Below the pieces are notes generated by a model. It was not told where the DNA came from and did no database searches. It saw nothing but the letters and a program-made list of their open reading frames with translations. Below are positions 1-64,000 of a DNA stretch of 64,000 nucleotides, piece by piece. The DNA comes from Spirochaetae bacterium HGW-Spirochaetae-3 (GTDB taxonomy: Bacteria > Spirochaetota > Spirochaetia > Treponematales > UBA12059): the NCBI GenBank assembly GCA_002839315.1, contig PGXV01000008.1:105707-169706 (forward strand), given 5' to 3'. Every line of letters begins with the position of its first letter. The first letter of the stretch is position 1. Made by a program: the position numbers and the translations under genes.

Positions 1-521
1 TCGTATCCGGCCGCGTTGAAATAGCGCAGGGCGGTATACTGGATGCCCTTGAGCCTCCCGTACCATTCAAGCAAGCGCTCGACCTCCAGCTTCGTGAAGC
101 CGTAGAAGTTCTCGGGACGGGTCGGATGCTTCTCGTCTACGGGCAGGTACTCGGGTTCTCCGTATACCGCGGCGGTGCTCGAGAATACGATGCGCCGTAC
201 GCCGGCATCGCACATCGCGTTGAGGATATTGATAGTACCGCTGATATTGTTGCGAGCGTATTTCTCTGGCGCCGTCATCGACTCGCCGGCCGCCTTGAAG
301 GCCGCCAGGTGTATGACGCCGTCGAAGCCTTCCGACATCGTCTTGCCGAGGCGCTGCGGATCCATGATATCGCCTTCGATGAAGCGCTCGCCCTCGAAAA
401 GATTCTTCTGGAGACCAGAGGACAAGTTGTCGTAGACTACGACTTCGTGTCCCGCCTCCAAGAGCTCGAGGCAGACGTGGCTGCCGATATATCCGGCCCC
501 GCCGATAACCACTACCTTCAT
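1..521 (-). CDS. galE: UDP-glucose 4-epimerase, N-terminal 173 residues (3' end beyond window)
   Basis: Interconverts UDP-glucose and UDP-galactose in the cytoplasm. The visible part begins MKVVVIGGAGYIGSH, the GxxGxxG NAD-binding Rossmann motif of short-chain epimerases. It continues with the substrate motif SSTAAVYG and the catalytic YxxxK (YGFTK), and runs to RYFNAAGYD at the window edge. These motifs and their spacing are those of GalE rather than dTDP-glucose dehydratase, though a related NDP-sugar epimerase cannot be excluded from half a protein. The ATG at 521 is preceded by AAGGAG at 531-536, a good Shine-Dalgarno. The rest of the gene lies left of base 1. It is the last gene before tRNA-Phe, on the same strand but separated by that tRNA's terminator. 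Confidence 0.93.
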   Translation of the reverse strand, partial: MKVVVIGGAGYIGSHVCLELLEAGHEVVVYDNLSSGLQKNLFEGERFIEGDIMDPQRLGKTMSEGFDGVIHLAAFKAAGESMTAPEKYARNNISGTINILNAMCDAGVRRIVFSSTAAVYGEPEYLPVDEKHPTRPENFYGFTKLEVERLLEWYGRLKGIQYTALRYFNAAGY

Positions 522-625
522 ACTCGTTTTCTCCTTAATACGGTCATGCGGCCCATACCGGGATAACGCGCCGAACGCTATAAGGATACTAAACGGGGAA
601 CGCCAAACGCGGCAAGGGTCTCGAT

Positions 626-657
626 AAAAAAAGAACCGCCCTACAGAAGGACGGTTC
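626..657 (-). terminator. Rho-independent terminator of tRNA-Phe
   Basis: On the minus strand a hairpin with arms GAACCGTCC and GGGCGGTTC is followed by seven T (626-632). It begins three bases after the tRNA-Phe 3' end and separates the tRNA from galE. Confidence 0.85.
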
Positions 658-660
658 GGA

Positions 661-733
661 TGCCACCGGTCAGAATTGAACTGACGACACGTGGATTTTC
701 AATCCACTGCTCTACCAACTGAGCTACAGCGGC
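661..733 (-). tRNA. tRNA-Phe (GAA)
   Basis: A 73-nt cloverleaf reads on the minus strand from GCCGCTG at 733 to discriminator A at 661. The acceptor stem pairs GCCGCTG with CGGTGGC. The D-arm has GCTCAGTTGGTAGAGC and the T-arm has TTCAATTC. The anticodon stem GTGGA/TCCAC encloses the loop TTGAAAA, giving anticodon GAA. CCA is not encoded. Confidence 0.95.
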
Positions 734-748
734 TCGCGTGCGGGCACA

Positions 749-777
749 TTTATACCTAAAACGGAGAAAAGCGTCAA
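749..777 (-). promoter_or_regulatory. Sigma-70-type promoter of tRNA-Phe
   Basis: On the minus strand, TTGACG (772-777), a 17-nt spacer and TATAAA (749-754) lie just upstream of the tRNA. This is a close match to the housekeeping consensus and calibrates promoter recognition in this genome. Confidence 0.8.
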
Positions 778-863
778 GGACTTGCCGAAGAATATCGCAG
801 GGCCCGCCGGGGAAGTTTTACTATGCTATTCGAAAGGCCGTTTAGAGCAACGAGCGCGGGCGA

Positions 864-1280
864 TCACTCGCCTATGATCTTAACGAGGACGCGCTTGCGG
901 CGGCGGCCGTCGAACTCGCCGTAGAAGATGCGCTCCCAGGGGCCGAAATGGAGTTTCCCTCCGGTAATGGCGACGACGACCTCGCGGCCGAATATCTGGC
1001 GCTTGATATGGGCGTCGGCGTTATCCTCGCCCACGTTATGGCGATAGGCGGATACCGGCTCGTGAGGCGCGTGGCGCTCCAGCCAGTCGGCGAAGTCGGC
1101 GTGGAGGCCAGACTCGGCGTCGTTGACGAAGACGCTCGCGGTGATATGCATGGCGTTGACGAGACAGAGCCCCTCGGCGACGCCCGACTCGTCCACGAGA
1201 TCCTCCACCGTATCGGTGATATCGACGAACTCGAGCCTCTCGCGGGTAGTAAACCAAAGTTCCTTCGTAAGTACTTTCAT
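864..1280 (-). CDS. yjbQ: YjbQ/UPF0047 family protein
   Basis: A 138-residue member of the YjbQ (UPF0047) family, small trimeric cytoplasmic proteins, some with weak thiamine-phosphate synthase activity but no settled physiological role. Family marks are the [16 protein letters not shown] segment near residue 45, the [14 protein letters not shown] block near residue 85 (histidines that bind a metal or anion in family structures) and the C-terminal [13 protein letters not shown]. Length is normal. It is transcribed divergently from the radical SAM gene. The start at 1280 is chosen because the protein begins in the family register. There is no Shine-Dalgarno; instead TATACT ends exactly 6 nt before the ATG, suggesting a leaderless transcript. 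Confidence 0.9.
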
Positions 1281-1286
1281 GGTATC

Positions 1287-1319
1287 AGTATAGCCAACGG
1301 AAAGTCGCTCCGCTATACT
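1287..1319. promoter_or_regulatory. Divergent promoter pair built as an inverted repeat
   Basis: TATACT on the minus strand (1287-1292) lies 6 nt before the yjbQ ATG. TATACT on the plus strand (1314-1319) lies 6 nt before the radical SAM ATG. The surrounding bases form an inverted repeat with 9-nt arms CAGTATAGC (1286-1294) and GCTATACTG (1312-1320). No convincing -35 is seen for either direction. The two -10 elements would fire away from each other, giving leaderless mRNAs. Confidence 0.55.
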
Positions 1320-1325
1320 GGAGCG

Positions 1326-3251
1326 ATGCGCGCCGTTTGCATTCAGCCGCCCCTCGTACAGCTTAACTCACCCTACCCCGCCGCCTGGTACCTGGACGCG
1401 TGGCTACGCTCCCGCGGTATCGAATCGCGGGCGGAAGACCATTCGGTAGAGCTCGCCAGGCGGGTATTCAGCCGGGAAGGCCTACAAGTCGTATTCGCCG
1501 CGGCGCGCGTTGCGCTCAAGGGGAAGAAACACCCCGACGAGGAGACGGCCCGACGCGTGGCCGCATACTTCGACGACGAGGCCCGGTACCTGTCGACCAT
1601 CGACTCCACCGTGGCCTTCCTCTCGGGAGACGATCCTGCCTTCGCGTATCGCCTGGCCGTAGGCGCCGGCCTCCCGGCCGGCATGAGGGCAGAGGCGGTC
1701 TTCGGCGACGGCATAGGCCCGGACGATGCCCGCGCGTTCGCCACCGCGACCGTCAACGACCTGTCCGACTTCATATCGTACGCGCTGGACGCGGATTTCG
1801 GTACGGTACGCTACGCCGAGCGTATCGCAAGGAGCGCGACGGCCTTCGGGCCGCTACGCGCGGCCGCCCGTAGCGGCTGGATCATCGAGACGTTCTACCG
1901 CCCCCTGCTGCGCGAATCGATGAAGCGCCTCGGCGACGACGGAGGCGGTATACTCGTCGTCATCAGCATTCCGTTCCCCGGTTGCCTCGCCGGCGCCGTA
2001 GCCGCCGCAGAGGCGGCCAGGGAGGCCTTCGGCGATCGCGCTACCGTCGTCGCCGGGGGCGGCTACGTATCCACCGAGCTACGCTTCCTGACCGACCCGG
2101 CCGTCTTCGGCGTCTTCGATTACCTGGCCTACGACGCGGGATTCGGCGCGCTCGCGTCGATACTGGACGTCATGGACGGCTCGCCCCGCTCGGGCCTCTT
2201 CCGTACCCGTTACCTCGACGAATCCGGCATGGTCGTCGCAGCGGGTTTCTCCGATGCCGCGCCGTGCGACACGCTCGAGCGACGCGTCCCGTCCGCCTAC
2301 GAGGAGCTCGAGCGGGACGCGATAGCTCGCGTCCACCCCGACTACCGCGGCCTCGACTTCTCTCGCTACCTGCGCGTCGTCGATTCGCCCAATCCGATGC
2401 ACCGGCTATGGAACGACACGCCATGGCTCAAGTACCGGCTGGCCTACGGCTGCTATTGGCGCCGATGCGCGTTCTGCGACACACAATTGGACTATATCAA
2501 GCGATTCCTGCCTTCCGATCTCGACGCGCTGCTCGCGGCCGCCGGAGAGGCTTCAACGCGTACCGGGCTCTACGGCCTGCACTTCGTCGACGAGGCGATG
2601 CCGGTCAACGCGGTACGGGCGTTCGCCGCCCGCAACGCCGATCTACCCCGGCCGTACACCTTCTGGGGAAACGTCCGCTTCGACAAGGCCTGGACAGACG
2701 AGGTCTGCTCGTTCGCCGCCGAACGGGGGCTCGTGGCGGTCTCGGGGGGGATAGAGATCGCGACGGGCAGGGGCCTCGAGATAGTCGGCAAGGGCTTCTC
2801 GCTTACCGATCTCGTACGCGCGCTGGCGTCGTTCAAGCGCTCGGGCGTCCTCGTCCACGCGTACCTGATATACGGCTTTCCCGGACAGTCCGACCAAGAC
2901 ATAGCCGATTCCGCGGAAATGGCGCGCGTCCTCCTCGCGGAGGGACTCGTCGACTCGGCGTTCTGGCACCGCTTCGTGCTGACGCGCCACTCGGCGATGT
3001 ACGCGGCGTGGGAACGCGGAGAGCGGCCCGGGCTCGAGCCGATAGCGCCAACGACGTCGTTCGCGCTCAACGATCTCGGGTTCCGCGGCGAGGAGCGTTC
3101 CGAGCGCTGGACGGCTCCCCTCGACGCGGCGCTCGCGGCATGGGCCGACGACGGCGATACGGGCCGTCCATTATCGTCATTCCTTCCCAAGGGCCTGCCG
3201 CGGCCCGGGATCGACGCCATGGCGGCCCTGCGGGACGCGGGAATCGTATGA
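1326..3251 (+). CDS. Radical SAM protein, B12-binding-type architecture
   Basis: A 641-residue iron-sulfur enzyme that would cleave S-adenosylmethionine to make a radical; the substrate is unknown. The cluster motif is [11 protein letters not shown], with cysteines spaced C-x4-C-x2-C, as in B12-binding-domain-like radical SAM proteins (the classical motif is C-x3-C-x2-C). It lies about residue 375, after a long N-terminal region starting [14 protein letters not shown] that resembles the cobalamin-binding half of that family, although a clear DxHxxG cobalamin motif is not visible. A TIM-barrel continues with [11 protein letters not shown] and [11 protein letters not shown]. The ATG at 1326 is chosen over an open extension back to 948, because that extension is antisense to yjbQ and 1326 has a -10 element 6 nt upstream. 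The sensor kinase starts 16 nt after its stop, so the two are probably co-transcribed. Confidence 0.85.
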
Positions 3252-3267
3252 CAAGAGGGTCGTTCGC

Positions 3268-4869
3268 ATGACTATACGCCGAAAGACGATAACCGCCTTC
3301 GCTATGATGATAGCCTCGATGGCGCTATCGATAATCATCGCGCTCATGACGTTCTATAACCGTAGCATCAAGGCGGTCGAGGTAGGCGAAGCGGAGGACG
3401 CGGTCAGTCGCCTAAAATACCTCGTAGACGAGGATATTCGCCAACTGGACATACTGTGCCGGGACTGGGCCTTCTGGGACGATAGCTACGATTTCTCCGC
3501 CGGGACCAAGGAAGACTTCTTGGAAACGAACCTGGACAGGGGCAAGACCGTCGAGATGCTCGAGCTCTCCGGCATGCTCATCCAGGCGTCCGACGGGAAA
3601 AGGCTCTACGGCTATGAGCAGAGGGTCGGATTGCTCGATCGGATACTAGCCTCGATGTCGCCGTTCGAGTCGCTATTCCCCGAAAGCCGCACCGGCCTCG
3701 TCTCTACAGGAGACGAGATACACCTCGTATCGATCAGGCCTATACTGAGAAGCGATCTGAGCGGGCAGCCCCACGGCTTCATAGCGATGGCCAGGAATTT
3801 GGACAAGTCCCGTCTCGATCACTATTCGCGGATCGTCGGGCGTATTTCGGTCGTTCGACCCGCAGAGCCTACGGAAGCGACCGGCGCCGCGGAGGAAGCA
3901 CGAGGCCATATTACGATCGATTTTCGCGATAAAGAGACGCTGGCATCACAAATCGTCGCCGAACTCGACGGCCGCGGCGTCGCGGTTCTCCTTACCGCGG
4001 CCCCGACGGTGATCTCCAGGTACGGAACAACCAGATTGCTGAGCCTGTCCGTAATAGTCCTCGTCATTATCATCGCTTCCGGAACGGCGTTCGTCCTGAT
4101 GCTCGAAGGGATACTGCTGGGACGCATGAGGTCGATCGGCAAGGACCTGAACAGGATCGCCGCAGGCGATGACTGGAAGGCAAGGATATCGGTAACAGGC
4201 GACGACGAGCTGACGGTACTCTGTTCCGCGATGAACGGTTCGCTCGACCGTCTCGATTCGATGCTTGACGAACGGGAGGCCATGCTCCACGAAATCCATC
4301 ACCGGGTAAGGAACAATCTCCAGCTGATCGCCAGCATGCTAAGCCTGCAGTCGACGGCGGCTACCAGCGAAGAGACTATCGTCGCGCTGGAACGTTCGAG
4401 GAACCGCATCATGGCCCTGGCCATCGTCCATGATGAAATACTCGACCGTCCGACCATCTACCGCATCGAATTACGAGGCCTCTTCGAACGTATCGCATCG
4501 TCGCTGACGCTCGCGGACGCGGTGGCGCAGCGTCCGTCGTTCCTGTTCGAAGGAGAAATAGTGGAAGTCGATATGGATACGGCGCTACCTCTCGCCATGA
4601 TAGTCGAGGAAGTACTGTATAACGCGCATAGACACGCGTTCGCCGGCGGAACTCCCGGAGAGATCACGATAGGCATACGCCGGGATATGGCATCGACGCT
4701 GTTCATCGAAATTCGGGATAACGGTATCGGCCTCCCGAAAACGGCGTCCCGGAACCGGGGCATCGGGCTTTCGCTCGTAGAGGCGCTATGCCTACAACTC
4801 AGGGGTAGGCATTCCCTTTCAGGGGCCCCGGAAGGCGGGACCGTCTTCCGGCTCGAGGTTCCGCTCTAG
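3268..4869 (+). CDS. Sensor histidine kinase with CHASE4, HAMP and HisKA_2 domains
   Basis: A 533-residue membrane histidine kinase. Transmembrane helix 1 is near residues 8-28. It is followed by an extracytoplasmic CHASE4 sensor (DIRQLDILCRDWAFWDDSYDF near 52-72) and transmembrane helix 2 near 250-275 (SLSVIVLVIIIASG). A HAMP linker runs to about 340. Next comes a HisKA_2 phosphoacceptor box HEIHHRVRNNLQLIASMLSL near 345, then an HATPase domain with N-box EEVLYNAHRHA and glycine box DNGIGLP. HisKA_2 kinases often act on response regulators encoded elsewhere, and none is adjacent here. AGAGGG lies 8 nt before the start. Its operon partner is a radical SAM protein, but the signal sensed cannot be inferred. 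Confidence 0.92.
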   Translation: MTIRRKTITAFAMMIASMALSIIIALMTFYNRSIKAVEVGEAEDAVSRLKYLVDEDIRQLDILCRDWAFWDDSYDFSAGTKEDFLETNLDRGKTVEMLELSGMLIQASDGKRLYGYEQRVGLLDRILASMSPFESLFPESRTGLVSTGDEIHLVSIRPILRSDLSGQPHGFIAMARNLDKSRLDHYSRIVGRISVVRPAEPTEATGAAEEARGHITIDFRDKETLASQIVAELDGRGVAVLLTAAPTVISRYGTTRLLSLSVIVLVIIIASGTAFVLMLEGILLGRMRSIGKDLNRIAAGDDWKARISVTGDDELTVLCSAMNGSLDRLDSMLDEREAMLHEIHHRVRNNLQLIASMLSLQSTAATSEETIVALERSRNRIMALAIVHDEILDRPTIYRIELRGLFERIASSLTLADAVAQRPSFLFEGEIVEVDMDTALPLAMIVEEVLYNAHRHAFAGGTPGEITIGIRRDMASTLFIEIRDNGIGLPKTASRNRGIGLSLVEALCLQLRGRHSLSGAPEGGTVFRLEVPL

Positions 4870-4930
4870 CCGGCACGAAAAGACCTCGGCCGTCCTGCGG
4901 GAAGCCGGAATAATACTCGGCCAGGCGCGC

Positions 4931-4936
4931 TATACT
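4931..4936 (+). promoter_or_regulatory. -10 element of phoA, 6 nt before the start codon
   Basis: TATACT followed by TAAGGC and then ATG. No good -35 hexamer is seen at 16-18 nt. The position places +1 at or next to the A of the start codon. Confidence 0.5.
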
Positions 4937-4942
4937 TAAGGC

Positions 4943-6010
4943 ATGGCGCTACGACGCTTCCTTCTTCCCATCCTTCCGCTGCTCATGGCCTTCGGCGCCT
5001 GCGACTGGCCCGACCAGACCGAATACCTCCATGGCGAAGCCCCGAGGAACGTCATCCTGTTCATAGGCGACGGTATGGGAGCCGAACAGGCGAAGGCCGC
5101 CAGTATCGATCGCTTCGGCTCGGACGGAGGACTCGGCTTCCAGGAATTCCCCGTCGTCGGTTACGTAGAGACCCGTTCCGCCGACAGCGCCGTAACCGAC
5201 TCGGCGGCGGCGGCGACCGCGATGGCGACCGGCTTCAGGGTCGGGAACGGCGTCATCAGCCTGAGCGTCCCCGGCGATCGGTCACGTCTCCTGACCATCC
5301 TCGAATACCTGCAGCGATACGGCAAGTCCACGGGCCTCGTCAGCACGAAATTCATCACGGACGCCACGCCGGCGGCGTTCGGGGCACACCAGAGCTCTCG
5401 AAGCATGACCGACCGCATAGCCCTGGATTATCTAGAACGATCGCGCCCGGACCTGCTCCTGGGCGGCGGCGGCTACGGTATCGGCGATCGGATCGCGAGC
5501 GCCAACGGGTACACGGTAGTCGCGGACGCCGCCGAGCTAGACGCGGTACCTGACGATGCGCGCATGGTCTCGGGCCAGTTCGGTTCGGGCGCGATGCCGT
5601 TCGAGTACGACGGGCTCGGCGACCTACCTACCCTTAGCGTCATGGTAGCGAAAGCCATCGCGATCCTGTCCAGCGATCCCGACGGCTTCTTCCTGATGGT
5701 TGAAGGCGGACTGATCGATACCGCCTGCCACTCGAACGACCTCGCCAGGGCCGTCCGCGAGGTTCAGGGATTCGACGACGCGGTATCGATAGCGACGGCA
5801 TGGGCGATAGGCAGGACCGATACGCTTATCATCGTGGTAGCCGACCACGAGACGGGCGGCCTCGACGGCGCCTCGGGAACGTTCTCCACGACCGGCCATA
5901 CGTCCGCCGACGTACCGGTCTACGCGTGGGGGGAAGGCGCCGATCGTTTCGGCGGGACCGTGGAGAACCGGGATATTCCGTGCCTTATACTGGATATGCC
6001 GGTCGATTGA
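4943..6010 (+). CDS. phoA: Alkaline phosphatase, predicted lipoprotein
   Basis: A 355-residue secreted phosphomonoesterase of the alkaline phosphatase superfamily. The N-terminus is a lipoprotein signal (MALRRFLLPILPLLMAFGAC, lipobox ending at Cys20), so it is probably membrane-anchored and faces the periplasm. Metal and catalytic motifs appear in order: LFIGDGMG (first zinc-site Asp, about residue 41), VTDSAAAATAMATG (nucleophile Ser about residue 87), HQSSRS, EGGLIDTACHSND (zinc Asp and His) and VADHETGGLD. It is shorter than the E. coli enzyme, as is common for this subfamily. It appears monocistronic, starting from a -10 located 6 nt upstream of the ATG. Phosphate regulation is plausible, but no Pho box was recognised. 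Confidence 0.93.
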   Translation: MALRRFLLPILPLLMAFGACDWPDQTEYLHGEAPRNVILFIGDGMGAEQAKAASIDRFGSDGGLGFQEFPVVGYVETRSADSAVTDSAAAATAMATGFRVGNGVISLSVPGDRSRLLTILEYLQRYGKSTGLVSTKFITDATPAAFGAHQSSRSMTDRIALDYLERSRPDLLLGGGGYGIGDRIASANGYTVVADAAELDAVPDDARMVSGQFGSGAMPFEYDGLGDLPTLSVMVAKAIAILSSDPDGFFLMVEGGLIDTACHSNDLARAVREVQGFDDAVSIATAWAIGRTDTLIIVVADHETGGLDGASGTFSTTGHTSADVPVYAWGEGADRFGGTVENRDIPCLILDMPVD

Positions 6011-6087
6011 CGACGGGGGCCGCTCCTTCCTTCCCGCGGCGCGTCGATGCATAGGTCGGGAAGGGCCGGCGCAACGGGGAACGAGGC

Positions 6088-6195
6088 TTAGAAGCGTATT
6101 TCCAGCAGGTTATTCTCCGGCGACGGATCCTCGACGATGCTCTGCGCGTACTCGGAAAGAAAGCCATAATCCGACTCGACGACGTCCTTATACAC
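6088..6195 (-). pseudogene. Possible C-terminal gene remnant next to tRNA-Val
   Basis: A 35-codon open frame with protein-like composition runs from a GTG at 6195 to TAA at 6088, ending SPENNLLEIRF. There is no usable ribosome binding site, and the frame is closed by TAG just upstream, inside the tRNA-Val terminator region. It may be the tail of a lost gene or a chance frame. No family was recognised. Confidence 0.25.
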
Positions 6196-6210
6196 TCCGG
6201 AGCGGCATTT

Positions 6211-6244
6211 AAACTAAAACGAGGCCGCCCATTGGGCGGCCTCG
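6211..6244 (-). terminator. Rho-independent terminator of tRNA-Val
   Basis: On the minus strand a hairpin with arms CGAGGCCGCCC and GGCGGCCTCG is followed by TTTTAGTTT, starting 10 nt after the tRNA 3' end. Confidence 0.8.
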
Positions 6245-6253
6245 AATCGAGAA

Positions 6254-6327
6254 TGGGCGGTACAAGAGTCGAACTTGTGACCCCCAGCGTGTCATACTGG
6301 TGCTCTAACCAACTGAGCTAACCGCCC
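6254..6327 (-). tRNA. tRNA-Val (GAC)
   Basis: A 74-nt cloverleaf on the minus strand. The acceptor GGGCGGT pairs with ACCGCCC and the discriminator is A at 6254. The D-arm has GCTCAGTTGGTTAGAGC and the T-arm TTCGACTC. The anticodon stem CCAGT/GCTGG encloses the loop ATGACAC, giving anticodon GAC. CCA is not encoded. Confidence 0.95.
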
Positions 6328-6359
6328 GATTCCTGCCAACGCTCTCGCGTCGACGGGAT

Positions 6360-6389
6360 TTTATACCAGAGCGGCGGCGAACGTGTCAA
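6360..6389 (-). promoter_or_regulatory. Sigma-70-type promoter of tRNA-Val
   Basis: On the minus strand, consensus TTGACA (6384-6389), an 18-nt spacer and TATAAA (6360-6365) lie about 33 nt upstream of the tRNA. Confidence 0.8.
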
Positions 6390-6402
6390 TCACCGACGGT
6401 AG

Positions 6403-6840
6403 CTACTTCGAAAGAACGTGGGAAATGCGCTCGAGCACCTTCTTGCGGTCGAGCGGCTTGACGATGTAGTTCTTGGCCCCGGTCAGTAGCGCCTGCTTCA
6501 CGAGGTCCTGCTTCCCGAGCGCGCTTATCATGATGACGCGCGCGTTCTTGTCGAACTCGATGATCTTGGACAGCGCGGTGATGCCGTCCATGTTGGGCAT
6601 CGTGATGTCCATCGTCACGAGGTCGACGTTCGGGTACAGTTCCTTGTAGCGCTCGAGGCCCAGGAGTCCGTCGGCCGCCTGGCCGACGACGTCATAGCCT
6701 TCCGACGTCAGGATCTGCGTGATCTGCTTGGCCACGAACATCGAATCGTCCACGACGAGCACCCTGAACGGCGTACCGTCCGGGCGCTGACCTTGCGGGT
6801 TACGCTCGTTGATGGACGGAAAATCCTCTTTGGTCTTCAT
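6403..6840 (-). CDS. cheY: Chemotaxis response regulator CheY
   Basis: A 145-residue single-domain receiver. Phosphorylated by CheA, it would bind the flagellar switch. The receiver begins after a 25-residue hydrophilic N-terminal extension with FRVLVVDDSMFV (acidic pair). The phosphoacceptor is the Asp in LVTMDITMPNMDG, the conserved Ser/Thr is in VIMISALG (Ser at the usual Thr position) and the Lys is in NYIVKPLD. It is the last gene of the operon cheA, cheW-cheR, cheX, cheY, and starts 11 nt after cheX. No hairpin with a T-run was found between its stop and tRNA-Val. Confidence 0.95.
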   Translation of the reverse strand: MKTKEDFPSINERNPQGQRPDGTPFRVLVVDDSMFVAKQITQILTSEGYDVVGQAADGLLGLERYKELYPNVDLVTMDITMPNMDGITALSKIIEFDKNARVIMISALGKQDLVKQALLTGAKNYIVKPLDRKKVLERISHVLSK

Positions 6841-6851
6841 GCGCCGGCCCC

Positions 6852-7316
6852 CTATGCCCGCTCGCGGATAGCGACGTTGATCTCGACCTTACCCTGGGGC
6901 GTTTCCATAGGCACGATCAGCGCCTCTACGTCCTGGTTCGAGACCTCCATGTTATCGCCGGTGAAGATAGCCGGAGGCGTCAGGTCGAACCTGAAGCCGA
7001 GCTCGTGCAGCTTGGTGACGGCCTGCGCGGTTATCATGTTGGCGAGCTCGGTAATGGTCGCCTTGGCGAGGTCGTCCATCGTCGTGATGTCCTCGCCGTT
7101 CATCGCCGAAGCTATCGCCAACGCGGTCGGCCTATCCATGTCGAAGAGGACCCGCCCCTCGACGTCGCCGGCGAGTCCGACGATGGCGGCGACGCCCATG
7201 ACCGGCATCGACGTCGACTTAAGGTACAGCTCGCCGCGCTTGACGTCGGATTGCAGGACTTCCTTCATCACGTTGAAGGCGCTCTCGACGAAAGGGTTTA
7301 TATACTCTACTCTCAT
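6852..7316 (-). CDS. cheX: CheY-P phosphatase CheX
   Basis: A 154-residue CheX/CheC-family phosphatase that resets CheY, the usual CheY-P phosphatase of spirochaetes in place of CheZ. It begins MRVEYINPFVESAFNVM, typical for CheX. The active-site E-x-x-N appears as TELANM near residue 81, within AKATITELANMITAQAVTKL. Only one clear E-x-x-N site is seen, which fits CheX better than CheC. It sits between the cheW-cheR fusion (33 nt upstream) and cheY (11 nt downstream), the conserved spirochaetal order. Confidence 0.94.
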   Translation of the reverse strand: MRVEYINPFVESAFNVMKEVLQSDVKRGELYLKSTSMPVMGVAAIVGLAGDVEGRVLFDMDRPTALAIASAMNGEDITTMDDLAKATITELANMITAQAVTKLHELGFRFDLTPPAIFTGDNMEVSNQDVEALIVPMETPQGKVEINVAIRERA

Positions 7317-7349
7317 GCCGTTCTCCCGCGTAGTGAGTTGCAGGCCATA

Positions 7350-8684
7350 CTAGGCCTCTTTTACGTAAACCGAGACGGGGCTTTCCCCCGACCGGTTCCA
7401 TCCGTCCATAGGCATCCGCTCGTTCGAGCCCAGAACGACGGCGCCGCCGTGCTTGGCCTTCTCGCAGAAATCGGATAGCAACTTGTTCTGATCCGCCGCG
7501 GAAAGGAACGATACGGTATCGCGGCACAGGATGATATCGACCGGCGGAACGGGGTTGCTGTTCATCACGTCGTGGAATTCGAAGAATATCGAGTCACGTA
7601 TCGACTGCTCGAAGGTAAACCCGTTCCGTCCCTTCACCATCATGCCGCGGTATACCTCCGGCACGTTCTCGGGCGTGAATACCATGTTCGGGGCCATGGA
7701 GATGGCCAGCAGGTCCGAGTCGTTGGCCCATATCTTGATGCGGGCCTCAGGATAGGACCTCCGGAGGGCGACGGCCAGCGAATAGGTCTCGTAGCCCTTG
7801 CCGCAACCGGGGTTCCACACGTTGATGGATTTCGACTCGAACCGGGGCATCGCCGCGACGACAGCGTCGGCGTAGGCTTCCGACCATAGCTCCCCGGTGC
7901 ACGGCGAGTAGAACGTCTCGAGGAACTGGTCGGCCTCGGGCTGCTCCTTGAGCTGTATATCGGTAGCCTTCCTCGACGAGCTCCATTGACCGTAGCGAAC
8001 CTTGAACCACTCCTCGTTTACGCTCGAGACGCCGAAGCGCTTGAACGCGAAGAGCGTCTCCTTCACGAAGTCGGCGTTGACGTCGGCGGACGCGGACGCG
8101 GCGCCCTGTTCGCGCGGTCGCGCCGGTGCCGGCGCGGCTGCCATACGGGCCGCGGGGGCTAGCGCCTCGGCGGGCGCCTCCTCGCTCTTGGGCGCGAACA
8201 GCTTCTCGACGTTCAGGATGATATACAGCTTGCCCTGGTTCTCTATGATGCCCTTGATGTACTTTACGTTTATGTCGCCGAAGATCGGGTGCGGAGGCTG
8301 AATGCCGGCCCGCGACACGCCGACGACCTTGTCGATATTGTCGACGATGACGCCGAACGCGTGGTCCTCGATGCGGAGGATGAGGAGGCTCTCGAGGGCG
8401 TCGTCGTCCTTCCGCTCCGCCGGCAGGTGGAACATGATCCGGAGGTCGATGATCGATATGATGTCGCCGCGGAGGTTGTATACGCCGCGGACGAAGGGAG
8501 CCGCGTTCGGGACGTAGGTGAAGCGTCCCGCGCTCGCGATTTCCTTGACGTTCATTATGTCTATGCCGTATTCCTTGCCCGCCAAGGAGAAGGTGACCAT
8601 CTTGAAGTCGATCTTGTCGGCTCGTTCCTTCTTCTCGTCGTGCCGGACCCCGGCGTCGCTCTTGTCGGCGGCCTGTACGCTCAT
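7350..8684 (-). CDS. CheW-CheR-like fusion, chemotaxis coupling protein
   Basis: A 444-residue protein with two domains. Residues about 27-170 are a CheW/SH3-like coupling domain (EYGIDIMNVKEIASAGRFTYVPNAAPFVRGVYNLRGDIISIID). After an Ala/Pro-rich linker, residues about 200-444 resemble the CheR methyltransferase. The SAM-binding segment is VWNPGCGKGYETYSLAVAL; classical CheR has GCSTGEEPYSLA. It also has IILCRDTVSFL where CheR has IFCRNVLIYF. The domain may therefore be a structural or degenerate methyltransferase. CheW-CheR-like fusions are known from Treponema, where they take part in atypical receptor arrays. It starts 19 nt after cheA. Confidence 0.92.
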   Translation of the reverse strand: MSVQAADKSDAGVRHDEKKERADKIDFKMVTFSLAGKEYGIDIMNVKEIASAGRFTYVPNAAPFVRGVYNLRGDIISIIDLRIMFHLPAERKDDDALESLLILRIEDHAFGVIVDNIDKVVGVSRAGIQPPHPIFGDINVKYIKGIIENQGKLYIILNVEKLFAPKSEEAPAEALAPAARMAAAPAPARPREQGAASASADVNADFVKETLFAFKRFGVSSVNEEWFKVRYGQWSSSRKATDIQLKEQPEADQFLETFYSPCTGELWSEAYADAVVAAMPRFESKSINVWNPGCGKGYETYSLAVALRRSYPEARIKIWANDSDLLAISMAPNMVFTPENVPEVYRGMMVKGRNGFTFEQSIRDSIFFEFHDVMNSNPVPPVDIILCRDTVSFLSAADQNKLLSDFCEKAKHGGAVVLGSNERMPMDGWNRSGESPVSVYVKEA

Positions 8685-8703
8685 GCGATTATCGCTCCCG
8701 TCG

Positions 8704-11079
8704 TCAACGTATGGTCAGCTCGAGGCGCTGACGCTCCTCGAGTTCTTTCTTCTGTCCCAGCTCCAGTAGCTGGCTTACGTCTATGATAAGGCACACCGAG
8801 CCGTCGCCGAGTATCGACGCGCCCGCTATGCCCGGCGAGTTGGTAAACTGGTCCCGCAGCGGCTTGATGACCACGTCCTCCTCGCCGATAAGCGAGTCGA
8901 CCATCAGTCCGACGCGCTTGTCGCTCGTGCCTACGATGACGACGAAGCAGTACTCGCCCTGCTCGGCCGTCTGGATACGGAACAGCCGGTTGAGGCGCAG
9001 CATCGATACGACGTCGTTGCGTACGTTGAAGACCTCGTAATTATCGATCATCCGTATCTCTGACGGCTTGATGCGATGGCTCTCTATGACGCTCGTGATC
9101 GGTATCGAGTAGGTCTCGCGTCCCACGCGGACGAGGAGGCCCTGGATGATCGCGAGGGTCAGCGGCAGCTTGATAGTGAACTTGCTGCCCTTGCCCCGCT
9201 GGCTGGAGACGGTGACCGAGCCGTTGAGCTTCTCGATCTGGCGCTTGACCACGTCGAGACCGACGCCGCGGCCCGAAATATTGGTGATCTGGGCGGCGGT
9301 AGAGAAGCCCGGATCGAATATAAGGTTGAACGACTCGATATCGGTAAGGACCTTGCTCGGGTGTATGATGCCGCGCTCTATCGCCTTGGCCCGCACCGCC
9401 TCGACGTCGATTCCCTTGCCGTCGTCGGAGATCTCGATGATTATCATGTTGCCCTCGTTGGAGGCGCGCAGCATGACCGTGCCCTCCTCGGGCTTCCCGG
9501 CGGCCTTGCGCTCCTCCGGGCTCTCGACGCCGTGGTCCAGCGCGTTGCGCACCGAGTGCATCAGCGGATCGAGCAGGTCCTCTATCACCGACTTGTCCAG
9601 CTCGGTATCCTCGCCCTCGATCACCAGGTTGACCTTCTTGTTGAGGCTCTTGGAGAGGTCGCGGACGAGCCGGGGGAAACGGCTGAAGATCTGGCTGATC
9701 GGCACCATGCGTATGCGCATGACGCCCTCCTGCAGCTCGCTCGTGATGCGGCCGAGGTTCTGCGCGGTGGAACGGAACTTGGCTATGTTGGTCTTGAAGT
9801 CGGTCTCGAACGCGTCGAAGGACGCGTACAGCCCGCCGTACTTCTCGAGGACTTCCTTCTTTATCTCCTTGACCGACCTGCCCGCCTGGATCGACGCCAG
9901 GTAATCGGGCAACTCGTCGAACAGGTCCTTGATGCCGTCGCGGAACTGCCCCTGGGACACCTGGAAGCCGCTCTGCAGCTCGCTGAAGCGGGTGCTGATC
10001 TGGTTGAAGGTAGCCTTGTTTATGACCGTCTCGGAGACGAGGTTGAGCAGGTTATCGATACGTTTGGAGTCGACGCGGAGGATGCTGCCCGCCTGGTTGG
10101 CGGCGCGCTTGGAGTCGGCGACCTTCTCGTCGCGCTCCTCTTCGGAGATCGCCTCGGGCGCCGCCGCGACGGGTTGGGTCGCAGCGACGGGAGCGGGAGC
10201 GGGAGCGGGAGCGGGAGCGGGAGCGGGAGCCGCCGACTGCACGGCGGGGGCGGGCTTCGGCGGAGCCGCGGCCGCGACGGACGAGACGGTGCCGTCTACG
10301 GCGACGAGCTCGACGGTCGCCCTGGTTACGACGTCGGGTATATTCACGGCCGCGGCCAGCTGATCGGGCCCGAGCTTCGTCGCGACGTAATACTTGACGT
10401 TCGGCTGGAAGACGTCCTCGTAGAGGCTCTCGAAATCCGGTTCGGTCTTCAGCACCGTACCCGCCTCGCGAAGCGCGGCGAACGCGTGGATGGCGCTCAC
10501 CGTGTTCATCACGTTGGCCTCGTCGAAGTCGACCGATACCAGATAGACCGTACGATCGGAACCGGCGGCCTCGCGCATCTCCAGTTGCTCGTACTCGGAA
10601 AGCGACGACGAGCGGCCGGGCTTGGCAGAAACGGGCGCGACGGCTTGAGGAGCCGGTTTCTTAGACGCTGGCTTGGCTCCCTTGGCGGGGATGAAGGCTT
10701 CCAGGCGATCGTGAAGGGCGCTCGTGTCGCCCGTATACGGCTCGCCGTCCGACCGCGAGTCGAGCATGGCCTTGATAACGTCAATGCCGGCCAGCAATGC
10801 GTCGATGACGTCCTCGTCCACCTTGACGATCTTGGAGCGTATCGCGTCGAGGAGGTCCTCCATCACGTGGGTAAAACCGGCTAGTTCGGTCATCTCGACG
10901 GTTCCGGCGCCGCCCTTGAGGGTGTGCGCGGCTCGGAATATCTCGTCGACCGCGTCGTGGTTCGTCGGATCGTTCTCCAGGACGAGGATATTCTGCTCGA
11001 GCGCGTCCACCTGGGCGCGGGCTTCCGCGAAGAAATCCTTGAGTAGCTCTTGGTTATTCGGATCGAGATAGTCGCTCAT
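8704..11079 (-). CDS. cheA: Chemotaxis histidine kinase CheA
   Basis: A 791-residue kinase of the chemoreceptor array. The HPt domain at the N-terminus carries the phosphorylated His52 in AAHTLKGGAGTVEM. A P2-like region follows near 150-270, then an Ala/Pro linker encoded by a hexanucleotide repeat. The P3 dimerisation domain comes next, and the P4 ATPase with HSVRNALDHGVE and DDGKGID. The C-terminal P5 CheW-like domain ends in VGLMVDSLIGEEDVVIKPL. The ATG at 11079 (MSDYLDPNNQ) is preferred over an in-frame TTG at 11118, because the HPt domain starts there and the extension adds nothing family-like. Neither start has a strong Shine-Dalgarno. It is first in the operon, divergent from the gene at 11241. 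Confidence 0.96.
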   Translation of the reverse strand: MSDYLDPNNQELLKDFFAEARAQVDALEQNILVLENDPTNHDAVDEIFRAAHTLKGGAGTVEMTELAGFTHVMEDLLDAIRSKIVKVDEDVIDALLAGIDVIKAMLDSRSDGEPYTGDTSALHDRLEAFIPAKGAKPASKKPAPQAVAPVSAKPGRSSSLSEYEQLEMREAAGSDRTVYLVSVDFDEANVMNTVSAIHAFAALREAGTVLKTEPDFESLYEDVFQPNVKYYVATKLGPDQLAAAVNIPDVVTRATVELVAVDGTVSSVAAAAPPKPAPAVQSAAPAPAPAPAPAPAPVAATQPVAAAPEAISEEERDEKVADSKRAANQAGSILRVDSKRIDNLLNLVSETVINKATFNQISTRFSELQSGFQVSQGQFRDGIKDLFDELPDYLASIQAGRSVKEIKKEVLEKYGGLYASFDAFETDFKTNIAKFRSTAQNLGRITSELQEGVMRIRMVPISQIFSRFPRLVRDLSKSLNKKVNLVIEGEDTELDKSVIEDLLDPLMHSVRNALDHGVESPEERKAAGKPEEGTVMLRASNEGNMIIIEISDDGKGIDVEAVRAKAIERGIIHPSKVLTDIESFNLIFDPGFSTAAQITNISGRGVGLDVVKRQIEKLNGSVTVSSQRGKGSKFTIKLPLTLAIIQGLLVRVGRETYSIPITSVIESHRIKPSEIRMIDNYEVFNVRNDVVSMLRLNRLFRIQTAEQGEYCFVVIVGTSDKRVGLMVDSLIGEEDVVIKPLRDQFTNSPGIAGASILGDGSVCLIIDVSQLLELGQKKELEERQRLELTIR
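10189..10230. repeat. Seven tandem GGGAGC hexamers inside cheA
   Basis: Seven perfect copies of GGGAGC (plus strand) encode alternating Ala-Pro in the CheA linker. Copy-number change would lengthen or shorten the linker by two residues without a frameshift. Confidence 0.95.
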
Positions 11080-11240
11080 TATGACGTGTAGTCTTATACG
11101 GAACGAAGGATTAGTCAAGGGAAGGCCGGTCGGCGGTAATCATGGGACTATTATGAGAAAGCCTTAGAAAGCCGATGCTTTATAGGCTATCCTACGATAA
11201 ATTCTACTGTAGCGAATGTCGATAGAGCGGGAGCGAAACA

Positions 11241-12431
11241 ATGCCGAAGAAAATAGCGACTATCGTGCTTCTGGCCTGCGCGGCCTTTTCCTCGTACGGA
11301 GCCGATCTGTCGATCCCCTACCTGGCCCTGCTGACGAACGGCCGGCTCAACGCGGCCGGCGCCTACGAGCTGTCCACGCGAGTAGAGATAGACATGCTCG
11401 TCGAAGGCGGCTCGAAATTCGACGCGTGGTTCAAGCTTGGATTCAGGAGCGCGGCGATGGAGGAATACCTCAGCGCATCCGAATCGATGACCGGCCTTCC
11501 CGCCGGATATACCGCGGACGACGTCGCTTCGCTCGCTTCCCAACTCGAGGCGGCGACCGGGCTGTCGCTCCGGACCGTGGCGATCCAGGTCAACGAGCTC
11601 TTCGGCACGCCGCTGGAGCTCGCCACATTCGTCGGCCACCTCGACACCTTCTGTTCCGGCTCCGACTTCACGACGCTCTTCGGCGCCGGCGACTTCGCGA
11701 CCAAGTTCCGCGGCTACATGTACTATCCCGACGGTATCGGAGGCGATACGAGCAGGCGCTACGACGGCCTGCTCGATATCTACGGCACCGGCGTACGCCT
11801 GTCTCTCCCCATGGATACGATACGGCCCTACCTGTACGCGTACCAGGATTCCTGGTTGGGCGCCGGCCGCTACTCCCTCGACGCCCGCGTCCTCATCGAC
11901 TCCGAGCGCGTCAAGTTCGAGGCCTTCGCCGGAGCCTCGGCCCCCGTATCCGACGCGGGCGTCTACCGGGCCGGACTGCTCTTCTACTTCGACACCGGCG
12001 CCATAGGCGATTTCTACGCTCAGATCGGCGTGCCGCGCTGGGACCCGACCGAGGCGTTCCGGATGGACCTCGTCTACTTCATGTTCGAGCCGCGCGTCAA
12101 CTTCGAGACAGGGGAGCTGGTGCTGAGCCTGTTCTTCCACCCTGCGTGGTACCTGCAGGAGGAGACCGACGAATCGGGGGCCATGGAGTTCCGCTTCGAC
12201 CTGGGATTCGGCACGATAGAGGAAGGGAAGATACGCGGCGGCGTGGAAACGGAGCTCGCGTACAATCCCAACCTGTCCGCCGATACGCTGACCGTGGAGA
12301 CGGCCCCGTACATGCAGACGGTGAAGAACGGCGTACGGTGGGACCTCCGGCTCGCGCTCCGGGCGTTTCCGTTCCCGGATCCGTGGTATGGTATGTTCAT
12401 GCCTACCGTAGGCGTCTCGACCGCTTTCTAG
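11241..12431 (+). CDS. Secreted protein, probable outer-membrane beta-barrel, unknown function
   Basis: A 396-residue protein with a cleavable signal peptide (KKIATIVLLACAAFSSYGAD, cleavage near residue 20). The mature part has no Cys and is rich in alternating aromatic/polar strands (YRAGLLFYFDTGAIGDFYAQIG, WDLRLALRAFPFP) and ends in Phe (VGVSTAF), the usual signature of an outer-membrane barrel. No family was recognised. GGGAG lies 8 nt before the ATG. The next gene, also a secreted barrel-like protein, starts 19 nt downstream, so they are probably an operon. The upstream region is shared with the divergent cheA operon. Confidence 0.8.
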   Translation: MPKKIATIVLLACAAFSSYGADLSIPYLALLTNGRLNAAGAYELSTRVEIDMLVEGGSKFDAWFKLGFRSAAMEEYLSASESMTGLPAGYTADDVASLASQLEAATGLSLRTVAIQVNELFGTPLELATFVGHLDTFCSGSDFTTLFGAGDFATKFRGYMYYPDGIGGDTSRRYDGLLDIYGTGVRLSLPMDTIRPYLYAYQDSWLGAGRYSLDARVLIDSERVKFEAFAGASAPVSDAGVYRAGLLFYFDTGAIGDFYAQIGVPRWDPTEAFRMDLVYFMFEPRVNFETGELVLSLFFHPAWYLQEETDESGAMEFRFDLGFGTIEEGKIRGGVETELAYNPNLSADTLTVETAPYMQTVKNGVRWDLRLALRAFPFPDPWYGMFMPTVGVSTAF

Positions 12432-12450
12432 GATAGCAAGGAGTCCAGCT

Positions 12451-13374
12451 ATGACGAGTCTGATCAATCGCGCACGCGCGCTCGCCGTCTTCGCCTCGGC
12501 CGTAATCGCAGCCGCCGCGTCGGTAGCGCCCGCCGCGGCGTTCGACATAGAGGCCAGCGCGTACTTCGGCAACCTCGGGCTCCCCTGGGACGGCGAGACC
12601 GCGATGACGGACGCGGAGTTCCCCGCGGACGGCTGGCTGTACGGCGGCCGCGCCGCCTTCGTCCAGCGGCTGGGCGACGGATTCTCGCTCGTCGCCGAAT
12701 ACGAGACCGATCCCGTGCTGCGTAACATCGTCCGCGGCGTCATCACCTACAAGACGGGCATGGCGAGCATCAGCGCCGGCCCGATGGTAGGCGTGTTCAA
12801 CTCCGCCGGGCATGCGCTCAAGGCCGGTATCGATATAGGCTTCAGGCTGGAGGCGCCGGGCATCGCGTTCTTCTCGGCCGACGTGGAATCCTCTATGGGC
12901 GCCGGCCTCGTCACGGCGGGCGACTATTCCCAGGAAGCGTCGGAACTGTCCGCGGGCTGGTACGTATACAACGCCATATGCTCGGCCTCGCTGATTTCCA
13001 AGCGCTTCACCAGGATAATAGACGCCGGCGCGCTCGTCGACGCGTCGACCGATTACCTGTTCTCCGTCGACGTACACAAGAAGGGAACGCCGTACCGCGT
13101 GCTGACGGAGCTAGGCTACCGTACGATGACGAGGACCTACCCCGACGATACGATAGACGGCCTCGGCGCGGTAATTCTCGGGGCGGAGGTCAATGCGGAC
13201 GTCTCTCCGACTCTCACCGTGGTCGCCGGACTGGACTCCGGCGTCTACGTCTTCGGCCTCGAGGAGCTGTCCGGCCGCGGTCCCGCGTCAAGCTCGTTCC
13301 TGTTCAGCGCCAGCGTCGGCTTCGTGCTGCATCTTGGCGACAAGCCTACGGCCGAACCGCCGGCGCTGGAATAA
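12451..13374 (+). CDS. Secreted protein, probable outer-membrane beta-barrel, unknown function
   Basis: A 307-residue protein with an Ala-rich signal peptide cleaved near APAAAF (about residue 30). The mature part alternates short amphipathic strands and glycine turns (GVITYKTGMASISAGPMVGVF, LVAEYETDPVL, FSASVGFVLHLGD), consistent with a small barrel. A short tail after the last strand makes the barrel call less certain than for its neighbour. AAGGAG lies 7 nt upstream of the ATG. It follows the gene at 11241 by 19 nt and precedes hicA by 87 nt. No family was recognised. Confidence 0.75.
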   Translation: MTSLINRARALAVFASAVIAAAASVAPAAAFDIEASAYFGNLGLPWDGETAMTDAEFPADGWLYGGRAAFVQRLGDGFSLVAEYETDPVLRNIVRGVITYKTGMASISAGPMVGVFNSAGHALKAGIDIGFRLEAPGIAFFSADVESSMGAGLVTAGDYSQEASELSAGWYVYNAICSASLISKRFTRIIDAGALVDASTDYLFSVDVHKKGTPYRVLTELGYRTMTRTYPDDTIDGLGAVILGAEVNADVSPTLTVVAGLDSGVYVFGLEELSGRGPASSSFLFSASVGFVLHLGDKPTAEPPALE

Positions 13375-13426
13375 ACCGAAGGGCGCAAGTAAAGGCGTGC
13401 CTCAATACGAATTTCTTCAATAGCGC

Positions 13427-13455
13427 TTGTCATATAGTATCACCCGTAGTATCAT
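13427..13455 (+). promoter_or_regulatory. Promoter of hicA, leaderless geometry
   Basis: TTGTCA (13427-13432), exactly 17 nt, TATCAT (13450-13455), then 6 nt to the hicA ATG. There is no room for a ribosome binding site between the predicted +1 and the start codon. Confidence 0.7.
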
Positions 13456-13461
13456 CATTAT

Positions 13462-13710
13462 ATGATCGATCGCTCGATCTTGGATAGCCCGACTAATGTG
13501 CGTTTCGACGACTTGGTAACGCTCTGTTCGAGCTACTTTGGAGAGCCCAGGATCGCAGGGAGCCATCACATTTTCAAGATGCCGTGGCCCGGCGATCCCC
13601 GTATAAATTTGCAGCGTGACGGAGCTAAGGCGAAGCTATACCAGGTTCGCCAAGTACAAAGAGCGATCGATAGGATGGGGGCAGAAAATGCTAAAGCGCG
13701 ACACCAATAA
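13462..13710 (+). CDS. hicA: HicA family toxin (mRNA interferase)
   Basis: An 82-residue HicA-like protein. HicA toxins are small double-stranded-RNA-binding-fold ribonucleases that cut mRNA until bound by HicB. The catalytic His is in the family motif G-S-H-H (residues 33-36, GSHHIFKMPWPGDPRINLQ). The C-terminal AKLYQVRQVQRAI is also typical. It is slightly longer at the N-terminus than most HicA proteins. The GC content drops relative to neighbouring genes, fitting horizontal acquisition. It overlaps hicB by 23 nt, in toxin-first order. It has its own promoter ending 6 nt upstream. Confidence 0.87.
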   Translation: MIDRSILDSPTNVRFDDLVTLCSSYFGEPRIAGSHHIFKMPWPGDPRINLQRDGAKAKLYQVRQVQRAIDRMGAENAKARHQ

Positions 13711-14020
13711 ATATACGTTCCGTGAAGAATGGTCCGAGGAAGACGGCGTCTACATAGCGCGTTGCCTCGAATTCCCATCTCTGTCCGCTCACGGAGACTC
13801 TCCTGAATCCGCCCTTAAAGAGCTACGTGCCGTTATAGAGCTAGTAGTCGACGACATGGCTAAGGCCGGTGAATGCATACCGGAGCCGTTAAGCGTCCGC
13901 CCTTATAGCGGGAAACTGGTATTACGCATTCCTAAAGCGGTGCACAGGAGTATCTCTATACAAGCCGCCGAGGAAGGCGTTTCACTCAATCAGTACTTGG
14001 TCTCGAAGCTGGCATACTAG
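13688..14020 (+). CDS. hicB: HicB family antitoxin
   Basis: A 110-residue antitoxin. The N-terminal HicB fold has FREEWSEEDGVYIARCLEFPSLSAHGDSPESALKELR, the standard pattern of this family. The C-terminal ribbon-helix-helix domain has VLRIPKAVHRSISIQAAEEGVSLNQYLVSKLAY and would bind the operator for autoregulation. The ATG at 13688 is chosen because the family N-terminus starts there; GGGGG lies 6-9 nt upstream, inside hicA. It is downstream of and overlapping its toxin. Confidence 0.9.
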   Translation: MLKRDTNKYTFREEWSEEDGVYIARCLEFPSLSAHGDSPESALKELRAVIELVVDDMAKAGECIPEPLSVRPYSGKLVLRIPKAVHRSISIQAAEEGVSLNQYLVSKLAY

Positions 14021-14050
14021 AACGGAATAGTTGAACTTTAAAATACCGAA

Positions 14051-14174
14051 GCCGCGCAAGGATGCGCGGCCACAGAACGGCCTGTCCGCAGGACAGGTAC
14101 ATCATGGATGCCAAGCGCGCCAAGGATGGCGCGCCTAAAAAATGCCGCCCTAAAGGGCGGCACGGCATGGATGC
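14051..14174. repeat. Cluster of GGATG-containing hairpins
   Basis: Four to five palindromes lie between hicB and tRNA-Lys. They are GCCGCGC-AAGGAT-GCGCGGC (14051-14070), CCTGTCC-GCA-GGACAGG (14081-14097), GCGCGCC-AAGGAT-GGCGCGC (14115-14134), the tRNA-Lys terminator hairpin (14143-14162), and GGCATGGATGCC (about 14164-14175). Two have the same AAGGAT loop with different, compensating stems. CATGGATGCC occurs twice (14104-14112 region and 14166-14175). Confidence 0.8.
14137..14162 (-). terminator. Rho-independent terminator of tRNA-Lys
   Basis: On the minus strand a hairpin TGCCGCCC-TTTA-GGGCGGCA is followed by TTTTTT (14137-14142), 15 nt after the tRNA 3' end. Confidence 0.85.
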
Positions 14175-14177
14175 CGA

Positions 14178-14250
14178 TGAGCCGCCGGAGGTTCGAACTC
14201 CGTACCCACGCCTTAAAAGGGCGTTGCTCTACCGAGTGAGCTAGCGGCTC
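14178..14250 (-). tRNA. tRNA-Lys (TTT)
   Basis: A 73-nt cloverleaf on the minus strand. The acceptor GAGCCGC pairs with GCGGCTC, with discriminator A at 14178. The D-arm is GCTCACTCGGTAGAGC and the T-arm contains GTTCGAAC. The anticodon stem ACGCC/GGCGT encloses the loop CTTTTAA, giving anticodon TTT. CCA is not encoded. Confidence 0.95.
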
Positions 14251-14264
14251 GAGAATAGATCCAG

Positions 14265-14294
14265 AACATACCCTCCGGCGACCGCTCGTGTCAA
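14265..14294 (-). promoter_or_regulatory. Sigma-70-type promoter of tRNA-Lys
   Basis: On the minus strand, TTGACA (14289-14294), 18 nt and TATGTT (14265-14270) lie just upstream of the tRNA. It sits in the gap after the barrel gene that ends at 14322. Confidence 0.75.
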
Positions 14295-14321
14295 CGTCGA
14301 CGCGAAGGCGAATATATATAC

Positions 14322-15458
14322 TCAGTACTTGAAGTCAAACGCGACGAGCAGGTTGAACACCGGCCGCGACCCCGGATCCAGCCCCAGCTCCTCGCCGTAC
14401 ATCGCCAGCGAGAACGTGAACGCCTCCAGGTCTATCCCGAAGCCGGCCGTCGGTAGCGCGTCCTTGACGCCCGCGCGCAGCGCCAGGATATCCAGCAGGG
14501 TCGCCTCGAAGCCCACGCGCACGTTTAGTATCGGGTTGCGGGGTATAACCGAGAACAGGTCGAGGATGTCGACGTAATCGAACAGCACGAGCAGGTCGGC
14601 GCCGAGGCGGTCCAGCAGCTCGAAGCGCGGCGAGTACGCCAGGCCCAGTGACAGGTCGGCCGGTACGACGGCGTAGGCGGACGTCCCGGAACCGGGATCG
14701 GACGCGAAGGCCCCGTAGTCGGCGTAGCTCGTCACCATAGCGGGCGAGTAGGCGTCGCGGGCGACGAGCCCGAAGGACAGGCTTTCGTCGAACGTCCAGA
14801 TGGCGCCGACGTCGAAGCCTATGCCCGATGTCATCGTGAACGGGCTACCGAGCAGGGCGGTCGGATCCGAGGCAAGGTCGACGACCTCGGACAGCGACTT
14901 GGTATCCTCTATGGCGGCGCGGATAAAGCCCTTGGGCATCACGCCGACGTCGAGTGTCTGGCGCTCTCCGAACGAGAACCGGTAGGCGTAGCCGCCGGCG
15001 AGCAGGAATTCCTCCGATATCGAATACGCGACCGACATAAGCGAGGCCGCGTTGAGCGTCGTCACGGTACGGTTGTACAGCCCGAAGCCCAGCCCCTTGC
15101 CCGCGTAGCCGAACGCGAGCGGCCCGAGGATGTCCGCCTGGAGGTACAGCCGTCCGTTGTCGTCGAAGAGCGACGTCAGGTCGGCGAGCGGATCCCCTCC
15201 GGATACCAGCATGCTGACGATATCGAATACCGGTCCCGCGGGGTTGAAGACCAGCGCCGACGCGCTGAACTCCGTTTCGTCGCTTATGAAGCCGGCGGGG
15301 TTCTCGAAGATGGCGTCGACCCCCGAGACGCTCGCCGCGTGCGGGCCCCCTAGCGCCGCCATCCTCGCGGAAGGCAGGGAGAACCGGTCAACGGTCTGGG
15401 CGGAGGCGCCGATCGATACCAACGCGAGCGCGGCGAGTACGGCAACGGTTCTTTTCAT
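14322..15458 (-). CDS. UPF0164/FadL-like outer-membrane barrel, second copy
   Basis: A 378-residue protein with a signal peptide cleaved near GASAQT. After it comes ARMAALGGPHAASVSGVDAIFENPAGF, the conserved opening of UPF0164 (FadL/PorV-like) outer-membrane proteins of Treponema. GKGLGFGL and the closing segment DLEAFTFSLAMYGEELGLDPGSRP are shared with the paralogue at 16263-17408. The C-terminus is a beta-strand (LLVAFDFKY). Such barrels are expected to move hydrophobic or small substrates across the outer membrane; the substrate here is unknown. It is the last gene of a four-gene operon, starting 28 nt after its lipoprotein partner, with GAGG 6 nt before the ATG. Confidence 0.85.
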   Translation of the reverse strand: MKRTVAVLAALALVSIGASAQTVDRFSLPSARMAALGGPHAASVSGVDAIFENPAGFISDETEFSASALVFNPAGPVFDIVSMLVSGGDPLADLTSLFDDNGRLYLQADILGPLAFGYAGKGLGFGLYNRTVTTLNAASLMSVAYSISEEFLLAGGYAYRFSFGERQTLDVGVMPKGFIRAAIEDTKSLSEVVDLASDPTALLGSPFTMTSGIGFDVGAIWTFDESLSFGLVARDAYSPAMVTSYADYGAFASDPGSGTSAYAVVPADLSLGLAYSPRFELLDRLGADLLVLFDYVDILDLFSVIPRNPILNVRVGFEATLLDILALRAGVKDALPTAGFGIDLEAFTFSLAMYGEELGLDPGSRPVFNLLVAFDFKY

Positions 15459-15486
15459 GCGTGACCTCGCGGTTTTTTATTCATCG

Positions 15487-16209
15487 TCATTCGAACGACA
15501 TTCCGCTCAGGAGCTGGCCGAATATGCTGGTGGTGCCGCTCGCGGTCTCGGCGGCCTGCGCCAGGGCCAGGAGCGCTATGGCGCCCGCGATGGTAGCGTC
15601 ATCGACCGCCGCCGGATTGGTTCCGGTATCCAACAGGATGGACAGGTCGGCGTACGAGGTAACCGCTACCCCGGCGTCATTAAAGGCGTCTACAGCCAGG
15701 GTTAGCGCGGCGACGTACAGCTGGTCGGGGGCCAAGCCCGACGGCGCGGCGGCGTCGTCCGAGACGAGGAGCAGAGCGGCGGTCTCGCCCGGCGTCAACG
15801 ATATGGCCATCAACGAGGCGATCGCCGAGTCTACTTGTTCCGGGGAAAGCACATCCAAGCCCGATGTGCCTAACTCCTCTACGATGGAGAAGATCGCCGG
15901 GCTCGCGTCGGACGACAGCACGACGGCGGTCACGAGCGCAGTCGCGGCCTCGTCGTAGGAAGCGGTGCCCGGAGTGCCCGCGGACACCGCGGCGGAGAGC
16001 GGCGACACCAGCGCGGCGGCGACGTCCGCGTCGCCCCCCGCGAGCAGCTCGACGGCGTCGTCCATGGAAATATCCGAGGGGATGGTATAGGAGTCCCTGG
16101 CGAGGGCCTTGGCCAGGGAACCTGTAAAGAATTGCTGGCACGACGCCAGCGACACGAGGCCGGCCAGGGCCGCGGCGCCCGCCGCTATACGGAATATTCG
16201 TACGTTCAT
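15487..16209 (-). CDS. Helical lipoprotein paired with UPF0164 barrel, second copy
   Basis: A 240-residue predicted lipoprotein. The signal MNVRIFRIAAGAAALAGLVSLASC ends in a lipobox with Cys24. The mature protein is acidic, almost entirely Ala/Leu/Asp/Ser-rich amphipathic helix, ending IFGQLLSGMSFE. No family was recognised. The ATG at 16209 is chosen over an in-frame start at 16263, because the signal peptide begins here and AAGGAG lies 9 nt upstream. It lies between the two barrel genes. Overall size, helical character and a short hydrophobic C-terminal end match the lipoprotein at 17424-18209, although residue identity looks low. Confidence 0.8.
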   Translation of the reverse strand: MNVRIFRIAAGAAALAGLVSLASCQQFFTGSLAKALARDSYTIPSDISMDDAVELLAGGDADVAAALVSPLSAAVSAGTPGTASYDEAATALVTAVVLSSDASPAIFSIVEELGTSGLDVLSPEQVDSAIASLMAISLTPGETAALLLVSDDAAAPSGLAPDQLYVAALTLAVDAFNDAGVAVTSYADLSILLDTGTNPAAVDDATIAGAIALLALAQAAETASGTTSIFGQLLSGMSFE

Positions 16210-16262
16210 AGTCGCCGCTCCTTGCGCATCATAATAAGTATCGGCGCGGCGACCGGTTTTCA

Positions 16263-17408
16263 TCAGAACCGGATGGCCACTTCCGCCGATATTCCCGTCC
16301 TCGGGTCGTCGCCGGGCCTCGGGCCCAGTTCCTCGGTGAATACCGCCACGTTGAATTCGAAGGCGAGCAGGTCGAGTCCCGCGCCCATGCTTATCCAGCC
16401 CTTGTTGAGGCCGGCGCGCAGGGCGAACAGGCCGCCGAGCATCTCGGCCTCGGCGCCGACGTGGAACAGGTTCCAGACCGATAGATTATCCTGGATCACC
16501 TTCACGGGGTCCTGTATCTCGGCTATCACCGTCACGTCGATCACGGGCTTGAGCGACTCGGGTATCGGCGAGACGCTCGCGCCTATCGTGACGTTGGGGT
16601 ACACGGGGTACTCCACCTGGTTCCCAGTCGGCAGGTCGCCGCTCGTCAGCACGTCGCCTATGGTCGATTCCGTATAGGTCTGCCTCGTCGATATGTCGCG
16701 GACCGCGACGCCGACGGAGAACATCTTGCCGAGGTCCACCCTGGCGCCGAGGTCCACCGCGAGCCCGAAGCCGACGTTTACATCGGTAGCCATGAGATCG
16801 GACGTGCCATCCATCATACCGAGAAGGTCGCTGCCGTCTATATCGCCGGTCATGCGCAGGTACGGCCGTACATCGCCGCCGACGTTGATGGTCAGCTTGC
16901 CCAGGTGCAATGGCACGCCTATGCCTACGACGCCGGCTATCTGGCCGTCGATCGTGCCGGTCGCGCCGAGCAGGTTGTTGCCGCTGACGTACACCTCCCC
17001 CGAGCCTATCAGGCCGAGGCCGAGCCCCTTGCCTATCCAGCCCGTCCCGACCGACATGCCCATGCCGAAGCCGTTGTCTACTATCAGGTCGTTGAGCGGA
17101 TCTATCATAGCCGTCGAGTCGCCGCTCGACATGGCCGAGGCGATCTCGGAGAACCTGGCGATATTTTCTGTCGTCGGGCTTACATAGGCCCACGGTGTCA
17201 TCGACAGTAGCGTCAGCTCTTTTTCCTTCTGCGCGAAGGTAGCCGGATTGCCGTAGAAGCTCTGATAGCCCTCGCTCATGGCTACGAAGGCGCCGCCCAT
17301 CGCCATCGTCCTGGCGTCCTTAGGCGCTACCGCGTCGAGCCTGGACTGGGCGAACAGCGCGCCGCCCGACGCGAGGAGGCACAGCGTAATGGTAAGTATG
17401 CGTTTCAT
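16263..17408 (-). CDS. UPF0164/FadL-like outer-membrane barrel, first copy
   Basis: A 381-residue secreted barrel. The signal peptide MKRILTITLCLLASGGALFAQ is cleaved near residue 21. The family opening is ARTMAMGGAFVAMSEGYQSFYGNPATF, followed by GKGLGLGLIGSGEVYV. The end is LLAFEFNVAVFTEELGPRPGDDP with a final strand finishing in Phe (VAIRF), the outer-membrane sorting residue. It is paralogous to the product of 14322-15458, sharing the N-terminal GG...NPA block, GKGLGxGL and the EELG-x-x-PG motif. AGGAGG lies 7 nt before the ATG, and it starts 15 nt after the first lipoprotein gene. Confidence 0.87.
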   Translation of the reverse strand: MKRILTITLCLLASGGALFAQSRLDAVAPKDARTMAMGGAFVAMSEGYQSFYGNPATFAQKEKELTLLSMTPWAYVSPTTENIARFSEIASAMSSGDSTAMIDPLNDLIVDNGFGMGMSVGTGWIGKGLGLGLIGSGEVYVSGNNLLGATGTIDGQIAGVVGIGVPLHLGKLTINVGGDVRPYLRMTGDIDGSDLLGMMDGTSDLMATDVNVGFGLAVDLGARVDLGKMFSVGVAVRDISTRQTYTESTIGDVLTSGDLPTGNQVEYPVYPNVTIGASVSPIPESLKPVIDVTVIAEIQDPVKVIQDNLSVWNLFHVGAEAEMLGGLFALRAGLNKGWISMGAGLDLLAFEFNVAVFTEELGPRPGDDPRTGISAEVAIRF

Positions 17409-17423
17409 CGTGTCCTCCTTGTC

Positions 17424-18209
17424 CTAGAATGATATGCCGGCGGCGGTGAGGATGTTGCCCAAATAATTAGCTGGATCCGTTCCGCTATCCATAATCGGGA
17501 AAGAGAACTGAGCACTAGTAGGTTCTGCGGCTAATGGATTTGTTAGTAAATCATATAGATATTCGCCCGTAGTACCAGATACAGGATTGACCGCTCCTAT
17601 CATCGCAGCTATCAGCGCGTTCTGAGCAATTTCGCCAGCGTTTATATCAGCGTCGCTGGCATAACCGTCTAGCCCGACCGCTTCCCCAAGATCGCGGTAT
17701 ACACCGTCAGCGCTAACGAGCGCATCGATCATCGCGACGAAAGCAACCTCGTTGATACTTCCGTCGGCGCTCATCACGGAATCAGGCACGAGACTGCGTA
17801 TCGTATCCTCAAGCGCGCTTGCGTCGGGAGTCGTGCCGTTTATCAGATCGGTTACTAGACTACTGACATTGTTTATCAGGTCCCAGGCGGGCGTCGTCTG
17901 CAGCTCGATATTGGCGGCGAGCACCGCGAGCTCCTGATCAGCCGCGCTATCGATCGAGGCACCGATGGCGTTATCTATCTTCGTGAGGGTCTCGGCCTTC
18001 AGCGCGGCGTCGTCGGCGAGGGTATCGTAGAACGAGTCGCTGTCGGACAGCTCGACGAGGGTCGCGGCGTCGGCGTCCGCAATTTCCTTGGCGTCGACGG
18101 CGGCGAGCGACGCGAACATATTGAAGTTGAGCATCGCGTCCAGGGCGTCGCAACCGGTCATCGTAATGGCAATGGCCACGGCCAGGGCGATCATCGTCGT
18201 CCGTCTCAT
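17424..18209 (-). CDS. Helical lipoprotein paired with UPF0164 barrel, first copy
   Basis: A 261-residue predicted lipoprotein: MRRTTMIALAVAIAITMTGC gives a lipobox with Cys20. The mature part is acidic and helical (AKEIADADAATLVELSDSDSFYDTLADD), ending ANYLGNILTAAGISF. No family was recognised. It is first in the four-gene operon lipoprotein, barrel, lipoprotein, barrel. The ATG at 18209 has GAGGAGG 6 nt upstream. The 3' half of the gene has more A/T-ending codons than its neighbours, a possible sign of transfer or relaxed selection. Confidence 0.8.
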   Translation of the reverse strand: MRRTTMIALAVAIAITMTGCDALDAMLNFNMFASLAAVDAKEIADADAATLVELSDSDSFYDTLADDAALKAETLTKIDNAIGASIDSAADQELAVLAANIELQTTPAWDLINNVSSLVTDLINGTTPDASALEDTIRSLVPDSVMSADGSINEVAFVAMIDALVSADGVYRDLGEAVGLDGYASDADINAGEIAQNALIAAMIGAVNPVSGTTGEYLYDLLTNPLAAEPTSAQFSFPIMDSGTDPANYLGNILTAAGISF

Positions 18210-18252
18210 CGATTCCTCCTCGCCGTCTTTAGGGGGACGGTTCTCTAGTATA

Positions 18253-18280
18253 AGTGTAGCACTCGGCTCGAGTAAATCAA
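18253..18280 (-). promoter_or_regulatory. Candidate promoter of the lipoprotein-barrel operon
   Basis: On the minus strand, TTGATT (18275-18280), 16 nt and TACACT (18253-18258) lie about 45 nt upstream of the first start codon. The region is much more AT-rich than the surroundings. An overlapping TATACT at 18247-18252 is an alternative -10. Confidence 0.45.
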
Positions 18281-18315
18281 GAAAATTTCGGTACAATACA
18301 TCTAATATATCAAAT

Positions 18316-19668
18316 TTATGAGATAAACGAAGCGACGAGATCCGGGCTGGATTCTGAAGGCCGCGCGGTTATGGCCGACAGGACGGAGCACGAGCAGGCG
18401 CCCCGGAATCCAGGAGGCGCCTCGAGCAGCCTCAACTTCATATAATCCGCCGAGGTCGCCAGCACGGGGCCGACGGAGCCGTGGTCCTCGACGACTGCGT
18501 CGACGACGCGGCCGACGCGGCGGGACGCGAAGGCGGCGCGGCCGCGCTCGGCGATGGCCTGGACGATAGCGGCCCGTTCGACGGCGACGCGTTCGGGGAC
18601 GCGGGGCTTCATGTCCCATGCGCGGGTACCGGGCCGCGGGCTGTAGGTGAAGGCGTGCACCCAGGCCGGCTCGAGCCGTTCCAGGAGGTCCACGGTGCCG
18701 CGGAAGTCGTCGTCGCCCTCCCCGGGGAAGCCGAGGATGATGTCGGCCCCGATGAACGGGTCGTCCCTGACGGCGCGGACGGCCTCGGCGGCCCGCAGCA
18801 CGGCGTCCCGGCCGTAGCGGCGGCCCATCGCCGCCAGCACGCGGTCTGAGCCGGACTGGATAGACAGGTGCAGGTGGGGCCGTACGCGCGGCAGGGCGAA
18901 GGCGCGGACGAAGGCCTCGTCGACGCGGTCGGGCTCGTACGACGACACGCGGAAGCCCATGCTCGACGTGCCGGCGACGAGGAGCCCGAGGAGCCCGGGC
19001 AGGTCGACGCCGCCGTATCGGTATTGGGACAGGTTGACGCCGGTGAGCACGGCCTCGGGCACGCCGGCCGATTCCAGAGCGGCCGCGCGGCGCAGCGCCT
19101 CGTTGGGCGGCAGGCTGACGGAACGGCCGCGCGCGAGGCAGACCCGGCAATAGGCGCAGCGGTTGTCGCAGCCGTCCTGTATCTTGAGCTGGACGCGCGA
19201 ATGGAAGCGGGCGTCGCCGGCTACGAAGCCGAAAGGATCGGGCTCGCGGCCCATGGCCCGGGCGGCCAGGCGACGGGACTCGTCGAGGAGGTCGAGGCCC
19301 TCGAGCCCGGCGGCGACGAGGCCCGCCGCCATCGCGCGGACGCCGTCCTTGCGGGAGCCGGGCACGACGACGGCGCGCGGCGCCACGGCCGCTACGGCTT
19401 CCGGCTCCAGCTCGGCGTAGCAGCCGGTCACGACGGCGACGGCATCGGGATTGAGCCTGAGCGCCAGGCGCATCTCCCGGCGCGCCTTCTGCTCGGCCTT
19501 GCTCGTGACGGTGCAGGTATTGAAGACGACGACGTCGGCGGGCTCGCCCGAGCCGACGACCAAGGCGCCGGCGGCGGCGAAGGACGCGGCCAACGATTCG
19601 GTCTCGGCCTGGTTGAGCTTGCATCCGAAGGTGCGGAACGATACGCGGAGGGACTGGGGGGACGGCAT
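18316..19668 (-). CDS. mtaB: tRNA threonylcarbamoyladenosine methylthiotransferase
   Basis: A 450-residue methylthiotransferase of the MiaB family, adding a methylthio group to t6A37 of tRNA. The N-terminal UPF0004 domain has FRTFGCKLNQAETE, FNTCTVTSKAE and TGCYAELEPEAV, whose three Cys hold one cluster. The radical SAM domain has QDGCDNRCAYCRVCLARG, a C-x3-C-x2-C motif, and the C-terminal part carries the TRAM-like end. GCKLNQ and the CRV-x-x-ARG sequence favour MtaB over MiaB or RimO. The ATG at 19668 is chosen because the domain begins there; the longer frame would run into the TPR gene. It starts 10 nt after that gene's stop. It sits in the same genome as TsaC (33335-34315), which starts t6A synthesis. 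Confidence 0.92.
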   Translation of the reverse strand: MPSPQSLRVSFRTFGCKLNQAETESLAASFAAAGALVVGSGEPADVVVFNTCTVTSKAEQKARREMRLALRLNPDAVAVVTGCYAELEPEAVAAVAPRAVVVPGSRKDGVRAMAAGLVAAGLEGLDLLDESRRLAARAMGREPDPFGFVAGDARFHSRVQLKIQDGCDNRCAYCRVCLARGRSVSLPPNEALRRAAALESAGVPEAVLTGVNLSQYRYGGVDLPGLLGLLVAGTSSMGFRVSSYEPDRVDEAFVRAFALPRVRPHLHLSIQSGSDRVLAAMGRRYGRDAVLRAAEAVRAVRDDPFIGADIILGFPGEGDDDFRGTVDLLERLEPAWVHAFTYSPRPGTRAWDMKPRVPERVAVERAAIVQAIAERGRAAFASRRVGRVVDAVVEDHGSVGPVLATSADYMKLRLLEAPPGFRGACSCSVLSAITARPSESSPDLVASFIS

Positions 19669-19678
19669 AGGATGCGCT

Positions 19679-20311
19679 CTAGCGCCTCGTCCGCGCGACG
19701 ACGCGCTCCTTGCCCCTGACCGCGTCGACGAGGCCGGGGTTGATGGCGAGCGCCGCGTCGTAAGCCGCGACGGCGTTGGACCAGTCCGACGCCCGCTCGC
19801 GTACATAGCCGAGCCTCGTCCACCAATAGGCGTTGTTCGGTTCGTACTGCAGGGCGGTGCGCATGGCTATATCCGCGTGCTGGAGCCGCTCGAGCCTCAG
19901 GTACGTCTCGCCCGTCATGTAGTAGACGGTACCGATGCGCGCGCCGTCGGGCAGCAGATTGACGTAGTCCTTGAATCGCTCGATCGCCTGCGCGTTCTTG
20001 CCGAGGTAGAAGGCGGCCTCGCCGAGGGCCTCGACTATGCGGGGATCCTTGCGCACGCTCGTATACGCCTTGCTGCCGTACAGCTCCGCGTCGGCGTAGC
20101 GCTCGAGCGAGAGGAGGCTCCATACGAGCACTACGTACGACTCGATATTAGCGGGGTCGGCGGAAATTTCGGCGAGGCAGGTGGTACGGGATTCCTCATA
20201 GCGTCCCTCGCGGTACATCTTGAGGGCGTCGGGCCTGGACTGGGCTCCGGCCACCGCGGCCGAAAGCGCGAAGGCGGCGATAGCGGCGGCGGCGCGGCGA
20301 GGACGGGACAT
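19679..20311 (-). CDS. Secreted tetratricopeptide-repeat protein
   Basis: A protein of about 210 residues with a signal peptide (RAAAAIAAFALSAAVAGAQ) and four to five TPR units: ALKMYREGRYEESRTTC, VVLVWSLLSLERYADAELYGSKAY, ALGEAAFYLGKNAQAIERFKDYV, YMTGETYLRLERLQHADIAMRTAL and LGYVRERASDWSNAVAAYDAAL. TPRs mediate protein contacts; the partner is unknown. The start at 20311 fits the signal peptide, while an in-frame ATG at 20344 would add 11 residues and overlap the bactofilin stop. Neither has a clear Shine-Dalgarno. It lies between bactofilin and mtaB in the same operon. Confidence 0.82.
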   Translation of the reverse strand: MSRPRRAAAAIAAFALSAAVAGAQSRPDALKMYREGRYEESRTTCLAEISADPANIESYVVLVWSLLSLERYADAELYGSKAYTSVRKDPRIVEALGEAAFYLGKNAQAIERFKDYVNLLPDGARIGTVYYMTGETYLRLERLQHADIAMRTALQYEPNNAYWWTRLGYVRERASDWSNAVAAYDAALAINPGLVDAVRGKERVVARTRR

Positions 20312-20327
20312 AGTTACGGCGCGCGCC

Positions 20328-20699
20328 TTAGTTACGGGTCGCATCGGCGGGACCGATCATCGAGCATATGCCGTTAAAGCGGCAGCCCGGTTCCATCGTC
20401 ACCTCGGCCGCCGTGACGTCGCCGTCGACGCGGCAGGTCGCGAACAGCTCGACGCGCCCGGTGGCCGAGATGTCGCCCTTGAGCGTGCCCCTGACGGTCA
20501 CGTTGCGGGCCTTGACGTCGGCCTCGACGACGGCATGCTCGTCGATATGGAGGTCGCTTTCGGTGACGATCGATCCGGACACGCGACCCTTGATCATCAT
20601 GGGCTCCTTGAAGACCATGGCGCCCGAGAATTCCACGTCCGCGGCGAGAATCGTATCGAGGGTATCTTCATCCACTACGCTGAGATGTACATCGGTCAT
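20328..20699 (-). CDS. Bactofilin family cytoskeletal protein
   Basis: A 123-residue bactofilin (DUF583). The core is a right-handed beta-helix made of short repeats such as GRVSGSIVTESDLHIDEHAVVEADV, ARNVTVRGTLKGDISATGRVELFATCRVDGDV and AAEVTMEPGCRFNG. Bactofilins polymerise without nucleotide and organise cell-wall or envelope proteins, in some spirochaetes affecting helical shape. It begins 57 nt after rsmA's stop. On the minus strand TATCAT ends 8 nt before its ATG, so it may also be transcribed separately as a nearly leaderless message. Confidence 0.92.
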   Translation of the reverse strand: MTDVHLSVVDEDTLDTILAADVEFSGAMVFKEPMMIKGRVSGSIVTESDLHIDEHAVVEADVKARNVTVRGTLKGDISATGRVELFATCRVDGDVTAAEVTMEPGCRFNGICSMIGPADATRN

Positions 20700-20707
20700 A
20701 GGGATCG

Positions 20708-20713
20708 ATGATA
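20708..20713 (-). promoter_or_regulatory. Possible -10 element before the bactofilin gene
   Basis: On the minus strand TATCAT ends 8 nt before the ATG at 20699. This is similar to, but 2 nt longer than, the 6-nt geometry seen elsewhere. The -35 is not clear. Confidence 0.35.
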
Positions 20714-20756
20714 CGGGAAAGAGCGGCGCCTGGCAAGACTCGTTCGCCCGGCGCGA

Positions 20757-21647
20757 TCAGGCGGACGCGGGTTTCCTTATCGCGATGAACAGCGCCGAGA
20801 ACAGCTCGGGGCTCAGGGTCTCGGCGCGGGCGTCGGGAGAGACGCCGACGGCCTCGCAAGCCTCCGAGAGCGTCGCTTCGGTGAAGCCCGCGGCCTTGAG
20901 GTTGTTGCGCAGCGTCTTGCGCCTGGAACTGAAGCAGGCCCGAGTGAAGCCGGTAAAGACCTTCTCGCCGGAGAACGGCACGGCGTCCTCGCGGGCCTCC
21001 ATGACGACGACGGCCGAACCGACGCGCGGCTGTGGCCAGAACGAGCCGGGGGCCAGGTCGAAGACCGAGCGGACCCGGTACATGGACTGGCACAGCACGG
21101 AGAACGCCGAATAATTCTTACTGGAAGGATGGGCGCACATGCGCTGGGCGGCTTCCTTCTGGACGGTGAAGACCATGCGGGAAGGCCTGACGCCGCCTTC
21201 GATCAGGGCCGCGATGATGGCGCCCGCGACGTTATACGGCAGGTTGCCGAACGCGAGATCCGGGGCGCCGGACGCTTCGAGCGCCGTCTTCCAGGTCTTG
21301 AGGAAGTCCCCTTCGTACAACTCGAATCCGGGCACGGCTCCGTAAGACTCGCGGATGAATTCCGCGAAGCCCTTGTCTATCTCGAACGCGGTCAGCTCGA
21401 GGCCGAGCAGCAGGGCCTCACGGGTCATCGAGCCGGTGCCGGGCCCTATCTCCCAGGCGCGCCGGCCGGGGACGGCCTCGAAGAGGGCGGCGATGCGGCG
21501 CCTGGCGTGGCCCGATACGAGGAAATTCTGGCCGTACTTCTTGCGCATCCCGAGCCCGAGGCCCTCGAGCAGGGAGGACAGGTCCGAGGGGGAGTCGTAA
21601 TTGACCGGCTGGGGAACGGCGCCGGGATTCGGCGTGGTAGGCGACAT
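20757..21647 (-). CDS. rsmA: 16S rRNA dimethyladenosine transferase
   Basis: A 296-residue KsgA/RsmA methyltransferase that dimethylates two adjacent adenines in the 3' hairpin of 16S rRNA during 30S assembly. It has KKYGQNFLVSGHARRRI, the SAM motif WEIGPGTGSMT, FEIDKGF and the catalytic FGNLPYNVAG (N-L-P-Y), and a C-terminal helical domain with SRRKTLRNNLK. The N-terminal NYDSPSDLSSLLEGLGLGM matches the treponemal-type extension, which supports the ATG at 21647; an internal ATG at 21548 is possible but would cut it off. TATGCT ends 7 nt upstream of 21647. The 5' 230 nt overlap the annotated comEC frame. Confidence 0.94.
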   Translation of the reverse strand: MSPTTPNPGAVPQPVNYDSPSDLSSLLEGLGLGMRKKYGQNFLVSGHARRRIAALFEAVPGRRAWEIGPGTGSMTREALLLGLELTAFEIDKGFAEFIRESYGAVPGFELYEGDFLKTWKTALEASGAPDLAFGNLPYNVAGAIIAALIEGGVRPSRMVFTVQKEAAQRMCAHPSSKNYSAFSVLCQSMYRVRSVFDLAPGSFWPQPRVGSAVVVMEAREDAVPFSGEKVFTGFTRACFSSRRKTLRNNLKAAGFTEATLSEACEAVGVSPDARAETLSPELFSALFIAIRKPASA

Positions 21648-23166
21648 AGGGCCAAGCATACACGAAGGCGGCCGCGAGGGCAACGACGGCGGCGAGGAGA
21701 GATCGCGCGGGCGGATCGGCGGCGGCCAGCGATGGGAGTCCGGCCGCGAGCCCCATGAGCGAGCGTAGCGCCCGATACGGAAGCCCGCACGCGAACGCGA
21801 CGACCGGGGCCGCGGCGGGAACCAGCGCGACGAGAGCGGCGCCTATGAGCCCCGACCACATCAACGCGGCGACGAGCGCCCCGGCCGCGGCGCTTGACAG
21901 CGGCGAGAACGGGTTGAGAACGCCGAACGTAGCGACCGACAGCGGGGCCGTAGCCGACAGCGCGGCGAAACCCGCCGACAGCGCCCCGGACGCGGGCGGC
22001 GGCGCCCAGCGCCTGAGTCCGAGCTCGAAGCCGGGACCGAGCGCGGCGAGCCCCGCGACGGCGAGGTACGACAGCCTGAACGACAGCGCGTACGCGCTTT
22101 CCGGGCTCAGCGCGACGGCGATGACGAACGCCAGGGCGAGCGTGGCGAGCCGCGACTGGGGTCGGTCGACCGAGGCCGCGGCGCTCGATAGCCAGAACAT
22201 CGTCACGGCTCGGGCGACCGAGGGTGACGGACCGACCACGTACAGGTAGACGGCGGCGAGCGCGCACGCAACGGCCCGCGCCCGGAACGGGCCGAGCGCG
22301 AAGCCGAGCGACACGGAGACGAAGGCGGCCAGTATACCGACGTGCTGGCCCGACAGCGCGAGTATATGGGCGCAGCCGGCCCGCCGGAAGTCGTCGGCGA
22401 GAGCGTCGTCCAGGTCGTCCCGCACCCCGACGACGAGGGCCTCGAGCAGCGGACCGGCGTCGCCTCCGGCCTCGGCCAGGGCCGCGAGCATACCGCGGCG
22501 GACGCGCGCCCGGAGCCCCTCGAGCCGCGGCGCCGGCCCCAGCGCGACGACGGCGGCAGCGTCCACGAACGCGGAGCGCGACGCGAGCGCGTCCGTCCAG
22601 GCCCCGAACCCGACGCGCGGGTCCTTAATGCCGCGAGCCACCTCCACGGCTACGGATTGCCCCCTGACGGGCCGCCCGCGTCCGGTATCGGCGCGCTTGG
22701 CGGCGCGCGCGTAGACGGAAAGGCGACCGGAGGCGGTAGCGCGCGCGCCGTCCGGGCCGACGGCCGCCGTCAGCTCGAGCTCCCACGCGGTCATGCCGCT
22801 CGCGGTCAGCCGAGGATCCGCCGCGACGCGCCCTTCGTAGGCGACGGGGCGAAGCCCGGACGACGCGGCGAAGCCCGGACAGAAGCGCATCGATACCGCC
22901 TCCGAGCGGCCGTGAGACACGGCGCCGAAGCCCAGGCCGACCGCTCCCGCGGCCGCGAGGAGGGCGGCGCGAAGGCGCCGCGCGCGGGACAGGCGCATCG
23001 TCGACCTACAATATTCAAAAAGGAGAAGCGCTACGGCGAAGAGCCCCGCCGACGCGCACGAGGCCAGCGCCCGCGAGAGCGGACCGGGAGGAAGGTATAC
23101 GGCGACGGCCATGCCGGCGGCTAACGGCGCGACGGGCGCGGCCGAGAGAGGAGACGACGACTTCAC
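21418..23166 (-). CDS. comEC: ComEC/Rec2 competence membrane domain, no metallo-beta-lactamase domain
   Basis: A 582-codon frame encoding an integral membrane protein. An N-terminal hydrophobic stretch and a DUF4131-like soluble part (to about residue 200) precede the competence domain. The competence domain has GVRDDLDDALADDFRRAGCAHILALSGQHVGILAAF and then many helices including the LSFRLSYLAVAGLAALGP block. ComEC forms the inner-membrane channel for transforming DNA. The C-terminal beta-lactamase-like nuclease domain found in many homologues is absent. The last helix ends near VYAWPYVAYHAES; the final ~75 residues are Arg/Pro-rich and overlap rsmA out of frame. The start is GTG at 23166, with ATG 23112 as an alternative. 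Confidence 0.85.
   Translation of the reverse strand: MKSSSPLSAAPVAPLAAGMAVAVYLPPGPLSRALASCASAGLFAVALLLFEYCRSTMRLSRARRLRAALLAAAGAVGLGFGAVSHGRSEAVSMRFCPGFAASSGLRPVAYEGRVAADPRLTASGMTAWELELTAAVGPDGARATASGRLSVYARAAKRADTGRGRPVRGQSVAVEVARGIKDPRVGFGAWTDALASRSAFVDAAAVVALGPAPRLEGLRARVRRGMLAALAEAGGDAGPLLEALVVGVRDDLDDALADDFRRAGCAHILALSGQHVGILAAFVSVSLGFALGPFRARAVACALAAVYLYVVGPSPSVARAVTMFWLSSAAASVDRPQSRLATLALAFVIAVALSPESAYALSFRLSYLAVAGLAALGPGFELGLRRWAPPPASGALSAGFAALSATAPLSVATFGVLNPFSPLSSAAAGALVAALMWSGLIGAALVALVPAAAPVVAFACGLPYRALRSLMGLAAGLPSLAAADPPARSLLAAVVALAAAFVYAWPYVAYHAESRRRSPAGQLRLPLGPVLPARGPRARDAQEVRPEFPRIGPRQAPHRRPLRGRPRPARLGDRARHRLDDP
21655..21660 (-). promoter_or_regulatory. Possible -10 element before rsmA
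   Basis: On the minus strand TATGCT ends 7 nt before the rsmA ATG at 21647, inside the comEC frame. No clear -35 is present. Confidence 0.3.
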
Positions 23167-23219
23167 GAGCGGCGGACGCGCGCGGCAGCACCGGCGCTTT
23201 CAGGGGAACGATCCGACGG

Positions 23220-24407
23220 CTACCAGCGCAGCTTCTGGAGCGCGTCCCTGGCGGCCTTCTTCACCGATTCCGGGTACTGGAGGTAGCCGATGTACAGGAG
23301 GTAGTCGAAGGCGCTCTTGTCGCCGAGGCGTCCGAGGTTGGTGACGACGGCGAGCGCTATCTGCTCGTCGAAGGACTTGCCCTGCTCCGTCTCGGTGTTG
23401 ATAAGCTGGAGGTACAGCGCGAGCGCCTGGGCGGCGTCGGACGTGCCCATCGCGCCGAGCAGCGCTATGGATTCCAGGAAATTCGACTTGGAAACCTGGC
23501 CGCGGTTGAACTGCATCTGGTAATCGTAGAAATGCTTGATGGCGAGCGGCGACGCCTTCTGCCATTCCCTCGCCGTCAGTTCCCTCGCGGCGGAGGTACG
23601 GAGCGACAGTATGTACGAGAGGTCGCCGGAAGACGAGCCCTGGTACGATACGCCGACGGACAGAGCCGCCTCGGCCAGCTCCGCGCGCTTATCCGGCGAC
23701 AGCGCGTCGCCCCTGAGGCCGGCCTCCAGCGCGGCCGCCTTCTCCGCGGGGGCGTTTGACCGTATCACCTCGGCGAGGAAGGCCGCGTAGTCGCCGGACA
23801 GGGCCGCCATCGCGACGCTCGCGCGGTCGGTGATCGCCTTGTTGACCGACGCGGTATACGCGGAGAACAGGTACGGGAACGACGACGCGTCGCCCAGGCG
23901 ACCTATCGCGTAGATAGCGGAGTCGAGCACCGCGAGGTCTATCCGGACGCCCGACTTGAACAGCGACACCTGCGTATCGAGGAAGGCGTTGAGCTCCTTG
24001 AGTATGTCCTTGTTGCCTCCGGCGACCTCGGCGAGCGTCTGGAGCAGGGGAACGCGGACGAGGTTGTCCTTGTAGACGCCGAATAGCTTCCAGAGGTTCT
24101 CGGACGCCGGCGCGTACTTGTACTTACGTACCATGTTGACCGACAGCACCGATATATCCCGTAGCAGGGCGTCCGTCGACAGAAGCACCGCGTTGCCGAG
24201 CACGAACTGTATCGCGGTATCGTATAACGGGCCCATGTCGACGCCGTCGTATGCCGAAGCCTCCTTGAGCAACTCGAGCTTGGTGCCGAGGCTGGAACGG
24301 ACGAAATTGCGCCGGTACGTATCTATGAGCTCGGACGATTCCTGAGCCGACGCCATCGAGAGACCTAAAGCCAGGATGGCCGCGGCGATCGTGCTGATTC
24401 TTCTCAT
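23220..24407 (-). CDS. Secreted helical-repeat (HEAT-like) protein, unknown function
   Basis: A 395-residue protein with a signal peptide (ISTIAAAILALGLSMASAQ). The mature part is a series of helix pairs resembling HEAT repeats, for example LAVLDSAIYAIGRLGDASSFPYLFSAY and IALAVVTNLGRLGDKSAFDYLLYIGYLQYPESVKKAARDALQKLRW. It would act as a periplasmic binding or scaffold protein; no specific role can be given. The ATG at 24407 is chosen over a GTG at 24413, because GAGG lies 5 nt upstream of the former. It lies between the PilZ gene (33 nt upstream) and comEC (53 nt downstream), all on the minus strand. Confidence 0.82.
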   Translation of the reverse strand: MRRISTIAAAILALGLSMASAQESSELIDTYRRNFVRSSLGTKLELLKEASAYDGVDMGPLYDTAIQFVLGNAVLLSTDALLRDISVLSVNMVRKYKYAPASENLWKLFGVYKDNLVRVPLLQTLAEVAGGNKDILKELNAFLDTQVSLFKSGVRIDLAVLDSAIYAIGRLGDASSFPYLFSAYTASVNKAITDRASVAMAALSGDYAAFLAEVIRSNAPAEKAAALEAGLRGDALSPDKRAELAEAALSVGVSYQGSSSGDLSYILSLRTSAARELTAREWQKASPLAIKHFYDYQMQFNRGQVSKSNFLESIALLGAMGTSDAAQALALYLQLINTETEQGKSFDEQIALAVVTNLGRLGDKSAFDYLLYIGYLQYPESVKKAARDALQKLRW

Positions 24408-24440
24408 CGTCACCTCTATCGTTCGAGTCTTGTAGCGAAT

Positions 24441-25484
24441 TTATCCCGAAAAGGGCCGCTCGTCCAGCTCGGGGACGGAAATACCGCCGTCGCCGGGGCC
24501 GACGTTGTATACGTGCGAGCGTATCATGTTGCGCATGCGGGGACTAGGCAACATGGCCTCGACGTGCAGAAGCGACTGTTTCTTCTCGACGTCGTATTCT
24601 ATGCCCTTGACGGTACCGCTTATGACGATCTGGTCGTCGCCTATGTAGAACTGCGCCTTGACGAGCAGCCCTGTCTTGCCGCGGCCGCCTATCAGCACCG
24701 ATACGCCGTCCTCGGACAGGTCCTCTACGATGCATTTAAGGCCTGGAACGCGCTCGGGCTTCTCGTAGGCGCCTTCCAGGCGCTTGAGGAGGTAGAGATA
24801 CGCCGGCATCCTGGATCGGACGCGAAGCGACTTGCGCTTCTGGGTCCGCAGCAGCGACTCGGAATGACCGAGCTGCAATACCGGGATATCGCGTATGCGC
24901 AGGTCCTCGAGCACGTAGGTGTCGAAGATGTAGCCCGCGTCCTCCTGCCTCCAGAAATATACCGATACCTTGGAGCCCTTCCATTGGAAGCCCGAGGGGA
25001 TCCGCCCGCCGACGGGATACGATATGACGAGATAACGCTCGTTCGAATCGATGACCGTGGACGAATAGACGCCCACGCCCTCGACGAGCACCCGAACGCG
25101 CTGGTTAGGCCTGATGAAACGGGAACTGGCGATACCCGACTTGTACTTGGGCTGCTCGAACTCGAGGCGCTTGCGGAACGCGTACAGCTTCTCCATGAAG
25201 TGCAGCGTCGAACGGTCCCGCTCCTTGCCCTCGGCGCGGAATTTCTTGTCGAACGCCTTGATGCACGAGTCGAGCTCGCGTATCGACCACAGGGTAGCGG
25301 TAGGGTCGGTCACGCCGGCTATCCTGGACATCTCGAGTATCGCCCTGGCCTCCTGGAAGGCGAAGCCGACCTCCTTGCCGCGGGCGTAGTACTCGAGGGG
25401 AGAGAATCGCCTGTCGCCCCGCAAGAGCAGGGTAAGCGTCACGAAGAGGAGTACTACGACTAGAATAAGGAGTAAATTCACCAT
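24441..25484 (-). CDS. PilZ domain protein with YcgR-like N-terminal half
   Basis: A 347-residue protein. One N-terminal transmembrane helix (VNLLLILVVVLLFVTLTLLLRG) is followed by a helical region. A YcgR-like beta domain lies near 135-225 (NQRVRVLVEGVGVYSSTVIDSNERYLVISYPVGGRIPSG). A PilZ domain follows, with RKSLRVRSR and the D-x-S-x-x-G motif DLSEDG near residues 223-275. Together these bind cyclic di-GMP in YcgR-type flagellar brakes. A membrane anchor suggests action at the inner membrane near the motor. GGAG lies 9-10 nt before the ATG. A GGDEF protein that could supply the ligand is encoded at 29115-30284. Confidence 0.88.
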   Translation of the reverse strand: MVNLLLILVVVLLFVTLTLLLRGDRRFSPLEYYARGKEVGFAFQEARAILEMSRIAGVTDPTATLWSIRELDSCIKAFDKKFRAEGKERDRSTLHFMEKLYAFRKRLEFEQPKYKSGIASSRFIRPNQRVRVLVEGVGVYSSTVIDSNERYLVISYPVGGRIPSGFQWKGSKVSVYFWRQEDAGYIFDTYVLEDLRIRDIPVLQLGHSESLLRTQKRKSLRVRSRMPAYLYLLKRLEGAYEKPERVPGLKCIVEDLSEDGVSVLIGGRGKTGLLVKAQFYIGDDQIVISGTVKGIEYDVEKKQSLLHVEAMLPSPRMRNMIRSHVYNVGPGDGGISVPELDERPFSG

Positions 25485-25507
25485 GGCGACGCTCCGTCAG
25501 AACAGTA

Positions 25508-25513
25508 TATACT
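25508..25513 (+). promoter_or_regulatory. -10 element of the CPBP protease gene, 6 nt before ATG
   Basis: TATACT within the palindrome AGTATATACT, ending 6 nt before the ATG at 25520. On the other strand the same palindrome could serve the divergent PilZ gene. No clear -35. Confidence 0.45.
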
Positions 25514-25519
25514 GGCGCG

Positions 25520-26215
25520 ATGGATACTGAAAGCACGCGCCGCCCAAGGACAGAGCCGCTGCTCGTGACGCTCGCGATCATAGCGCCGAGCGTCGTCCCC
25601 GCGGGCGCGTCCCTCGGCGGGACTCCGCCGGGCGCGGCCTCCTGGCTGGCCGGGGGAGCGGTGCAGTCCCTTTCACAGTTCGCACTCCTTATCGTCATTA
25701 TCGGCGCCTCGGGACGCCTTCGTGAATACGGCGTCGGGAGGCCCCGCGCGGCGGATGCGCTGAAGGCGATGCCGCTGTTCGCCGCCGTCCTTATTCTTTC
25801 GCGGGTCGCGACGATGATGGCCGCCGCGACGGGATGGGCGGCCGGCGGAGCGCCAGGCGTCGCGGCGATCGCGATCCCGTCGATAACCGGCATGAGCCCG
25901 GCCGCCGTCGCGGCCCTGACCGCGCTGTTCTCTATCGCCGTCGCCTACCGCGAGGAACTCTTCTATAGGCTCTACGTCATCGGCTCGCTCAGGGAGCGGG
26001 GCGCCGGGACGATAGCGGCTATACTCGTTTCCACGACACTGTTCGCCGCGGGCCACGCCTACCAGGGATTGCCCGGCATACTATCGTCGCTGCTCGTCGG
26101 CGCCGCGATGGCGGCCGCCGCGACCGGCGGCTTCGGGCTCCACGCCCTGTCGGCCGCTCACGCCGCCTACGATTTCTGCGTGCTGTCCGCCGCGTTCGGG
26201 CTATTCGGCGGATAA
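25520..26215 (+). CDS. CPBP family intramembrane glutamic protease
   Basis: A 231-residue multi-pass membrane protein of the CPBP (Abi/CAAX protease-like) family. Three family motifs are intact: EExxxR as YREELFYRLYV near residue 150, FxxxH as FAAGHAYQG near 175, and the third motif HAAYDF near 215. It would cut a membrane substrate within the bilayer; the target is not predictable. It is divergent from the PilZ gene and monocistronic, or read into the small gene at 26275. A decayed relative is found at 28541-28900. Confidence 0.9.
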   Translation: MDTESTRRPRTEPLLVTLAIIAPSVVPAGASLGGTPPGAASWLAGGAVQSLSQFALLIVIIGASGRLREYGVGRPRAADALKAMPLFAAVLILSRVATMMAAATGWAAGGAPGVAAIAIPSITGMSPAAVAALTALFSIAVAYREELFYRLYVIGSLRERGAGTIAAILVSTTLFAAGHAYQGLPGILSSLLVGAAMAAAATGGFGLHALSAAHAAYDFCVLSAAFGLFGG

Positions 26216-26239
26216 GCACGGCCTTGCGCTACCCGCGTA

Positions 26240-26268
26240 TTAACAATCGGACCCGGGAGCGGTATGAT
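26240..26268 (+). promoter_or_regulatory. Sigma-70-type promoter with leaderless geometry
   Basis: TTAACA (26240-26245), exactly 17 nt, TATGAT (26263-26268), then 6 nt (AGTACG) to the ATG at 26275. A near-consensus promoter whose +1 would coincide with the start codon. Confidence 0.72.
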
Positions 26269-26274
26269 AGTACG

Positions 26275-26652
26275 ATGCAAGCGATAGATAAACTAAAGTC
26301 CGACATGGACGACTGGGTCCGCCGCTCAGGCAAGGCTCCAGGCAACAAGGAATTCGACGCGCTCAGGTCCGCCTTCGCCCGAACCGTGCCCAAGGTGCCC
26401 GATGAGACGCTCGCGGCGCTGTTCGCCACGTTCCTGTCGCGATACGGGTCCGGTTCCCCCGACGAGACGGCCAAGGCCGTCGACTGGCTGGCCGGCGTCG
26501 GCTCGCTGCTGCTATCCGACTACGACGGCACGCCCTTCTCCAGGGACGACTGGGACGAGATACGCGAGCTCGTCACTATCGATTCCGGCGAGATAGACGT
26601 GGACACCCTGACCTACGTACTCGGCCAGGCGCTTGAGCACGGCGCGCTCTGA
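26275..26652 (+). CDS. Small cytoplasmic protein, unknown function
   Basis: A 125-residue soluble helical protein beginning MQAIDKLKSDMDDWVRRSGKAPG and ending LTYVLGQALEHGAL. It contains no signal peptide, membrane segment or recognised motif. Acidic and aromatic residues are distributed as in a folded globular protein (DETAKAVDWLAGVGSLLLSDYDG). The ATG at 26275 is chosen over an upstream in-frame ATG at 26224 because the promoter lies between them. Its 3' end overlaps the following methyltransferase gene by 20 nt, suggesting translational coupling. Confidence 0.75.
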   Translation: MQAIDKLKSDMDDWVRRSGKAPGNKEFDALRSAFARTVPKVPDETLAALFATFLSRYGSGSPDETAKAVDWLAGVGSLLLSDYDGTPFSRDDWDEIRELVTIDSGEIDVDTLTYVLGQALEHGAL

Positions 26653-27445
26653 CTCCGGCGGCGACGCCGCCGCGGGCGACGGCTGGTTCTCCGACGACGG
26701 CTTCTGGACGGACTACGCCCCGCTGCTGTTCGGCGGCGATCGATGGGGCGAGGCCCCGGCCGTCGTAGACGCCATCCTGGCCCTGACCGGAGCACCGGCC
26801 GGGACGCCGGTACTGGACATGTGCTGCGGCCCGGGAAGGCACGCGCTGGAATTCGCCGGCCGCGGCCATTCCGTCGTCGGCGTCGATATAACGGAGCCCT
26901 ACCTGGCGGCCGCGCGCGACAGCGCCGAGGCCATGGGGCTGTCGGCCGAATTCATACGCGCCGACGCGCGCGAATGGAGCCGCCCGGGCGCCTTCGGCCT
27001 CGCCGTCAACCTGTTCACCAGCTTCGGCTATTTCGACTCGAGGGTCGAGGACGAGGCGATGCTCGAGCGCATCGCGGAGAGCCTGGCCCCCGGCGGCGCC
27101 CTCGTCATGGACCTGGTCGGCAAGGAGACCGCCGCGCGCGACTTCATCGAGGGCGAATGGTTCGAGCGCGGAGGGAAGCTCGTACTGACCGAGTTCGAGG
27201 TAGTCGGCGCGTGGGAAGGCCTGCGCAACCGCTGGGTCGTCGTCGACGGCGACCGGCGCGTCGACCGTTCGTGGGTACAGCGCCTGTATTCGGCGACCGA
27301 ACTGCGGGATTCGTTGACCCGATCCGGTTTCTCGTCGGTCGACCTGTACGGATCCTGGGACGGGGCGCCATACGATCAGAAGGCCGAACGGCTCGTCGCG
27401 GTGGCTCGTCGCGGTACGGACGGCATAAAAAGCGAACGCAGATAG
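26633..27445 (+). CDS. Class I SAM-dependent methyltransferase
   Basis: A 270-residue methyltransferase of the methyltransferase-25/ubiE-like group. Motif I is VLDMCCGPGRHALEFAGRGHSVVGVDITEPYL near residue 60. Motif II has FIRADAREWSRPGAFGLAVNLFTSFGYF, and a motif III-like LAPGGALVMDLVGKE follows. The substrate is unknown. The proposed start is a TTG at 26633 overlapping the preceding gene; a later internal start would still leave motif I intact. Its coupling to the small gene at 26275 is the only context clue. Confidence 0.85.
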   Translation: MSTARSDSGGDAAAGDGWFSDDGFWTDYAPLLFGGDRWGEAPAVVDAILALTGAPAGTPVLDMCCGPGRHALEFAGRGHSVVGVDITEPYLAAARDSAEAMGLSAEFIRADAREWSRPGAFGLAVNLFTSFGYFDSRVEDEAMLERIAESLAPGGALVMDLVGKETAARDFIEGEWFERGGKLVLTEFEVVGAWEGLRNRWVVVDGDRRVDRSWVQRLYSATELRDSLTRSGFSSVDLYGSWDGAPYDQKAERLVAVARRGTDGIKSERR

Positions 27446-27533
27446 ACTTAACCCTCGATTTTTTATCGAAAAGAACCGATACTATAGACGTAGTCCTATT
27501 TTCGACAAAAATCTGGCCCGAACGGAAGAAGCC

Positions 27534-28484
<951 letters not shown>

Positions 28485-28505
28485 ACCGTCTATGGCAAAG
28501 TGGGA

Positions 28506-28536
28506 AAGGCGGCGCATCGGGCGTCGCCTTTTTTTT
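28506..28536 (+). terminator. Rho-independent terminator of the LysM protein gene
   Basis: Hairpin AAGGCGGCGC-ATCGG-GCGTCGCCTT running into eight T, 22 nt after the stop codon. Confidence 0.9.
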
Positions 28537-28540
28537 GCTG

Positions 28541-28900
28541 TTATCCCAGCCTCGCGCCCATGACGGCGATGCCCGCGATGGCGTTCAGGGTGCCGTGCGC
28601 TATCGCCGCGGCGATGGCCGACCGGGTCCGCAATCGGATGTATAGGAAGACAGGGGACGGCAAGACGCACCGGATCATCATCATGAATACGCCAGCGACG
28701 GGATGCAACGGATAATTGTGTCGCTGCAGGATAAGAGGCGCGTGCCAGAGCCCCGGATCATACGCTCGATCGATTGCGTCATCGACGGACCGTATGACGC
28801 GCGAGGCGATGGCAGGGCTATCCCGAGCGCCGTGAACGAGACGACGGAGAGCGCGGAGGCGATCTGCCCGGCGCTCAAAGTCCCCTTCTTCGGCGTCTGA
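28541..28900 (-). pseudogene. Decayed CPBP-family intramembrane protease gene
   Basis: This stretch has no intact gene, but minus-strand frames hold pieces of a CPBP protease. One frame ending at TAA 28541 reads GLWHAPLILQRHNYP, then GVFMMMIRCVL, FLYIRLRTRSAIAAAIAHGTLNAIAG: the second and third family motifs with their usual spacing. Upstream, in another frame (about 28830-28900), LSAGQIASALSVVSFTALG leads up to where the catalytic EExxxR should be. That motif is missing and the frame shifts there. It therefore looks like an inactivated gene rather than an assembly error. Nearby AT-rich DNA to 29100 may contain more of its 5' part. The intact homologue at 25520 is a different sequence. Confidence 0.7.
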
Positions 28901-29102
28901 AGGATCTCCCGCCGCGAAGCGCCTGAAAGGACCTTGAAGATATCGTCCGTCGCAGGCTCCGTATTTCGATAGTCTGATAATTTTCGAAATATCGAACGGT
29001 AATCAATGACGTTTAAAGGAATATCAGTCGCTCTTCCCTTAAATAACGCTAATATCCCGGAAAATCGCCCATATGACTGGACACCGGACTAGTTCCGTAT
29101 AT

Positions 29103-29108
29103 TAAATT
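29103..29108 (+). promoter_or_regulatory. Possible -10 element of the GGDEF gene, 6 nt before ATG
   Basis: TAAATT ends 6 nt before the ATG at 29115, inside an AT-rich stretch. No clear -35. The same spacing as in seven other genes of the window. Confidence 0.4.
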
Positions 29109-29114
29109 ATCCCG

Positions 29115-30284
29115 ATGAGCATAAAAACACAAAAACGAGCTCCGACCGATCTCAAGGCCCAATGGAAGGCGCTAGCTTCGCTCGATAGAGAGGAACTCAA
29201 GGCTATCGACGATTCACGCGCGACGGTCAACGCGTTCAACATCCGGTTGATCGCCTCTCTCGTCGCTCCTATCTTCTTCGCGTTTTGGCTCGGGACGCTT
29301 ACCGGCATATTGGTACCTATCGCCTCGCCGTACCGTCCTTACTATCTATGGCTATTCGGCGCGGAAGCCGCGGTCGCGTGCGCGTACCTCGCGGCGCGTC
29401 TCGTATGGCCGGCCGCGGCCGGACACGGACTCTATCTGGGCGTATCGCTTATCGGAGTCGTCGGGCTCAACCTCATCGGCATGCGCGCCGTCGGGGACCG
29501 TTCCATCTACTTGATGGCGCTCATGTCGTGCGCGCTCATGTATAGCGCCCCTCTGCGCTGGTACGTCATCGTCTTCTCCCTGACGTGGGCAGCGTCCGTA
29601 GCCGGGATGCTCATCTGGTTCCCCGGAAGCCGCGTCGTCAACGATTCGATGGTACTCGCCACCATCGCCGCCCTCTCCACCGCGACGGGGCTGGCCGTAG
29701 AGATCAGGCGCGCGACCACCTCGGCCCTCGCCTCTCGTCTAGAGCGCATTAACTCCGACCTTCTCGAGATAAGCGTACGAGACCCGCTGACCGGCCTCTA
29801 CAACAGAAGATACCTGCGTGAATGGCTCGCCAAGGCCATCGCCCGGGCCGAGCGCGAAGGTCGCGAGTCTCGCCTGACCGTGGCTCTCATCGACCTGGAC
29901 GGGCTAAAGGCGATCAACGACGGCGCCGGCCATGCCTCCGGCGACGCGGTGCTGCGGGCCGCCGCCGATACGCTGAGGACCGAGCTACGGCTCGCCGACG
30001 TCATAGCCCGATACGGAGGCGACGAGTACATCGTAGCCATGACTGGCTCTTCGCACGCCCAGGGGCTACAAGCCATCGAACGATGCCTCGCAGCGTTCTC
30101 CAAGGTCAGGATACCGTCGTGGGATCGCGTCCTCGGCTTCAGCTGCGGCCTCGCGGCTTGGCGGGCGGGCATGGATCCCGACGAGCTTATCACCCGAGCC
30201 GACGAGAACCTCTACAGAGCGAAGAAGCAAGGACGCAACCGCATGGTCGACGACCGATCCGCGCCGTTAAAGGACCCAGCATGA
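29115..30284 (+). CDS. Membrane-bound GGDEF-domain diguanylate cyclase (GGDEY variant)
   Basis: A 389-residue protein. Six transmembrane helices (about residues 35-195) form a sensor region of no named family. A GGDEF domain follows: DPLTGLYNRRYLREWL, LIDLDGLKAINDGAGHASGDAVL, signature RYGGDEY, and RADENLYRAKKQGRNRM at the end. GGDEF domains condense two GTP to cyclic di-GMP. Here the last signature residue is Tyr instead of Phe, so activity is likely but not assured. No clear RxxD inhibitory site precedes the signature. The stop overlaps the start of the transglycosylase gene by 4 nt. The PilZ protein at 24441 is a candidate effector. Confidence 0.9.
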   Translation: MSIKTQKRAPTDLKAQWKALASLDREELKAIDDSRATVNAFNIRLIASLVAPIFFAFWLGTLTGILVPIASPYRPYYLWLFGAEAAVACAYLAARLVWPAAAGHGLYLGVSLIGVVGLNLIGMRAVGDRSIYLMALMSCALMYSAPLRWYVIVFSLTWAASVAGMLIWFPGSRVVNDSMVLATIAALSTATGLAVEIRRATTSALASRLERINSDLLEISVRDPLTGLYNRRYLREWLAKAIARAEREGRESRLTVALIDLDGLKAINDGAGHASGDAVLRAAADTLRTELRLADVIARYGGDEYIVAMTGSSHAQGLQAIERCLAAFSKVRIPSWDRVLGFSCGLAAWRAGMDPDELITRADENLYRAKKQGRNRMVDDRSAPLKDPA

Positions 30285-32728
30285 GACCGTTCGCCGTCAT
30301 CGCCATACTGGCGCTCGCGCTATCAACGCCTTCCTGCGTCGGAGGGGCGATACACGGCCTCGACGAGACGGCGTGGTTCGAGCTGCTGGCGAGTGACGCC
30401 GCCCTGCCCTTCTCTTCGGGAGACAGGGTGGACTACGACGCGCTTTCCCGTCTCGGTCCCGGGGCCGTCCTGTTCATCGCGATGCGCGCGATGGACGACG
30501 GAGACGACGCGCTCGCCATGGAGATGCTCCGCGAGGCGACGCGCATGGAGCGCGGCCGATACGCGGATCGCGCCGCCTGGCTGCTCGGCGAGGCGCTATT
30601 GGCCGCGGACGACGGGGAAGGGCTCGTGGAACTGTGCCGGTCCGCGTACGGCGCCTCTTTCCCTCCGTACGCTCGCGCGCGCCTCGAATCGACCGGCCTC
30701 CTCCTTTCGGGCTCGTACGCCCAGGCGCTCGCCGCGATAGACGCATTACGGGCCGGGTATCCCGCGGACGCCGCGCGCGACGCCGCCGAGCTGTCGGCGC
30801 TGACGCTCGAGGCCGGGTACCGCGCGGGCCGCGGCAGCTGGGCCAGCGATTTCTCCTCCATCGCGGCGATGGAAGGCTCTCCGAAGGTCTATGAGGCGTT
30901 GACCGGGGCCATCGGCCTGATAGCGACGTCGAGCCGCGCCGACGCCGAGGCGGCGATCAAGGCGGTGGGCGTTCGGACATTCCAGCTGGCCGAGGCGCGG
31001 GCGCTGACCGGGGCCAGGGAATACGGCCCCGCCGTCGTCGCGTTCAGGCGCTACGCCGCGGGCGATGAGAGCCCGGAGGCCGCCGTAGCGCGAGTCGTAC
31101 GCGTCGCCCCGATAGCCGAGGCGCCGCCCGGCGACGGCGGTTCGGAGGTCGTAGCGGAAGGACCCCCCGCCGAAGGATACGCTTCCGACGTCCAGGCGAC
31201 TCTCGCGCCCGGATATGCGCGACTGTCGCCCAAGGCGGCGGCCGGGCTCTTCCTGACGCTACCCAGGGCAGCGGCCTCCGACGCGGCCCGGGCGTTCGTC
31301 TCCGCGTCCCGAGCAGAGGGCGACGACGCGTTCCGCTACATCGCCGAGACGAGGCTCGACAGGGGCGCCGATCCGGATCGGGCGTACTTCGACGCGTATT
31401 GGTACGGCAGGTTCCTACGCGCGGACGAGCGCTGGGCGGACGCCGAGGGCTGGTTCTCCAAGGCCGCCGGGTTCGCGTCGGGCCCGGCCGAGCGAGACGC
31501 GGCCGACTGGTACCGGATAGAGGCGGCGTGGAAGCGGTCCCCGACGAAGGCCGTCGCGGCGCTGGGCGAGGCGATGGCCGTTACGAGGAATCCCGGCTAC
31601 TACTCCGACTTGATAGAGCCCCTTTCCCGCGAGGCGCTCGTCTCGAGGAACGGCCGGACGCTCGCCGCGATCGACGCCGCCGTTAGGGCGCGCGCAGGGG
31701 CGGCGGACGCCGCGCGCCTCTCGTACCTGTGCGCCAGGGCGGCGCAGGCGGGCATAATCACCGACGCCGACGTGGCCGCGGCGTTCGGCCCAGCCTACGC
31801 CGACGCGGCCGCGTACGCCGAAGCGAGGATGCGCGCGGCCTACGTCCAGGGCTCAAGCGGCTGGTATCGGATGGCTGCCGCGTACCGTCTCGGCGAGCCG
31901 CTCGTCGACCCGCTGGCGACGGCCGCTCCTGTCGCGCCGCCGGACGCGTCGCCGGCGGCGCCATCGGTCGCGTCATCGACCGAAAAGGAAGCGCCTGCCG
32001 TAGGACCCGACGAATACGCGCTCGCGATGGCGAGGTTCGGACTCGGCGCGAAGGTACGGACCGAACTGGGACCGGAGTTCAGGAGCCTGGCCCCGGACAC
32101 CGTCAGGTCTATAGCCGAGACGCTCAGGGACGCCGGGCGACACGATCAGGCCTATAGGCTCATAGCCACGCTGTTCTGGAGATCCGGGTTCGAGCCGACG
32201 AGACGCGACGCGGAGCTGTATTGGCCCAGGCCGTACGAGGCGTCGTTCGCGGCGGCCGTGGCGTCGACCGGGCTCGACGAATTCCTGCTCCTCGGGCTGG
32301 CCCGATCGGAGAGCGCCTTCGACCCGGCGGCCCTATCGAAGTCGGGAGCCAGGGGATTGATCCAGCTGATGCCGGCGACCGCGACGGAGATGGCCGCGAG
32401 GCTACGAATGGATGCATACGATCTGAACGATCCCGACGACAACCTGGCGATAGGCTCGGCGTACTTCGCGCGCATACTATCGAACGTCGGGGAACGCGTA
32501 CTGCCTGCGATCTTCTCGTACAACGCGGGCCCTACCCGCTTCAGGCGATGGGAAGCCGAATACGGGGCCTTGCCCCTGGACCTGATGCTCGAGGCGCTAT
32601 CGTACGCGGAAACGAGGCAGTACGGCCGCAACGTAGCGAGCGCGGCGCTATCGTACGCGGCGCTCTACGGAGAAGGCGACTTGAGGGCGTATTTCACCTG
32701 GCTGATCGGAGAGGGCCCTCAGCCTTGA
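30281..32728 (+). CDS. Lytic transglycosylase (Slt type), predicted lipoprotein
   Basis: An 815-residue cell-wall enzyme that cleaves the N-acetylmuramyl-N-acetylglucosamine bond to form 1,6-anhydro ends. A lipoprotein signal (MRPFAVIAILALALSTPSC) is followed by a long alpha-helical superhelix like the ring of Slt70. Only at the C-terminus (about 675-800) is the lysozyme-like domain: LLLGLARSESAFDPAALSKSGARGLIQLMPATA, with catalytic Glu in SESAFDP, FSYNAGPTRFRRW, and AETRQYGRNV. The ATG at 30281 is chosen because the signal peptide begins there and it overlaps the GGDEF stop as ATGA. The order suggests co-expression of a c-di-GMP enzyme with wall remodelling. Confidence 0.93.
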   Translation: MRPFAVIAILALALSTPSCVGGAIHGLDETAWFELLASDAALPFSSGDRVDYDALSRLGPGAVLFIAMRAMDDGDDALAMEMLREATRMERGRYADRAAWLLGEALLAADDGEGLVELCRSAYGASFPPYARARLESTGLLLSGSYAQALAAIDALRAGYPADAARDAAELSALTLEAGYRAGRGSWASDFSSIAAMEGSPKVYEALTGAIGLIATSSRADAEAAIKAVGVRTFQLAEARALTGAREYGPAVVAFRRYAAGDESPEAAVARVVRVAPIAEAPPGDGGSEVVAEGPPAEGYASDVQATLAPGYARLSPKAAAGLFLTLPRAAASDAARAFVSASRAEGDDAFRYIAETRLDRGADPDRAYFDAYWYGRFLRADERWADAEGWFSKAAGFASGPAERDAADWYRIEAAWKRSPTKAVAALGEAMAVTRNPGYYSDLIEPLSREALVSRNGRTLAAIDAAVRARAGAADAARLSYLCARAAQAGIITDADVAAAFGPAYADAAAYAEARMRAAYVQGSSGWYRMAAAYRLGEPLVDPLATAAPVAPPDASPAAPSVASSTEKEAPAVGPDEYALAMARFGLGAKVRTELGPEFRSLAPDTVRSIAETLRDAGRHDQAYRLIATLFWRSGFEPTRRDAELYWPRPYEASFAAAVASTGLDEFLLLGLARSESAFDPAALSKSGARGLIQLMPATATEMAARLRMDAYDLNDPDDNLAIGSAYFARILSNVGERVLPAIFSYNAGPTRFRRWEAEYGALPLDLMLEALSYAETRQYGRNVASAALSYAALYGEGDLRAYFTWLIGEGPQP

Positions 32729-32729
32729 C

Positions 32730-32897
32730 CCAGGAGCGACGCCGGGATCGGCCCGATCAGTATTTCCGCGCATGGTCTTCGCGGCAGAATCGGGCCTAGC
32801 CCAAGGAGCGAACGCAGCCGCGGCGCGGAGCGTACTACGGTACGTGAGCACCAAGGCCAGGAGCGACGCCGGGATCGGCCCGATTATGCCGCGAAGG
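32730..32897. repeat. Direct and inverted repeat mosaic
   Basis: A perfect 28-nt direct repeat occurs at 32730-32757 and 32857-32884 (starts CCAGGAGCGACGCC, ends GGCCCGAT), 127 nt apart. Between them, 32776-32796 is the reverse complement of 32877-32897 at 19 of 21 positions. The second copy includes the stop-codon region of the minus-strand gene at 32884. The segment has no gene of its own. Confidence 0.85.
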
Positions 32898-33255
32898 ATA
32901 CCAGCATGCCGGGGACGACCCCCGCCGGCCTGGCATAGGGGCTCGCGCCCATCGCGGCGTGGAGCTGCTGCCCGTATTGCTGTATCAGCGCGTCGATCCG
33001 CTCGTCGGTCATTCCCTTCGACTCGCGCTCGATACGGGGCTGGCTCTTGACGCTTCGCAGCCTCTCTATGATCGTGTCGAGGATCTTCAGCTTGTCCAGC
33101 GAATAGGCGGCGGCGCCGGCGCTGGCCGTGCCGGTCACGTTCTTGAAGTGGGAGTACAGGAGCTGGGACGGCGACACGGGTACCGAGACGCGGCCGCTGG
33201 TTCCGGCGCCGTAGGCGTAGGCTAATGGAAGATGATTAGAAATCCTCACGTCCAT
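32884..33255 (-). CDS. Small cytoplasmic protein, possibly flagellar, unknown
   Basis: A 123-residue soluble protein starting MDVRISNHLPLAYAYG, with a central helix (LDKLKILDTIIERLRSVKSQPRIERESKGMTDERIDALIQQYGQQL) and ending VVPGMLVSFAA. The disordered N-terminus with a helical middle recalls small flagellar rod or hook accessory proteins, but no diagnostic motif is present. The ATG at 33255 is chosen because GGAG lies 8 nt upstream; the in-frame extension to 33294 has no support. The stop codon lies at the edge of a 28-nt direct repeat. It is followed by no hairpin other than the repeat itself. Confidence 0.65.
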   Translation of the reverse strand: MDVRISNHLPLAYAYGAGTSGRVSVPVSPSQLLYSHFKNVTGTASAGAAAYSLDKLKILDTIIERLRSVKSQPRIERESKGMTDERIDALIQQYGQQLHAAMGASPYARPAGVVPGMLVSFAA

Positions 33256-33334
33256 GATCACGCTCCGTATTCGACAACGACTTTCTACTGTCATTATCGG
33301 AATCCCGGAGCGGATCTATAGGATTTGTGGAAAC

Positions 33335-34315
33335 CTACTTGACAGACGCCTTGTAGAGCCTGTCGTTGACCGCGCGCCCCAATCCGAGATCGGGCAGGCG
33401 TTCGGCCCATAGCTCGTCGAAACCGGCCGCGTCTAGCTCGTGCAGTATGTCGAAGAGCGCCGCGGCGGCTTCCACCGGGTCTCCGGAAGGCGACAGGTCG
33501 ACTATCCTCGACCAGTGCCCGTGGCGCTCCGCGGCGCGCGCCGACTCTGCGCCGAAGCATATCGCGGCGGCCCTGCCGCGCGGCTCGATGCCGGCGACGC
33601 CGCCGTACGGGACGAGGTACAAAGGCCGGCTCGGCGCGTAGTGGCTGGGTAGCTGCCCCGGAGCGCGCGGGCTCGTCGTGGCCCTGTCGAAGACCTGAAC
33701 GCCGGGCACGACCTCCGCTATCAGCTCGATGGGCAACCCGCCCGGCCGAAGCACGAGCGGCGGGTCGGAGCTCAGGTCGAGCACGGTGCTCTCCACGCCG
33801 ACGGGGCAGCGCCCGCCGTCGACGATGAAGTCGACGCGGTCGCCCAGCTGGGCGACGACGTGCTCGGCGCGGGTCGGCGACAGGTAGCCGAAGGGGTTTG
33901 CGCTGGGAGCGGCTACGGGCACGCCCGCGCGGCGTATGATCTCGCGGGCCACCGTGTTGGCCGGGCAGCGCACGGCGACGGTCGGGAGGCCGCTCGTCGC
34001 GAGGTCGGGAACGCGCTCGACCTTGGGCAGCACCATGGTCAAGGGGCCCGGCCAGAAGCGCTCCGATAGCGCCTTCGCGTACGGTACCGAGACGTCGGCG
34101 ACCTCGGAAGCGCCGTCCGGCTCCGCGACGTGGACGATCAGCGGGTCGAAGCTGGGCCTCCGCTTGGCCTCGAAGACGCGGGCGAGCGCGACGCGGTTCC
34201 ACGCGTCGGCCCCGAGCCCGTATACGGTCTCGGTCGGTATCGCCACGAGGAGGCCGCCGCGGATGGCCTCCGCGGCCCGCTCGAGGTCGCGGGCGGATGT
34301 CGTCAATAGTTCCAT
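33335..34315 (-). CDS. tsaC: L-threonylcarbamoyladenylate synthase, Sua5 type
   Basis: A 326-residue enzyme that makes threonylcarbamoyl-AMP from Thr, bicarbonate and ATP, the first step of t6A37 formation in tRNA. The YrdC domain has AIPTETVYGLGADAWN, KRRPSFDPLIVHV, WPGPLTMVLPK and VAAPSANPFGYLSPTRAEHV. A linker with APGQLPSHYAPSRPLYLV leads to the C-terminal Sua5 domain, so this is the long form. The ATG at 34315 is chosen because the YrdC fold begins there. There is no Shine-Dalgarno, and TATACT ends exactly 6 nt upstream, preceded by TTGCCG at 18 nt. Its product is the substrate modification for MtaB (18316-19668). Confidence 0.94.
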   Translation of the reverse strand: MELLTTSARDLERAAEAIRGGLLVAIPTETVYGLGADAWNRVALARVFEAKRRPSFDPLIVHVAEPDGASEVADVSVPYAKALSERFWPGPLTMVLPKVERVPDLATSGLPTVAVRCPANTVAREIIRRAGVPVAAPSANPFGYLSPTRAEHVVAQLGDRVDFIVDGGRCPVGVESTVLDLSSDPPLVLRPGGLPIELIAEVVPGVQVFDRATTSPRAPGQLPSHYAPSRPLYLVPYGGVAGIEPRGRAAAICFGAESARAAERHGHWSRIVDLSPSGDPVEAAAALFDILHELDAAGFDELWAERLPDLGLGRAVNDRLYKASVK

Positions 34316-34321
34316 GCGCGG

Positions 34322-34351
34322 AGTATAGGCCCGGAAGGCGCCGAGCGGCAA
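34322..34351 (-). promoter_or_regulatory. Promoter of tsaC, leaderless geometry
   Basis: On the minus strand, TTGCCG (34346-34351), 18 nt and TATACT (34322-34327), then 6 nt to the ATG at 34315. Confidence 0.6.
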
Positions 34352-34447
34352 TCGGGGCGGCGTCCTGGAGCTGACCGAGCGAAAACGCGAGACGGCGACC
34401 GCCTTCACCAGCTCCCATCGGTTCGAGGCGTTTACATAGAGATTTCA

Positions 34448-34459
34448 GGGAACGTTCCC
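34448..34459. promoter_or_regulatory. LacI-family operator O1
   Basis: Perfect palindrome GGGAACGTTCCC with the central CG typical of LacI-family operators. It lies upstream of the -35 of the lacI promoter. Its centre is 56 nt from that of O2. Confidence 0.8.
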
Positions 34460-34468
34460 AATTTTCGC

Positions 34469-34497
34469 TTGCGCGTTTGCAGAACTCGTGGTATAGC
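34469..34497 (+). promoter_or_regulatory. Promoter of the LacI catabolic operon
   Basis: TTGCGC (34469-34474), 17 nt, TATAGC (34492-34497). The predicted +1 is inside O2. Both operators flank this promoter, so repressor binding, perhaps with a DNA loop, would block it. Confidence 0.65.
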
Positions 34498-34502
34498 ATT
34501 TA

Positions 34503-34516
34503 TGGGAACGTTCCCA
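34503..34516. promoter_or_regulatory. LacI-family operator O2
   Basis: Perfect 14-nt palindrome TGGGAACGTTCCCA, containing the same 12-nt core as O1. It overlaps the predicted transcription start and ends 5 nt before the lacI ATG. Confidence 0.82.
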
Positions 34517-34521
34517 ACACA

Positions 34522-35541
34522 ATGAAACCAAAGATAGGCATCATCGAAGTGGCCCGCCTGGCGGGCGTATCCAAGAGTACGGTCTCTCGCGTCATCACCG
34601 AGTCTGGCGGCTCGGTGAGCCCGCGCGCGCAGGAGAGGGTGACAGCGGCCATCAAGGAACTCGGATACACGCGCAATACGCTGGCGGCCGGGCTCCGCGC
34701 TCAGAAAACGTGGATGGTACTCGTTATGGTACCCGATATCGCCAACCCGTACTGGTCGGAGATAGCGAGGGCTGCCCAGGACCGCCTCGAGGCGGAGGGC
34801 AACTCGGTCGTCGTCGGCAATACCGACTGGCTGAAGAGCCGGGAAGACCGCTACTTCGAGCTTGCCAGATCGGGGCGCTTCGACGGCATGGTGATCAACA
34901 GCGTCACCGACGATATAGCCGCGATCAACGATATGGGCATCCCCGTCGTCATGGTAGGAGAGCGCGCCGAGTCGCAGGACATCGACACCGTGGGGACCGA
35001 CACGACGGCCGCGACGAGGATGGCGCTCGAGCACCTATGGGAGCACGGCAACCGACGCATAGCGATAGCCACGAGCGACCACGGCGGGGAGCGATTCCTG
35101 TCGTTGCGGCGACGGGCATACGAAGATTTCATGGCCGACAAGGGCGTCGAGCCGGATCCGTCGCTAGCGTTCTCGGTAAAGCTGTCCGAGGAGGGCGGCC
35201 GTGAGCTTGTCGGGTCGCTGCTGGCGCTGGACGGGTGGCGCGACCGCATCGACGCGGTCTTCTGCGGCAACGACATACTCGCCATAGCCGCTATTAACGC
35301 GCTCAGGGACTCGGGCATAGAGGCGGGCAGGGACCTGTCGCTGGTAGGCATGGACGATATTCCGGCGGCCGCGCATACCTTCCCGGCGCTGACGACGGTA
35401 CGCAAGCCGCGCGCGCTCATCGGGGCCGCGGCCGCCGAGCTGCTGCTGGCGAGGATACGCGATCCCGACCGGCCGCCCGAGCGGCGGCTCTTCCCAGGGG
35501 AACTCATGATACGCGGTAGCGTAGCGGAAAGGCATATATGA
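34522..35541 (+). CDS. LacI-family transcriptional regulator
   Basis: A 339-residue repressor. The helix-turn-helix is IIEVARLAGVSKSTVSRVITESGG, followed by the hinge ERVTAAIKELGYTRNTLAAGLR. A periplasmic-binding-protein-like effector domain follows with VLVMVPDIANPYWSEIARAAQ, DGMVINSV, and VFCGNDILAIAAINALRDSGI...LSLVGMDDIPAA. The effector is probably the sugar or glycoside imported by the operon. The ATG at 34522 is chosen because the family N-terminus starts here and operator O2 lies directly upstream. It is first in an operon of eight genes and overlaps the next by 4 nt (ATGA). No strong Shine-Dalgarno precedes it. Confidence 0.94.
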   Translation: MKPKIGIIEVARLAGVSKSTVSRVITESGGSVSPRAQERVTAAIKELGYTRNTLAAGLRAQKTWMVLVMVPDIANPYWSEIARAAQDRLEAEGNSVVVGNTDWLKSREDRYFELARSGRFDGMVINSVTDDIAAINDMGIPVVMVGERAESQDIDTVGTDTTAATRMALEHLWEHGNRRIAIATSDHGGERFLSLRRRAYEDFMADKGVEPDPSLAFSVKLSEEGGRELVGSLLALDGWRDRIDAVFCGNDILAIAAINALRDSGIEAGRDLSLVGMDDIPAAAHTFPALTTVRKPRALIGAAAAELLLARIRDPDRPPERRLFPGELMIRGSVAERHI

Positions 35542-36539
35542 AGACACGCAACGAGACGCTCGCCGACAGGGCGCGCTACGAATCGAAGGCGGCGGGAGCC
35601 CTGATCGGCCTCGCGATAGGCGACGCCATGGGCGACGTCGGCCGTAGCCAAGAGCATAGGGCCCGGTACGGCATAGTGACGAACATGTACCCGGAGGCCA
35701 AGAGCACCGACGACACCGAGTTCGGCGTCCTGACGGCTATGGCCCTGCTCGATTCGGGCGGCGAGCTGACGCCGGAGTCCACGGCGGCCGCGTGGCGGAA
35801 GTACGTGCTCGACCGCGGCGGCGCGAAGAAGCGGGCCGGGCGACCGTTGTACGGCGCGCTGGCTAACCTGGCGCGCGGCATCGAGCCGCCGCTGTCGGGC
35901 AGGCACAACGTGATGAATATCGACGACGGGGCCGCGATGCGCGCGAGCCCGCACGGCATCTATCGCGCCGGCGACCCTGACGGAGCCGCCGCCCTGGCCG
36001 CGGCCGACGCCAGCGTCAGCCACGACGCCGACGGCATATACGCCGCGCAGGCGATAGCGGCGAGCGTCGCGGTCGCGATGGCAGACGGCGGACCGGACGA
36101 GATCGTGGCGGCGGGGCTCCGCTTCATGCCGGCGGGCTCTTGGCTACGAGCCTCGATGGACCGCGCGATGGCTATCTGCGACGCGAAACCCGATATCGAG
36201 GTCGCCTACGAGGACCTGCATACCGTCCTGTGGAATCCCGAGCACGCGTCGTCTCCCGAGGCGATACCCCAGGTCTACGCGATATTCAGGCTAACGAAGG
36301 GCGACCCGCGGCGGGGGCTGCTGTGGAGCGCCAACTTCGGTCGCGACGCCGACACGATATGCGGCCTCGTCTGCTCGCTCGCGGGCGCGCTACACGGCGT
36401 CGAGGCCTTCCCCGCCGAATGGACCGCGGCCGTACGCAAGCCCTCCGGCGTATGCCTGGAATTCGCGGCGGAGCACGACATGCTGGATCTCGGCCGCTCG
36501 CTCGCGGCGCTGTCGTACGGGAAGCGGCGCGATGCATAA
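35538..36539 (+). CDS. ADP-ribosylglycohydrolase-fold protein (DraG/ARH family), first
   Basis: A 333-residue all-helical enzyme of the DraG/ARH superfamily, which hydrolyses N- or O-glycosidic bonds of ADP-ribose or related ribosides with two Mg ions. Metal ligands are intact: STDDTEF (Thr57, Asp58, Asp59), SVSHDADGIYAAQ in the middle, and NFGRDADTICGL (Asp270, Asp272, Thr273). The N-terminal GALIGLAIGDAMG is also typical. In this operon, flanked by sugar transport genes, it more likely acts on an imported glycoside than on a modified protein; this is inference. It overlaps lacI by 4 nt and the first permease gene by 8 nt. Confidence 0.9.
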   Translation: MKTRNETLADRARYESKAAGALIGLAIGDAMGDVGRSQEHRARYGIVTNMYPEAKSTDDTEFGVLTAMALLDSGGELTPESTAAAWRKYVLDRGGAKKRAGRPLYGALANLARGIEPPLSGRHNVMNIDDGAAMRASPHGIYRAGDPDGAAALAAADASVSHDADGIYAAQAIAASVAVAMADGGPDEIVAAGLRFMPAGSWLRASMDRAMAICDAKPDIEVAYEDLHTVLWNPEHASSPEAIPQVYAIFRLTKGDPRRGLLWSANFGRDADTICGLVCSLAGALHGVEAFPAEWTAAVRKPSGVCLEFAAEHDMLDLGRSLAALSYGKRRDA

Positions 36540-37437
36540 GCCGGGAACGCTGAGGACGCGTATGAGGCAGGAAGGCTTCCTGATCGTCCTCCTCGTGCCT
36601 GCGCTCGTCTACTTCTCCGTGTACCACTTGGTGCCGATGGCGGGCATGGTCCTGGCCTTCCAGGATTTCCGCATCGTCGGCCACAGCCAATGGGTCGGGC
36701 TCAAGCACTTCAAGCTACTGTTCAGCTCGCCGTCGTTCCTCGGCGTCCTCAAGAACACGTTGATCATCAGCTCTATGAAGATCATCCTGTTCTTCCCGCT
36801 ACCGATAGCGTTCGCCCTTATGCTCAACGAGCTACGCTCGGTGCTCGTGCGTAAATTCGTCCAGGCGACTGCCTATTTGCCGCACTTCCTGTCGTGGGTG
36901 GTGATATCCGGCGTATGGATATCGTTCCTGTCGCCCTCCACGGGCGGCGCGAACCAGGCCCGCGGGCTCGTCGGCCTGCCGCCGGTTGACTACATGACCA
37001 GCAAGTCCGCGATACGCTGGGTGCTGTTCGCGTCGGAGACCTGGAGGAGCCTGGGCTGGGACTCGATTATCTACCTGGCGGCGCTGATGCGCATCAGCCC
37101 CAGCCTCTACGAGTCCGCCGACATGGACGGCGCGGGCCCGCTGCAGAAGGCCGTGTACATAACGATACCCGAGCTGGCCCCGACCATGATAACGGTGCTG
37201 ATACTCAACCTGGGTTTCTTCATGAGCGCAGGCTTCGACCAGGTATTCAACATGATGAACGACTCGGTCATAAGCGTCGTCGATATCCTTGACACCTACG
37301 TCTACCGGATAGGCCTCCTCAACATGCAGTACTCGTTCTCCACGGCCGCCAGCCTCTTCAAGGGACTCATCGGCCTAGTGCTTATCCTGGGCACGCATAC
37401 GGCGGCCAAGAAGGTCACCGGAAAGGGGCTGTGGTGA
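36532..37437 (+). CDS. ABC transporter permease, CUT1/LplB type
   Basis: A 301-residue inner-membrane permease with six predicted helices. The EAA loop that contacts the ATPase is present as LYESADMDGAGPLQKAVYITIPEL. LVPMAGMVLAFQDFRIVG and GLKHFKLLFSS are typical of the LplB/YteP subgroup, which imports oligosaccharides or polysaccharide fragments. The first cytoplasmic residues are short. It is followed by the second permease with a 1-nt overlap (TGATG). No ATPase gene is in the operon, as is common for CUT1 systems that share an MsmK-type ATPase. Confidence 0.92.
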   Translation: MHKPGTLRTRMRQEGFLIVLLVPALVYFSVYHLVPMAGMVLAFQDFRIVGHSQWVGLKHFKLLFSSPSFLGVLKNTLIISSMKIILFFPLPIAFALMLNELRSVLVRKFVQATAYLPHFLSWVVISGVWISFLSPSTGGANQARGLVGLPPVDYMTSKSAIRWVLFASETWRSLGWDSIIYLAALMRISPSLYESADMDGAGPLQKAVYITIPELAPTMITVLILNLGFFMSAGFDQVFNMMNDSVISVVDILDTYVYRIGLLNMQYSFSTAASLFKGLIGLVLILGTHTAAKKVTGKGLW

Positions 37438-38348
37438 TGGCCGGCCTCAAGATAAAGGGTAAGCCCTCGTCGACCCGCGACCGCCTGTTCAGGGCGACGA
37501 TAGCCCTGATACTCGTCGCGGTATCGGCCGTCGTGCTCGTGCCGCTCCTCAACCTGCTAGCGCTGTCGCTATCGGACCCGGCCAGGGTCGGCGAGGTGAC
37601 TGGCCTGTCGATACTTCCCAAGGGCTTCTCCACGGTGAACTACCGCGTGCTGGCCGCCAATCCGCTGTTCGTCAGGAGCATCCTGAACGCGCTGTTCATC
37701 ACCGTCGTCGGCACCGCCATCAACCTCGTGGTCACGTCGATGGCGGCGTTCGCGCTGACGAGGGCCAACCTGCCCGGCAGGCGCTTCTTCATGCTGCTCG
37801 TCATCGTCATCATGGTCCTGGAGCCGGGGCTGATACCCGAGTACCTGGTCGTCAAGAAGATAGGCCTTATGAACAGCCTGTGGGCGGTCATCCTCTACAA
37901 GACCGTCAACGTGTACTACCTGATCATCCTTATGCGCTTCTTCGAGGAGGTCCCGCAGTCGCTCATCGAGGCGGCGCGCGTCGACGGCGCGGGCTACGGC
38001 ACCATCTTCCTCAAGATAATGCTGCCGCTCGCCAAGCCCGCGCTCGCGACGCTCGGGCTGTTCTACGGGGTCTTCCACTGGAACGAGTACTTCAGGGCGA
38101 GCATATACCTGTCCGACCCGGACAAGTACCCGCTCCAGCTGATACTCAGGCAGTTCGTCGTGCTGGACGATACCGCCTCGCTGATAGGCTCCGGCGCGCT
38201 GTTCAGCTACGAGGAGGCGGCCCGGCTGGACTACGGGGCGCTCAAGGCGAGCACGATCATCGTCGCCATGCTACCGGTTCTTATCGTCTATCCATTGATC
38301 CTGAAATACTACACGAAAGGGGTCATGGAGGGCGGAGTCAAGGAATAG
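37437..38348 (+). CDS. ABC transporter permease, CUT1/YtcP (LplC) type
   Basis: A 303-residue permease. The EAA loop is SLIEAARVDGAGYGTIFLKIMLPLAKPAL. Subgroup marks are LLNLLALSLSDPARV at the N-terminus, the middle segment FMLLVIVIMVLEPGLIPEYLVVKKIGLMNSLWAVIL and YYTKGVMEGGVKE at the C-terminus, the usual ending of YtcP proteins. The ATG at 37437 overlaps the preceding stop by one base. GTG at 37431 is a less likely start. It forms the heterodimeric channel with the product of 36532-37437. Confidence 0.92.
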   Translation: MAGLKIKGKPSSTRDRLFRATIALILVAVSAVVLVPLLNLLALSLSDPARVGEVTGLSILPKGFSTVNYRVLAANPLFVRSILNALFITVVGTAINLVVTSMAAFALTRANLPGRRFFMLLVIVIMVLEPGLIPEYLVVKKIGLMNSLWAVILYKTVNVYYLIILMRFFEEVPQSLIEAARVDGAGYGTIFLKIMLPLAKPALATLGLFYGVFHWNEYFRASIYLSDPDKYPLQLILRQFVVLDDTASLIGSGALFSYEEAARLDYGALKASTIIVAMLPVLIVYPLILKYYTKGVMEGGVKE

Positions 38349-38357
38349 GAGGCTTTT

Positions 38358-39818
38358 ATGAAGAAGAGACTAGCGGTTCTATCCGCGCTCGTCGCGATGC
38401 TCGCCTGCGCGAGCGGCGCCTGGGCCGTCGGCGACAAGGAAGCGGCCGTAGGCGCGTCGGGCGCCCCCGCCAAGGTGCGGATGGTGCTCAAGGACCTGGA
38501 CACCGATCCTAACTCGGCCCAGTTCATCGAGCTGATCGAGCAGGGCATGGCGGCCGCGGGAACGCCGGTCGACATCGAGGTCATGAAGATACCGGCGGGC
38601 AACTACGCCGAGAAGCTCTCGCTGATGATCATGTCCGGCGACGTGCCCGACCTGATATACTTCCAGGGAGGCGACGACAAGCTCGCCGCGCAGGGCGTGC
38701 TCGAGGACCTGCGGCCCTACGTCGCTAAATCCAGGTACTTCAAGTCGCTGATGGACCCGCACTCGGTCCAGCGCCTCGAGAGCTATCCGTACCTCGCGTG
38801 GATCGCCCCGCCCAGGGTCAGGACGCCCGTGATGCGCCGCGACTGGTTCGACTCGCTGCCGTCCGCCAAGGCCGTGGCCGCCAAGCCCAGCGTCGACGCC
38901 TACTATACGCTGTTCAAGGACCTCGTCGCCAAGAAAGGCGCCAAGTACGGCATCTGCGTCACCGGCGCTACCAACGGCGTCGAGGAACTCGACGCTATCT
39001 TCGACGCGGCCTTCGGCATCACGTCTACCTGGCTCAAGGGCTCCGACGGCGCGTGGGTCTATTCACGCGTGACCCCGATGGAGAGGCAGAAGCTGGAGTT
39101 CTACGCCAAGCTGTACAAGGAAGGACTCCTCGATCCCGAGTTCCTCACCAAGAAGTGGGACTCCAAGGAACAGGTCTTCTACGAGGGCAAGGCCGGCATG
39201 ATACCCGGCGTCGCCCCCGGCAGCGTCGACGTCTACGTCAACAAGATGATGAAAGCCCAGGGCACCGACCTCGTGCCGTTGCCGCCGGCCAAGGGCGTCT
39301 CGCAGGGCCTGACCCCCTTCGTCGACGTGACCAAGGAATCCCGCGGCTGGGCCATAGCGTCCACCTCCAAGGTCAAGGCCGCGGCCTTCGCGGTACTCGA
39401 CTTCATGTGGAGCCCCGCCGGCCTCAAGATAGCCAAGCTCGGCATGCCCGGCGTCCACTACGTCGACGACGGCAAACAGTACGTCCTGACCGACAAGTAC
39501 TCCGAGTGGTACAACGGCTGGTTCGGCGACTCGTTCAACGGCTTCAACCCGGACAAGCCCCTGTCGCGGCCGATCATGACGCCCGCAGCGGTCGCCGCCG
39601 GCGACATGGCGAAGAAATACATGCAGGCCGACAAGACCATCCTGATCCCCGAGCAGTACATCACCAACTGGGACGCGATGACCAACCTGTACAAGGAGTA
39701 CGTCGCCGACATCGTGACCGGCAAGAGGCCGATATCCGCGTTCGACGAGTTCGTGGACAAGTGGAACAAGGCGGGCGGCGTCGACGTCACAAAGTACGCC
39801 AACACCGTCCTGAGATAA
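38358..39818 (+). CDS. Extracellular solute-binding protein, LipO type
   Basis: A 486-residue secreted binding protein with signal peptide MKKRLAVLSALVAMLACASGAWA. The site near residue 17 (LACAS) may be lipidated, otherwise cleaved after AWA. It belongs to solute-binding family 1 of the LipO/YtcQ group: LSLMIMSGDVPDLIYFQGGDDKLAAQGVLEDLRPYV, ending WDAMTNLYKEYVADIVTGKRPISAFDEFVDKWNKAGG. It would capture the substrate for the two permeases. AGGAGG lies 7 nt upstream of the ATG. The intergenic gap to the next gene is 99 nt, the largest in the operon. Confidence 0.92.
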   Translation: MKKRLAVLSALVAMLACASGAWAVGDKEAAVGASGAPAKVRMVLKDLDTDPNSAQFIELIEQGMAAAGTPVDIEVMKIPAGNYAEKLSLMIMSGDVPDLIYFQGGDDKLAAQGVLEDLRPYVAKSRYFKSLMDPHSVQRLESYPYLAWIAPPRVRTPVMRRDWFDSLPSAKAVAAKPSVDAYYTLFKDLVAKKGAKYGICVTGATNGVEELDAIFDAAFGITSTWLKGSDGAWVYSRVTPMERQKLEFYAKLYKEGLLDPEFLTKKWDSKEQVFYEGKAGMIPGVAPGSVDVYVNKMMKAQGTDLVPLPPAKGVSQGLTPFVDVTKESRGWAIASTSKVKAAAFAVLDFMWSPAGLKIAKLGMPGVHYVDDGKQYVLTDKYSEWYNGWFGDSFNGFNPDKPLSRPIMTPAAVAAGDMAKKYMQADKTILIPEQYITNWDAMTNLYKEYVADIVTGKRPISAFDEFVDKWNKAGGVDVTKYANTVLR

Positions 39819-39917
39819 GCGGAGCCAACGCTACGCCGCGGGGGGAGGGCCAGATCCCGACTCCCGCGGCACTGATCAGCATCCTTCTTTTTATCGAATT
39901 CTTCCAACGGAGTGAAC

Positions 39918-42068
39918 ATGCCTATCCCCAGCGATTACCTTGAACGCGTCTATTCCGGCTTCATCGGCAAGAACGTCGGCATACGCCTCGGCGCGCCGGT
40001 AGAGCCGGCCATCTGGACCTACGAGCGCATACGCGAGATATACGGCGACATCCGCTCGTACGTGAAGCCGTTCAGGAACTTCGCTGCCGACGACGACGCC
40101 AACGGACCCGTCTACTTCATCAGGCCGCTGATAGACGGCGACCCGGCCGCGCCGCTGACCGCGGAGGCCGTCGGAAAGGCTTGGCTCGACTACGCGCGCG
40201 AGGGCAAGGGCATGTTCTGGTGGGGCGGCTACGGCGTCTCCACGGAGCACACGGCCTATCTCAACCTGAAGGCGGGCATACCGGCCCCCGAGTCGGGTTC
40301 GATAGCGCGCAACGGCCGGACGGTCGCCGAGCAGATAGGCGGGCAGATATTCATAGACACCTGGGGCCTCGTATGGCCCGGACGGCCCGACAAGGCCGCC
40401 GAGTACGCGGCGACGGCCGCCAGCGTGTCGCACGACGGCGACGGCGTGAACGGCGCGCGATTCATCGCGGCGTGCATAGCGGCGGCCTTCCCGACGCCGC
40501 TCGCGGAGGCCTCCGCGGATCCGTCCAAGGCCCTACGCTCCGTCTTCGACGCTGGCCTCTCGCGGGTGCCCGAAGGCTCGCCGTACGCCAAGGTAGTCCG
40601 TTCGGTAGCCGCGTTCCACGACGCCGCCCCGGACGACTGGCGGGCCTGCCAGGAATACCTCATAGCGGAATGGGGCTACGACCGCTATCCCGGCCTCTGC
40701 CACATGATACCCAACGCCGGCGTCTGCGCGCTGGCCCTTCTCTACGGCGAGGGAGACTTCTGCCGTACTGTAGAGATCGCGACGATGTGCGGATGGGACA
40801 CCGACTGCAACGCCGGCAACGTCGGCACTATCGTCGGCGTCCTGCGCGGCATGGACGCCATACCCGCGCATTACCGCGACCCCATCAACGACGGAATCGT
40901 GCTGTCCGGGCTTCCCGGATCGTTAAACATACTCGATATACCCACGTTCTCGCGGACGCTTGCGTCGATCGGCTACGCGCTGGCCGGCGAGGCGGCGCCC
41001 GCGGCGATACGCGACGCCCTCGCCAGGGGCGACGGCGAGCGCGGCCTGTACTTCGACTTCTCGCTACCCGGTTCGACCCACTGCATGCGCGTATCGGACC
41101 CGGTGATGTTCTCGGCGGTCCATCGCGCCGGCGTCCTGCCCGACGGCCGCTCGGCGCTGGAGTTCCGCTTCGAGCGCGTGCTGCGCGACCAGTCGGGCAA
41201 GCTGTTCTACAAGCCCTTCTACCGCCGGGCCGACTTCGACGACGAGCGCTACAGCCCGACCTTCGCGCCGACGGCGAGGCCCGGGCAGACGGTCAGGATA
41301 CGCTTCCGCGCGGAGAAGTGGGAAGGACAGAGGATCGGCGTCTCCGGCTACGTGCGCGACACCCATACCGGCGCGGATATCGAGACCACGTCGCCCGTCT
41401 TCCCGGAGCCGGGCGAGGAACGCGTGCTCGAGTTCGTCATCCCGGAGGTCGGCGGATCCCAGGTCGACGAGATAGGCATAAAGCTGACCGGCTGGACCGG
41501 CGCCGGCAAGCGCGACTCGGGTAGGCTACTCGTCGACCTCTTCGAGATATCGGGCAAGGCTACGTACTCAATAGACGTCGCGAAGCAGGCGGTCGAGTTC
41601 GGCTGCGTGACGCCGTTCTCGCACGCGGGCGGCGCCTGGGCCATAGAGGACGGGCGGCTGCGCGTGATGACGCACGAGGCCTGCGCGTCGTATACGGGCG
41701 GACACGCGGTACGGGACCAGCGCGTCTCCGCGACGGTCAGGCCGCTCGCCGGGGATAGCCACCTGCTCGCCGTCCGCGCGGGCGGGGCGATGCGAGGCTA
41801 CTTCGCCGGCTTCGACGGCCCTGGCAGGGTCGCGATACTGAGGAACGACTTCGGCTTCACGAGGCTCGCCGTCGCCGACTTCGCGTGGGAGCCCGGACGG
41901 GACTACCGCGTCAGCGTCGACGCGGCGGGGAACAGGATCACGCTGTCCGTCGACGGGAAGCGCGTCCTCGAGACGTCCGACTCGACCCACGCCGCCGGCA
42001 TGGTCGGCTGCGGGACGACCGGAGCCGCGCGCGCCCTTTACGGCGACTTCGAGGTGGAGGAACGGTGA
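39918..42068 (+). CDS. ADP-ribosylglycohydrolase-fold protein with C-terminal beta domains, second
   Basis: A 716-residue two-part protein. Residues about 1-360 are an ADP-ribosylglycohydrolase fold: IPSDYLERVYSGFIGKNVGIRLGAPVE, AASVSHDGDGVNGARFIAA, and MCGWDTDCNAGNVGTIVG (second metal motif). The first metal motif is changed: STEHTAYL where the sister protein has STDDT, so a Glu-His pair replaces Asp-Asp. Residues about 380-716 are beta-rich, ending in a concanavalin-like module (YRVSVDAAGNRITLSVDGKRVLETSDSTHAAGMVGCGTTG), likely to bind carbohydrate. No signal peptide is visible, so it should be cytoplasmic. The ATG at 39918 has GGAG 5 nt upstream; GTG 39912 is an alternative. Confidence 0.85.
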   Translation: MPIPSDYLERVYSGFIGKNVGIRLGAPVEPAIWTYERIREIYGDIRSYVKPFRNFAADDDANGPVYFIRPLIDGDPAAPLTAEAVGKAWLDYAREGKGMFWWGGYGVSTEHTAYLNLKAGIPAPESGSIARNGRTVAEQIGGQIFIDTWGLVWPGRPDKAAEYAATAASVSHDGDGVNGARFIAACIAAAFPTPLAEASADPSKALRSVFDAGLSRVPEGSPYAKVVRSVAAFHDAAPDDWRACQEYLIAEWGYDRYPGLCHMIPNAGVCALALLYGEGDFCRTVEIATMCGWDTDCNAGNVGTIVGVLRGMDAIPAHYRDPINDGIVLSGLPGSLNILDIPTFSRTLASIGYALAGEAAPAAIRDALARGDGERGLYFDFSLPGSTHCMRVSDPVMFSAVHRAGVLPDGRSALEFRFERVLRDQSGKLFYKPFYRRADFDDERYSPTFAPTARPGQTVRIRFRAEKWEGQRIGVSGYVRDTHTGADIETTSPVFPEPGEERVLEFVIPEVGGSQVDEIGIKLTGWTGAGKRDSGRLLVDLFEISGKATYSIDVAKQAVEFGCVTPFSHAGGAWAIEDGRLRVMTHEACASYTGGHAVRDQRVSATVRPLAGDSHLLAVRAGGAMRGYFAGFDGPGRVAILRNDFGFTRLAVADFAWEPGRDYRVSVDAAGNRITLSVDGKRVLETSDSTHAAGMVGCGTTGAARALYGDFEVEER

Positions 42069-43225
42069 CGAAGAGGAAATCCGATTGCGAGGTCGCGTAC
42101 GCGGCCGGCGGCGGGGAACTGCGCGTACGCGTCGACTCGTCGGTCGGCGTCCTGTTCGGGCGCGCGATAGAGCGGACCGCGAGGGAGGCCGCTGCCGAAT
42201 TCGGCGTCGGCTCGGGCGAGCTGCGCGTCGACGACGACGGCGCGCTCGACTACGCGGTCGCCGCCCGCGTCGAGGCGGCGCTCCGCGCCGCGGGGTTCGC
42301 GCGCGTCGGCCCGGCCCGGGCTGCCGGGAATGCGCCCGCAGCGCCCCGTCGCCCGATACCGTGGCGTTCACGGCTGTACCTCCCCGGCGACCAGCCCGAC
42401 CTGTTCCCCAACGCGGGCCTGTTCGGCGCCGACTGCCTGATACTCGACCTGGAGGACTCGGTCATGCCGTCGCGGAAGGCGGAAGCGCGCATACTGGCGC
42501 GGCGGGTCCTCGAGGCGCACCGCGGCTTCTTCGGCCGCTCCGCGCTGGTCGTGCGCGTCAACCCGCTCGCCGGCCCGTTCGGCCGCGACGACGTCGCCGA
42601 GCTTGGCGCCTGCCTGCCCGACGCCATACTGCTGCCCAAGTGCGAATCGCCCGCCGACGTCGAGGCGCTCGCGTCCGAGCTGGACTCTCTCGAATCCACG
42701 GCGCGAGGCGGCGGGCGCGCGCTGATCATGGCGCTCGTCGAGACGGCCCGGGGCGTCGTCGCCGCTCCGTCAATCGCGGCCGCGTCGGACCGCGTCTGCG
42801 CCGTATGCTTCGGCGCGGAGGACTTCTCTCGCGACGTCGGCGCCCGAAGGACCGCCGGCGGGGCGGAAGCGAGCCTCGCCCGCCAGTCCGTCGTGCTCGC
42901 CGCCAAGGCCGCCGGCGTCCAGGCCCACGACTCGGTCTACTCCGACTCGGACGACGACGCGGGATTCGCGGCCTACTGCGAGGCGGCGAGGGCGATGGGC
43001 TTCGACGGCGTCGGCCTCGTGCACCCGCGGCAGATCGCCATAGCGCACCGCGCCTTCGACCCCGGTCCGGCGGAACTCGAGGAGGCGCGCCGCATCGTCG
43101 CCGCCCTCGAGGAGGCGGCGTCGCGCGGTCTCGGCGTCGCGTCTATAGAGGGCAAGATGATAGACGCGCCGGTCGCCGAGCGGGCGAGGCGCGTCGTGGC
43201 TCGGGCAAGCGGAGAGGCGCGCTGA
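42065..43225 (+). CDS. Citrate lyase acyl carrier protein-beta subunit fusion (CitD-CitE)
   Basis: A 386-residue fusion. Residues 1-85 match CitD, the acyl carrier protein of citrate lyase: TKRKSDCEVAYAAGGGELRVRV, with the Ser-Asp pair where the prosthetic group is carried, and VDDDGALDYAVAARVEAALRAA. After an Ala/Pro linker, residues about 100-386 are CitE (citryl-CoA lyase beta): RSRLYLPGDQPDLFPNAGLFGADCLILDLEDSVMPSRK, VVRVNPLAGPFGRDDV, ILLPKCESPADV, VETARGVV and MGFDGVGLVHPRQIAIAHRAF. CitD and CitE are normally separate polypeptides. The start is GTG at 42065, overlapping the previous stop as GTGA. citF begins one base after its stop. Ligase and prosthetic-group genes (citC, citX, citG) are not in this window. 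Confidence 0.87.
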   Translation: MTKRKSDCEVAYAAGGGELRVRVDSSVGVLFGRAIERTAREAAAEFGVGSGELRVDDDGALDYAVAARVEAALRAAGFARVGPARAAGNAPAAPRRPIPWRSRLYLPGDQPDLFPNAGLFGADCLILDLEDSVMPSRKAEARILARRVLEAHRGFFGRSALVVRVNPLAGPFGRDDVAELGACLPDAILLPKCESPADVEALASELDSLESTARGGGRALIMALVETARGVVAAPSIAAASDRVCAVCFGAEDFSRDVGARRTAGGAEASLARQSVVLAAKAAGVQAHDSVYSDSDDDAGFAAYCEAARAMGFDGVGLVHPRQIAIAHRAFDPGPAELEEARRIVAALEEAASRGLGVASIEGKMIDAPVAERARRVVARASGEAR

Positions 43226-43226
43226 C

Positions 43227-44804
43227 ATGAACCTGATACGCAATTCCATAGGGCGCGACGTGCCCGCGTCCATAGACGGCAAGCCGCTCCGGCCTTACGC
43301 GGGAGCCTACGAGGATTCGCCCGCGCTCCCCGCCGGATCGCCGCGGACGATCGGAGGCCCGAGACGCCCCGCCCCGGCGCGGGGGAAGCCCGACAAGCTC
43401 GTGGCCGGATGGGACGAGCTGCTCGATCGGCTGGACCTGAAGGACGGCTCGACGATATCGTTCCACCACCACCTGCGCGACGGCGACGCCGTAATCAACG
43501 AGGTCGTCGCGCGGCTGGCGGCCCGCGGCCTCCGGGACCTGACGATAGCGCCGACCGCGCTCTTCCCGGTCCACGACCGCCTGGTACCGTTCATAGAATC
43601 TGGCGTGATAGCCAAGGTAGAGGGTTCGATGAACGGCGCGGTCGGCGCCGCGTGCTCCCGCGGGGCGATGAAGGGTACGGCCGTGCTCCGTTCCCACGGC
43701 GGCCGCCAGAGGGCTATCCAGGACGGCGACCTGCACATAGACGCGGCGTTCATCGCCGCCCCGTGCGCCGACCCCGCGGGCAACGCCAACGGGCTCCTCG
43801 GCAGGTCGGCCTGCGGGCCGCTGGCCTATCCCGTGCCCGACTCGCTAGCGGCCGACAAGGTCGCCGTGATCACCGACGGCCTCGTCCCCTACCCCTGCGC
43901 GCCCCGATCGATATCGGGCGGCAACGTCGACTGGGTGCTCGAGGTCGAGTCGATAGGCGACGCGTCGAGGATCGTCTCGGGGACGACGCGCCTGACGCGT
44001 AGCCCGACCCAGCTCCTGATAGCCGAGCTGACAGCCCGGTTCATCGAGGAGACCGGCGTCATGCGCGACGGATTCTCGTTCCAGGCCGGCGCGGGCGGTA
44101 TATCGCTGGCGGCGACTGTGTTCCTCGCGGAGCGTATGCGGGCGCGGGGCGTCAAGGCGTCGTTCGCGCACGGAGGCGCGACGGGCGTCCTCGTCGGGCT
44201 CCTCGAGGAAGGCCTCCTCGGTTCGATCGTCGACCTGCAGAGCTTCGACCTGGAGGCGGTCCGGTCGTGCCGCGACGATGCGCGGCATATCGAGTCGACG
44301 CCGTTCGATTCGTACGGCCCTCGCGCGTCCGGCTCGGCGGCGAGCATGCTGGACGCGGCCATCCTCGGAGCCACCGAGGTCGACCTCGACTTCAACGTCA
44401 ACGTGAACACGCACTCCGACGGGCTCCTGCTGCACGGCATCGGCGGCCACGCCGACGCCGCGGCGAGCGCCGCGTGCTCCATCATCACCGCCCCGTCGTT
44501 CCGCAAGCGCATCCCGATAGTCCGCGAGCGCGTCACGACGGTATCGTGCCCCGGGGAGGTCGTCGACGTGGTCGTCACCGAGCGCGGCGTAGCGATAAAC
44601 CCGCGCCGGGGCGACCTGGCCGATCGCGCGCGCAGGGCCGGGCTGCCGCTCGTCTCGCTAGGCGACCTGATGACGGAGATCCGCGCCTTCACCGGCGTCC
44701 CGGACGAGCCGGAATTCGGCGACCGCGTCGTCGCGGTGGTGGAATGGCGCGACGGCACGGCCCTCGACGTCGTCAGGGAGCTGGCCGGTCAGCCCAGGCC
44801 GTAG
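43227..44804 (+). CDS. citF: Citrate lyase alpha subunit
   Basis: A 525-residue CitF (citrate:acetyl-ACP transferase), which swaps the acetyl group on the carrier for citrate so that CitE can split the product to oxaloacetate. Features in order: SIGRDVPASIDGKPLRPYAG, TISFHHHLRDGDAVINEV, GLRDLTIAPTALFPVHDRLVPFIESGVI, GSMNGAVG and CADPAGNANG, and the C-terminal FNVNVNTHSDGLLLHGIGGHADAAA. Length is that of the family. The true substrate of this complex could be a citrate analogue, given the sugar-type operon. Its last 16 nt overlap, tail to tail, the response regulator gene on the other strand. Confidence 0.92.
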   Translation: MNLIRNSIGRDVPASIDGKPLRPYAGAYEDSPALPAGSPRTIGGPRRPAPARGKPDKLVAGWDELLDRLDLKDGSTISFHHHLRDGDAVINEVVARLAARGLRDLTIAPTALFPVHDRLVPFIESGVIAKVEGSMNGAVGAACSRGAMKGTAVLRSHGGRQRAIQDGDLHIDAAFIAAPCADPAGNANGLLGRSACGPLAYPVPDSLAADKVAVITDGLVPYPCAPRSISGGNVDWVLEVESIGDASRIVSGTTRLTRSPTQLLIAELTARFIEETGVMRDGFSFQAGAGGISLAATVFLAERMRARGVKASFAHGGATGVLVGLLEEGLLGSIVDLQSFDLEAVRSCRDDARHIESTPFDSYGPRASGSAASMLDAAILGATEVDLDFNVNVNTHSDGLLLHGIGGHADAAASAACSIITAPSFRKRIPIVRERVTTVSCPGEVVDVVVTERGVAINPRRGDLADRARRAGLPLVSLGDLMTEIRAFTGVPDEPEFGDRVVAVVEWRDGTALDVVRELAGQPRP

Positions 44805-46126
44805 CGTTTGATCCTGTAGAGTATCGTCCTGCGGCTTATGCCGAGTTCGAGGGCGGCCTTGGTCCGGTTGCCCGACCATTTCGCCAGCGCGCGCTCTATG
44901 GCGTCGCGTTCCATCAGGTCGAGGGACGCGGACCCGTCGGCCGCGGCCGCGGGCCGGGGATCGGCGGAGGGCGACGGGGCGAGCAGGCATAGATCGGACG
45001 CGCGGATCTCGTCACCGTCCGCGTAGATGAGCGCGCGCTCTAGGACGTTCTCGAGCTCGCGCACGTTGCCCGGGAAGGAGTAGGCCGACAGCGCCTCCAG
45101 GGCCCCGTCGGCGAACGTCGCGTCGGCCTTGCCCATACGAGCCCGCAGCTTCGCGAGGAGGAATCCGGCGAGCAGCGGTACGTCATCCGCGCGATCGCGC
45201 AGGGGCGGGACGGCCACGCGGAAGACGTTGAGCCGGTAATACAGGTCTTCCCTGAAGCGCCCGTCGCGCACCAGCGCCTCGATATCCCGGTTGGTAGCGG
45301 ACAGGATCCGAGCCGAGACGGGTATGTCCCTGGTACCCCCGAGGCGCCGTATCTTCCGCTCCTGGAGCACGCGCAGTAGCTTCACCTGCAGGTGCGGCGG
45401 CATCTCGCCTATCTCGTCGAGGAAGAGCGACCCGGCGCCGGCGAGCTCGAAGAGGCCGACCTTGCGGGCCTCGGCCCCGGTGAACGCTCCCTTCTCGTGG
45501 CCGAACAGCTCGCTCTCTATCAGGTTCTCGTGTATCCCCCCGACGTTGACCGCGACGAAAGGCTCGTCCGTACGGGGCGACCGGGCGTGGATCTCCCGGG
45601 CGACCACTTCCTTGCCGGAGCCCGACTCGCCCGTTATCAGCACCGTCGTATCGGATCCGGCTATCTTCTCTATATCGCGCCTGAGCGCGCGCGCGGCCTC
45701 GCCCTCGCCTATGAAGCCCGAGTCCGTCGCGGCCGTCCTCGCGCCGGCCTCCAGGCGATCGGCCAGGCGCCTCGACGATACCGCCGCCTTGAGCTTGAGC
45801 ACGAGCTCGTCCGGGTCGAACGGCTTGATGAGGTAATCGGCGGCCCCCGACTTGAGGGCCCTCACCGCGTCGCCGATCTCGCCCAGCGCGGAGATCATCA
45901 CGACGGGACAGCGCAAGCCCTCGTCCCTCAGCCGCTCTATCAACTCCTGCCCGCCCATCCCGGGCATCCTGAGGTCGGTGACGACGGCGTCGAACGACTC
46001 GTCCCGGAACGCGTCCAGCGCCTCGCGGCCGTCGGACGCGCAGGTCGACGCTATGCCTTCCAGCGACAGGATCACCTGGAGGGACTCCCTGATATTACGC
46101 TCGTCGTCGACTATCAGTATCCTCAT
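44789..46126 (-). CDS. NtrC-family sigma-54-dependent response regulator
   Basis: A 445-residue bacterial enhancer-binding protein. The receiver has LIVDDERNIRESL and phosphoacceptor Asp in VVTDLRMPGMGGQ. The AAA+ domain has Walker A GESGSGKE, the sigma-54 contact loop KGAFTGA, and Walker B LFLDEIGEMP. The Fis-type helix-turn-helix is NRTKAALELGISRRTILYRIKRYGLG at the C-terminus. All elements needed to activate sigma-54 polymerase are intact. It overlaps the sensor kinase gene by 4 nt and is last in the efflux operon. The likely target is the sigma-54 promoter of this same operon at 52206-52224. Confidence 0.95.
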   Translation of the reverse strand: MRILIVDDERNIRESLQVILSLEGIASTCASDGREALDAFRDESFDAVVTDLRMPGMGGQELIERLRDEGLRCPVVMISALGEIGDAVRALKSGAADYLIKPFDPDELVLKLKAAVSSRRLADRLEAGARTAATDSGFIGEGEAARALRRDIEKIAGSDTTVLITGESGSGKEVVAREIHARSPRTDEPFVAVNVGGIHENLIESELFGHEKGAFTGAEARKVGLFELAGAGSLFLDEIGEMPPHLQVKLLRVLQERKIRRLGGTRDIPVSARILSATNRDIEALVRDGRFREDLYYRLNVFRVAVPPLRDRADDVPLLAGFLLAKLRARMGKADATFADGALEALSAYSFPGNVRELENVLERALIYADGDEIRASDLCLLAPSPSADPRPAAAADGSASLDLMERDAIERALAKWSGNRTKAALELGISRRTILYRIKRYGLG

Positions 46127-47502
46127 CGCGTCACCTCAGGGGCGGATCCCGACGACGGCAGGGCGAGCCGCGCCCGGCAGCCTCCTTCGGGGCGGTCCTC
46201 CAGGGCGACCGAGCCGCCGACCGCCTCGGCGAAGCGCCTGCAGACGGATAACCCTATGCCGGTGCCCCGGCTCTTCGTCGTGAAGAACGGGTCGAACAGC
46301 CGCGCCGCGGCCTCGGCCGATATGCCCGAGCCGCGATCGAGCACGTCGACGAGGACGGTCTTCCCCGAGGCTCCGCCCTCGCGCTCGGTCACCTCGATCG
46401 CGACGCCGTTGGCGAGGCCGTCGACCGCGCCCCCGTCCGTCTCCGAGGAGCGGCTCTCCAGCGCGTTGCGTACGAGGTTCTCGAGTACCGAGCGGAGCCG
46501 CTCGGGGTCCATGCGGACGCTCGGGGCCGGGCCGTCGCCCGGTATCAGGATATCGCGGCCGCAGAGCCGCAGTCCTACCTCGCGGGCGACGTCCCGGGGA
46601 CGAATCGATACCGGGTTGCCCGCCGGATCGCGGAGGTAGTCGCCGACGCGATGGCTCAGCGCCGACAGCCTGTCCACCTCGTCGTTGATGATGCCTATCT
46701 CTCGCCGCGCCGACTCAGGGCAGGTCTTCTCCAGTATCCGCGCCTGGAGCCGTATCGACAGCAGCGGGTTCTTTATCTCGTGCGCCAGCGTACTGGCGGC
46801 CGTACCGAGTACGACGAGGTTCTTCTGCTCCTCTATGCGGACGCGGTACTCGGCGTTCCGCAGGACGAGGCCCCGGACGAACAGCACGAGCGCGGCGAGT
46901 GCTACGGCGACGACGGGGAAGAGGGCGTCCTCGAGGCGCCTGCGCATCCAGTATTCAGGCTCTCTAATCTCGAGATAGAAAAAATCCGCGTCGCGAAGCG
47001 TCTCGAAGAAGAATTCGGCCGCGGCGTCGCGTTCCGGCCGGTCGGGCTTTTCCGGAGCGGCCGAGGCGGGTCCTTCCGGCTTCTTGGGCGGGCGGGGCCC
47101 GAACGAGCGCGAGACGAGGACGATCGAGTCGTTGGCCGGATTATCGAAATAGAGTCGGCCGGCGTCTCCCGGGCCCTCGGTCAGGCTACCGGGAGACGGG
47201 AAGGTGTCCGGCGCGTCTCCCCACGCGTATATACGCTCGCCGTCGTCGGCATAGGCCGCGATCCCGAGGATCCTCGTACGGAGCGTCTCGTCGCCCTCTA
47301 TCGCCGAGCCGAAGTCGTCGTGGTCGCGGAGCCTCGAGAACAGCGCGTTCATGGTCCGCTCGGCGTCGTTATGGCTCTCGAGCCTGTCCCTCTCCGCCAT
47401 GCCTTCCCAAATAAAGGCGACGAGCCCGGCGAGCGCGGCCATCGCGACGACGGCCAGGCCGATGGATACTATCCTTTTCCTTGTACCTGTCATCGCGCCC
47501 AT
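46123..47502 (-). CDS. Sensor histidine kinase, NtrB/ZraS-like
   Basis: A kinase of about 459 residues. Transmembrane helix 1 is near residues 9-28 and helix 2 near 205-225, enclosing a periplasmic sensor of about 170 residues with a Pro-rich stretch (GPRPPKKPEGPASAAPEKP). The HisKA box is STLAHEIKNPLLSIRLQ, and the ATPase has ENLVRNALESR, DRGSGISAEAAARLFDPFFTTK and GTGIGLSVCRRF. The start at 47502 lies 4 nt after the TolC stop; ATG 47493 is nearly as good, and neither has a Shine-Dalgarno. The short periplasmic domain next to efflux genes suggests sensing of envelope stress or of a toxic compound. Confidence 0.92.
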   Translation of the reverse strand: MGAMTGTRKRIVSIGLAVVAMAALAGLVAFIWEGMAERDRLESHNDAERTMNALFSRLRDHDDFGSAIEGDETLRTRILGIAAYADDGERIYAWGDAPDTFPSPGSLTEGPGDAGRLYFDNPANDSIVLVSRSFGPRPPKKPEGPASAAPEKPDRPERDAAAEFFFETLRDADFFYLEIREPEYWMRRRLEDALFPVVAVALAALVLFVRGLVLRNAEYRVRIEEQKNLVVLGTAASTLAHEIKNPLLSIRLQARILEKTCPESARREIGIINDEVDRLSALSHRVGDYLRDPAGNPVSIRPRDVAREVGLRLCGRDILIPGDGPAPSVRMDPERLRSVLENLVRNALESRSSETDGGAVDGLANGVAIEVTEREGGASGKTVLVDVLDRGSGISAEAAARLFDPFFTTKSRGTGIGLSVCRRFAEAVGGSVALEDRPEGGCRARLALPSSGSAPEVTR

Positions 47503-47506
47503 TGTA

Positions 47507-48838
47507 TCACGGCACAAGCGCGAGTATCGCGTCCTCGCTCTCGAGCCCGGCGAGCCCCCTGAGCGTCGACAGGCACGAGAGGAAGTCGTACCGGGCGCTT
47601 ATGAGGGCGGTCCTGTCGACGCTTACCAGGGCCTCCGCGCCGGAAAGGTCCGAGGCGGAAGCGGACGAGAGCCTGAATCGCTCGAGCGCGTTATCGTAAT
47701 TGCTCTCGGCGTACTCGAGGGCCTTGGCCGACGAGGCTATCGTTCGGCCCGCCCCGAGTAGCTCGTTGACCGCTACGTCTATATCGAGGAGGAGGTTCCT
47801 GCTCCCGTCGGAAACGTCCAGGGCGGCGCTATCGGCCGCCGCGGAGGCGGACCGGACCGAGTTCCTCGTCGTCCACAGGTCGAGGTCGAGGCTGACGGAG
47901 ACGGAGATGCCGGCGTCTCCGAGGGAGAGTCCGTCGCCGTCGGTCCAGTCGACGCCCTGCGACAGGCCCGCCGTCACCGTCGGCAGGTAACCCGCGGCGG
48001 CGGCGCGTACGGACAGGTCCGCCTTCCGCGCGGCTATCGCGTATCCGGCCAGTTCCGGGTTGCCGTCGGCGGCCAAGGCGGCGACGCCGGCCGACAGGGC
48101 CTCCGCGCCGGAGTCGTCGAGAGCCGAGAGCCGTAGCAGGAGCCCGTCGTACGCGGAGAAGTCGATCGGCTCCAGGGCCGCTCCGACCCGGACGCCCGTG
48201 ATCGACGCGAGCCTGGCCCTCGCCGACGCGAGCGTCCGCTCCGCCTTTATCAGCGACGTCTCGTAGCCGGCCGTCTCCGATTCGGTCATCAGGTAATCCG
48301 ATTTCGCGAGCGCGCCCGAGTCCGCCTTAGCCTTGGCTATCCGCAGGCGGAGCCTCGCGGCGGCCAGGTCGTCTGCCGCGGCCTCTACCGACAGGGCTGC
48401 CTTGAGCGCGGCGTAGAAGGCCGAGTCGGCCTGCCCTATCAGGTCCAGCCTGACGGCGCGCATCGCCTCGCGCGCCTCCTCCGAGGCGAGCGAGGCCCGC
48501 TTCAGCGTCGCCGATTGCCTGCCGCCGTCGAACACGGTCTGGGTAGCGGACAGCTTGACCGCCGCGCCGAGCGCGTCCGAGCCGGAGCCGGAATAGTCAT
48601 AAGCCAGGGAACCGCTCGCCGACGCGCCGACGGACGGCATGCCGGCGTACGCCTGGGCCCTCTCCGCGAGGACCGCCGTCTCGACCGCCAGCGCCGCCTT
48701 CCCGAGCGCCGCCGAATTCCCGAGGACGAGCCTCCTCGCCGCCGCTACGTCGAGCGCGTCCTGGGCTGCCGCGGAAGGCGCCGCGATCGAGGCTATCGTA
48801 AGGGCGGCTATCGCCGCCAGCGCGTATCTTCTCATCAT
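47507..48838 (-). CDS. TolC-family outer-membrane efflux protein
   Basis: A 443-residue outer-membrane channel. The signal peptide RRYALAAIAALTIASIAAPSAAAQ precedes two long repeats of coiled-coil helices typical of the OEP family. Marks include the ALGKAALAVETAVLAERAQAYAGMPSV opening, KADSGALAKSDYLMTES in the first repeat and YDNALERFRLSSASASDLSGAEALVSV in the second. The protein would complete the tripartite pump with the MacA-like adaptor and MacB-like transporter encoded just upstream in the same operon. It starts 10 nt after the permease gene. Confidence 0.9.
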   Translation of the reverse strand: MMRRYALAAIAALTIASIAAPSAAAQDALDVAAARRLVLGNSAALGKAALAVETAVLAERAQAYAGMPSVGASASGSLAYDYSGSGSDALGAAVKLSATQTVFDGGRQSATLKRASLASEEAREAMRAVRLDLIGQADSAFYAALKAALSVEAAADDLAAARLRLRIAKAKADSGALAKSDYLMTESETAGYETSLIKAERTLASARARLASITGVRVGAALEPIDFSAYDGLLLRLSALDDSGAEALSAGVAALAADGNPELAGYAIAARKADLSVRAAAAGYLPTVTAGLSQGVDWTDGDGLSLGDAGISVSVSLDLDLWTTRNSVRSASAAADSAALDVSDGSRNLLLDIDVAVNELLGAGRTIASSAKALEYAESNYDNALERFRLSSASASDLSGAEALVSVDRTALISARYDFLSCLSTLRGLAGLESEDAILALVP

Positions 48839-48848
48839 CGCACTCCTA

Positions 48849-50045
48849 TCATTCGTAGCGAAGGGCGTCTATCGGATACAGGTCGGCGGCCTTCCTCGCG
48901 GGGTAGTACCCGAAGAAGATCCCGACGGCCGCTGCGAATCCCGCCGAGGCGGCTATCACCGCAGAGCTCACCAGGGTCGGCGTGTTCAAGAACGTATCGA
49001 GGACGAAGGAGACGCCCAGGGCCAGGAGGATGCCGAGCAACCCGCCAAGCAGGCTCAGGATCACCGACTCGGAGAGGAACTGCAGCAGGATATCCCTCCT
49101 GCGGGCCCCGACCGACATGCGTATGCCTATCTCGCGCGTCCGTTCCGTGACCGACACGAGCATGATGTTCATGATGCCTATGCCGCCCACGACCAGCGAT
49201 ACGCCCGCTATGGCGGCGAGCAGGGTCGTCAGGGTCTGCGAAGTCTGGGCCGCCGTCTTTATGATCTCCGCCTGGTTCATGACGCTAAAGTCGGCGTCGT
49301 CTCCCTCGGACAGCCTGTGCGACTCGCGTAGTATCGCCGTTACCTCCGCCTGCGCCTCGTCCATCAGCTCCTCGGCGACGACGCTCATCTCTATAGACTG
49401 TATCGAGGTATCGCGCATCAGCCGGTTGACCGCGGTGTCCAGCGGCACCATCACGACGTCGTCCTGGTCGGTGCCGGTGCCGGTCGATCCCTTGCTGGAC
49501 AGCACCCCTATGATCGTGAACGGCGTCGAGCCTATGCGCACGCTCCGGCCGACCGGGTCCTCGCCCGGAAACAGCTCCGCGGCTACCGTGGAACCGAGCA
49601 CCGCCACCTTGGCGCGCTTGTCCAGGTCCGCTTCGGCGAAGAACGCGCCCGACTCGACGGGCCAGCCCTTTATCGTTAGGTAATCGGGTTCGAGGCCGTA
49701 GACCGAGGTGGACCAGTAGCCGGAGCCGCCTACGACCTTGGAGCTCGACAGCCGTACTTCGCCGGTGATGGCGGAGAGGTAGCTGGCCTCGGAGCGTAGC
49801 TTCCCCACGTCGGCCATCGACAGGCGATTGGCCTCCCTGGGGCCGCGCGGCGGCATGACCATCAGGAGGTTCGTGCCCATCGACGATATGCTCGCCTTGA
49901 TCTGGGCCTGCGAGCCGGAGCCTACCGCGAGCATCACTATCACCGAGCCGACGCCTATGATGATGCCGAGCGACGTGAGGAAGCTCCGCATCTTGTTGCG
50001 GAATATGCTGAGCGCCGACGCGCGGATGAGCTTGGCCGCGGTCAT
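48849..50045 (-). CDS. MacB-like ABC transporter permease (FtsX fold)
   Basis: A 398-residue permease with four helices, one at the N-terminus ([26 protein letters not shown]) and three at the C-terminus ([46 protein letters not shown] and following). A large periplasmic MacB_PCD domain lies between ([35 protein letters not shown]). MacB-type transporters use ATP to drive substrates from the periplasm through TolC. Here the ATPase is encoded by a separate gene. The ATG at 50045 overlaps the ATPase stop by 4 nt and is followed by TolC. Confidence 0.93.
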
Positions 50046-50806
50046 GGCGACGCCTCCGCCACGGCTATCCGAGCGTGCCGCTTCTTCCACGCGTCCAGGT
50101 CGACGGCCGCCCGGCGCCGCTCGGTCACCGGCGCGTCGGAGACGATCGCCCCGTCGCGCATCGTTATCACGCGCTTCGTGTACGCGGCGACCTCCGGCTC
50201 GTGCGTCACCATCACGACGGTCTTGCCGCGCTCGTTCAGCTGCTGGAACAGGCTCATCACCTCGAGGGTCATCTCGGTATCGAGATTGCCCGTCGGTTCG
50301 TCCGCCAGTATGAAGGCCGGATCGTTGACCATCGCCCTGGCTATCGCGACGCGCTGTTGCTGGCCGCCGGACAGCTGGTTAGGCATATGGTCGAGCCTGT
50401 CGCCCAGCCCCACGTCCGTAAGCGCGGCCTTGGCCCGCGCCCTGGGATCCGCCTTCGAGCCGGAACGGTCATAGAAAAGGGGCAGCTCCACGTTCTCGAG
50501 GGCGCTCGTCCTGGACAGCAGGTTGAAGCCCTGGAACACGAAGCCGATCTTGCCGTTCCGTATATCGGCGAACTCGTCCGGGCCGGCCGCGGACGTGTCC
50601 AGGCCGTCGAGGACGTAGGTGCCCTCGGTCGGCTTGTCCAGGCAGCCCAGCGTATTCATCAGCGTCGACTTTCCCGAGCCGGACGGGCCCATGATCGCGA
50701 CGAACTCGCCTTCCTCCACGTCCAGGTCGAGGCCGCGTATGGCCCTGACGACGATATCGCCTATTTCATAGCGCCGCTGAATGCCGCGCAATTCGATGAT
50801 GGCCAT
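50042..50806 (-). CDS. ABC transporter ATP-binding protein, MacB/LolD type
   Basis: A 254-residue ATPase. Walker A is [10 protein letters not shown]-loop FQGFNLL, signature [16 protein letters not shown], Walker [14 protein letters not shown] and H-loop VTHE. The sequence [40 protein letters not shown] matches the LolD/MacB/FtsE subgroup. The C-terminus has a short extension ([25 protein letters not shown]). The ATG at 50806 follows the adaptor gene stop by 2 nt. It pairs with the permease encoded next. Confidence 0.94.
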
Positions 50807-50808
50807 GA

Positions 50809-52176
50809 TTACTGCACCTCGATCTTCGATATGACCTTGGTGCCCTCTAGACCCTCGGCCCCGACGATCTCGGTCTTCGACCCGTCGCTCGCGCCCGTCT
50901 CGACGAGCAGCGCGGCGAGCCGGCCGGAATCGTCGACGTACCATAGCGTCTTCTTCGCGGCCGCCTCCCGGACGGGCGCGCCGGAGGAGGCGGCGGAAGT
51001 CCTGGCGTCGGGCGGGCCTCCGAACCCCGGGCCGCCCATCCCGCCCATCGGACGTCCGCCGGCGCCGGCGCCGCCCATGAGGCTCGTCAGCCCTCCCGCC
51101 TTGGCCGCGGCGGGAGCCTGGGGCGCGTCGGCCGACTCGAGCCGCTCATCGTAGCGCGCTTCCGCGTCGGCCCGCTCGGCCGCCGACAGCGCACCGAGCC
51201 CGGCGAGGAACCTCGCCTTGGCTATCTCCTCGTCGGAGAGCTCCGTCGGGGTGAAGCGCAGCGCCGAGTTGGGCACGACGAGTATATCGTCCTTCCGCTG
51301 CTCGATGAACGTCACGCTGGCGGTCATGCCCGGCAACAGCTTTCCCGACTCGTTGTCGGCGAGGATGATGACGGTATAGTAGACGACGTTGTCGGTCGTC
51401 TCCGGAACGAGGCGTATCGACTTGACCGCGCCGGTAAACGCATTCCCCGGATCGGCCTCCACGGTAAAGCGCACGTCCTGCCCCACCCGTATCGCGCCGA
51501 TATCGAGCTCGTCGACCTCCGCCTCTATCTGCATGCGGGACAGGTCCTCCGCTATCGTGAAGAGGCTCGTGGACGACGAGCTCGAACCGCCTACGACGCT
51601 CTGACCGGCGTCGACGTCCCTTTCGAGCACGACGCCGCTGATCGGCGAGGTTATGATGGCGTACTGGTTTATCTCGGTCTCGATCTCCTCGAGCGACGCC
51701 AGCGAGGCGGCCAGCTCGGCCCGGGCGACCTCCAGCGTCGACCGGCTCGCCTGCAGGTCGTACTCGGAAAGGAGATCCTTGGAGAACAGGCTCTCGGCGT
51801 TCTTCGCGTCGAGAGCCTCCAGCTCGTAATTCGCCCGCGCCTTGTCGACCGCGGACTGCGCGACCTTGGCCTGCAGTCGGAGCAGATCGGTATTGATGGT
51901 AGCGAGCACCTGCCCCTTCCGGACGCTGTCGTTGTAGTCTACCGCGACCGTCTCGAGCCTGCCGCTCATCTGGGCGAGCACGCTGACAGACGATACGACC
52001 GAGAGCGTTCCGCTGCTCGATACGACGCTCTCGATCGATCCGCGCGCGATCGTAGCGAACGCGTACGATTCGCCTTCCGCCTTCGAGCCGTCCTTCTTGC
52101 CGGATATAAGGACCAGCATAGCCGCCGCGACGACGGCCACGCTCAGGAGACCGACTAGTAGCTTCCATTTCTTCAT
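50809..52176 (-). CDS. MacA/HlyD-type periplasmic adaptor
   Basis: A 455-residue membrane-fusion protein. The N-terminal anchor KWKLLVGLLSVAVVAAAMLVLISG precedes the biotinyl-lipoyl and coiled-coil region with VSVLAQMSGRLETVAVDYNDSVRKGQVLATI and TSPISGVVLERDVDAGQSVVGG. The beta-barrel and membrane-proximal domains follow (RMQIEAEVDELDIGAIRVGQDVRFTVEA). Unusually, a Gly/Pro/Met-rich insert (about residues 365-400; GGAGAGGRPMGGMGGPGFGGP) lies near the C-terminus. The adaptor bridges transporter and TolC. The ATG at 52176 is chosen because the anchor starts here. GAGGAG lies about 11-12 nt upstream, and the sigma-54 promoter is 30 nt upstream. Confidence 0.91.
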   Translation of the reverse strand: MKKWKLLVGLLSVAVVAAAMLVLISGKKDGSKAEGESYAFATIARGSIESVVSSSGTLSVVSSVSVLAQMSGRLETVAVDYNDSVRKGQVLATINTDLLRLQAKVAQSAVDKARANYELEALDAKNAESLFSKDLLSEYDLQASRSTLEVARAELAASLASLEEIETEINQYAIITSPISGVVLERDVDAGQSVVGGSSSSSTSLFTIAEDLSRMQIEAEVDELDIGAIRVGQDVRFTVEADPGNAFTGAVKSIRLVPETTDNVVYYTVIILADNESGKLLPGMTASVTFIEQRKDDILVVPNSALRFTPTELSDEEIAKARFLAGLGALSAAERADAEARYDERLESADAPQAPAAAKAGGLTSLMGGAGAGGRPMGGMGGPGFGGPPDARTSAASSGAPVREAAAKKTLWYVDDSGRLAALLVETGASDGSKTEIVGAEGLEGTKVISKIEVQ

Positions 52177-52205
52177 ACTCGTTGCACTCCTCGCATGTTC
52201 CCTAT

Positions 52206-52224
52206 AAAGCAGGAAGCGTGCCAA
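52206..52224 (-). promoter_or_regulatory. Sigma-54 promoter of the efflux / two-component operon
   Basis: On the minus strand TTGGCACG (52217-52224), four bases and CTGCTTT (52206-52212) match the -24/-12 consensus. The invariant GG and GC are exactly 10 nt apart. The ATG at 52176 is 30 nt downstream. Confidence 0.8.
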
Positions 52225-52275
52225 GGCGTAGATAGAGCGGAGGAGGCGGCGGCGGCAATGCGGGAATAAAAAGAC

Positions 52276-52308
52276 GCGCAACTATTGCGCTGCGCAAGAA
52301 CTGCACAA
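52276..52308. promoter_or_regulatory. Palindromic upstream activator sites for the sigma-54 promoter
   Basis: GCGCAA-CTA-TTGCGC (52276-52290) and TTGCGC-T-GCGCAA (52285-52297) are perfect overlapping palindromes. A further half-site TGCACAA is at 52302-52308. They lie about 60-90 nt upstream of the -24 element, the normal place for an NtrC-type activator. Confidence 0.65.
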
Positions 52309-52359
52309 CACGCGAGATCGTTTCGTAGTCGGGACTATCCTGATAGGCAGGGAGCACAG

Positions 52360-52390
52360 AAAAAAGGAGACGACCTATCGTCGTCTCCTT
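52360..52390 (-). terminator. Rho-independent terminator of the thioredoxin-fold gene
   Basis: On the minus strand, hairpin AAGGAGACGAC-GATAG-GTCGTCTCCTT followed by TTTT, 20 nt after the stop at 52411. The stem is a perfect 11-bp match. Confidence 0.85.
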
Positions 52391-52410
52391 CTCGTAAGCG
52401 ACGCTTCGCC

Positions 52411-52926
52411 CTACTTCAGCTGTTTGACGATAAAGCTCTTAAGCGCCTTTTCGGGGACGGCGCCGCTTTGCTGTCCGACCATCTTGCCGTCCTTGAACAC
52501 CGCGAACGTAGGAAGCTGCTCGATGCCGTATTCGGCGCAGACATCGGGAGCCCCGTCTGCATTGACCCTCACGAATCTCATCTGGCCTTTGTATTGTCTT
52601 GCCAGGATGTCGACGACCGACAGCATCTTCCGGCTGGGACCGTCCCATTCCGCCCAGAAAAAGACGAAGACGGGATAATCGCTGTCCAGGACGCCGAGCT
52701 TGAACGATGCTTCGTCGACGTTCTGCACCTTGCCGTTCGGAACATCGCCGCTGACGAGTACGAAAGCGGGATCCGCGCTATCCGCGGCCTCGATCCTATA
52801 CTCCAGTTGGCCGACGGTCTTTTCTCCGGCGCTGGCCGAGGCGAATACGATGAAAAGTAACGGGAACAGTAACGATAGCGGTTTGCGCAAAATGCACCTC
52901 TGTATCGGGCTGGTTGGAACCGCCAT
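52411..52926 (-). CDS. Secreted thioredoxin-fold protein lacking the catalytic cysteines
   Basis: A 171-residue protein. A signal peptide (RKPLSLLFPLLFIVFASASA) is followed by an N-terminal segment and a thioredoxin domain at about 65-171. The fold marks are VFVFFWAEWDGPSRKMLSVVDILARQY, VRVNADGAPDVCAEYGIEQLPTFAVFKDGK (cis-Pro present) and a final helix. The active site reads WDGPS where thioredoxins have WCGPC, so both cysteines are replaced (Asp and Ser) and no redox activity is expected. A role in binding or folding of a periplasmic client is possible. The ATG at 52926 is chosen because GAAGG lies 5 nt upstream and the signal peptide follows. It is divergent from nothing and ends in its own terminator. 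Confidence 0.82.
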   Translation of the reverse strand: MAVPTSPIQRCILRKPLSLLFPLLFIVFASASAGEKTVGQLEYRIEAADSADPAFVLVSGDVPNGKVQNVDEASFKLGVLDSDYPVFVFFWAEWDGPSRKMLSVVDILARQYKGQMRFVRVNADGAPDVCAEYGIEQLPTFAVFKDGKMVGQQSGAVPEKALKSFIVKQLK

Positions 52927-53113
52927 CCAAGCCTTCGCGCTTCCCGTTACGCGCCAGGATACTTCGCCATGACGGTCGCCCAACATTTTTCCGGCAACGC
53001 CAGACGGGGAGCACTATACAGGTACGGATTTCGTAGCGTCAAGGCTGGTATTCCGGATAGGCCGACGGCCCCAAGCTACGTTTCATTCACGGCTAGTACC
53101 TAATGCGCGAAAT

Positions 53114-53140
53114 TTAAAAAGGCCGCCCGGACGGGCGGCC
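53114..53140 (-). terminator. Rho-independent terminator of the flavoprotein gene
   Basis: On the minus strand, hairpin GGCCGCCC-GTCC-GGGCGGCC followed by TTTTTAAA, 24 nt after the stop codon at 53164. Confidence 0.87.
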
Positions 53141-53163
53141 TCGATGTCGCTACGGTCTGTCTG

Positions 53164-54903
53164 TTACTTCGCGGCCTTCGCGTAGGCGGCGGCGCCGCTA
53201 CCGGCTATGCGGCCGAAGGTAACGATGTCGGCGAGCGCGTTGCCGCCGAGGCGGTTGCCGCCGTGCACCCCGCCGGTCACCTCGCCGGCGGCCCACAGGC
53301 CGACGATAGGGGAACCGGAGGCGGAGATCACGCGGGCCTCGGCGTCGATCTTGACGCCGCCCATCGTATGATGGATGGCCGGCGTTATCTCGATGGCGTA
53401 GAACGGTCCCGAGGCTATGGCGCGCGGCATGTCGGCGCGGCCGAACCCGGCGTCCTTCTTAGCGGCGACGAATCCGTTGTAGGCGCGGATACTCGAGGCG
53501 AGCCTAGCCGGGTCGGAACCGATCCTGGCGGCCAGCGCCTCCAGGGATTCGCCCTCGACGACGATGCCGAGGCCGACGTAGCTCTCTATCGCCTTGAGGC
53601 TGGCCCTGATCGACTGGTCGAACACGAGGAAAGCGGTCTTGCCCGTCTGGGCGAGCACTGCGGCCGATACGACGTCGCGGGTAGCGAGTTCGTCGACGAA
53701 GCGGGAGCCTTCCTTGCTGACGAGGATGGCGCCGTTGCCGCGAACGGCCTCGGTGATCATCTCCTTGCCCGGCGCGTAGGTCGGATGGGTCTGGATCTCC
53801 TTCATGTCGACCAGGGCGGCGCCTGCCGCCTCGGCGATGGCGATGCCGTCGCCGGTAGCGCCTGGATGGTTGGTCGTCGCGAAGCCCTTCAACGAAGGGA
53901 TGTACGAGGCGGCCATATCGTTATTGGCCCCGAAACCGCCGGTCGCGATGATCACGGCCTTGGCCTCGATATCGTACTCGCGGCCGTCGGCGGCTATCAC
54001 CCTGACGCCGCTTACGGCGCCGGAGGCGTCCTTGAGGATCGCGGTCGCCCTGGTCTTCGTGTACACCTTGACGCCGGCGGTCTTGACGATGGTCGCGTCG
54101 AGGGTCTGGACGATCTCCGGGCCGACCTTGCCGCCGCCCGCGGGCCTGTGTGCGCGGTTGACGCTGGCGCCCGCGAGGCGTCCCACGTCGGAGAGGTCGG
54201 CGCCGAGCGAGGTCAGCCACGCGACGGAGCCGGCCGATTCCCCGGCGAGCCTCCGTACGAGGGCGGGATCGTTCTTCTCGTATCCGCCCTTCATCGCGTC
54301 CTTATAGAAGGATTCCGCGCTGTCGGCGATGCCGGCGGCCTTCTGGAATTCGGTGCCCGCGGCGTTGATGCCGCCGGTAGCGCGGACCGTATTGCCGCCG
54401 AGCATGGACATCTTCTCCACGACTATGACCCTGGCGCCGGACTGCGCCGCCGAGATGGCGGCTGACAGGCCTGCCCCGCCGCCGCCGATGACGACGATGT
54501 CGTAGTCCTTCTCGAATACGACGGGAGCGGCCTTCGCAGGGCCCTTCTTGGCGGAAAGGACGACGCCGGCCTTGGCGAGCGCGTCCTTTACCGCGGCGAC
54601 GAAACCGACGCTCGACTCCGAAGCGCCGGACACGGCGTCGACCTCGGTAGAATTGGCCGCGATGATAGCCTCGGATAGTTCCTTGAACGCGGCGTCGCCG
54701 AGCATCGCCGTCTCGTCGCTCTGCAGTACCTCTATCTTTTCTATGCGGGTGGCGCTGACGGTCACGAGGACGCGGATCTCGCCGCCATGTCCCGAGCCGA
54801 CGCCTTCGTAGGAGCCTGCTGCGAACGAGCCGCCGGAGCTGGCGCACGATACGATCGCGATCGCGGCGAGGATGACGAGCAGAGATGAAAACAGTCTCTT
54901 CAT
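53164..54903 (-). CDS. Lipoprotein FMN/FAD reductase, fumarate/urocanate reductase-like
   Basis: A 579-residue flavoprotein of the flavocytochrome c family. The lipobox is LLVILAAIAIVSC. An FMN-binding domain (about 35-110) has DAVSGASESS, the site usually flavinylated by ApbE (the residue here is Ser rather than the usual Thr). A FAD-binding domain follows with YDIVVIGGGGAGLSAAISAAQSGARVIVVEK. The catalytic region has NHPGATGDG, HHTMGGVKID (His) and VHGGNRLGGNALADIVTFGRIAG (Arg). No haem motif is present, so electrons would arrive through FMN. The substrate could be fumarate, urocanate or another enoate. The ATG at 54903 is chosen because the signal starts here. Confidence 0.9.
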   Translation of the reverse strand: MKRLFSSLLVILAAIAIVSCASSGGSFAAGSYEGVGSGHGGEIRVLVTVSATRIEKIEVLQSDETAMLGDAAFKELSEAIIAANSTEVDAVSGASESSVGFVAAVKDALAKAGVVLSAKKGPAKAAPVVFEKDYDIVVIGGGGAGLSAAISAAQSGARVIVVEKMSMLGGNTVRATGGINAAGTEFQKAAGIADSAESFYKDAMKGGYEKNDPALVRRLAGESAGSVAWLTSLGADLSDVGRLAGASVNRAHRPAGGGKVGPEIVQTLDATIVKTAGVKVYTKTRATAILKDASGAVSGVRVIAADGREYDIEAKAVIIATGGFGANNDMAASYIPSLKGFATTNHPGATGDGIAIAEAAGAALVDMKEIQTHPTYAPGKEMITEAVRGNGAILVSKEGSRFVDELATRDVVSAAVLAQTGKTAFLVFDQSIRASLKAIESYVGLGIVVEGESLEALAARIGSDPARLASSIRAYNGFVAAKKDAGFGRADMPRAIASGPFYAIEITPAIHHTMGGVKIDAEARVISASGSPIVGLWAAGEVTGGVHGGNRLGGNALADIVTFGRIAGSGAAAYAKAAK

Positions 54904-54994
54904 TGGTGGGTCCTGCCCTCGTGTATTTTCGGAGGAGCGGTCGCCGTAGAGCCGGGTGCGACGCGATGCGAACGGCATCTTCCGAATTGAGGTT

Positions 54995-55026
54995 AATAAT
55001 ATCGATATCACATATCGAGTATTATT
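54995..55026. promoter_or_regulatory. Large AT-rich inverted repeat between flavoprotein and B12 operon
   Basis: Arms AATAAT-A-TCGATAT and ATATCGA-GT-ATTATT around a CAC centre, a 32-nt nearly perfect palindrome. It lies 92 nt upstream of the flavoprotein start and 26 nt upstream of the -35 of the B12 operon. The GC-rich genome makes such an AT-rich palindrome stand out. Confidence 0.7.
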
Positions 55027-55051
55027 GCAATATATCCCCTCACCTCCCCGC

Positions 55052-55081
55052 TTGACCCCTGCGCCGCAAGGATCCTATAGT
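55052..55081 (+). promoter_or_regulatory. Promoter of the cobalamin operon
   Basis: TTGACC (55052-55057), 18 nt and TATAGT (55076-55081), just upstream of the riboswitch. Start of transcription is expected near 55088. Confidence 0.7.
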
Positions 55082-55083
55082 AA

Positions 55084-55190
55084 ACGCCTCGTTGCGACGA
55101 AGAGGGGGAATCCGGTGAGACACCGGAGCTAGCCCGTAACTGTATGCCGCGGATACGCGCGTATCCCGACAAGCCAGAATACCCTCTCCG
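55084..55190 (+). promoter_or_regulatory. Cobalamin riboswitch aptamer
   Basis: Core cobalamin-aptamer strings occur in order: GGGGGAATCCGGTGAGA, CACCGGAGCTAGCCCG, TAACTGTATGCC, a variable GC hairpin (GGATACGCGCGTATCC), then GCCAGAATACC (the B12 box). This is the canonical AdoCbl/Cbl-binding core. It precedes the btuFCD-cob operon. The exact 5' and 3' limits are estimated. Confidence 0.93.
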
Positions 55191-55289
55191 CGCGCTATTT
55201 CGTGGAACGCTTCGTGGTACAGGCGTAAAACGATCGTTCGCGGACGGCGTGGCTAGACCGCCCCGCGGCCTATCGAATACACACCAGTC

Positions 55290-55318
55290 AGGAATCGTTC
55301 CTCCGTTATATGGAGGAA
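55290..55318 (+). promoter_or_regulatory. Competing hairpins at the btuF ribosome binding site
   Basis: TTCCTCC (55298-55304) can pair with GGAGGAA (55312-55318), which is the Shine-Dalgarno of btuF, hiding it. The alternative AGGAA-TCG-TTCCT hairpin (55290-55302) uses five bases of the same arm and would free the site. This is the expected expression platform of a translational riboswitch. Confidence 0.7.
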
Positions 55319-55321
55319 TAC

Positions 55322-56233
55322 ATGAAACGGACGATGGCCCTTATCATCGCCGTCGCGGCCGCCGCGATCGCCTACGCCCAAGAAGGCCCGCCCCGCGCAG
55401 GCATATCGTTTACGGACGAGCGCGGGACGACGATAAGCCTGCCGGGAAAAGCCCGGCGCATCGTATCGCTGTCGCCGGAACTGACCGAGATACTGTTCGC
55501 GGCCGGCGCGGGCGACGCCGTCGTCGGGGTGACGACCTACTGCAACTATCCCGCGGAGGCGACCTCGCGGGCCAAGATAGGCGGATTCTCCGCCAAGACC
55601 ATCAGCGTAGAGGCTATCGTCGCGCTCAAACCCGATCTCGTCGTCGGAGGACTCTCCGCGCACGGCCAGCTCGCGCCTCAGCTAGAGCGGGCGGGGTTAC
55701 GGTTCGCGGCGATACCGACCCGGGACTTCGCGTCGGTATACGCGTCCATAGAGCTGGCCGGGAGGATAGCCGGCGACGAGGCTAAGGCGGGGGCGATCGT
55801 CGCGGCCATGAAGGCCAGGGTCGCCGCGATACGTTCCAGGACGGCCTCCATACCCGTAGCCGACCGGCCGGTCGTATTCTGGGAGACCTGGGACGAGCCG
55901 CTGATGAGCGCCGGCCCAGGCACCTTTACCGGCCAGATAATCGAGGCCGCCGGCGCCCGCAACTGCTTCGCCGATTCCACGGCCGACTGGCCCGTGATCA
56001 GCTTCGAGGCGCTGCTCGCCCGTGACCCGGATTACATCATGGCCGCCGACAGCCACGGCGAGGCGCTGACGCCGGAACGCCTCGCCAGGCGCCCCGGGTG
56101 GAATTCCCTGAGCGCGGTCAAGGCCGGCAGGATCGTATTCATCGACGGCGACATCAGCTCGCGCGGCGGGCCGCGCTTCGTCGACGCGATAGAGTCGATG
56201 GCCCGCGCCCTCTATCCAGACGCGCTTAGATGA
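55322..56233 (+). CDS. btuF: Cobalamin ABC transporter substrate-binding protein
   Basis: A 303-residue periplasmic binding protein of the FecB/BtuF family. Signal peptide RTMALIIAVAAAAIAYAQ. Binding-protein marks are RRIVSLSPELTEILFAAGAGDAVVGVTTYCNYP, SVEAIVALKPDLVVGG, and the C-terminal lobe with DYIMAADSHGEALTPERLARRPGWNSLSAVKAGRIVFIDGD. The riboswitch upstream and the cobalamin genes downstream identify the ligand as a corrinoid. The ATG at 55322 has GGAGG 7-8 nt upstream, and this Shine-Dalgarno can be sequestered by a hairpin. The stop overlaps btuC by 4 nt. Confidence 0.92.
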   Translation: MKRTMALIIAVAAAAIAYAQEGPPRAGISFTDERGTTISLPGKARRIVSLSPELTEILFAAGAGDAVVGVTTYCNYPAEATSRAKIGGFSAKTISVEAIVALKPDLVVGGLSAHGQLAPQLERAGLRFAAIPTRDFASVYASIELAGRIAGDEAKAGAIVAAMKARVAAIRSRTASIPVADRPVVFWETWDEPLMSAGPGTFTGQIIEAAGARNCFADSTADWPVISFEALLARDPDYIMAADSHGEALTPERLARRPGWNSLSAVKAGRIVFIDGDISSRGGPRFVDAIESMARALYPDALR

Positions 56234-57252
56234 GCGTAGACGCAAGGCGTACGGCCTTCGCGTACGCGAGCCTCGTCGCGGCGCTCCTCGTCGCGCTGGC
56301 CGCGTCGCTCGCGCTCGGCGCGGTCAGGCTGTCGCCCGCCGACGCGCTCGGCTCCCTCTTCCCGGGCGCCGACGCCGAACCGACGACGACGGCGGTAATC
56401 GTGAGGCTCCGCTTCGCCAGGACCTGCCTCGCCGCCGCGGTAGGCGCGTCGCTGGCGGCGGCCGGCGCCGTCTTCCAGGGCCTGTTCCGCAATCCGCTCG
56501 CCGATCCCTACGTCATAGGAAGCTCCGGAGGCGCCGCCTTCGGCGCCGTCTGCGCCATAGCGTTCGGGTCGGGCGCCGGGGCGCTCGGCTTCTCGGGCAT
56601 CGGCGCAGCCGCGTTCGCGGGCGGCCTCGGCGCCACGCTCGTCGTCTACCTCGTCGCCGGCGCCACGAGGCTCCGCTCGGACGCGTCCAGCCTGCTCCTC
56701 GCCGGCACCGCGCTCGGCTCGCTGTTCTCCGCCCTCGTATCCATCGTGCTGGCGCTCAAGGACAAGGACCTGCACCAGGCCTGGTTCTGGCTGCTCGGCG
56801 GCTTCTCGGGCCGCGGCCTGCCCGACCTGGCGGCCGCCGCGCCGGCTCTGGTCGTCGGCTTCGCCGCCGCCATGGCGGGATCGCGCTCGCTCGACCTCCT
56901 GTCGGTCGGCGACGAGGAGGCGACGAGCCTGGGTATGCGGCCCGCGACGACGCGCTTCGTCATAGGCGGCTTCGCGGCCCTGTCGGTATCCGCGGCCGTG
57001 GCGCTGTCCGGAGCGATAGGCTTCGTCGGCCTCGTGTCGCCGCACCTGGCCCGCAGGCTGGTCGGACCCAGGCACGCGCTGCTGATCCCGGCGTCCGCGC
57101 TGTCCGGCGCCGTGCTGCTCGTCGCTGCCGACATCGTAGCGCGCACCGCCTTCGCGCCCGTGGAGATGCCGGTCGGCGCGATGACCGCGCTGATCGGCGC
57201 GCCGTTCTTCATCTACAAGATAGCTCGCCGCGGACTGGACGGCGTCAGGTGA
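56230..57252 (+). CDS. btuC: Cobalamin ABC transporter permease
   Basis: A 340-residue FecCD-family permease with about nine to ten helices. Marks are RLRFARTCLAAAVGASLAAAGAVFQGLFRNPLADPYVIGSSGGAAFGAV near residue 55, AWFWLLGGFSGRGL and the conserved FVGLVSPHLARRLVGPRHALLIPASALSGAVLLVAADIVAR with ELP-like EMPVGAMTALIGAPFFI near the end. It is preceded by btuF and followed by btuD, both overlapping by 4 nt. Confidence 0.94.
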   Translation: MSVDARRTAFAYASLVAALLVALAASLALGAVRLSPADALGSLFPGADAEPTTTAVIVRLRFARTCLAAAVGASLAAAGAVFQGLFRNPLADPYVIGSSGGAAFGAVCAIAFGSGAGALGFSGIGAAAFAGGLGATLVVYLVAGATRLRSDASSLLLAGTALGSLFSALVSIVLALKDKDLHQAWFWLLGGFSGRGLPDLAAAAPALVVGFAAAMAGSRSLDLLSVGDEEATSLGMRPATTRFVIGGFAALSVSAAVALSGAIGFVGLVSPHLARRLVGPRHALLIPASALSGAVLLVAADIVARTAFAPVEMPVGAMTALIGAPFFIYKIARRGLDGVR

Positions 57253-58046
57253 GCCCGGCCCTCCTCGAGGCGCGCGGCCTGTCGGCCGGTTACGGCGAGC
57301 GCGTCGTCGTGCGCGACGCGTCGTTCTCCGTATGCCCAGGATCGCTGCTCGTCGTGCTCGGCCCCAACGGCTGCGGCAAGACCACCGTCCTCAAGACCTG
57401 CATGGGACTCATCCCCTCCTTATCGGGCGATTCGACGCTCGGAGGGCGGCCGGTCGCCGCCATGGCGCCTCGCGCGCGGGCGCGACTGGCCGCGTGGGTG
57501 CCGCAGCTCGCCGAGGCGGCGTGGTCGTTCCGCGCCAGGGACATAGTCGCGCAGGGACGCTACGCCGTCAGGGGCCCCTTCTCGCCGTTCGGCGAAGCCG
57601 ACGAGGCCGCGATCGACGGCGCCCTCGCCGCGATGGACGCGACGGCCTTCGCCGGCAGGAGCTTCTCGTCGCTGTCGGGCGGTGAGGCCAGGCGCGTGAT
57701 GATAGCCAGGGCGCTCGCGCAGGAGACGCCGCTGCTCGTGCTCGACGAGCCCGCCGCCCACCTCGACCCGGGCAGGCAGGTAGAGCTGATGGAGATACTG
57801 GCCGGCCTCGCCCGTTCCGGCAAGGCGATCGCGGTCAGCGCCCACGACGTCAACGCGGCCAGGCGCTTCGCCGACCTCGCCCTGCTCGTCGGCCGGGACG
57901 GCTCGTCCGCCTTCGGCCCGCCGTCGGAGATCCTGACGCCGGAGCGCCTCGAGGACGCCTACGACACGCATTTCATCCACGGGGACCACGAGACCTACGG
58001 CCACTTCGTACTACCTATATCCCGCAAGCAGAGAAAAGGGGACTAG
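57249..58046 (+). CDS. btuD: Cobalamin ABC transporter ATPase
   Basis: A 265-residue FecE/BtuD-type ATPase. Walker A GPNGCGKTT, Q-loop VPQLAEAAW, signature SLSGGEARRVMIARALAQ, Walker B LLVLDEPAAHLDPG, H-loop SAHD. The start is a GTG at 57249 overlapping the btuC stop. The C-terminal extension (DAYDTHFIHGDHETYGHFVLPISR) is longer than in E. coli BtuD. cobT follows with a 1-nt gap. Confidence 0.94.
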   Translation: MSPALLEARGLSAGYGERVVVRDASFSVCPGSLLVVLGPNGCGKTTVLKTCMGLIPSLSGDSTLGGRPVAAMAPRARARLAAWVPQLAEAAWSFRARDIVAQGRYAVRGPFSPFGEADEAAIDGALAAMDATAFAGRSFSSLSGGEARRVMIARALAQETPLLVLDEPAAHLDPGRQVELMEILAGLARSGKAIAVSAHDVNAARRFADLALLVGRDGSSAFGPPSEILTPERLEDAYDTHFIHGDHETYGHFVLPISRKQRKGD

Positions 58047-58047
58047 C

Positions 58048-59103
58048 ATGGACAAGGAACTGATACGCGACGCCATAGTGGAGCGACTCGACGACCTGAC
58101 CAAGCCCAAGGGCAGCCTCGGGAAGCTCGAGGACTATGCCGAGAAGCTGGCCATGATTCAGGGCCTCGTCCCGCCGAGGGTCAGGCGCAAGGCCGTGTTC
58201 GTGCTGGCGGGAGACCACGGCGTCGTATCGCGCGGCGTGTCGCAATACCCCAAGGAAGTGACCGCCCAGATGTTCCGCAACATCATGGCGGGCGGGGCCG
58301 GCATCAACGTGCTGTCTCGCGCGTGCGGCTTCGACGTGTACGCCGTCGACGCGGGCGTCGACGCGGACCTGCCGTCATGGCCCCGTAAGGGCGCCGACGG
58401 CGGCGCCGGCTTCTTCTCGATGAAGGCCGTCCGCGGCACCAGGGACTTTACCGAGAGACCGGCGTTCACGGAGAACGAGTTCGACCAGTGCCTCCATAAC
58501 GGCGCCGAGCTGGCGCGGTTCGCCGTCGCCGAGGGCTACGACATCGTCGCGCTCGGCGACATGGGCATAGGCAACACCACCAGCGCCGCCGCGGTGCTGG
58601 TCGCCTACGGCTTCGACCCGGAGATCATCGTCGACCGCGGCACCGGCATCGACGACGGCGCGCTGGAGCGGAAGCGCCGCCTCGTCGTCGACGCGGTAGC
58701 CGCCCGCGGGCCGTTCCCCACGCCCGAGTCGGTCGGCGCCGCCTTCGCCGGGCCCGAGATAGCCACCGCCGCCGGCGTCATACTCGGCCTCAAGGGCACG
58801 GGCGTCGCGTGCATGATAGACGGGTTCCCCATCACCGCCGGCGCCGCGATAGCGTGGAAGATCGACCCCACGGTCACCGACTACCTGTTCGCCGGGCACC
58901 AGTCCAGGGTCACCGGTCACCGGCCCGTACTCGACGCGATGGGCCTCGAGCCGGTCGTGTCGCTGGACATGCGCCTCGGAGAGGGCACCGGCGCGGTCAT
59001 CGGCGGCTTCGTCGTCGAGCTCGGCGCCAGGATAGCCGGGGAGATGGCCCGGTTCTCCGAGATAGCCGTATCCAGGGCCGCCGCCGAAGAGAAGGATTAC
59101 TGA
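58048..59103 (+). CDS. cobT: Nicotinate-nucleotide:dimethylbenzimidazole phosphoribosyltransferase
   Basis: A 351-residue CobT that activates the lower-ligand base (e.g. dimethylbenzimidazole) to its ribotide. Family marks are LTKPKGSLGKLEDYAEKLAMIQG, VFVLAGDHGVVSRGVSQYPKEVTAQM, LGDMGIGNTTSAAA near residue 170, the GTGID nucleotide region, and DFLFAGH-like TDYLFAGHQSRVTGHRPVLDAMGLEPVVSLDMRLGEGTGA, whose Glu is catalytic. It allows the cell to attach an upper-pathway cobinamide to a base. It is fourth in the B12 operon. Confidence 0.95.
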   Translation: MDKELIRDAIVERLDDLTKPKGSLGKLEDYAEKLAMIQGLVPPRVRRKAVFVLAGDHGVVSRGVSQYPKEVTAQMFRNIMAGGAGINVLSRACGFDVYAVDAGVDADLPSWPRKGADGGAGFFSMKAVRGTRDFTERPAFTENEFDQCLHNGAELARFAVAEGYDIVALGDMGIGNTTSAAAVLVAYGFDPEIIVDRGTGIDDGALERKRRLVVDAVAARGPFPTPESVGAAFAGPEIATAAGVILGLKGTGVACMIDGFPITAGAAIAWKIDPTVTDYLFAGHQSRVTGHRPVLDAMGLEPVVSLDMRLGEGTGAVIGGFVVELGARIAGEMARFSEIAVSRAAAEEKDY

Positions 59104-59106
59104 GCG

Positions 59107-61857
59107 ATGGCCGGATACGGCGCGTCGCCGCGGGACGCGTCGCCGCATACTGCGGCGCGTCACGGAGGCGACTTCGTCGGGCTGGCCGCCGCGTCCGGCC
59201 TTCCCGAATCGTCGCTCCTCGACGCCAGCGCCAACCTGAACCCGCTCGGGCCGCCCGACTGGCTCGACGCCGCGTTCGCCGAGGGCCGCCGGAAGAGCGG
59301 ACGCTACCCCGACCCGGCGTACCGCGAGCTACGGGCCGCCGCCGCCGAGCGGCTCGGGCTACCCATGGAGAGCCTCGTCTTCGGCAACGGCGCCGACGAG
59401 CTGATGTACGCCCTCGCGCGCGCGCTGGCCCGCCCCGTCGCGGGCGGCGCCGTAACCGAAGGCGCCGTCCCTACGGCCATAGTCGAGGCGCCGTCATACG
59501 CGACGTACCGCGACGCCTCCGAGGCCGCCGGTTTCTCCGTAGAGAGCGTACCGGCGGAATCACCGGATTACGCCGAGGCGCTCGAGGCTTCGCCGCCCGG
59601 CTCCGCGCTATGGCTCGGCGCGCCCAACAACCCGACCGGCGCGCTGCCGGCCGGCTACCCCGGCGTCGCCGCGAGCCTGGCCTCGCGCTTCCCCGACCGC
59701 TTCGTCGTCTGCGACGAGGCCTTCATGGACTTCTGCGACGTCGCGGGCGGAGCCGACGGAACCGACACCGAGGGCGCCGCGAACGACGCCGCGCGCCTAC
59801 CCAACCTGATAGTCCTCCGGTCAATGACCAAATTCTGGGCCGTACCGGGCCTTCGCGCCGGGTACGCCGTCTGCGCCCCGGACGTCGCGTCCCGCCTCCG
59901 CGCCGAGCTGCCCAACTGGCCGCTCAACTCGGTGGCCGAGTCCTTCGCCCGCAGGGCCTTCTCTGACCCGGCCGCCGCCGACCGACGCTCACGTACGCGC
60001 GCCTTCGTCGCCTCCGAGCGCGCACGGGTCGCCGAGGCGCTCGCGGAGCTGCCGGGCCTGACCGTGCTCCCGTCCCTGACGAACTACTACCTCGTCAGGG
60101 TCTCGTCCGAGGCCGGCCTGGGCGACGCGGGCGGCGACGCCCTCGCCGACGGACTCGCATCCGAGGGCATAGGCGTACGCCGGTGCCGCAACTTCGACGG
60201 GCTCGGCCCCGGCTACGTCAGGATAGCCGTGCGCTCGGCCGCCGAGAACGACGCCATCGTCGCGGCGATAGCAGACGTCGTCGAAGAAGCCCGATCGGGC
60301 GCGCCAAGACCCGGCCCCAGGGCCACGCCGAGACGAGCGAAGGCGTTGATGATACAGGGCACGTCGTCGGGGGCGGGCAAGAGCCTCATAGCTGCGGCGT
60401 TCTGCCGTATCTTCCGCGACGAGGGCATCGACGTGGCGCCGTACAAGGCCCAGAACATGTCGCTCAACTCGGCCGTCACCCCGGACGGACTCGAGATAGG
60501 CCGCGCGCAGGCCGTGCAGGCCGCCGCCTGCGGCCTCGAGCCGGACGCGCGGATGAACCCGGTACTGCTCAAGCCCGAGAGCGACCGCGGCTCCCAGGTC
60601 GTGCTCCTCGGCAAGCCCTACGCACGGTACCAGGCGCAGGAATACTACGCGATGCACGAGCTGATGCGCGACACGGCGCGCGCGGCCTACGACGGGCTCG
60701 CGTCCGAGCGCGAGCTGATCGTGCTCGAGGGCGCGGGCAGCCCGGCCGAGATAAACCTGAAGAGCCGGGACTTCGTGAACATGGGCGCCGCGAGGCACGC
60801 GGGGGCCCGGGTGCTCCTCGTCGGCGACATAGACCGCGGCGGCGTCTTCGCGTCGTTCATAGGCCACGTCGCCACCTTCGCTCCCGACGAGCTGCGCATG
60901 CTGTCGGGCTTCGTCGTCAACAAGTTCCGCGGGGATCCCGCGCTGCTCGGCGACGCGTTCGGGATGACGCGCGACCGCACCGGCTACCCCGTGCTCGGCT
61001 GCGTACCGATGATAAGCCGGCTCGACATCCCCGACGAGGACGAGCCCGTCGTCAAGGCCGGATCGCGCCCCGGGGCCGACGTCAGGATAGCCGTACCCCG
61101 ACTGCGCCGCGCGTCCAACTTCACCGACCTCGACGCGTTCGCCGCCGAGCCCGACGCCGAGGTAGTCGCCGTATCCTTAGGGAGCGAGATCGAACAGGGA
61201 CGCTTCGACGCGGTCGTCATCCCGGGTACCAAGTCGACCGTCGACGACCTCGGCTGGCTCCGAGCGTCGGGCCTCGCCGAATCCATCCTGCGCTTCGCCG
61301 CCTCCGGAGGAACGGTCGTCGGCATATGCGGCGGCTACCAGATGCTCGGCCTGTCGATACTCGATCCGGACGGCGTCGAGTCCCCCGCGCGCGAGACGCC
61401 GGGTCTCGGGCTCCTGCCGCTCGTCACGTCGTTCGCCAGGGGCAAGACGCTATCCCGGACGCGAGCCAGGTGGGTCGCGCCTTGCGCGGTCGCGCCTGGC
61501 GCCGACGACGGGGAACTAGAAGGCTACGAGATACACCACGGCGGTACGAGGCTCGCTTCCGGCCACGGCGGAGTCGGAGTCGGCGGCGAGGCCGATGAAG
61601 CCAGACCCGCCGTCGTCACCGACTCTGGCGACGTCATAGGCTACGCGGCCGGAAACGCCTGGGGATCGTACCTGCACGGGATCTTCGACGCCGACCGCTT
61701 CCGCCGATCCTTCCTCAACGGCCTCAGGCTGCGCCGCGCCCTCGCGCCGCTACCCGTCAACGCGCGGCCCAGCCTGGACTCGGAGCTGTCGCGGCTCGCG
61801 GCGGCCGTCGCGGCCAACGTCGACATGGCCGCGATACGCGCCGAGCTATGGCGGTGA
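59107..61857 (+). CDS. Fusion of threonine-phosphate decarboxylase (CobD) and cobyric acid synthase (CobQ)
   Basis: A 916-residue two-enzyme fusion. Residues 1 to about 400 are a class I/II PLP aminotransferase of CobD type: LDASANLNPLGPP, FGNGADELMYALARAL, APNNPTGALP, VCDEAFMDF and the PLP lysine in LRSMTKFWAVPGLRAGY. It makes (R)-1-amino-2-propanol phosphate. Residues about 410-916 are CobQ: MIQGTSSGAGKSLIAAAFCRIFRDEG (ATP site), APYKAQNMSLNSAVTPDGLEIGRAQAVQA, and the glutamine amidotransferase Cys in VVGICGGYQMLGLS with ...GSYLHGIFD. It amidates cobyrinic acid side chains. A linker of Pro/Arg residues joins the domains. Both are normally separate genes. It overlaps cbiB by 10 nt. Confidence 0.93.
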   Translation: MAGYGASPRDASPHTAARHGGDFVGLAAASGLPESSLLDASANLNPLGPPDWLDAAFAEGRRKSGRYPDPAYRELRAAAAERLGLPMESLVFGNGADELMYALARALARPVAGGAVTEGAVPTAIVEAPSYATYRDASEAAGFSVESVPAESPDYAEALEASPPGSALWLGAPNNPTGALPAGYPGVAASLASRFPDRFVVCDEAFMDFCDVAGGADGTDTEGAANDAARLPNLIVLRSMTKFWAVPGLRAGYAVCAPDVASRLRAELPNWPLNSVAESFARRAFSDPAAADRRSRTRAFVASERARVAEALAELPGLTVLPSLTNYYLVRVSSEAGLGDAGGDALADGLASEGIGVRRCRNFDGLGPGYVRIAVRSAAENDAIVAAIADVVEEARSGAPRPGPRATPRRAKALMIQGTSSGAGKSLIAAAFCRIFRDEGIDVAPYKAQNMSLNSAVTPDGLEIGRAQAVQAAACGLEPDARMNPVLLKPESDRGSQVVLLGKPYARYQAQEYYAMHELMRDTARAAYDGLASERELIVLEGAGSPAEINLKSRDFVNMGAARHAGARVLLVGDIDRGGVFASFIGHVATFAPDELRMLSGFVVNKFRGDPALLGDAFGMTRDRTGYPVLGCVPMISRLDIPDEDEPVVKAGSRPGADVRIAVPRLRRASNFTDLDAFAAEPDAEVVAVSLGSEIEQGRFDAVVIPGTKSTVDDLGWLRASGLAESILRFAASGGTVVGICGGYQMLGLSILDPDGVESPARETPGLGLLPLVTSFARGKTLSRTRARWVAPCAVAPGADDGELEGYEIHHGGTRLASGHGGVGVGGEADEARPAVVTDSGDVIGYAAGNAWGSYLHGIFDADRFRRSFLNGLRLRRALAPLPVNARPSLDSELSRLAAAVAANVDMAAIRAELWR

Positions 61858-62885
61858 TACGCATCGCCGTCGCCATAGCCGGCGGCCTCGTCCTCGACGC
61901 GCTCATCGGCGACCCCGCGGTCTCCTGGCACCCGGTTCGGTCGCTGGGCCGGCTCGCTGAGGCAGCAGAGAAGGCGAGCCGACGGCTGTTCGGCGCTCCG
62001 GCCCTCGCCGCGGAAGCCGGCCGATCCGTCGCCCGGCCCTCGAGCCTCCGAGCCCGGCTCGCCGGAGCCTTCGCGTGGCTCTTCGTCGCGGGCGCCGGCG
62101 GCGCTACCGCGTGGCTACTGTGCGCCTGCGCGAGAGCCGCGCATCCCGCGCTCGGTTCCGCGGCGGACGCCCTCGTCGTCTGGGCGTCGATAGCGCCGGC
62201 CGACCTCGCGGCCCACGCGGGCCGGGTCGGGCGGGCGCTCGATCGCGACGCCGAAAGAGACGGCGGGCCGGCGCTCGGCAGGCGCGCCGTATCGATGCTC
62301 GTCGGCCGCGACGTCTCGGGACTCGATTATTCGGGCGTCGCCCGCGCCTGCGTCGAGAGCGTCGCCGAAAGCTCCGTAGACGGCGCCGCCGCGCCGCTGT
62401 TCTGGGCCGCGCTCCTGGGTCCCTGGGCCGCGTTCGCGTACCGAGCCGTCAATACGATGGACTCGATGTTCGGCCACAAGGATGATCGCTATCGTGATTT
62501 CGGTCTCGTCCCGGCGCGCGCCGACGACGTCGCCAACTGGCTACCCGCCCGCGTATCGTCCGTCGTCGCCTGCGCCGCCGCCCCGCTCGTCCGAGGGAGC
62601 GCGCGGGCCGCGCTCGGCTCGTTCCTCCGCTGGCGGCTCGCCCACGAGAGCCCCAACGCCGGCCACCCCGAGTCCGCCTACGCGGGCGCCCTGGGCCTCC
62701 GGCTCGGCGGCCCGTCGCGCTACGCGGAGGGAGTCATAGACAAGCCGTGGATCAACCCCGACGGCCGCGACGCGTCGCCCGCCGACATAGGCCGCGCCGT
62801 CGTCCTCATGTACGCCCAGACCGTACTCTCGGCCGCCGCCTTCGTCGCGGCGCGCGCGTGGATAACAGGCGCGGCTATTCCTTGA
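61848..62885 (+). CDS. cbiB: Adenosylcobinamide-phosphate synthase
   Basis: A 345-residue CbiB membrane enzyme that attaches aminopropanol phosphate, made by the CobD domain, to cobyric acid. Marks are LVLDALIGDPAVSWHPVRSLGRL at the N-terminus, MLVGRDVSGLDYSGVARACVESVAESSVDGAAAPLFWAALLGPWAAFAYRAVNTMDSMFGHKDDRYRDFGLVPARADDVANWLPAR in the middle (CbiB core), and SPNAGHPESAYAGALGLRLGGPSRY. It is last in the operon and converges with the chemoreceptor gene, overlapping it by 11 nt. No terminator hairpin is visible. Confidence 0.94.
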   Translation: MAVIRIAVAIAGGLVLDALIGDPAVSWHPVRSLGRLAEAAEKASRRLFGAPALAAEAGRSVARPSSLRARLAGAFAWLFVAGAGGATAWLLCACARAAHPALGSAADALVVWASIAPADLAAHAGRVGRALDRDAERDGGPALGRRAVSMLVGRDVSGLDYSGVARACVESVAESSVDGAAAPLFWAALLGPWAAFAYRAVNTMDSMFGHKDDRYRDFGLVPARADDVANWLPARVSSVVACAAAPLVRGSARAALGSFLRWRLAHESPNAGHPESAYAGALGLRLGGPSRYAEGVIDKPWINPDGRDASPADIGRAVVLMYAQTVLSAAAFVAARAWITGAAIP

Positions 62886-64000
62886 GCCGGTAGCTAGCCA
62901 TCCTGGAATCCAGGGCGCGGGCCGCGTCGGAATTCTTGCCCATGTCCTCGTCGAGCGCGACGCTTATGCGCAGGACTTCCTTGACGCCGGCGAACAGCTC
63001 CTCGGTCTCTGTGGCCAGGGTCTGCGTGACCCGCTCCAGCTTCTGGATGGACCCCTCTATGCCTTTCTGGTCATCGAGCCGCGCCACGGCGTCGGCTTCC
63101 ATATGCCTTATCCCGTCGAGCAGTCCCGAAAGGCCCCGCATGGCTATCGTCGCCAGGTCCGAGCGCTCCCGGTACGACGACGCCTGCTCGCTCGCCTTCC
63201 TGCCAGCCGCCTCTATGCGCTCGCGAAGCAGGTCGAAGCTCGCGACCAGCTCGTCGATGCTGCCGGCCCCGGCGGTATTCTTCTCCTGCATCGCCTTGAT
63301 CTGCTCGACGATGCCCGCGGACGATACAGACGATGATTCCGCCATCGCCTTTATCTCCTTGGCCACCACCGCGAACCCCTTGCCCGCCGTTCCCGCGTGC
63401 GCAGCCTCTATCGACGCGTTCATCGCCAGCAGGGACGAGCGATCGGCAATATCGACGATGGTCGATACTATGCCGCTGACGCGCTGCCCCATCGCTACCG
63501 TATCTATCGCCGCGTTCTTGGCCTTGTCTATCTCGCCGCCCGCCTTCGCTATAGCCTCCCCGAGCTCGCGGTAGAACGACTCGCTCGCGGCTGATTCGCG
63601 GCGCGCCGTCTCGAACGACTCTACGAACAGACGCACGCTGTCCATCGCGTCGGTCGCCGAGCGACTCTGGTCGGCCGCGCCCTCGGCGTAGCGGGCCAGC
63701 GCCTTCGTCATGCCCTCGATGCCGATCGCGAGGTCGGCGATATGGGTGGCCTCGTCGCCGTTACTCGTCTCGACCCGCTCGAGCGACGACGTTATCGATT
63801 CCGCGACGCCGCGCGACTGCTCTACGAGCCTGGCGGCCTCCTGCGATGACGAGAGCACCTCCTCCGACATCGACCGCACCTCGGAGAACGTGCCCGATAT
63901 TCGCTCCATCAAGTCATTGATGCCGGCGCCCAGATAGCCGATGTCATCGTTGCTCGTTATGAAGATGCGCTTGGATAGATCGACGCTCTCGCCCTGCGTC
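62875..64000 (-). CDS. Methyl-accepting chemotaxis protein, C-terminal part (5' end beyond window)
   Basis: Visible are 375 codons of a chemoreceptor running off the right edge. The start of the visible part is a HAMP end (ESVDLSKRIFITSNDDIGYLGAGINDLMERISGTF). The MCP signalling hairpin then follows with the tip region IADRSSLLAMNASIEAAHAGTAGKGFAVVAKEIKAMAESS, then the descending helix with the adaptation region. The C-terminus (RALDSRMASYRLKE) has no CheR-binding pentapeptide. The sensor domain lies beyond 64000. It would feed the array containing CheA and the CheW-CheR fusion. Confidence 0.94.
   Translation of the reverse strand, partial: TQGESVDLSKRIFITSNDDIGYLGAGINDLMERISGTFSEVRSMSEEVLSSSQEAARLVEQSRGVAESITSSLERVETSNGDEATHIADLAIGIEGMTKALARYAEGAADQSRSATDAMDSVRLFVESFETARRESAASESFYRELGEAIAKAGGEIDKAKNAAIDTVAMGQRVSGIVSTIVDIADRSSLLAMNASIEAAHAGTAGKGFAVVAKEIKAMAESSSVSSAGIVEQIKAMQEKNTAGAGSIDELVASFDLLRERIEAAGRKASEQASSYRERSDLATIAMRGLSGLLDGIRHMEADAVARLDDQKGIEGSIQKLERVTQTLATETEELFAGVKEVLRISVALDEDMGKNSDAARALDSRMASYRLKE

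Follow-up and report, generated by a model that had tools for sequence, protein, structure and literature searches.

Barrels of the FadL/TodX family (PF03349) are channels for long-chain fatty acids and hydrocarbons, and FadL-type barrels generally move hydrophobic molecules; we know of no lipoprotein partner of FadL. Outer-membrane barrels with a dedicated lipoprotein partner are exemplified by LptD-LptE and SusC-SusD, although, as a comparison from general knowledge, these involve other barrel families and other lipoprotein folds than the locus described here. A further combination is found in the type IX secretion system, where a PorV-like barrel and the TPR lipoprotein PorW act in one system (PMC8754138). 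Among spirochetes, fatty-acid acquisition by Treponema pallidum is a long-standing question, and three FadLs of this species have helical C-terminal domains bearing TPR motifs, which have been proposed to pass cargo to a transporter (PMC8407342).

The window analysed here is a stretch of 64,000 nucleotides from Spirochaetae bacterium HGW-Spirochaetae-3. Four of its genes were initially read as lipoprotein, barrel, lipoprotein and barrel, and all four are present on the minus strand as follows.

18247-18276, minus strand: promoter-like site upstream of L1, TTTACT-18-TATACT, 9/12 positions against the consensus (a sequence match only)
17424-18209, minus strand: L1, lipoprotein of 261 aa with lipobox ...MTG/C, all-helical, partner of B1
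18152-17427, minus strand: mature chain of L1, from Cys20 (by the lipobox)
16263-17408, minus strand: B1, FadL/PorV-like putative outer-membrane barrel of 381 aa with C-terminal F (by homology to B2 and the PorV_fam match)
15487-16209, minus strand: L2, lipoprotein of 240 aa with lipobox ...LAS/C, all-helical, partner of B2
16140-15490, minus strand: mature chain of L2, from Cys24 (by the lipobox)
14322-15458, minus strand: B2, FadL/PorV-like putative outer-membrane barrel of 378 aa with C-terminal Y (by homology to B1 and the NPA motif)
14142-14163, minus strand: terminator-like hairpin downstream of tRNA-Lys, 9-bp stem with T-rich tail (a sequence feature only)

The genes are transcribed in the order L1, B1, L2, B2, separated by 15, 53 and 28 nt, and a tRNA-Lys gene follows B2. 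A single transcript or operon is plausible because of these short gaps, the promoter-like site before L1 and the tRNA-Lys with its terminator-like hairpin after B2. In a plasmid search, the tRNA was the sole match of the locus DNA. Upstream of the module, genes for a bactofilin, a TPR protein and an MtaB-type radical SAM protein follow each other (18316-20699, minus strand) in an order that several families of the taxonomic order share and that is also kept where the lipoprotein has been lost. Next to cheA lie neighbouring genes for two secreted proteins with no match in Pfam or NCBIfam (11241-12431 and 12451-13374, plus strand); their composition, together with the C-terminal F of the first, suggests a second tandem barrel pair. 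The small gene pair at 13462-14020 (plus strand) has HicB as its second member; the first resembles a HicA toxin on visual inspection and has no Pfam match.

Both barrels had been labelled UPF0164 in the initial annotation, but neither B1 nor B2 matches PF03687 at E < 1 in Pfam, and the single PF03687 match of the genome lies elsewhere (C2:163288-164148). Profile comparison makes UPF0164 a distant relative of B1 (probability 96%, E = 1.7e-9). In T. pallidum, the UPF0164 proteins (TP0856, TP0858, TP0859, TP0865 and TP0548) resemble B1 and B2 as distantly homologous barrels with an N-terminal NPA-type motif and tandem genes. They differ in the remainder of their architecture: most UPF0164 loci examined (7 loci, L117-L123) have a C-terminal TPR-like tail fused to the barrel, and the proposed search for lipoprotein genes upstream of UPF0164 genes found them at 0 of 12 loci. 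In B1 and B2 the situation is the opposite, as no C-terminal helical or TPR tail occurs in either and both stop at the final barrel strand, B1 in F and B2 in Y. We therefore rejected UPF0164 membership on the PF03687 result, the tail and the partnerless UPF0164 loci, and regard the TPR-like tail as an alternative way of putting a helical domain on a barrel.

PorV/PorQ is the best NCBIfam family for B1, and 29 of 31 B1 members match it at E < 0.01. The PorV_fam match of B1 (E = 1e-10) lies mainly in the N-terminal hatch stretch and stays below the curated cut-off; against the 90 bits set for NF033709, B1 reaches 41.8 bits and B2 30 bits. The weak matches of B2, to TraF_2 in Pfam and to PorV_fam in NCBIfam, both fall below cut-off, and no significant sequence match to the barrels was found among solved structures, the best being PorV at E = 0.033. 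With FadL/TodX, the two barrels share the hatch NPA motif after the signal peptide, an OMP-like C-terminal aromatic residue and the length. The differences are the lipoprotein partners of this locus and Toluene_X (PF03349) scores far below the cut-off of 29.7 bits (10.6 bits for B2, no match for B1). B1 and B2 are thus best described as putative FadL/PorV-like barrels, assigned to neither family.

The two barrels are homologous end to end (26% identity, E = 1e-14 in BLASTP; profile-profile E = 3e-39 over 369 columns), and on this similarity we consider them true paralogues. All three motifs noticed at the outset (GG...NPA, GKGLG and EELG..PG) correspond to conserved columns in both barrel families. 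An NPA-type motif in the N-terminal hatch, a feature of the FadL superfamily, is found in B1 and B2, and across full-length proteins NPA or NAA is present in 29 of 33 B1, 6 of 6 second B1-type and 22 of 22 B2 sequences. In the phylogenetic tree, B1 and B2 form separate clades (support 0.78 for B1 and 0.996 for B2), each spanning several families; hence, the duplication predates the split of those families. The suggestion of a tandem duplication is accordingly retained for the lipoprotein-barrel module as such, but not as a recent local event, as the B1 and B2 clades are old.

The lipoproteins L1 and L2 are of similar size and helical character with little sequence in common, as first described, and show no pairwise similarity. 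Their supposedly shared ending turned out to be weak (...AAGISF in L1 and ...LLSGMSFE in L2), and C-terminal conservation differs between the two families. AlphaFold2 gave confident helical models for both, with twelve helices in L1 (pLDDT 91.8, pTM 0.87) and eleven in L2 (pLDDT 86.1, pTM 0.83). Comparing the families as profiles gave a score of 39.7, while the highest of 60 block-shuffled controls was 29.2 and reversed profiles scored 14-16; with the residues around the lipid cysteine taken out, the score dropped to shuffle level. L1 and L2 are likely distantly related, with a signal that comes mostly from the motif beside the lipid cysteine, and we did not keep them as one clear family for that reason. 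Conservation over the 14 residues that follow the lipid site is roughly double that of the remaining lipoprotein (0.41 for L1 and 0.51 for L2 without the Cys, against 0.26 and 0.24), which makes this stretch the best candidate for contact with the barrel; in L2, a conserved CQQFFT.SLA...AR segment lies after the lipid cysteine. The lipoprotein bodies have a mean pair identity of 24-26%.

A Foldseek comparison of the L1 and L2 models with solved structures gave nothing at E < 0.001. The best VIA-align Z scores, 7.4 and 6.4, belong to middling TPR-like or 14-3-3-like matches, and values up to 7.4 are of the size that common helical arrangements give. Among the structure matches listed for L1 and L2, TatT-type T-components do not occur, and no TPR repeats were found by Pfam in either. 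Two other candidates were set aside: L1 and L2 show no profile similarity to the UPF0164 TPR tail and are thus not kept as its detached form, and the PDB sequence matches between L2 and designed helical repeats seem to reflect composition.

The association of each lipoprotein with its own barrel type is maintained among 59 relatives. Members of the L1 family occur in 29 of these, and 26 of their 30 hits are located directly before B1, the other four being at contig ends or truncated. The L2 family is present in 31 relatives with 33 hits, of which 31 directly precede B2 (29 by coordinates and two by open frames) and two are contig-end fragments. Neither L1 nor L2 was ever seen beside the other barrel type in these relatives. 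The complete order L1-B1-L2-B2 recurs in the family of the window and in members of two other families, while some relatives possess L1-B1 alone or L2-B2 alone; recurrence of the four-gene order in many relatives indicates that it is not due to chance. Fisher tests on presence gave p values of 1e-9 and 1e-12, with shared ancestry ignored. Mirror-tree analysis yielded positive partial correlations that are not type-specific, L1-B2 correlating as well as L1-B1. One B2 gene (L049, 8104-9331) is split over two reading frames, possibly by a sequencing error.

The idea of an obligate lipoprotein partner survives in part: the partner is dedicated, but it is not obligate, as a lipoprotein is missing at five B1 loci and beside the B2 or B2-like genes of four genomes. 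Three genomes with B2 but no lipoprotein have chromosomes of 2.8-2.9 Mb, and G045 has three B2-like genes. Since such barrels exist and the lipoproteins are found by a barrel wherever the contig allows, the lipoprotein is the more dependent of the two, and it is not indispensable to the barrel. In six genomes of one family (L069, L070, L072, L075, L076 and L077), a second B1-type barrel directly follows L1-B1; these genomes have no L2-B2, and the second barrel, lacking its own lipoprotein gene, may use the one lipoprotein jointly with the first.

The pairing extends deeply into the phylum. B1-like barrels were detected in 60 of 149 genomes sampled, and 28 loci were chosen on barrel score alone, 24 of them with intact upstream sequence. 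A lipoprotein gene stands directly before the barrel in 20 of these 24; applied to other genes, the same rule gives 13 of 118. Pfam TPR models match about half of the 20 deep-branching partner lipoproteins. All but one of the 20, and all L1, carry an N-x-F type motif no more than twelve residues from the lipid cysteine (43/44 against 8/47 for the lipobox-proximal motif, which was chosen after the data had been seen). A profile of the deep-branching partners (A7), with matches from tether to body at E < 1e-8, identified 22 loci outside its build set; 18 run on into a barrel (15 by barrel matches just downstream and three by barrel frames read from DNA) and four end at a contig edge. Several of the genomes found in this way hold two such modules, and both keep the lipoprotein-barrel order. 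By sequence, L1 and L2 connect to the TPR-bearing partners only weakly and through intermediate groups, and the link rests on position, the lipobox-proximal motif and helical make-up. At one locus (L159, 1723-4400) the lipoprotein gene is broken and a barrel frame follows, where a sequencing error is possible. In L156, L162, L163 and L164, a conserved gene with the motif ETDIKP..FEEA.IKSV is found upstream of the module, next to a repeat protein.

TPR-like scaffolds bind partners, and the lipoprotein is probably the built-in partner of a channel. In the arrangement that we propose, each copy would consist of a FadL/PorV-type beta-barrel in the outer membrane, with an N-terminal hatch containing the NPA motif, and of a dedicated lipoprotein from the gene immediately preceding, the soluble part of which would be a helical scaffold, with TPR repeats in deep-branching relatives. 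On the periplasmic side, this helical body would act as a subunit of the barrel, in physical contact with it and perhaps docked by the conserved stretch at the lipid cysteine. It might receive hydrophobic or poorly soluble cargo or link the barrel to a carrier, so that both the direction of transport and the hand-over of cargo belong to the proposal; the sequence itself points to no particular cargo. The roles initially suggested for the lipoprotein, a plug, an assembly factor or a periplasmic substrate acceptor, would each be compatible with the data. A helical domain on such barrels recurs, as seen from the UPF0164 TPR-like tails and the helical domains of the T. pallidum FadLs (PMC8407342), and by analogy a separate lipid-anchored helical protein could do much the same as the fused domains. 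Taken as a whole, the reading of a two-gene outer-membrane unit in two anciently diverged copies, with the lipoprotein as periplasmic subunit, seems to us evenly poised between acceptance and doubt.

Some of the same evidence would suit a lipoprotein that serves as an assembly or stability factor in the folding or insertion of the barrel, in the manner of LptE-LptD and with no role in transport. In every pair its gene leads, right in front of the barrel gene, it is specific to the barrel type, and its body tolerates large divergence. However, several barrels manage without a lipoprotein, the second B1-type barrel of the six genomes mentioned above has no separate lipoprotein gene, and a binding platform would account no less well for the TPR repeats of the distant partners; we regard such a factor as unlikely, if still worth serious consideration.

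It is rather improbable that the pair forms a secretion or surface-display unit, in which a PorV-like barrel would carry exported proteins and a TPR-type lipoprotein would guide them, as with PorV and PorW of the type IX system. PorV/PorQ is the one family that the barrels resemble, and PorW is a TPR-containing, periplasm-facing outer-membrane lipoprotein of the type IX system (PMC8754138). On the other hand, the likeness to PorV_fam is below cut-off and confined mainly to the hatch, and the genome has no match to SprA (TIGR04189), although the same search was silent in control genomes too. PorW is also very large, with over 1100 residues, and binds Sov and PorN, whereas L1 and L2 are small and their genes directly adjoin those of the barrels.

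That adjacency is merely inherited gene order without physical partnership is quite improbable. The old and conserved order of bactofilin, TPR protein, MtaB and module can explain part of it by co-inheritance, but the pair is found in other contexts across the phylum, adjacency is type-specific, and two-module genomes keep the lipoprotein-barrel order in both modules.

Returning to the proposed two-gene unit, our literature search, which left subscription journals mostly outside its reach, found no description of this lipoprotein-barrel pairing, and the pairing is wider than initially guessed. We suggest, tentatively but as a reading that may well prove correct, that a two-component outer-membrane system has gone unrecognised in many Spirochaetota, in which a FadL/PorV-like barrel and a dedicated TPR-derived lipoprotein subunit, often in two specialised copies, carry cargo between outer membrane and periplasm. 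How spirochetes take up fatty acids and poorly soluble nutrients through their unusual outer membrane is an open point. A barrel whose lipoprotein partner is genetically fixed, present in several free-living or environmental members, offers a testable handle on this passage of nutrients, and the pairing indicates where the periplasmic receiver might be sought. Spirochetal FadL-like barrels may need to be studied together with their partner and not alone.
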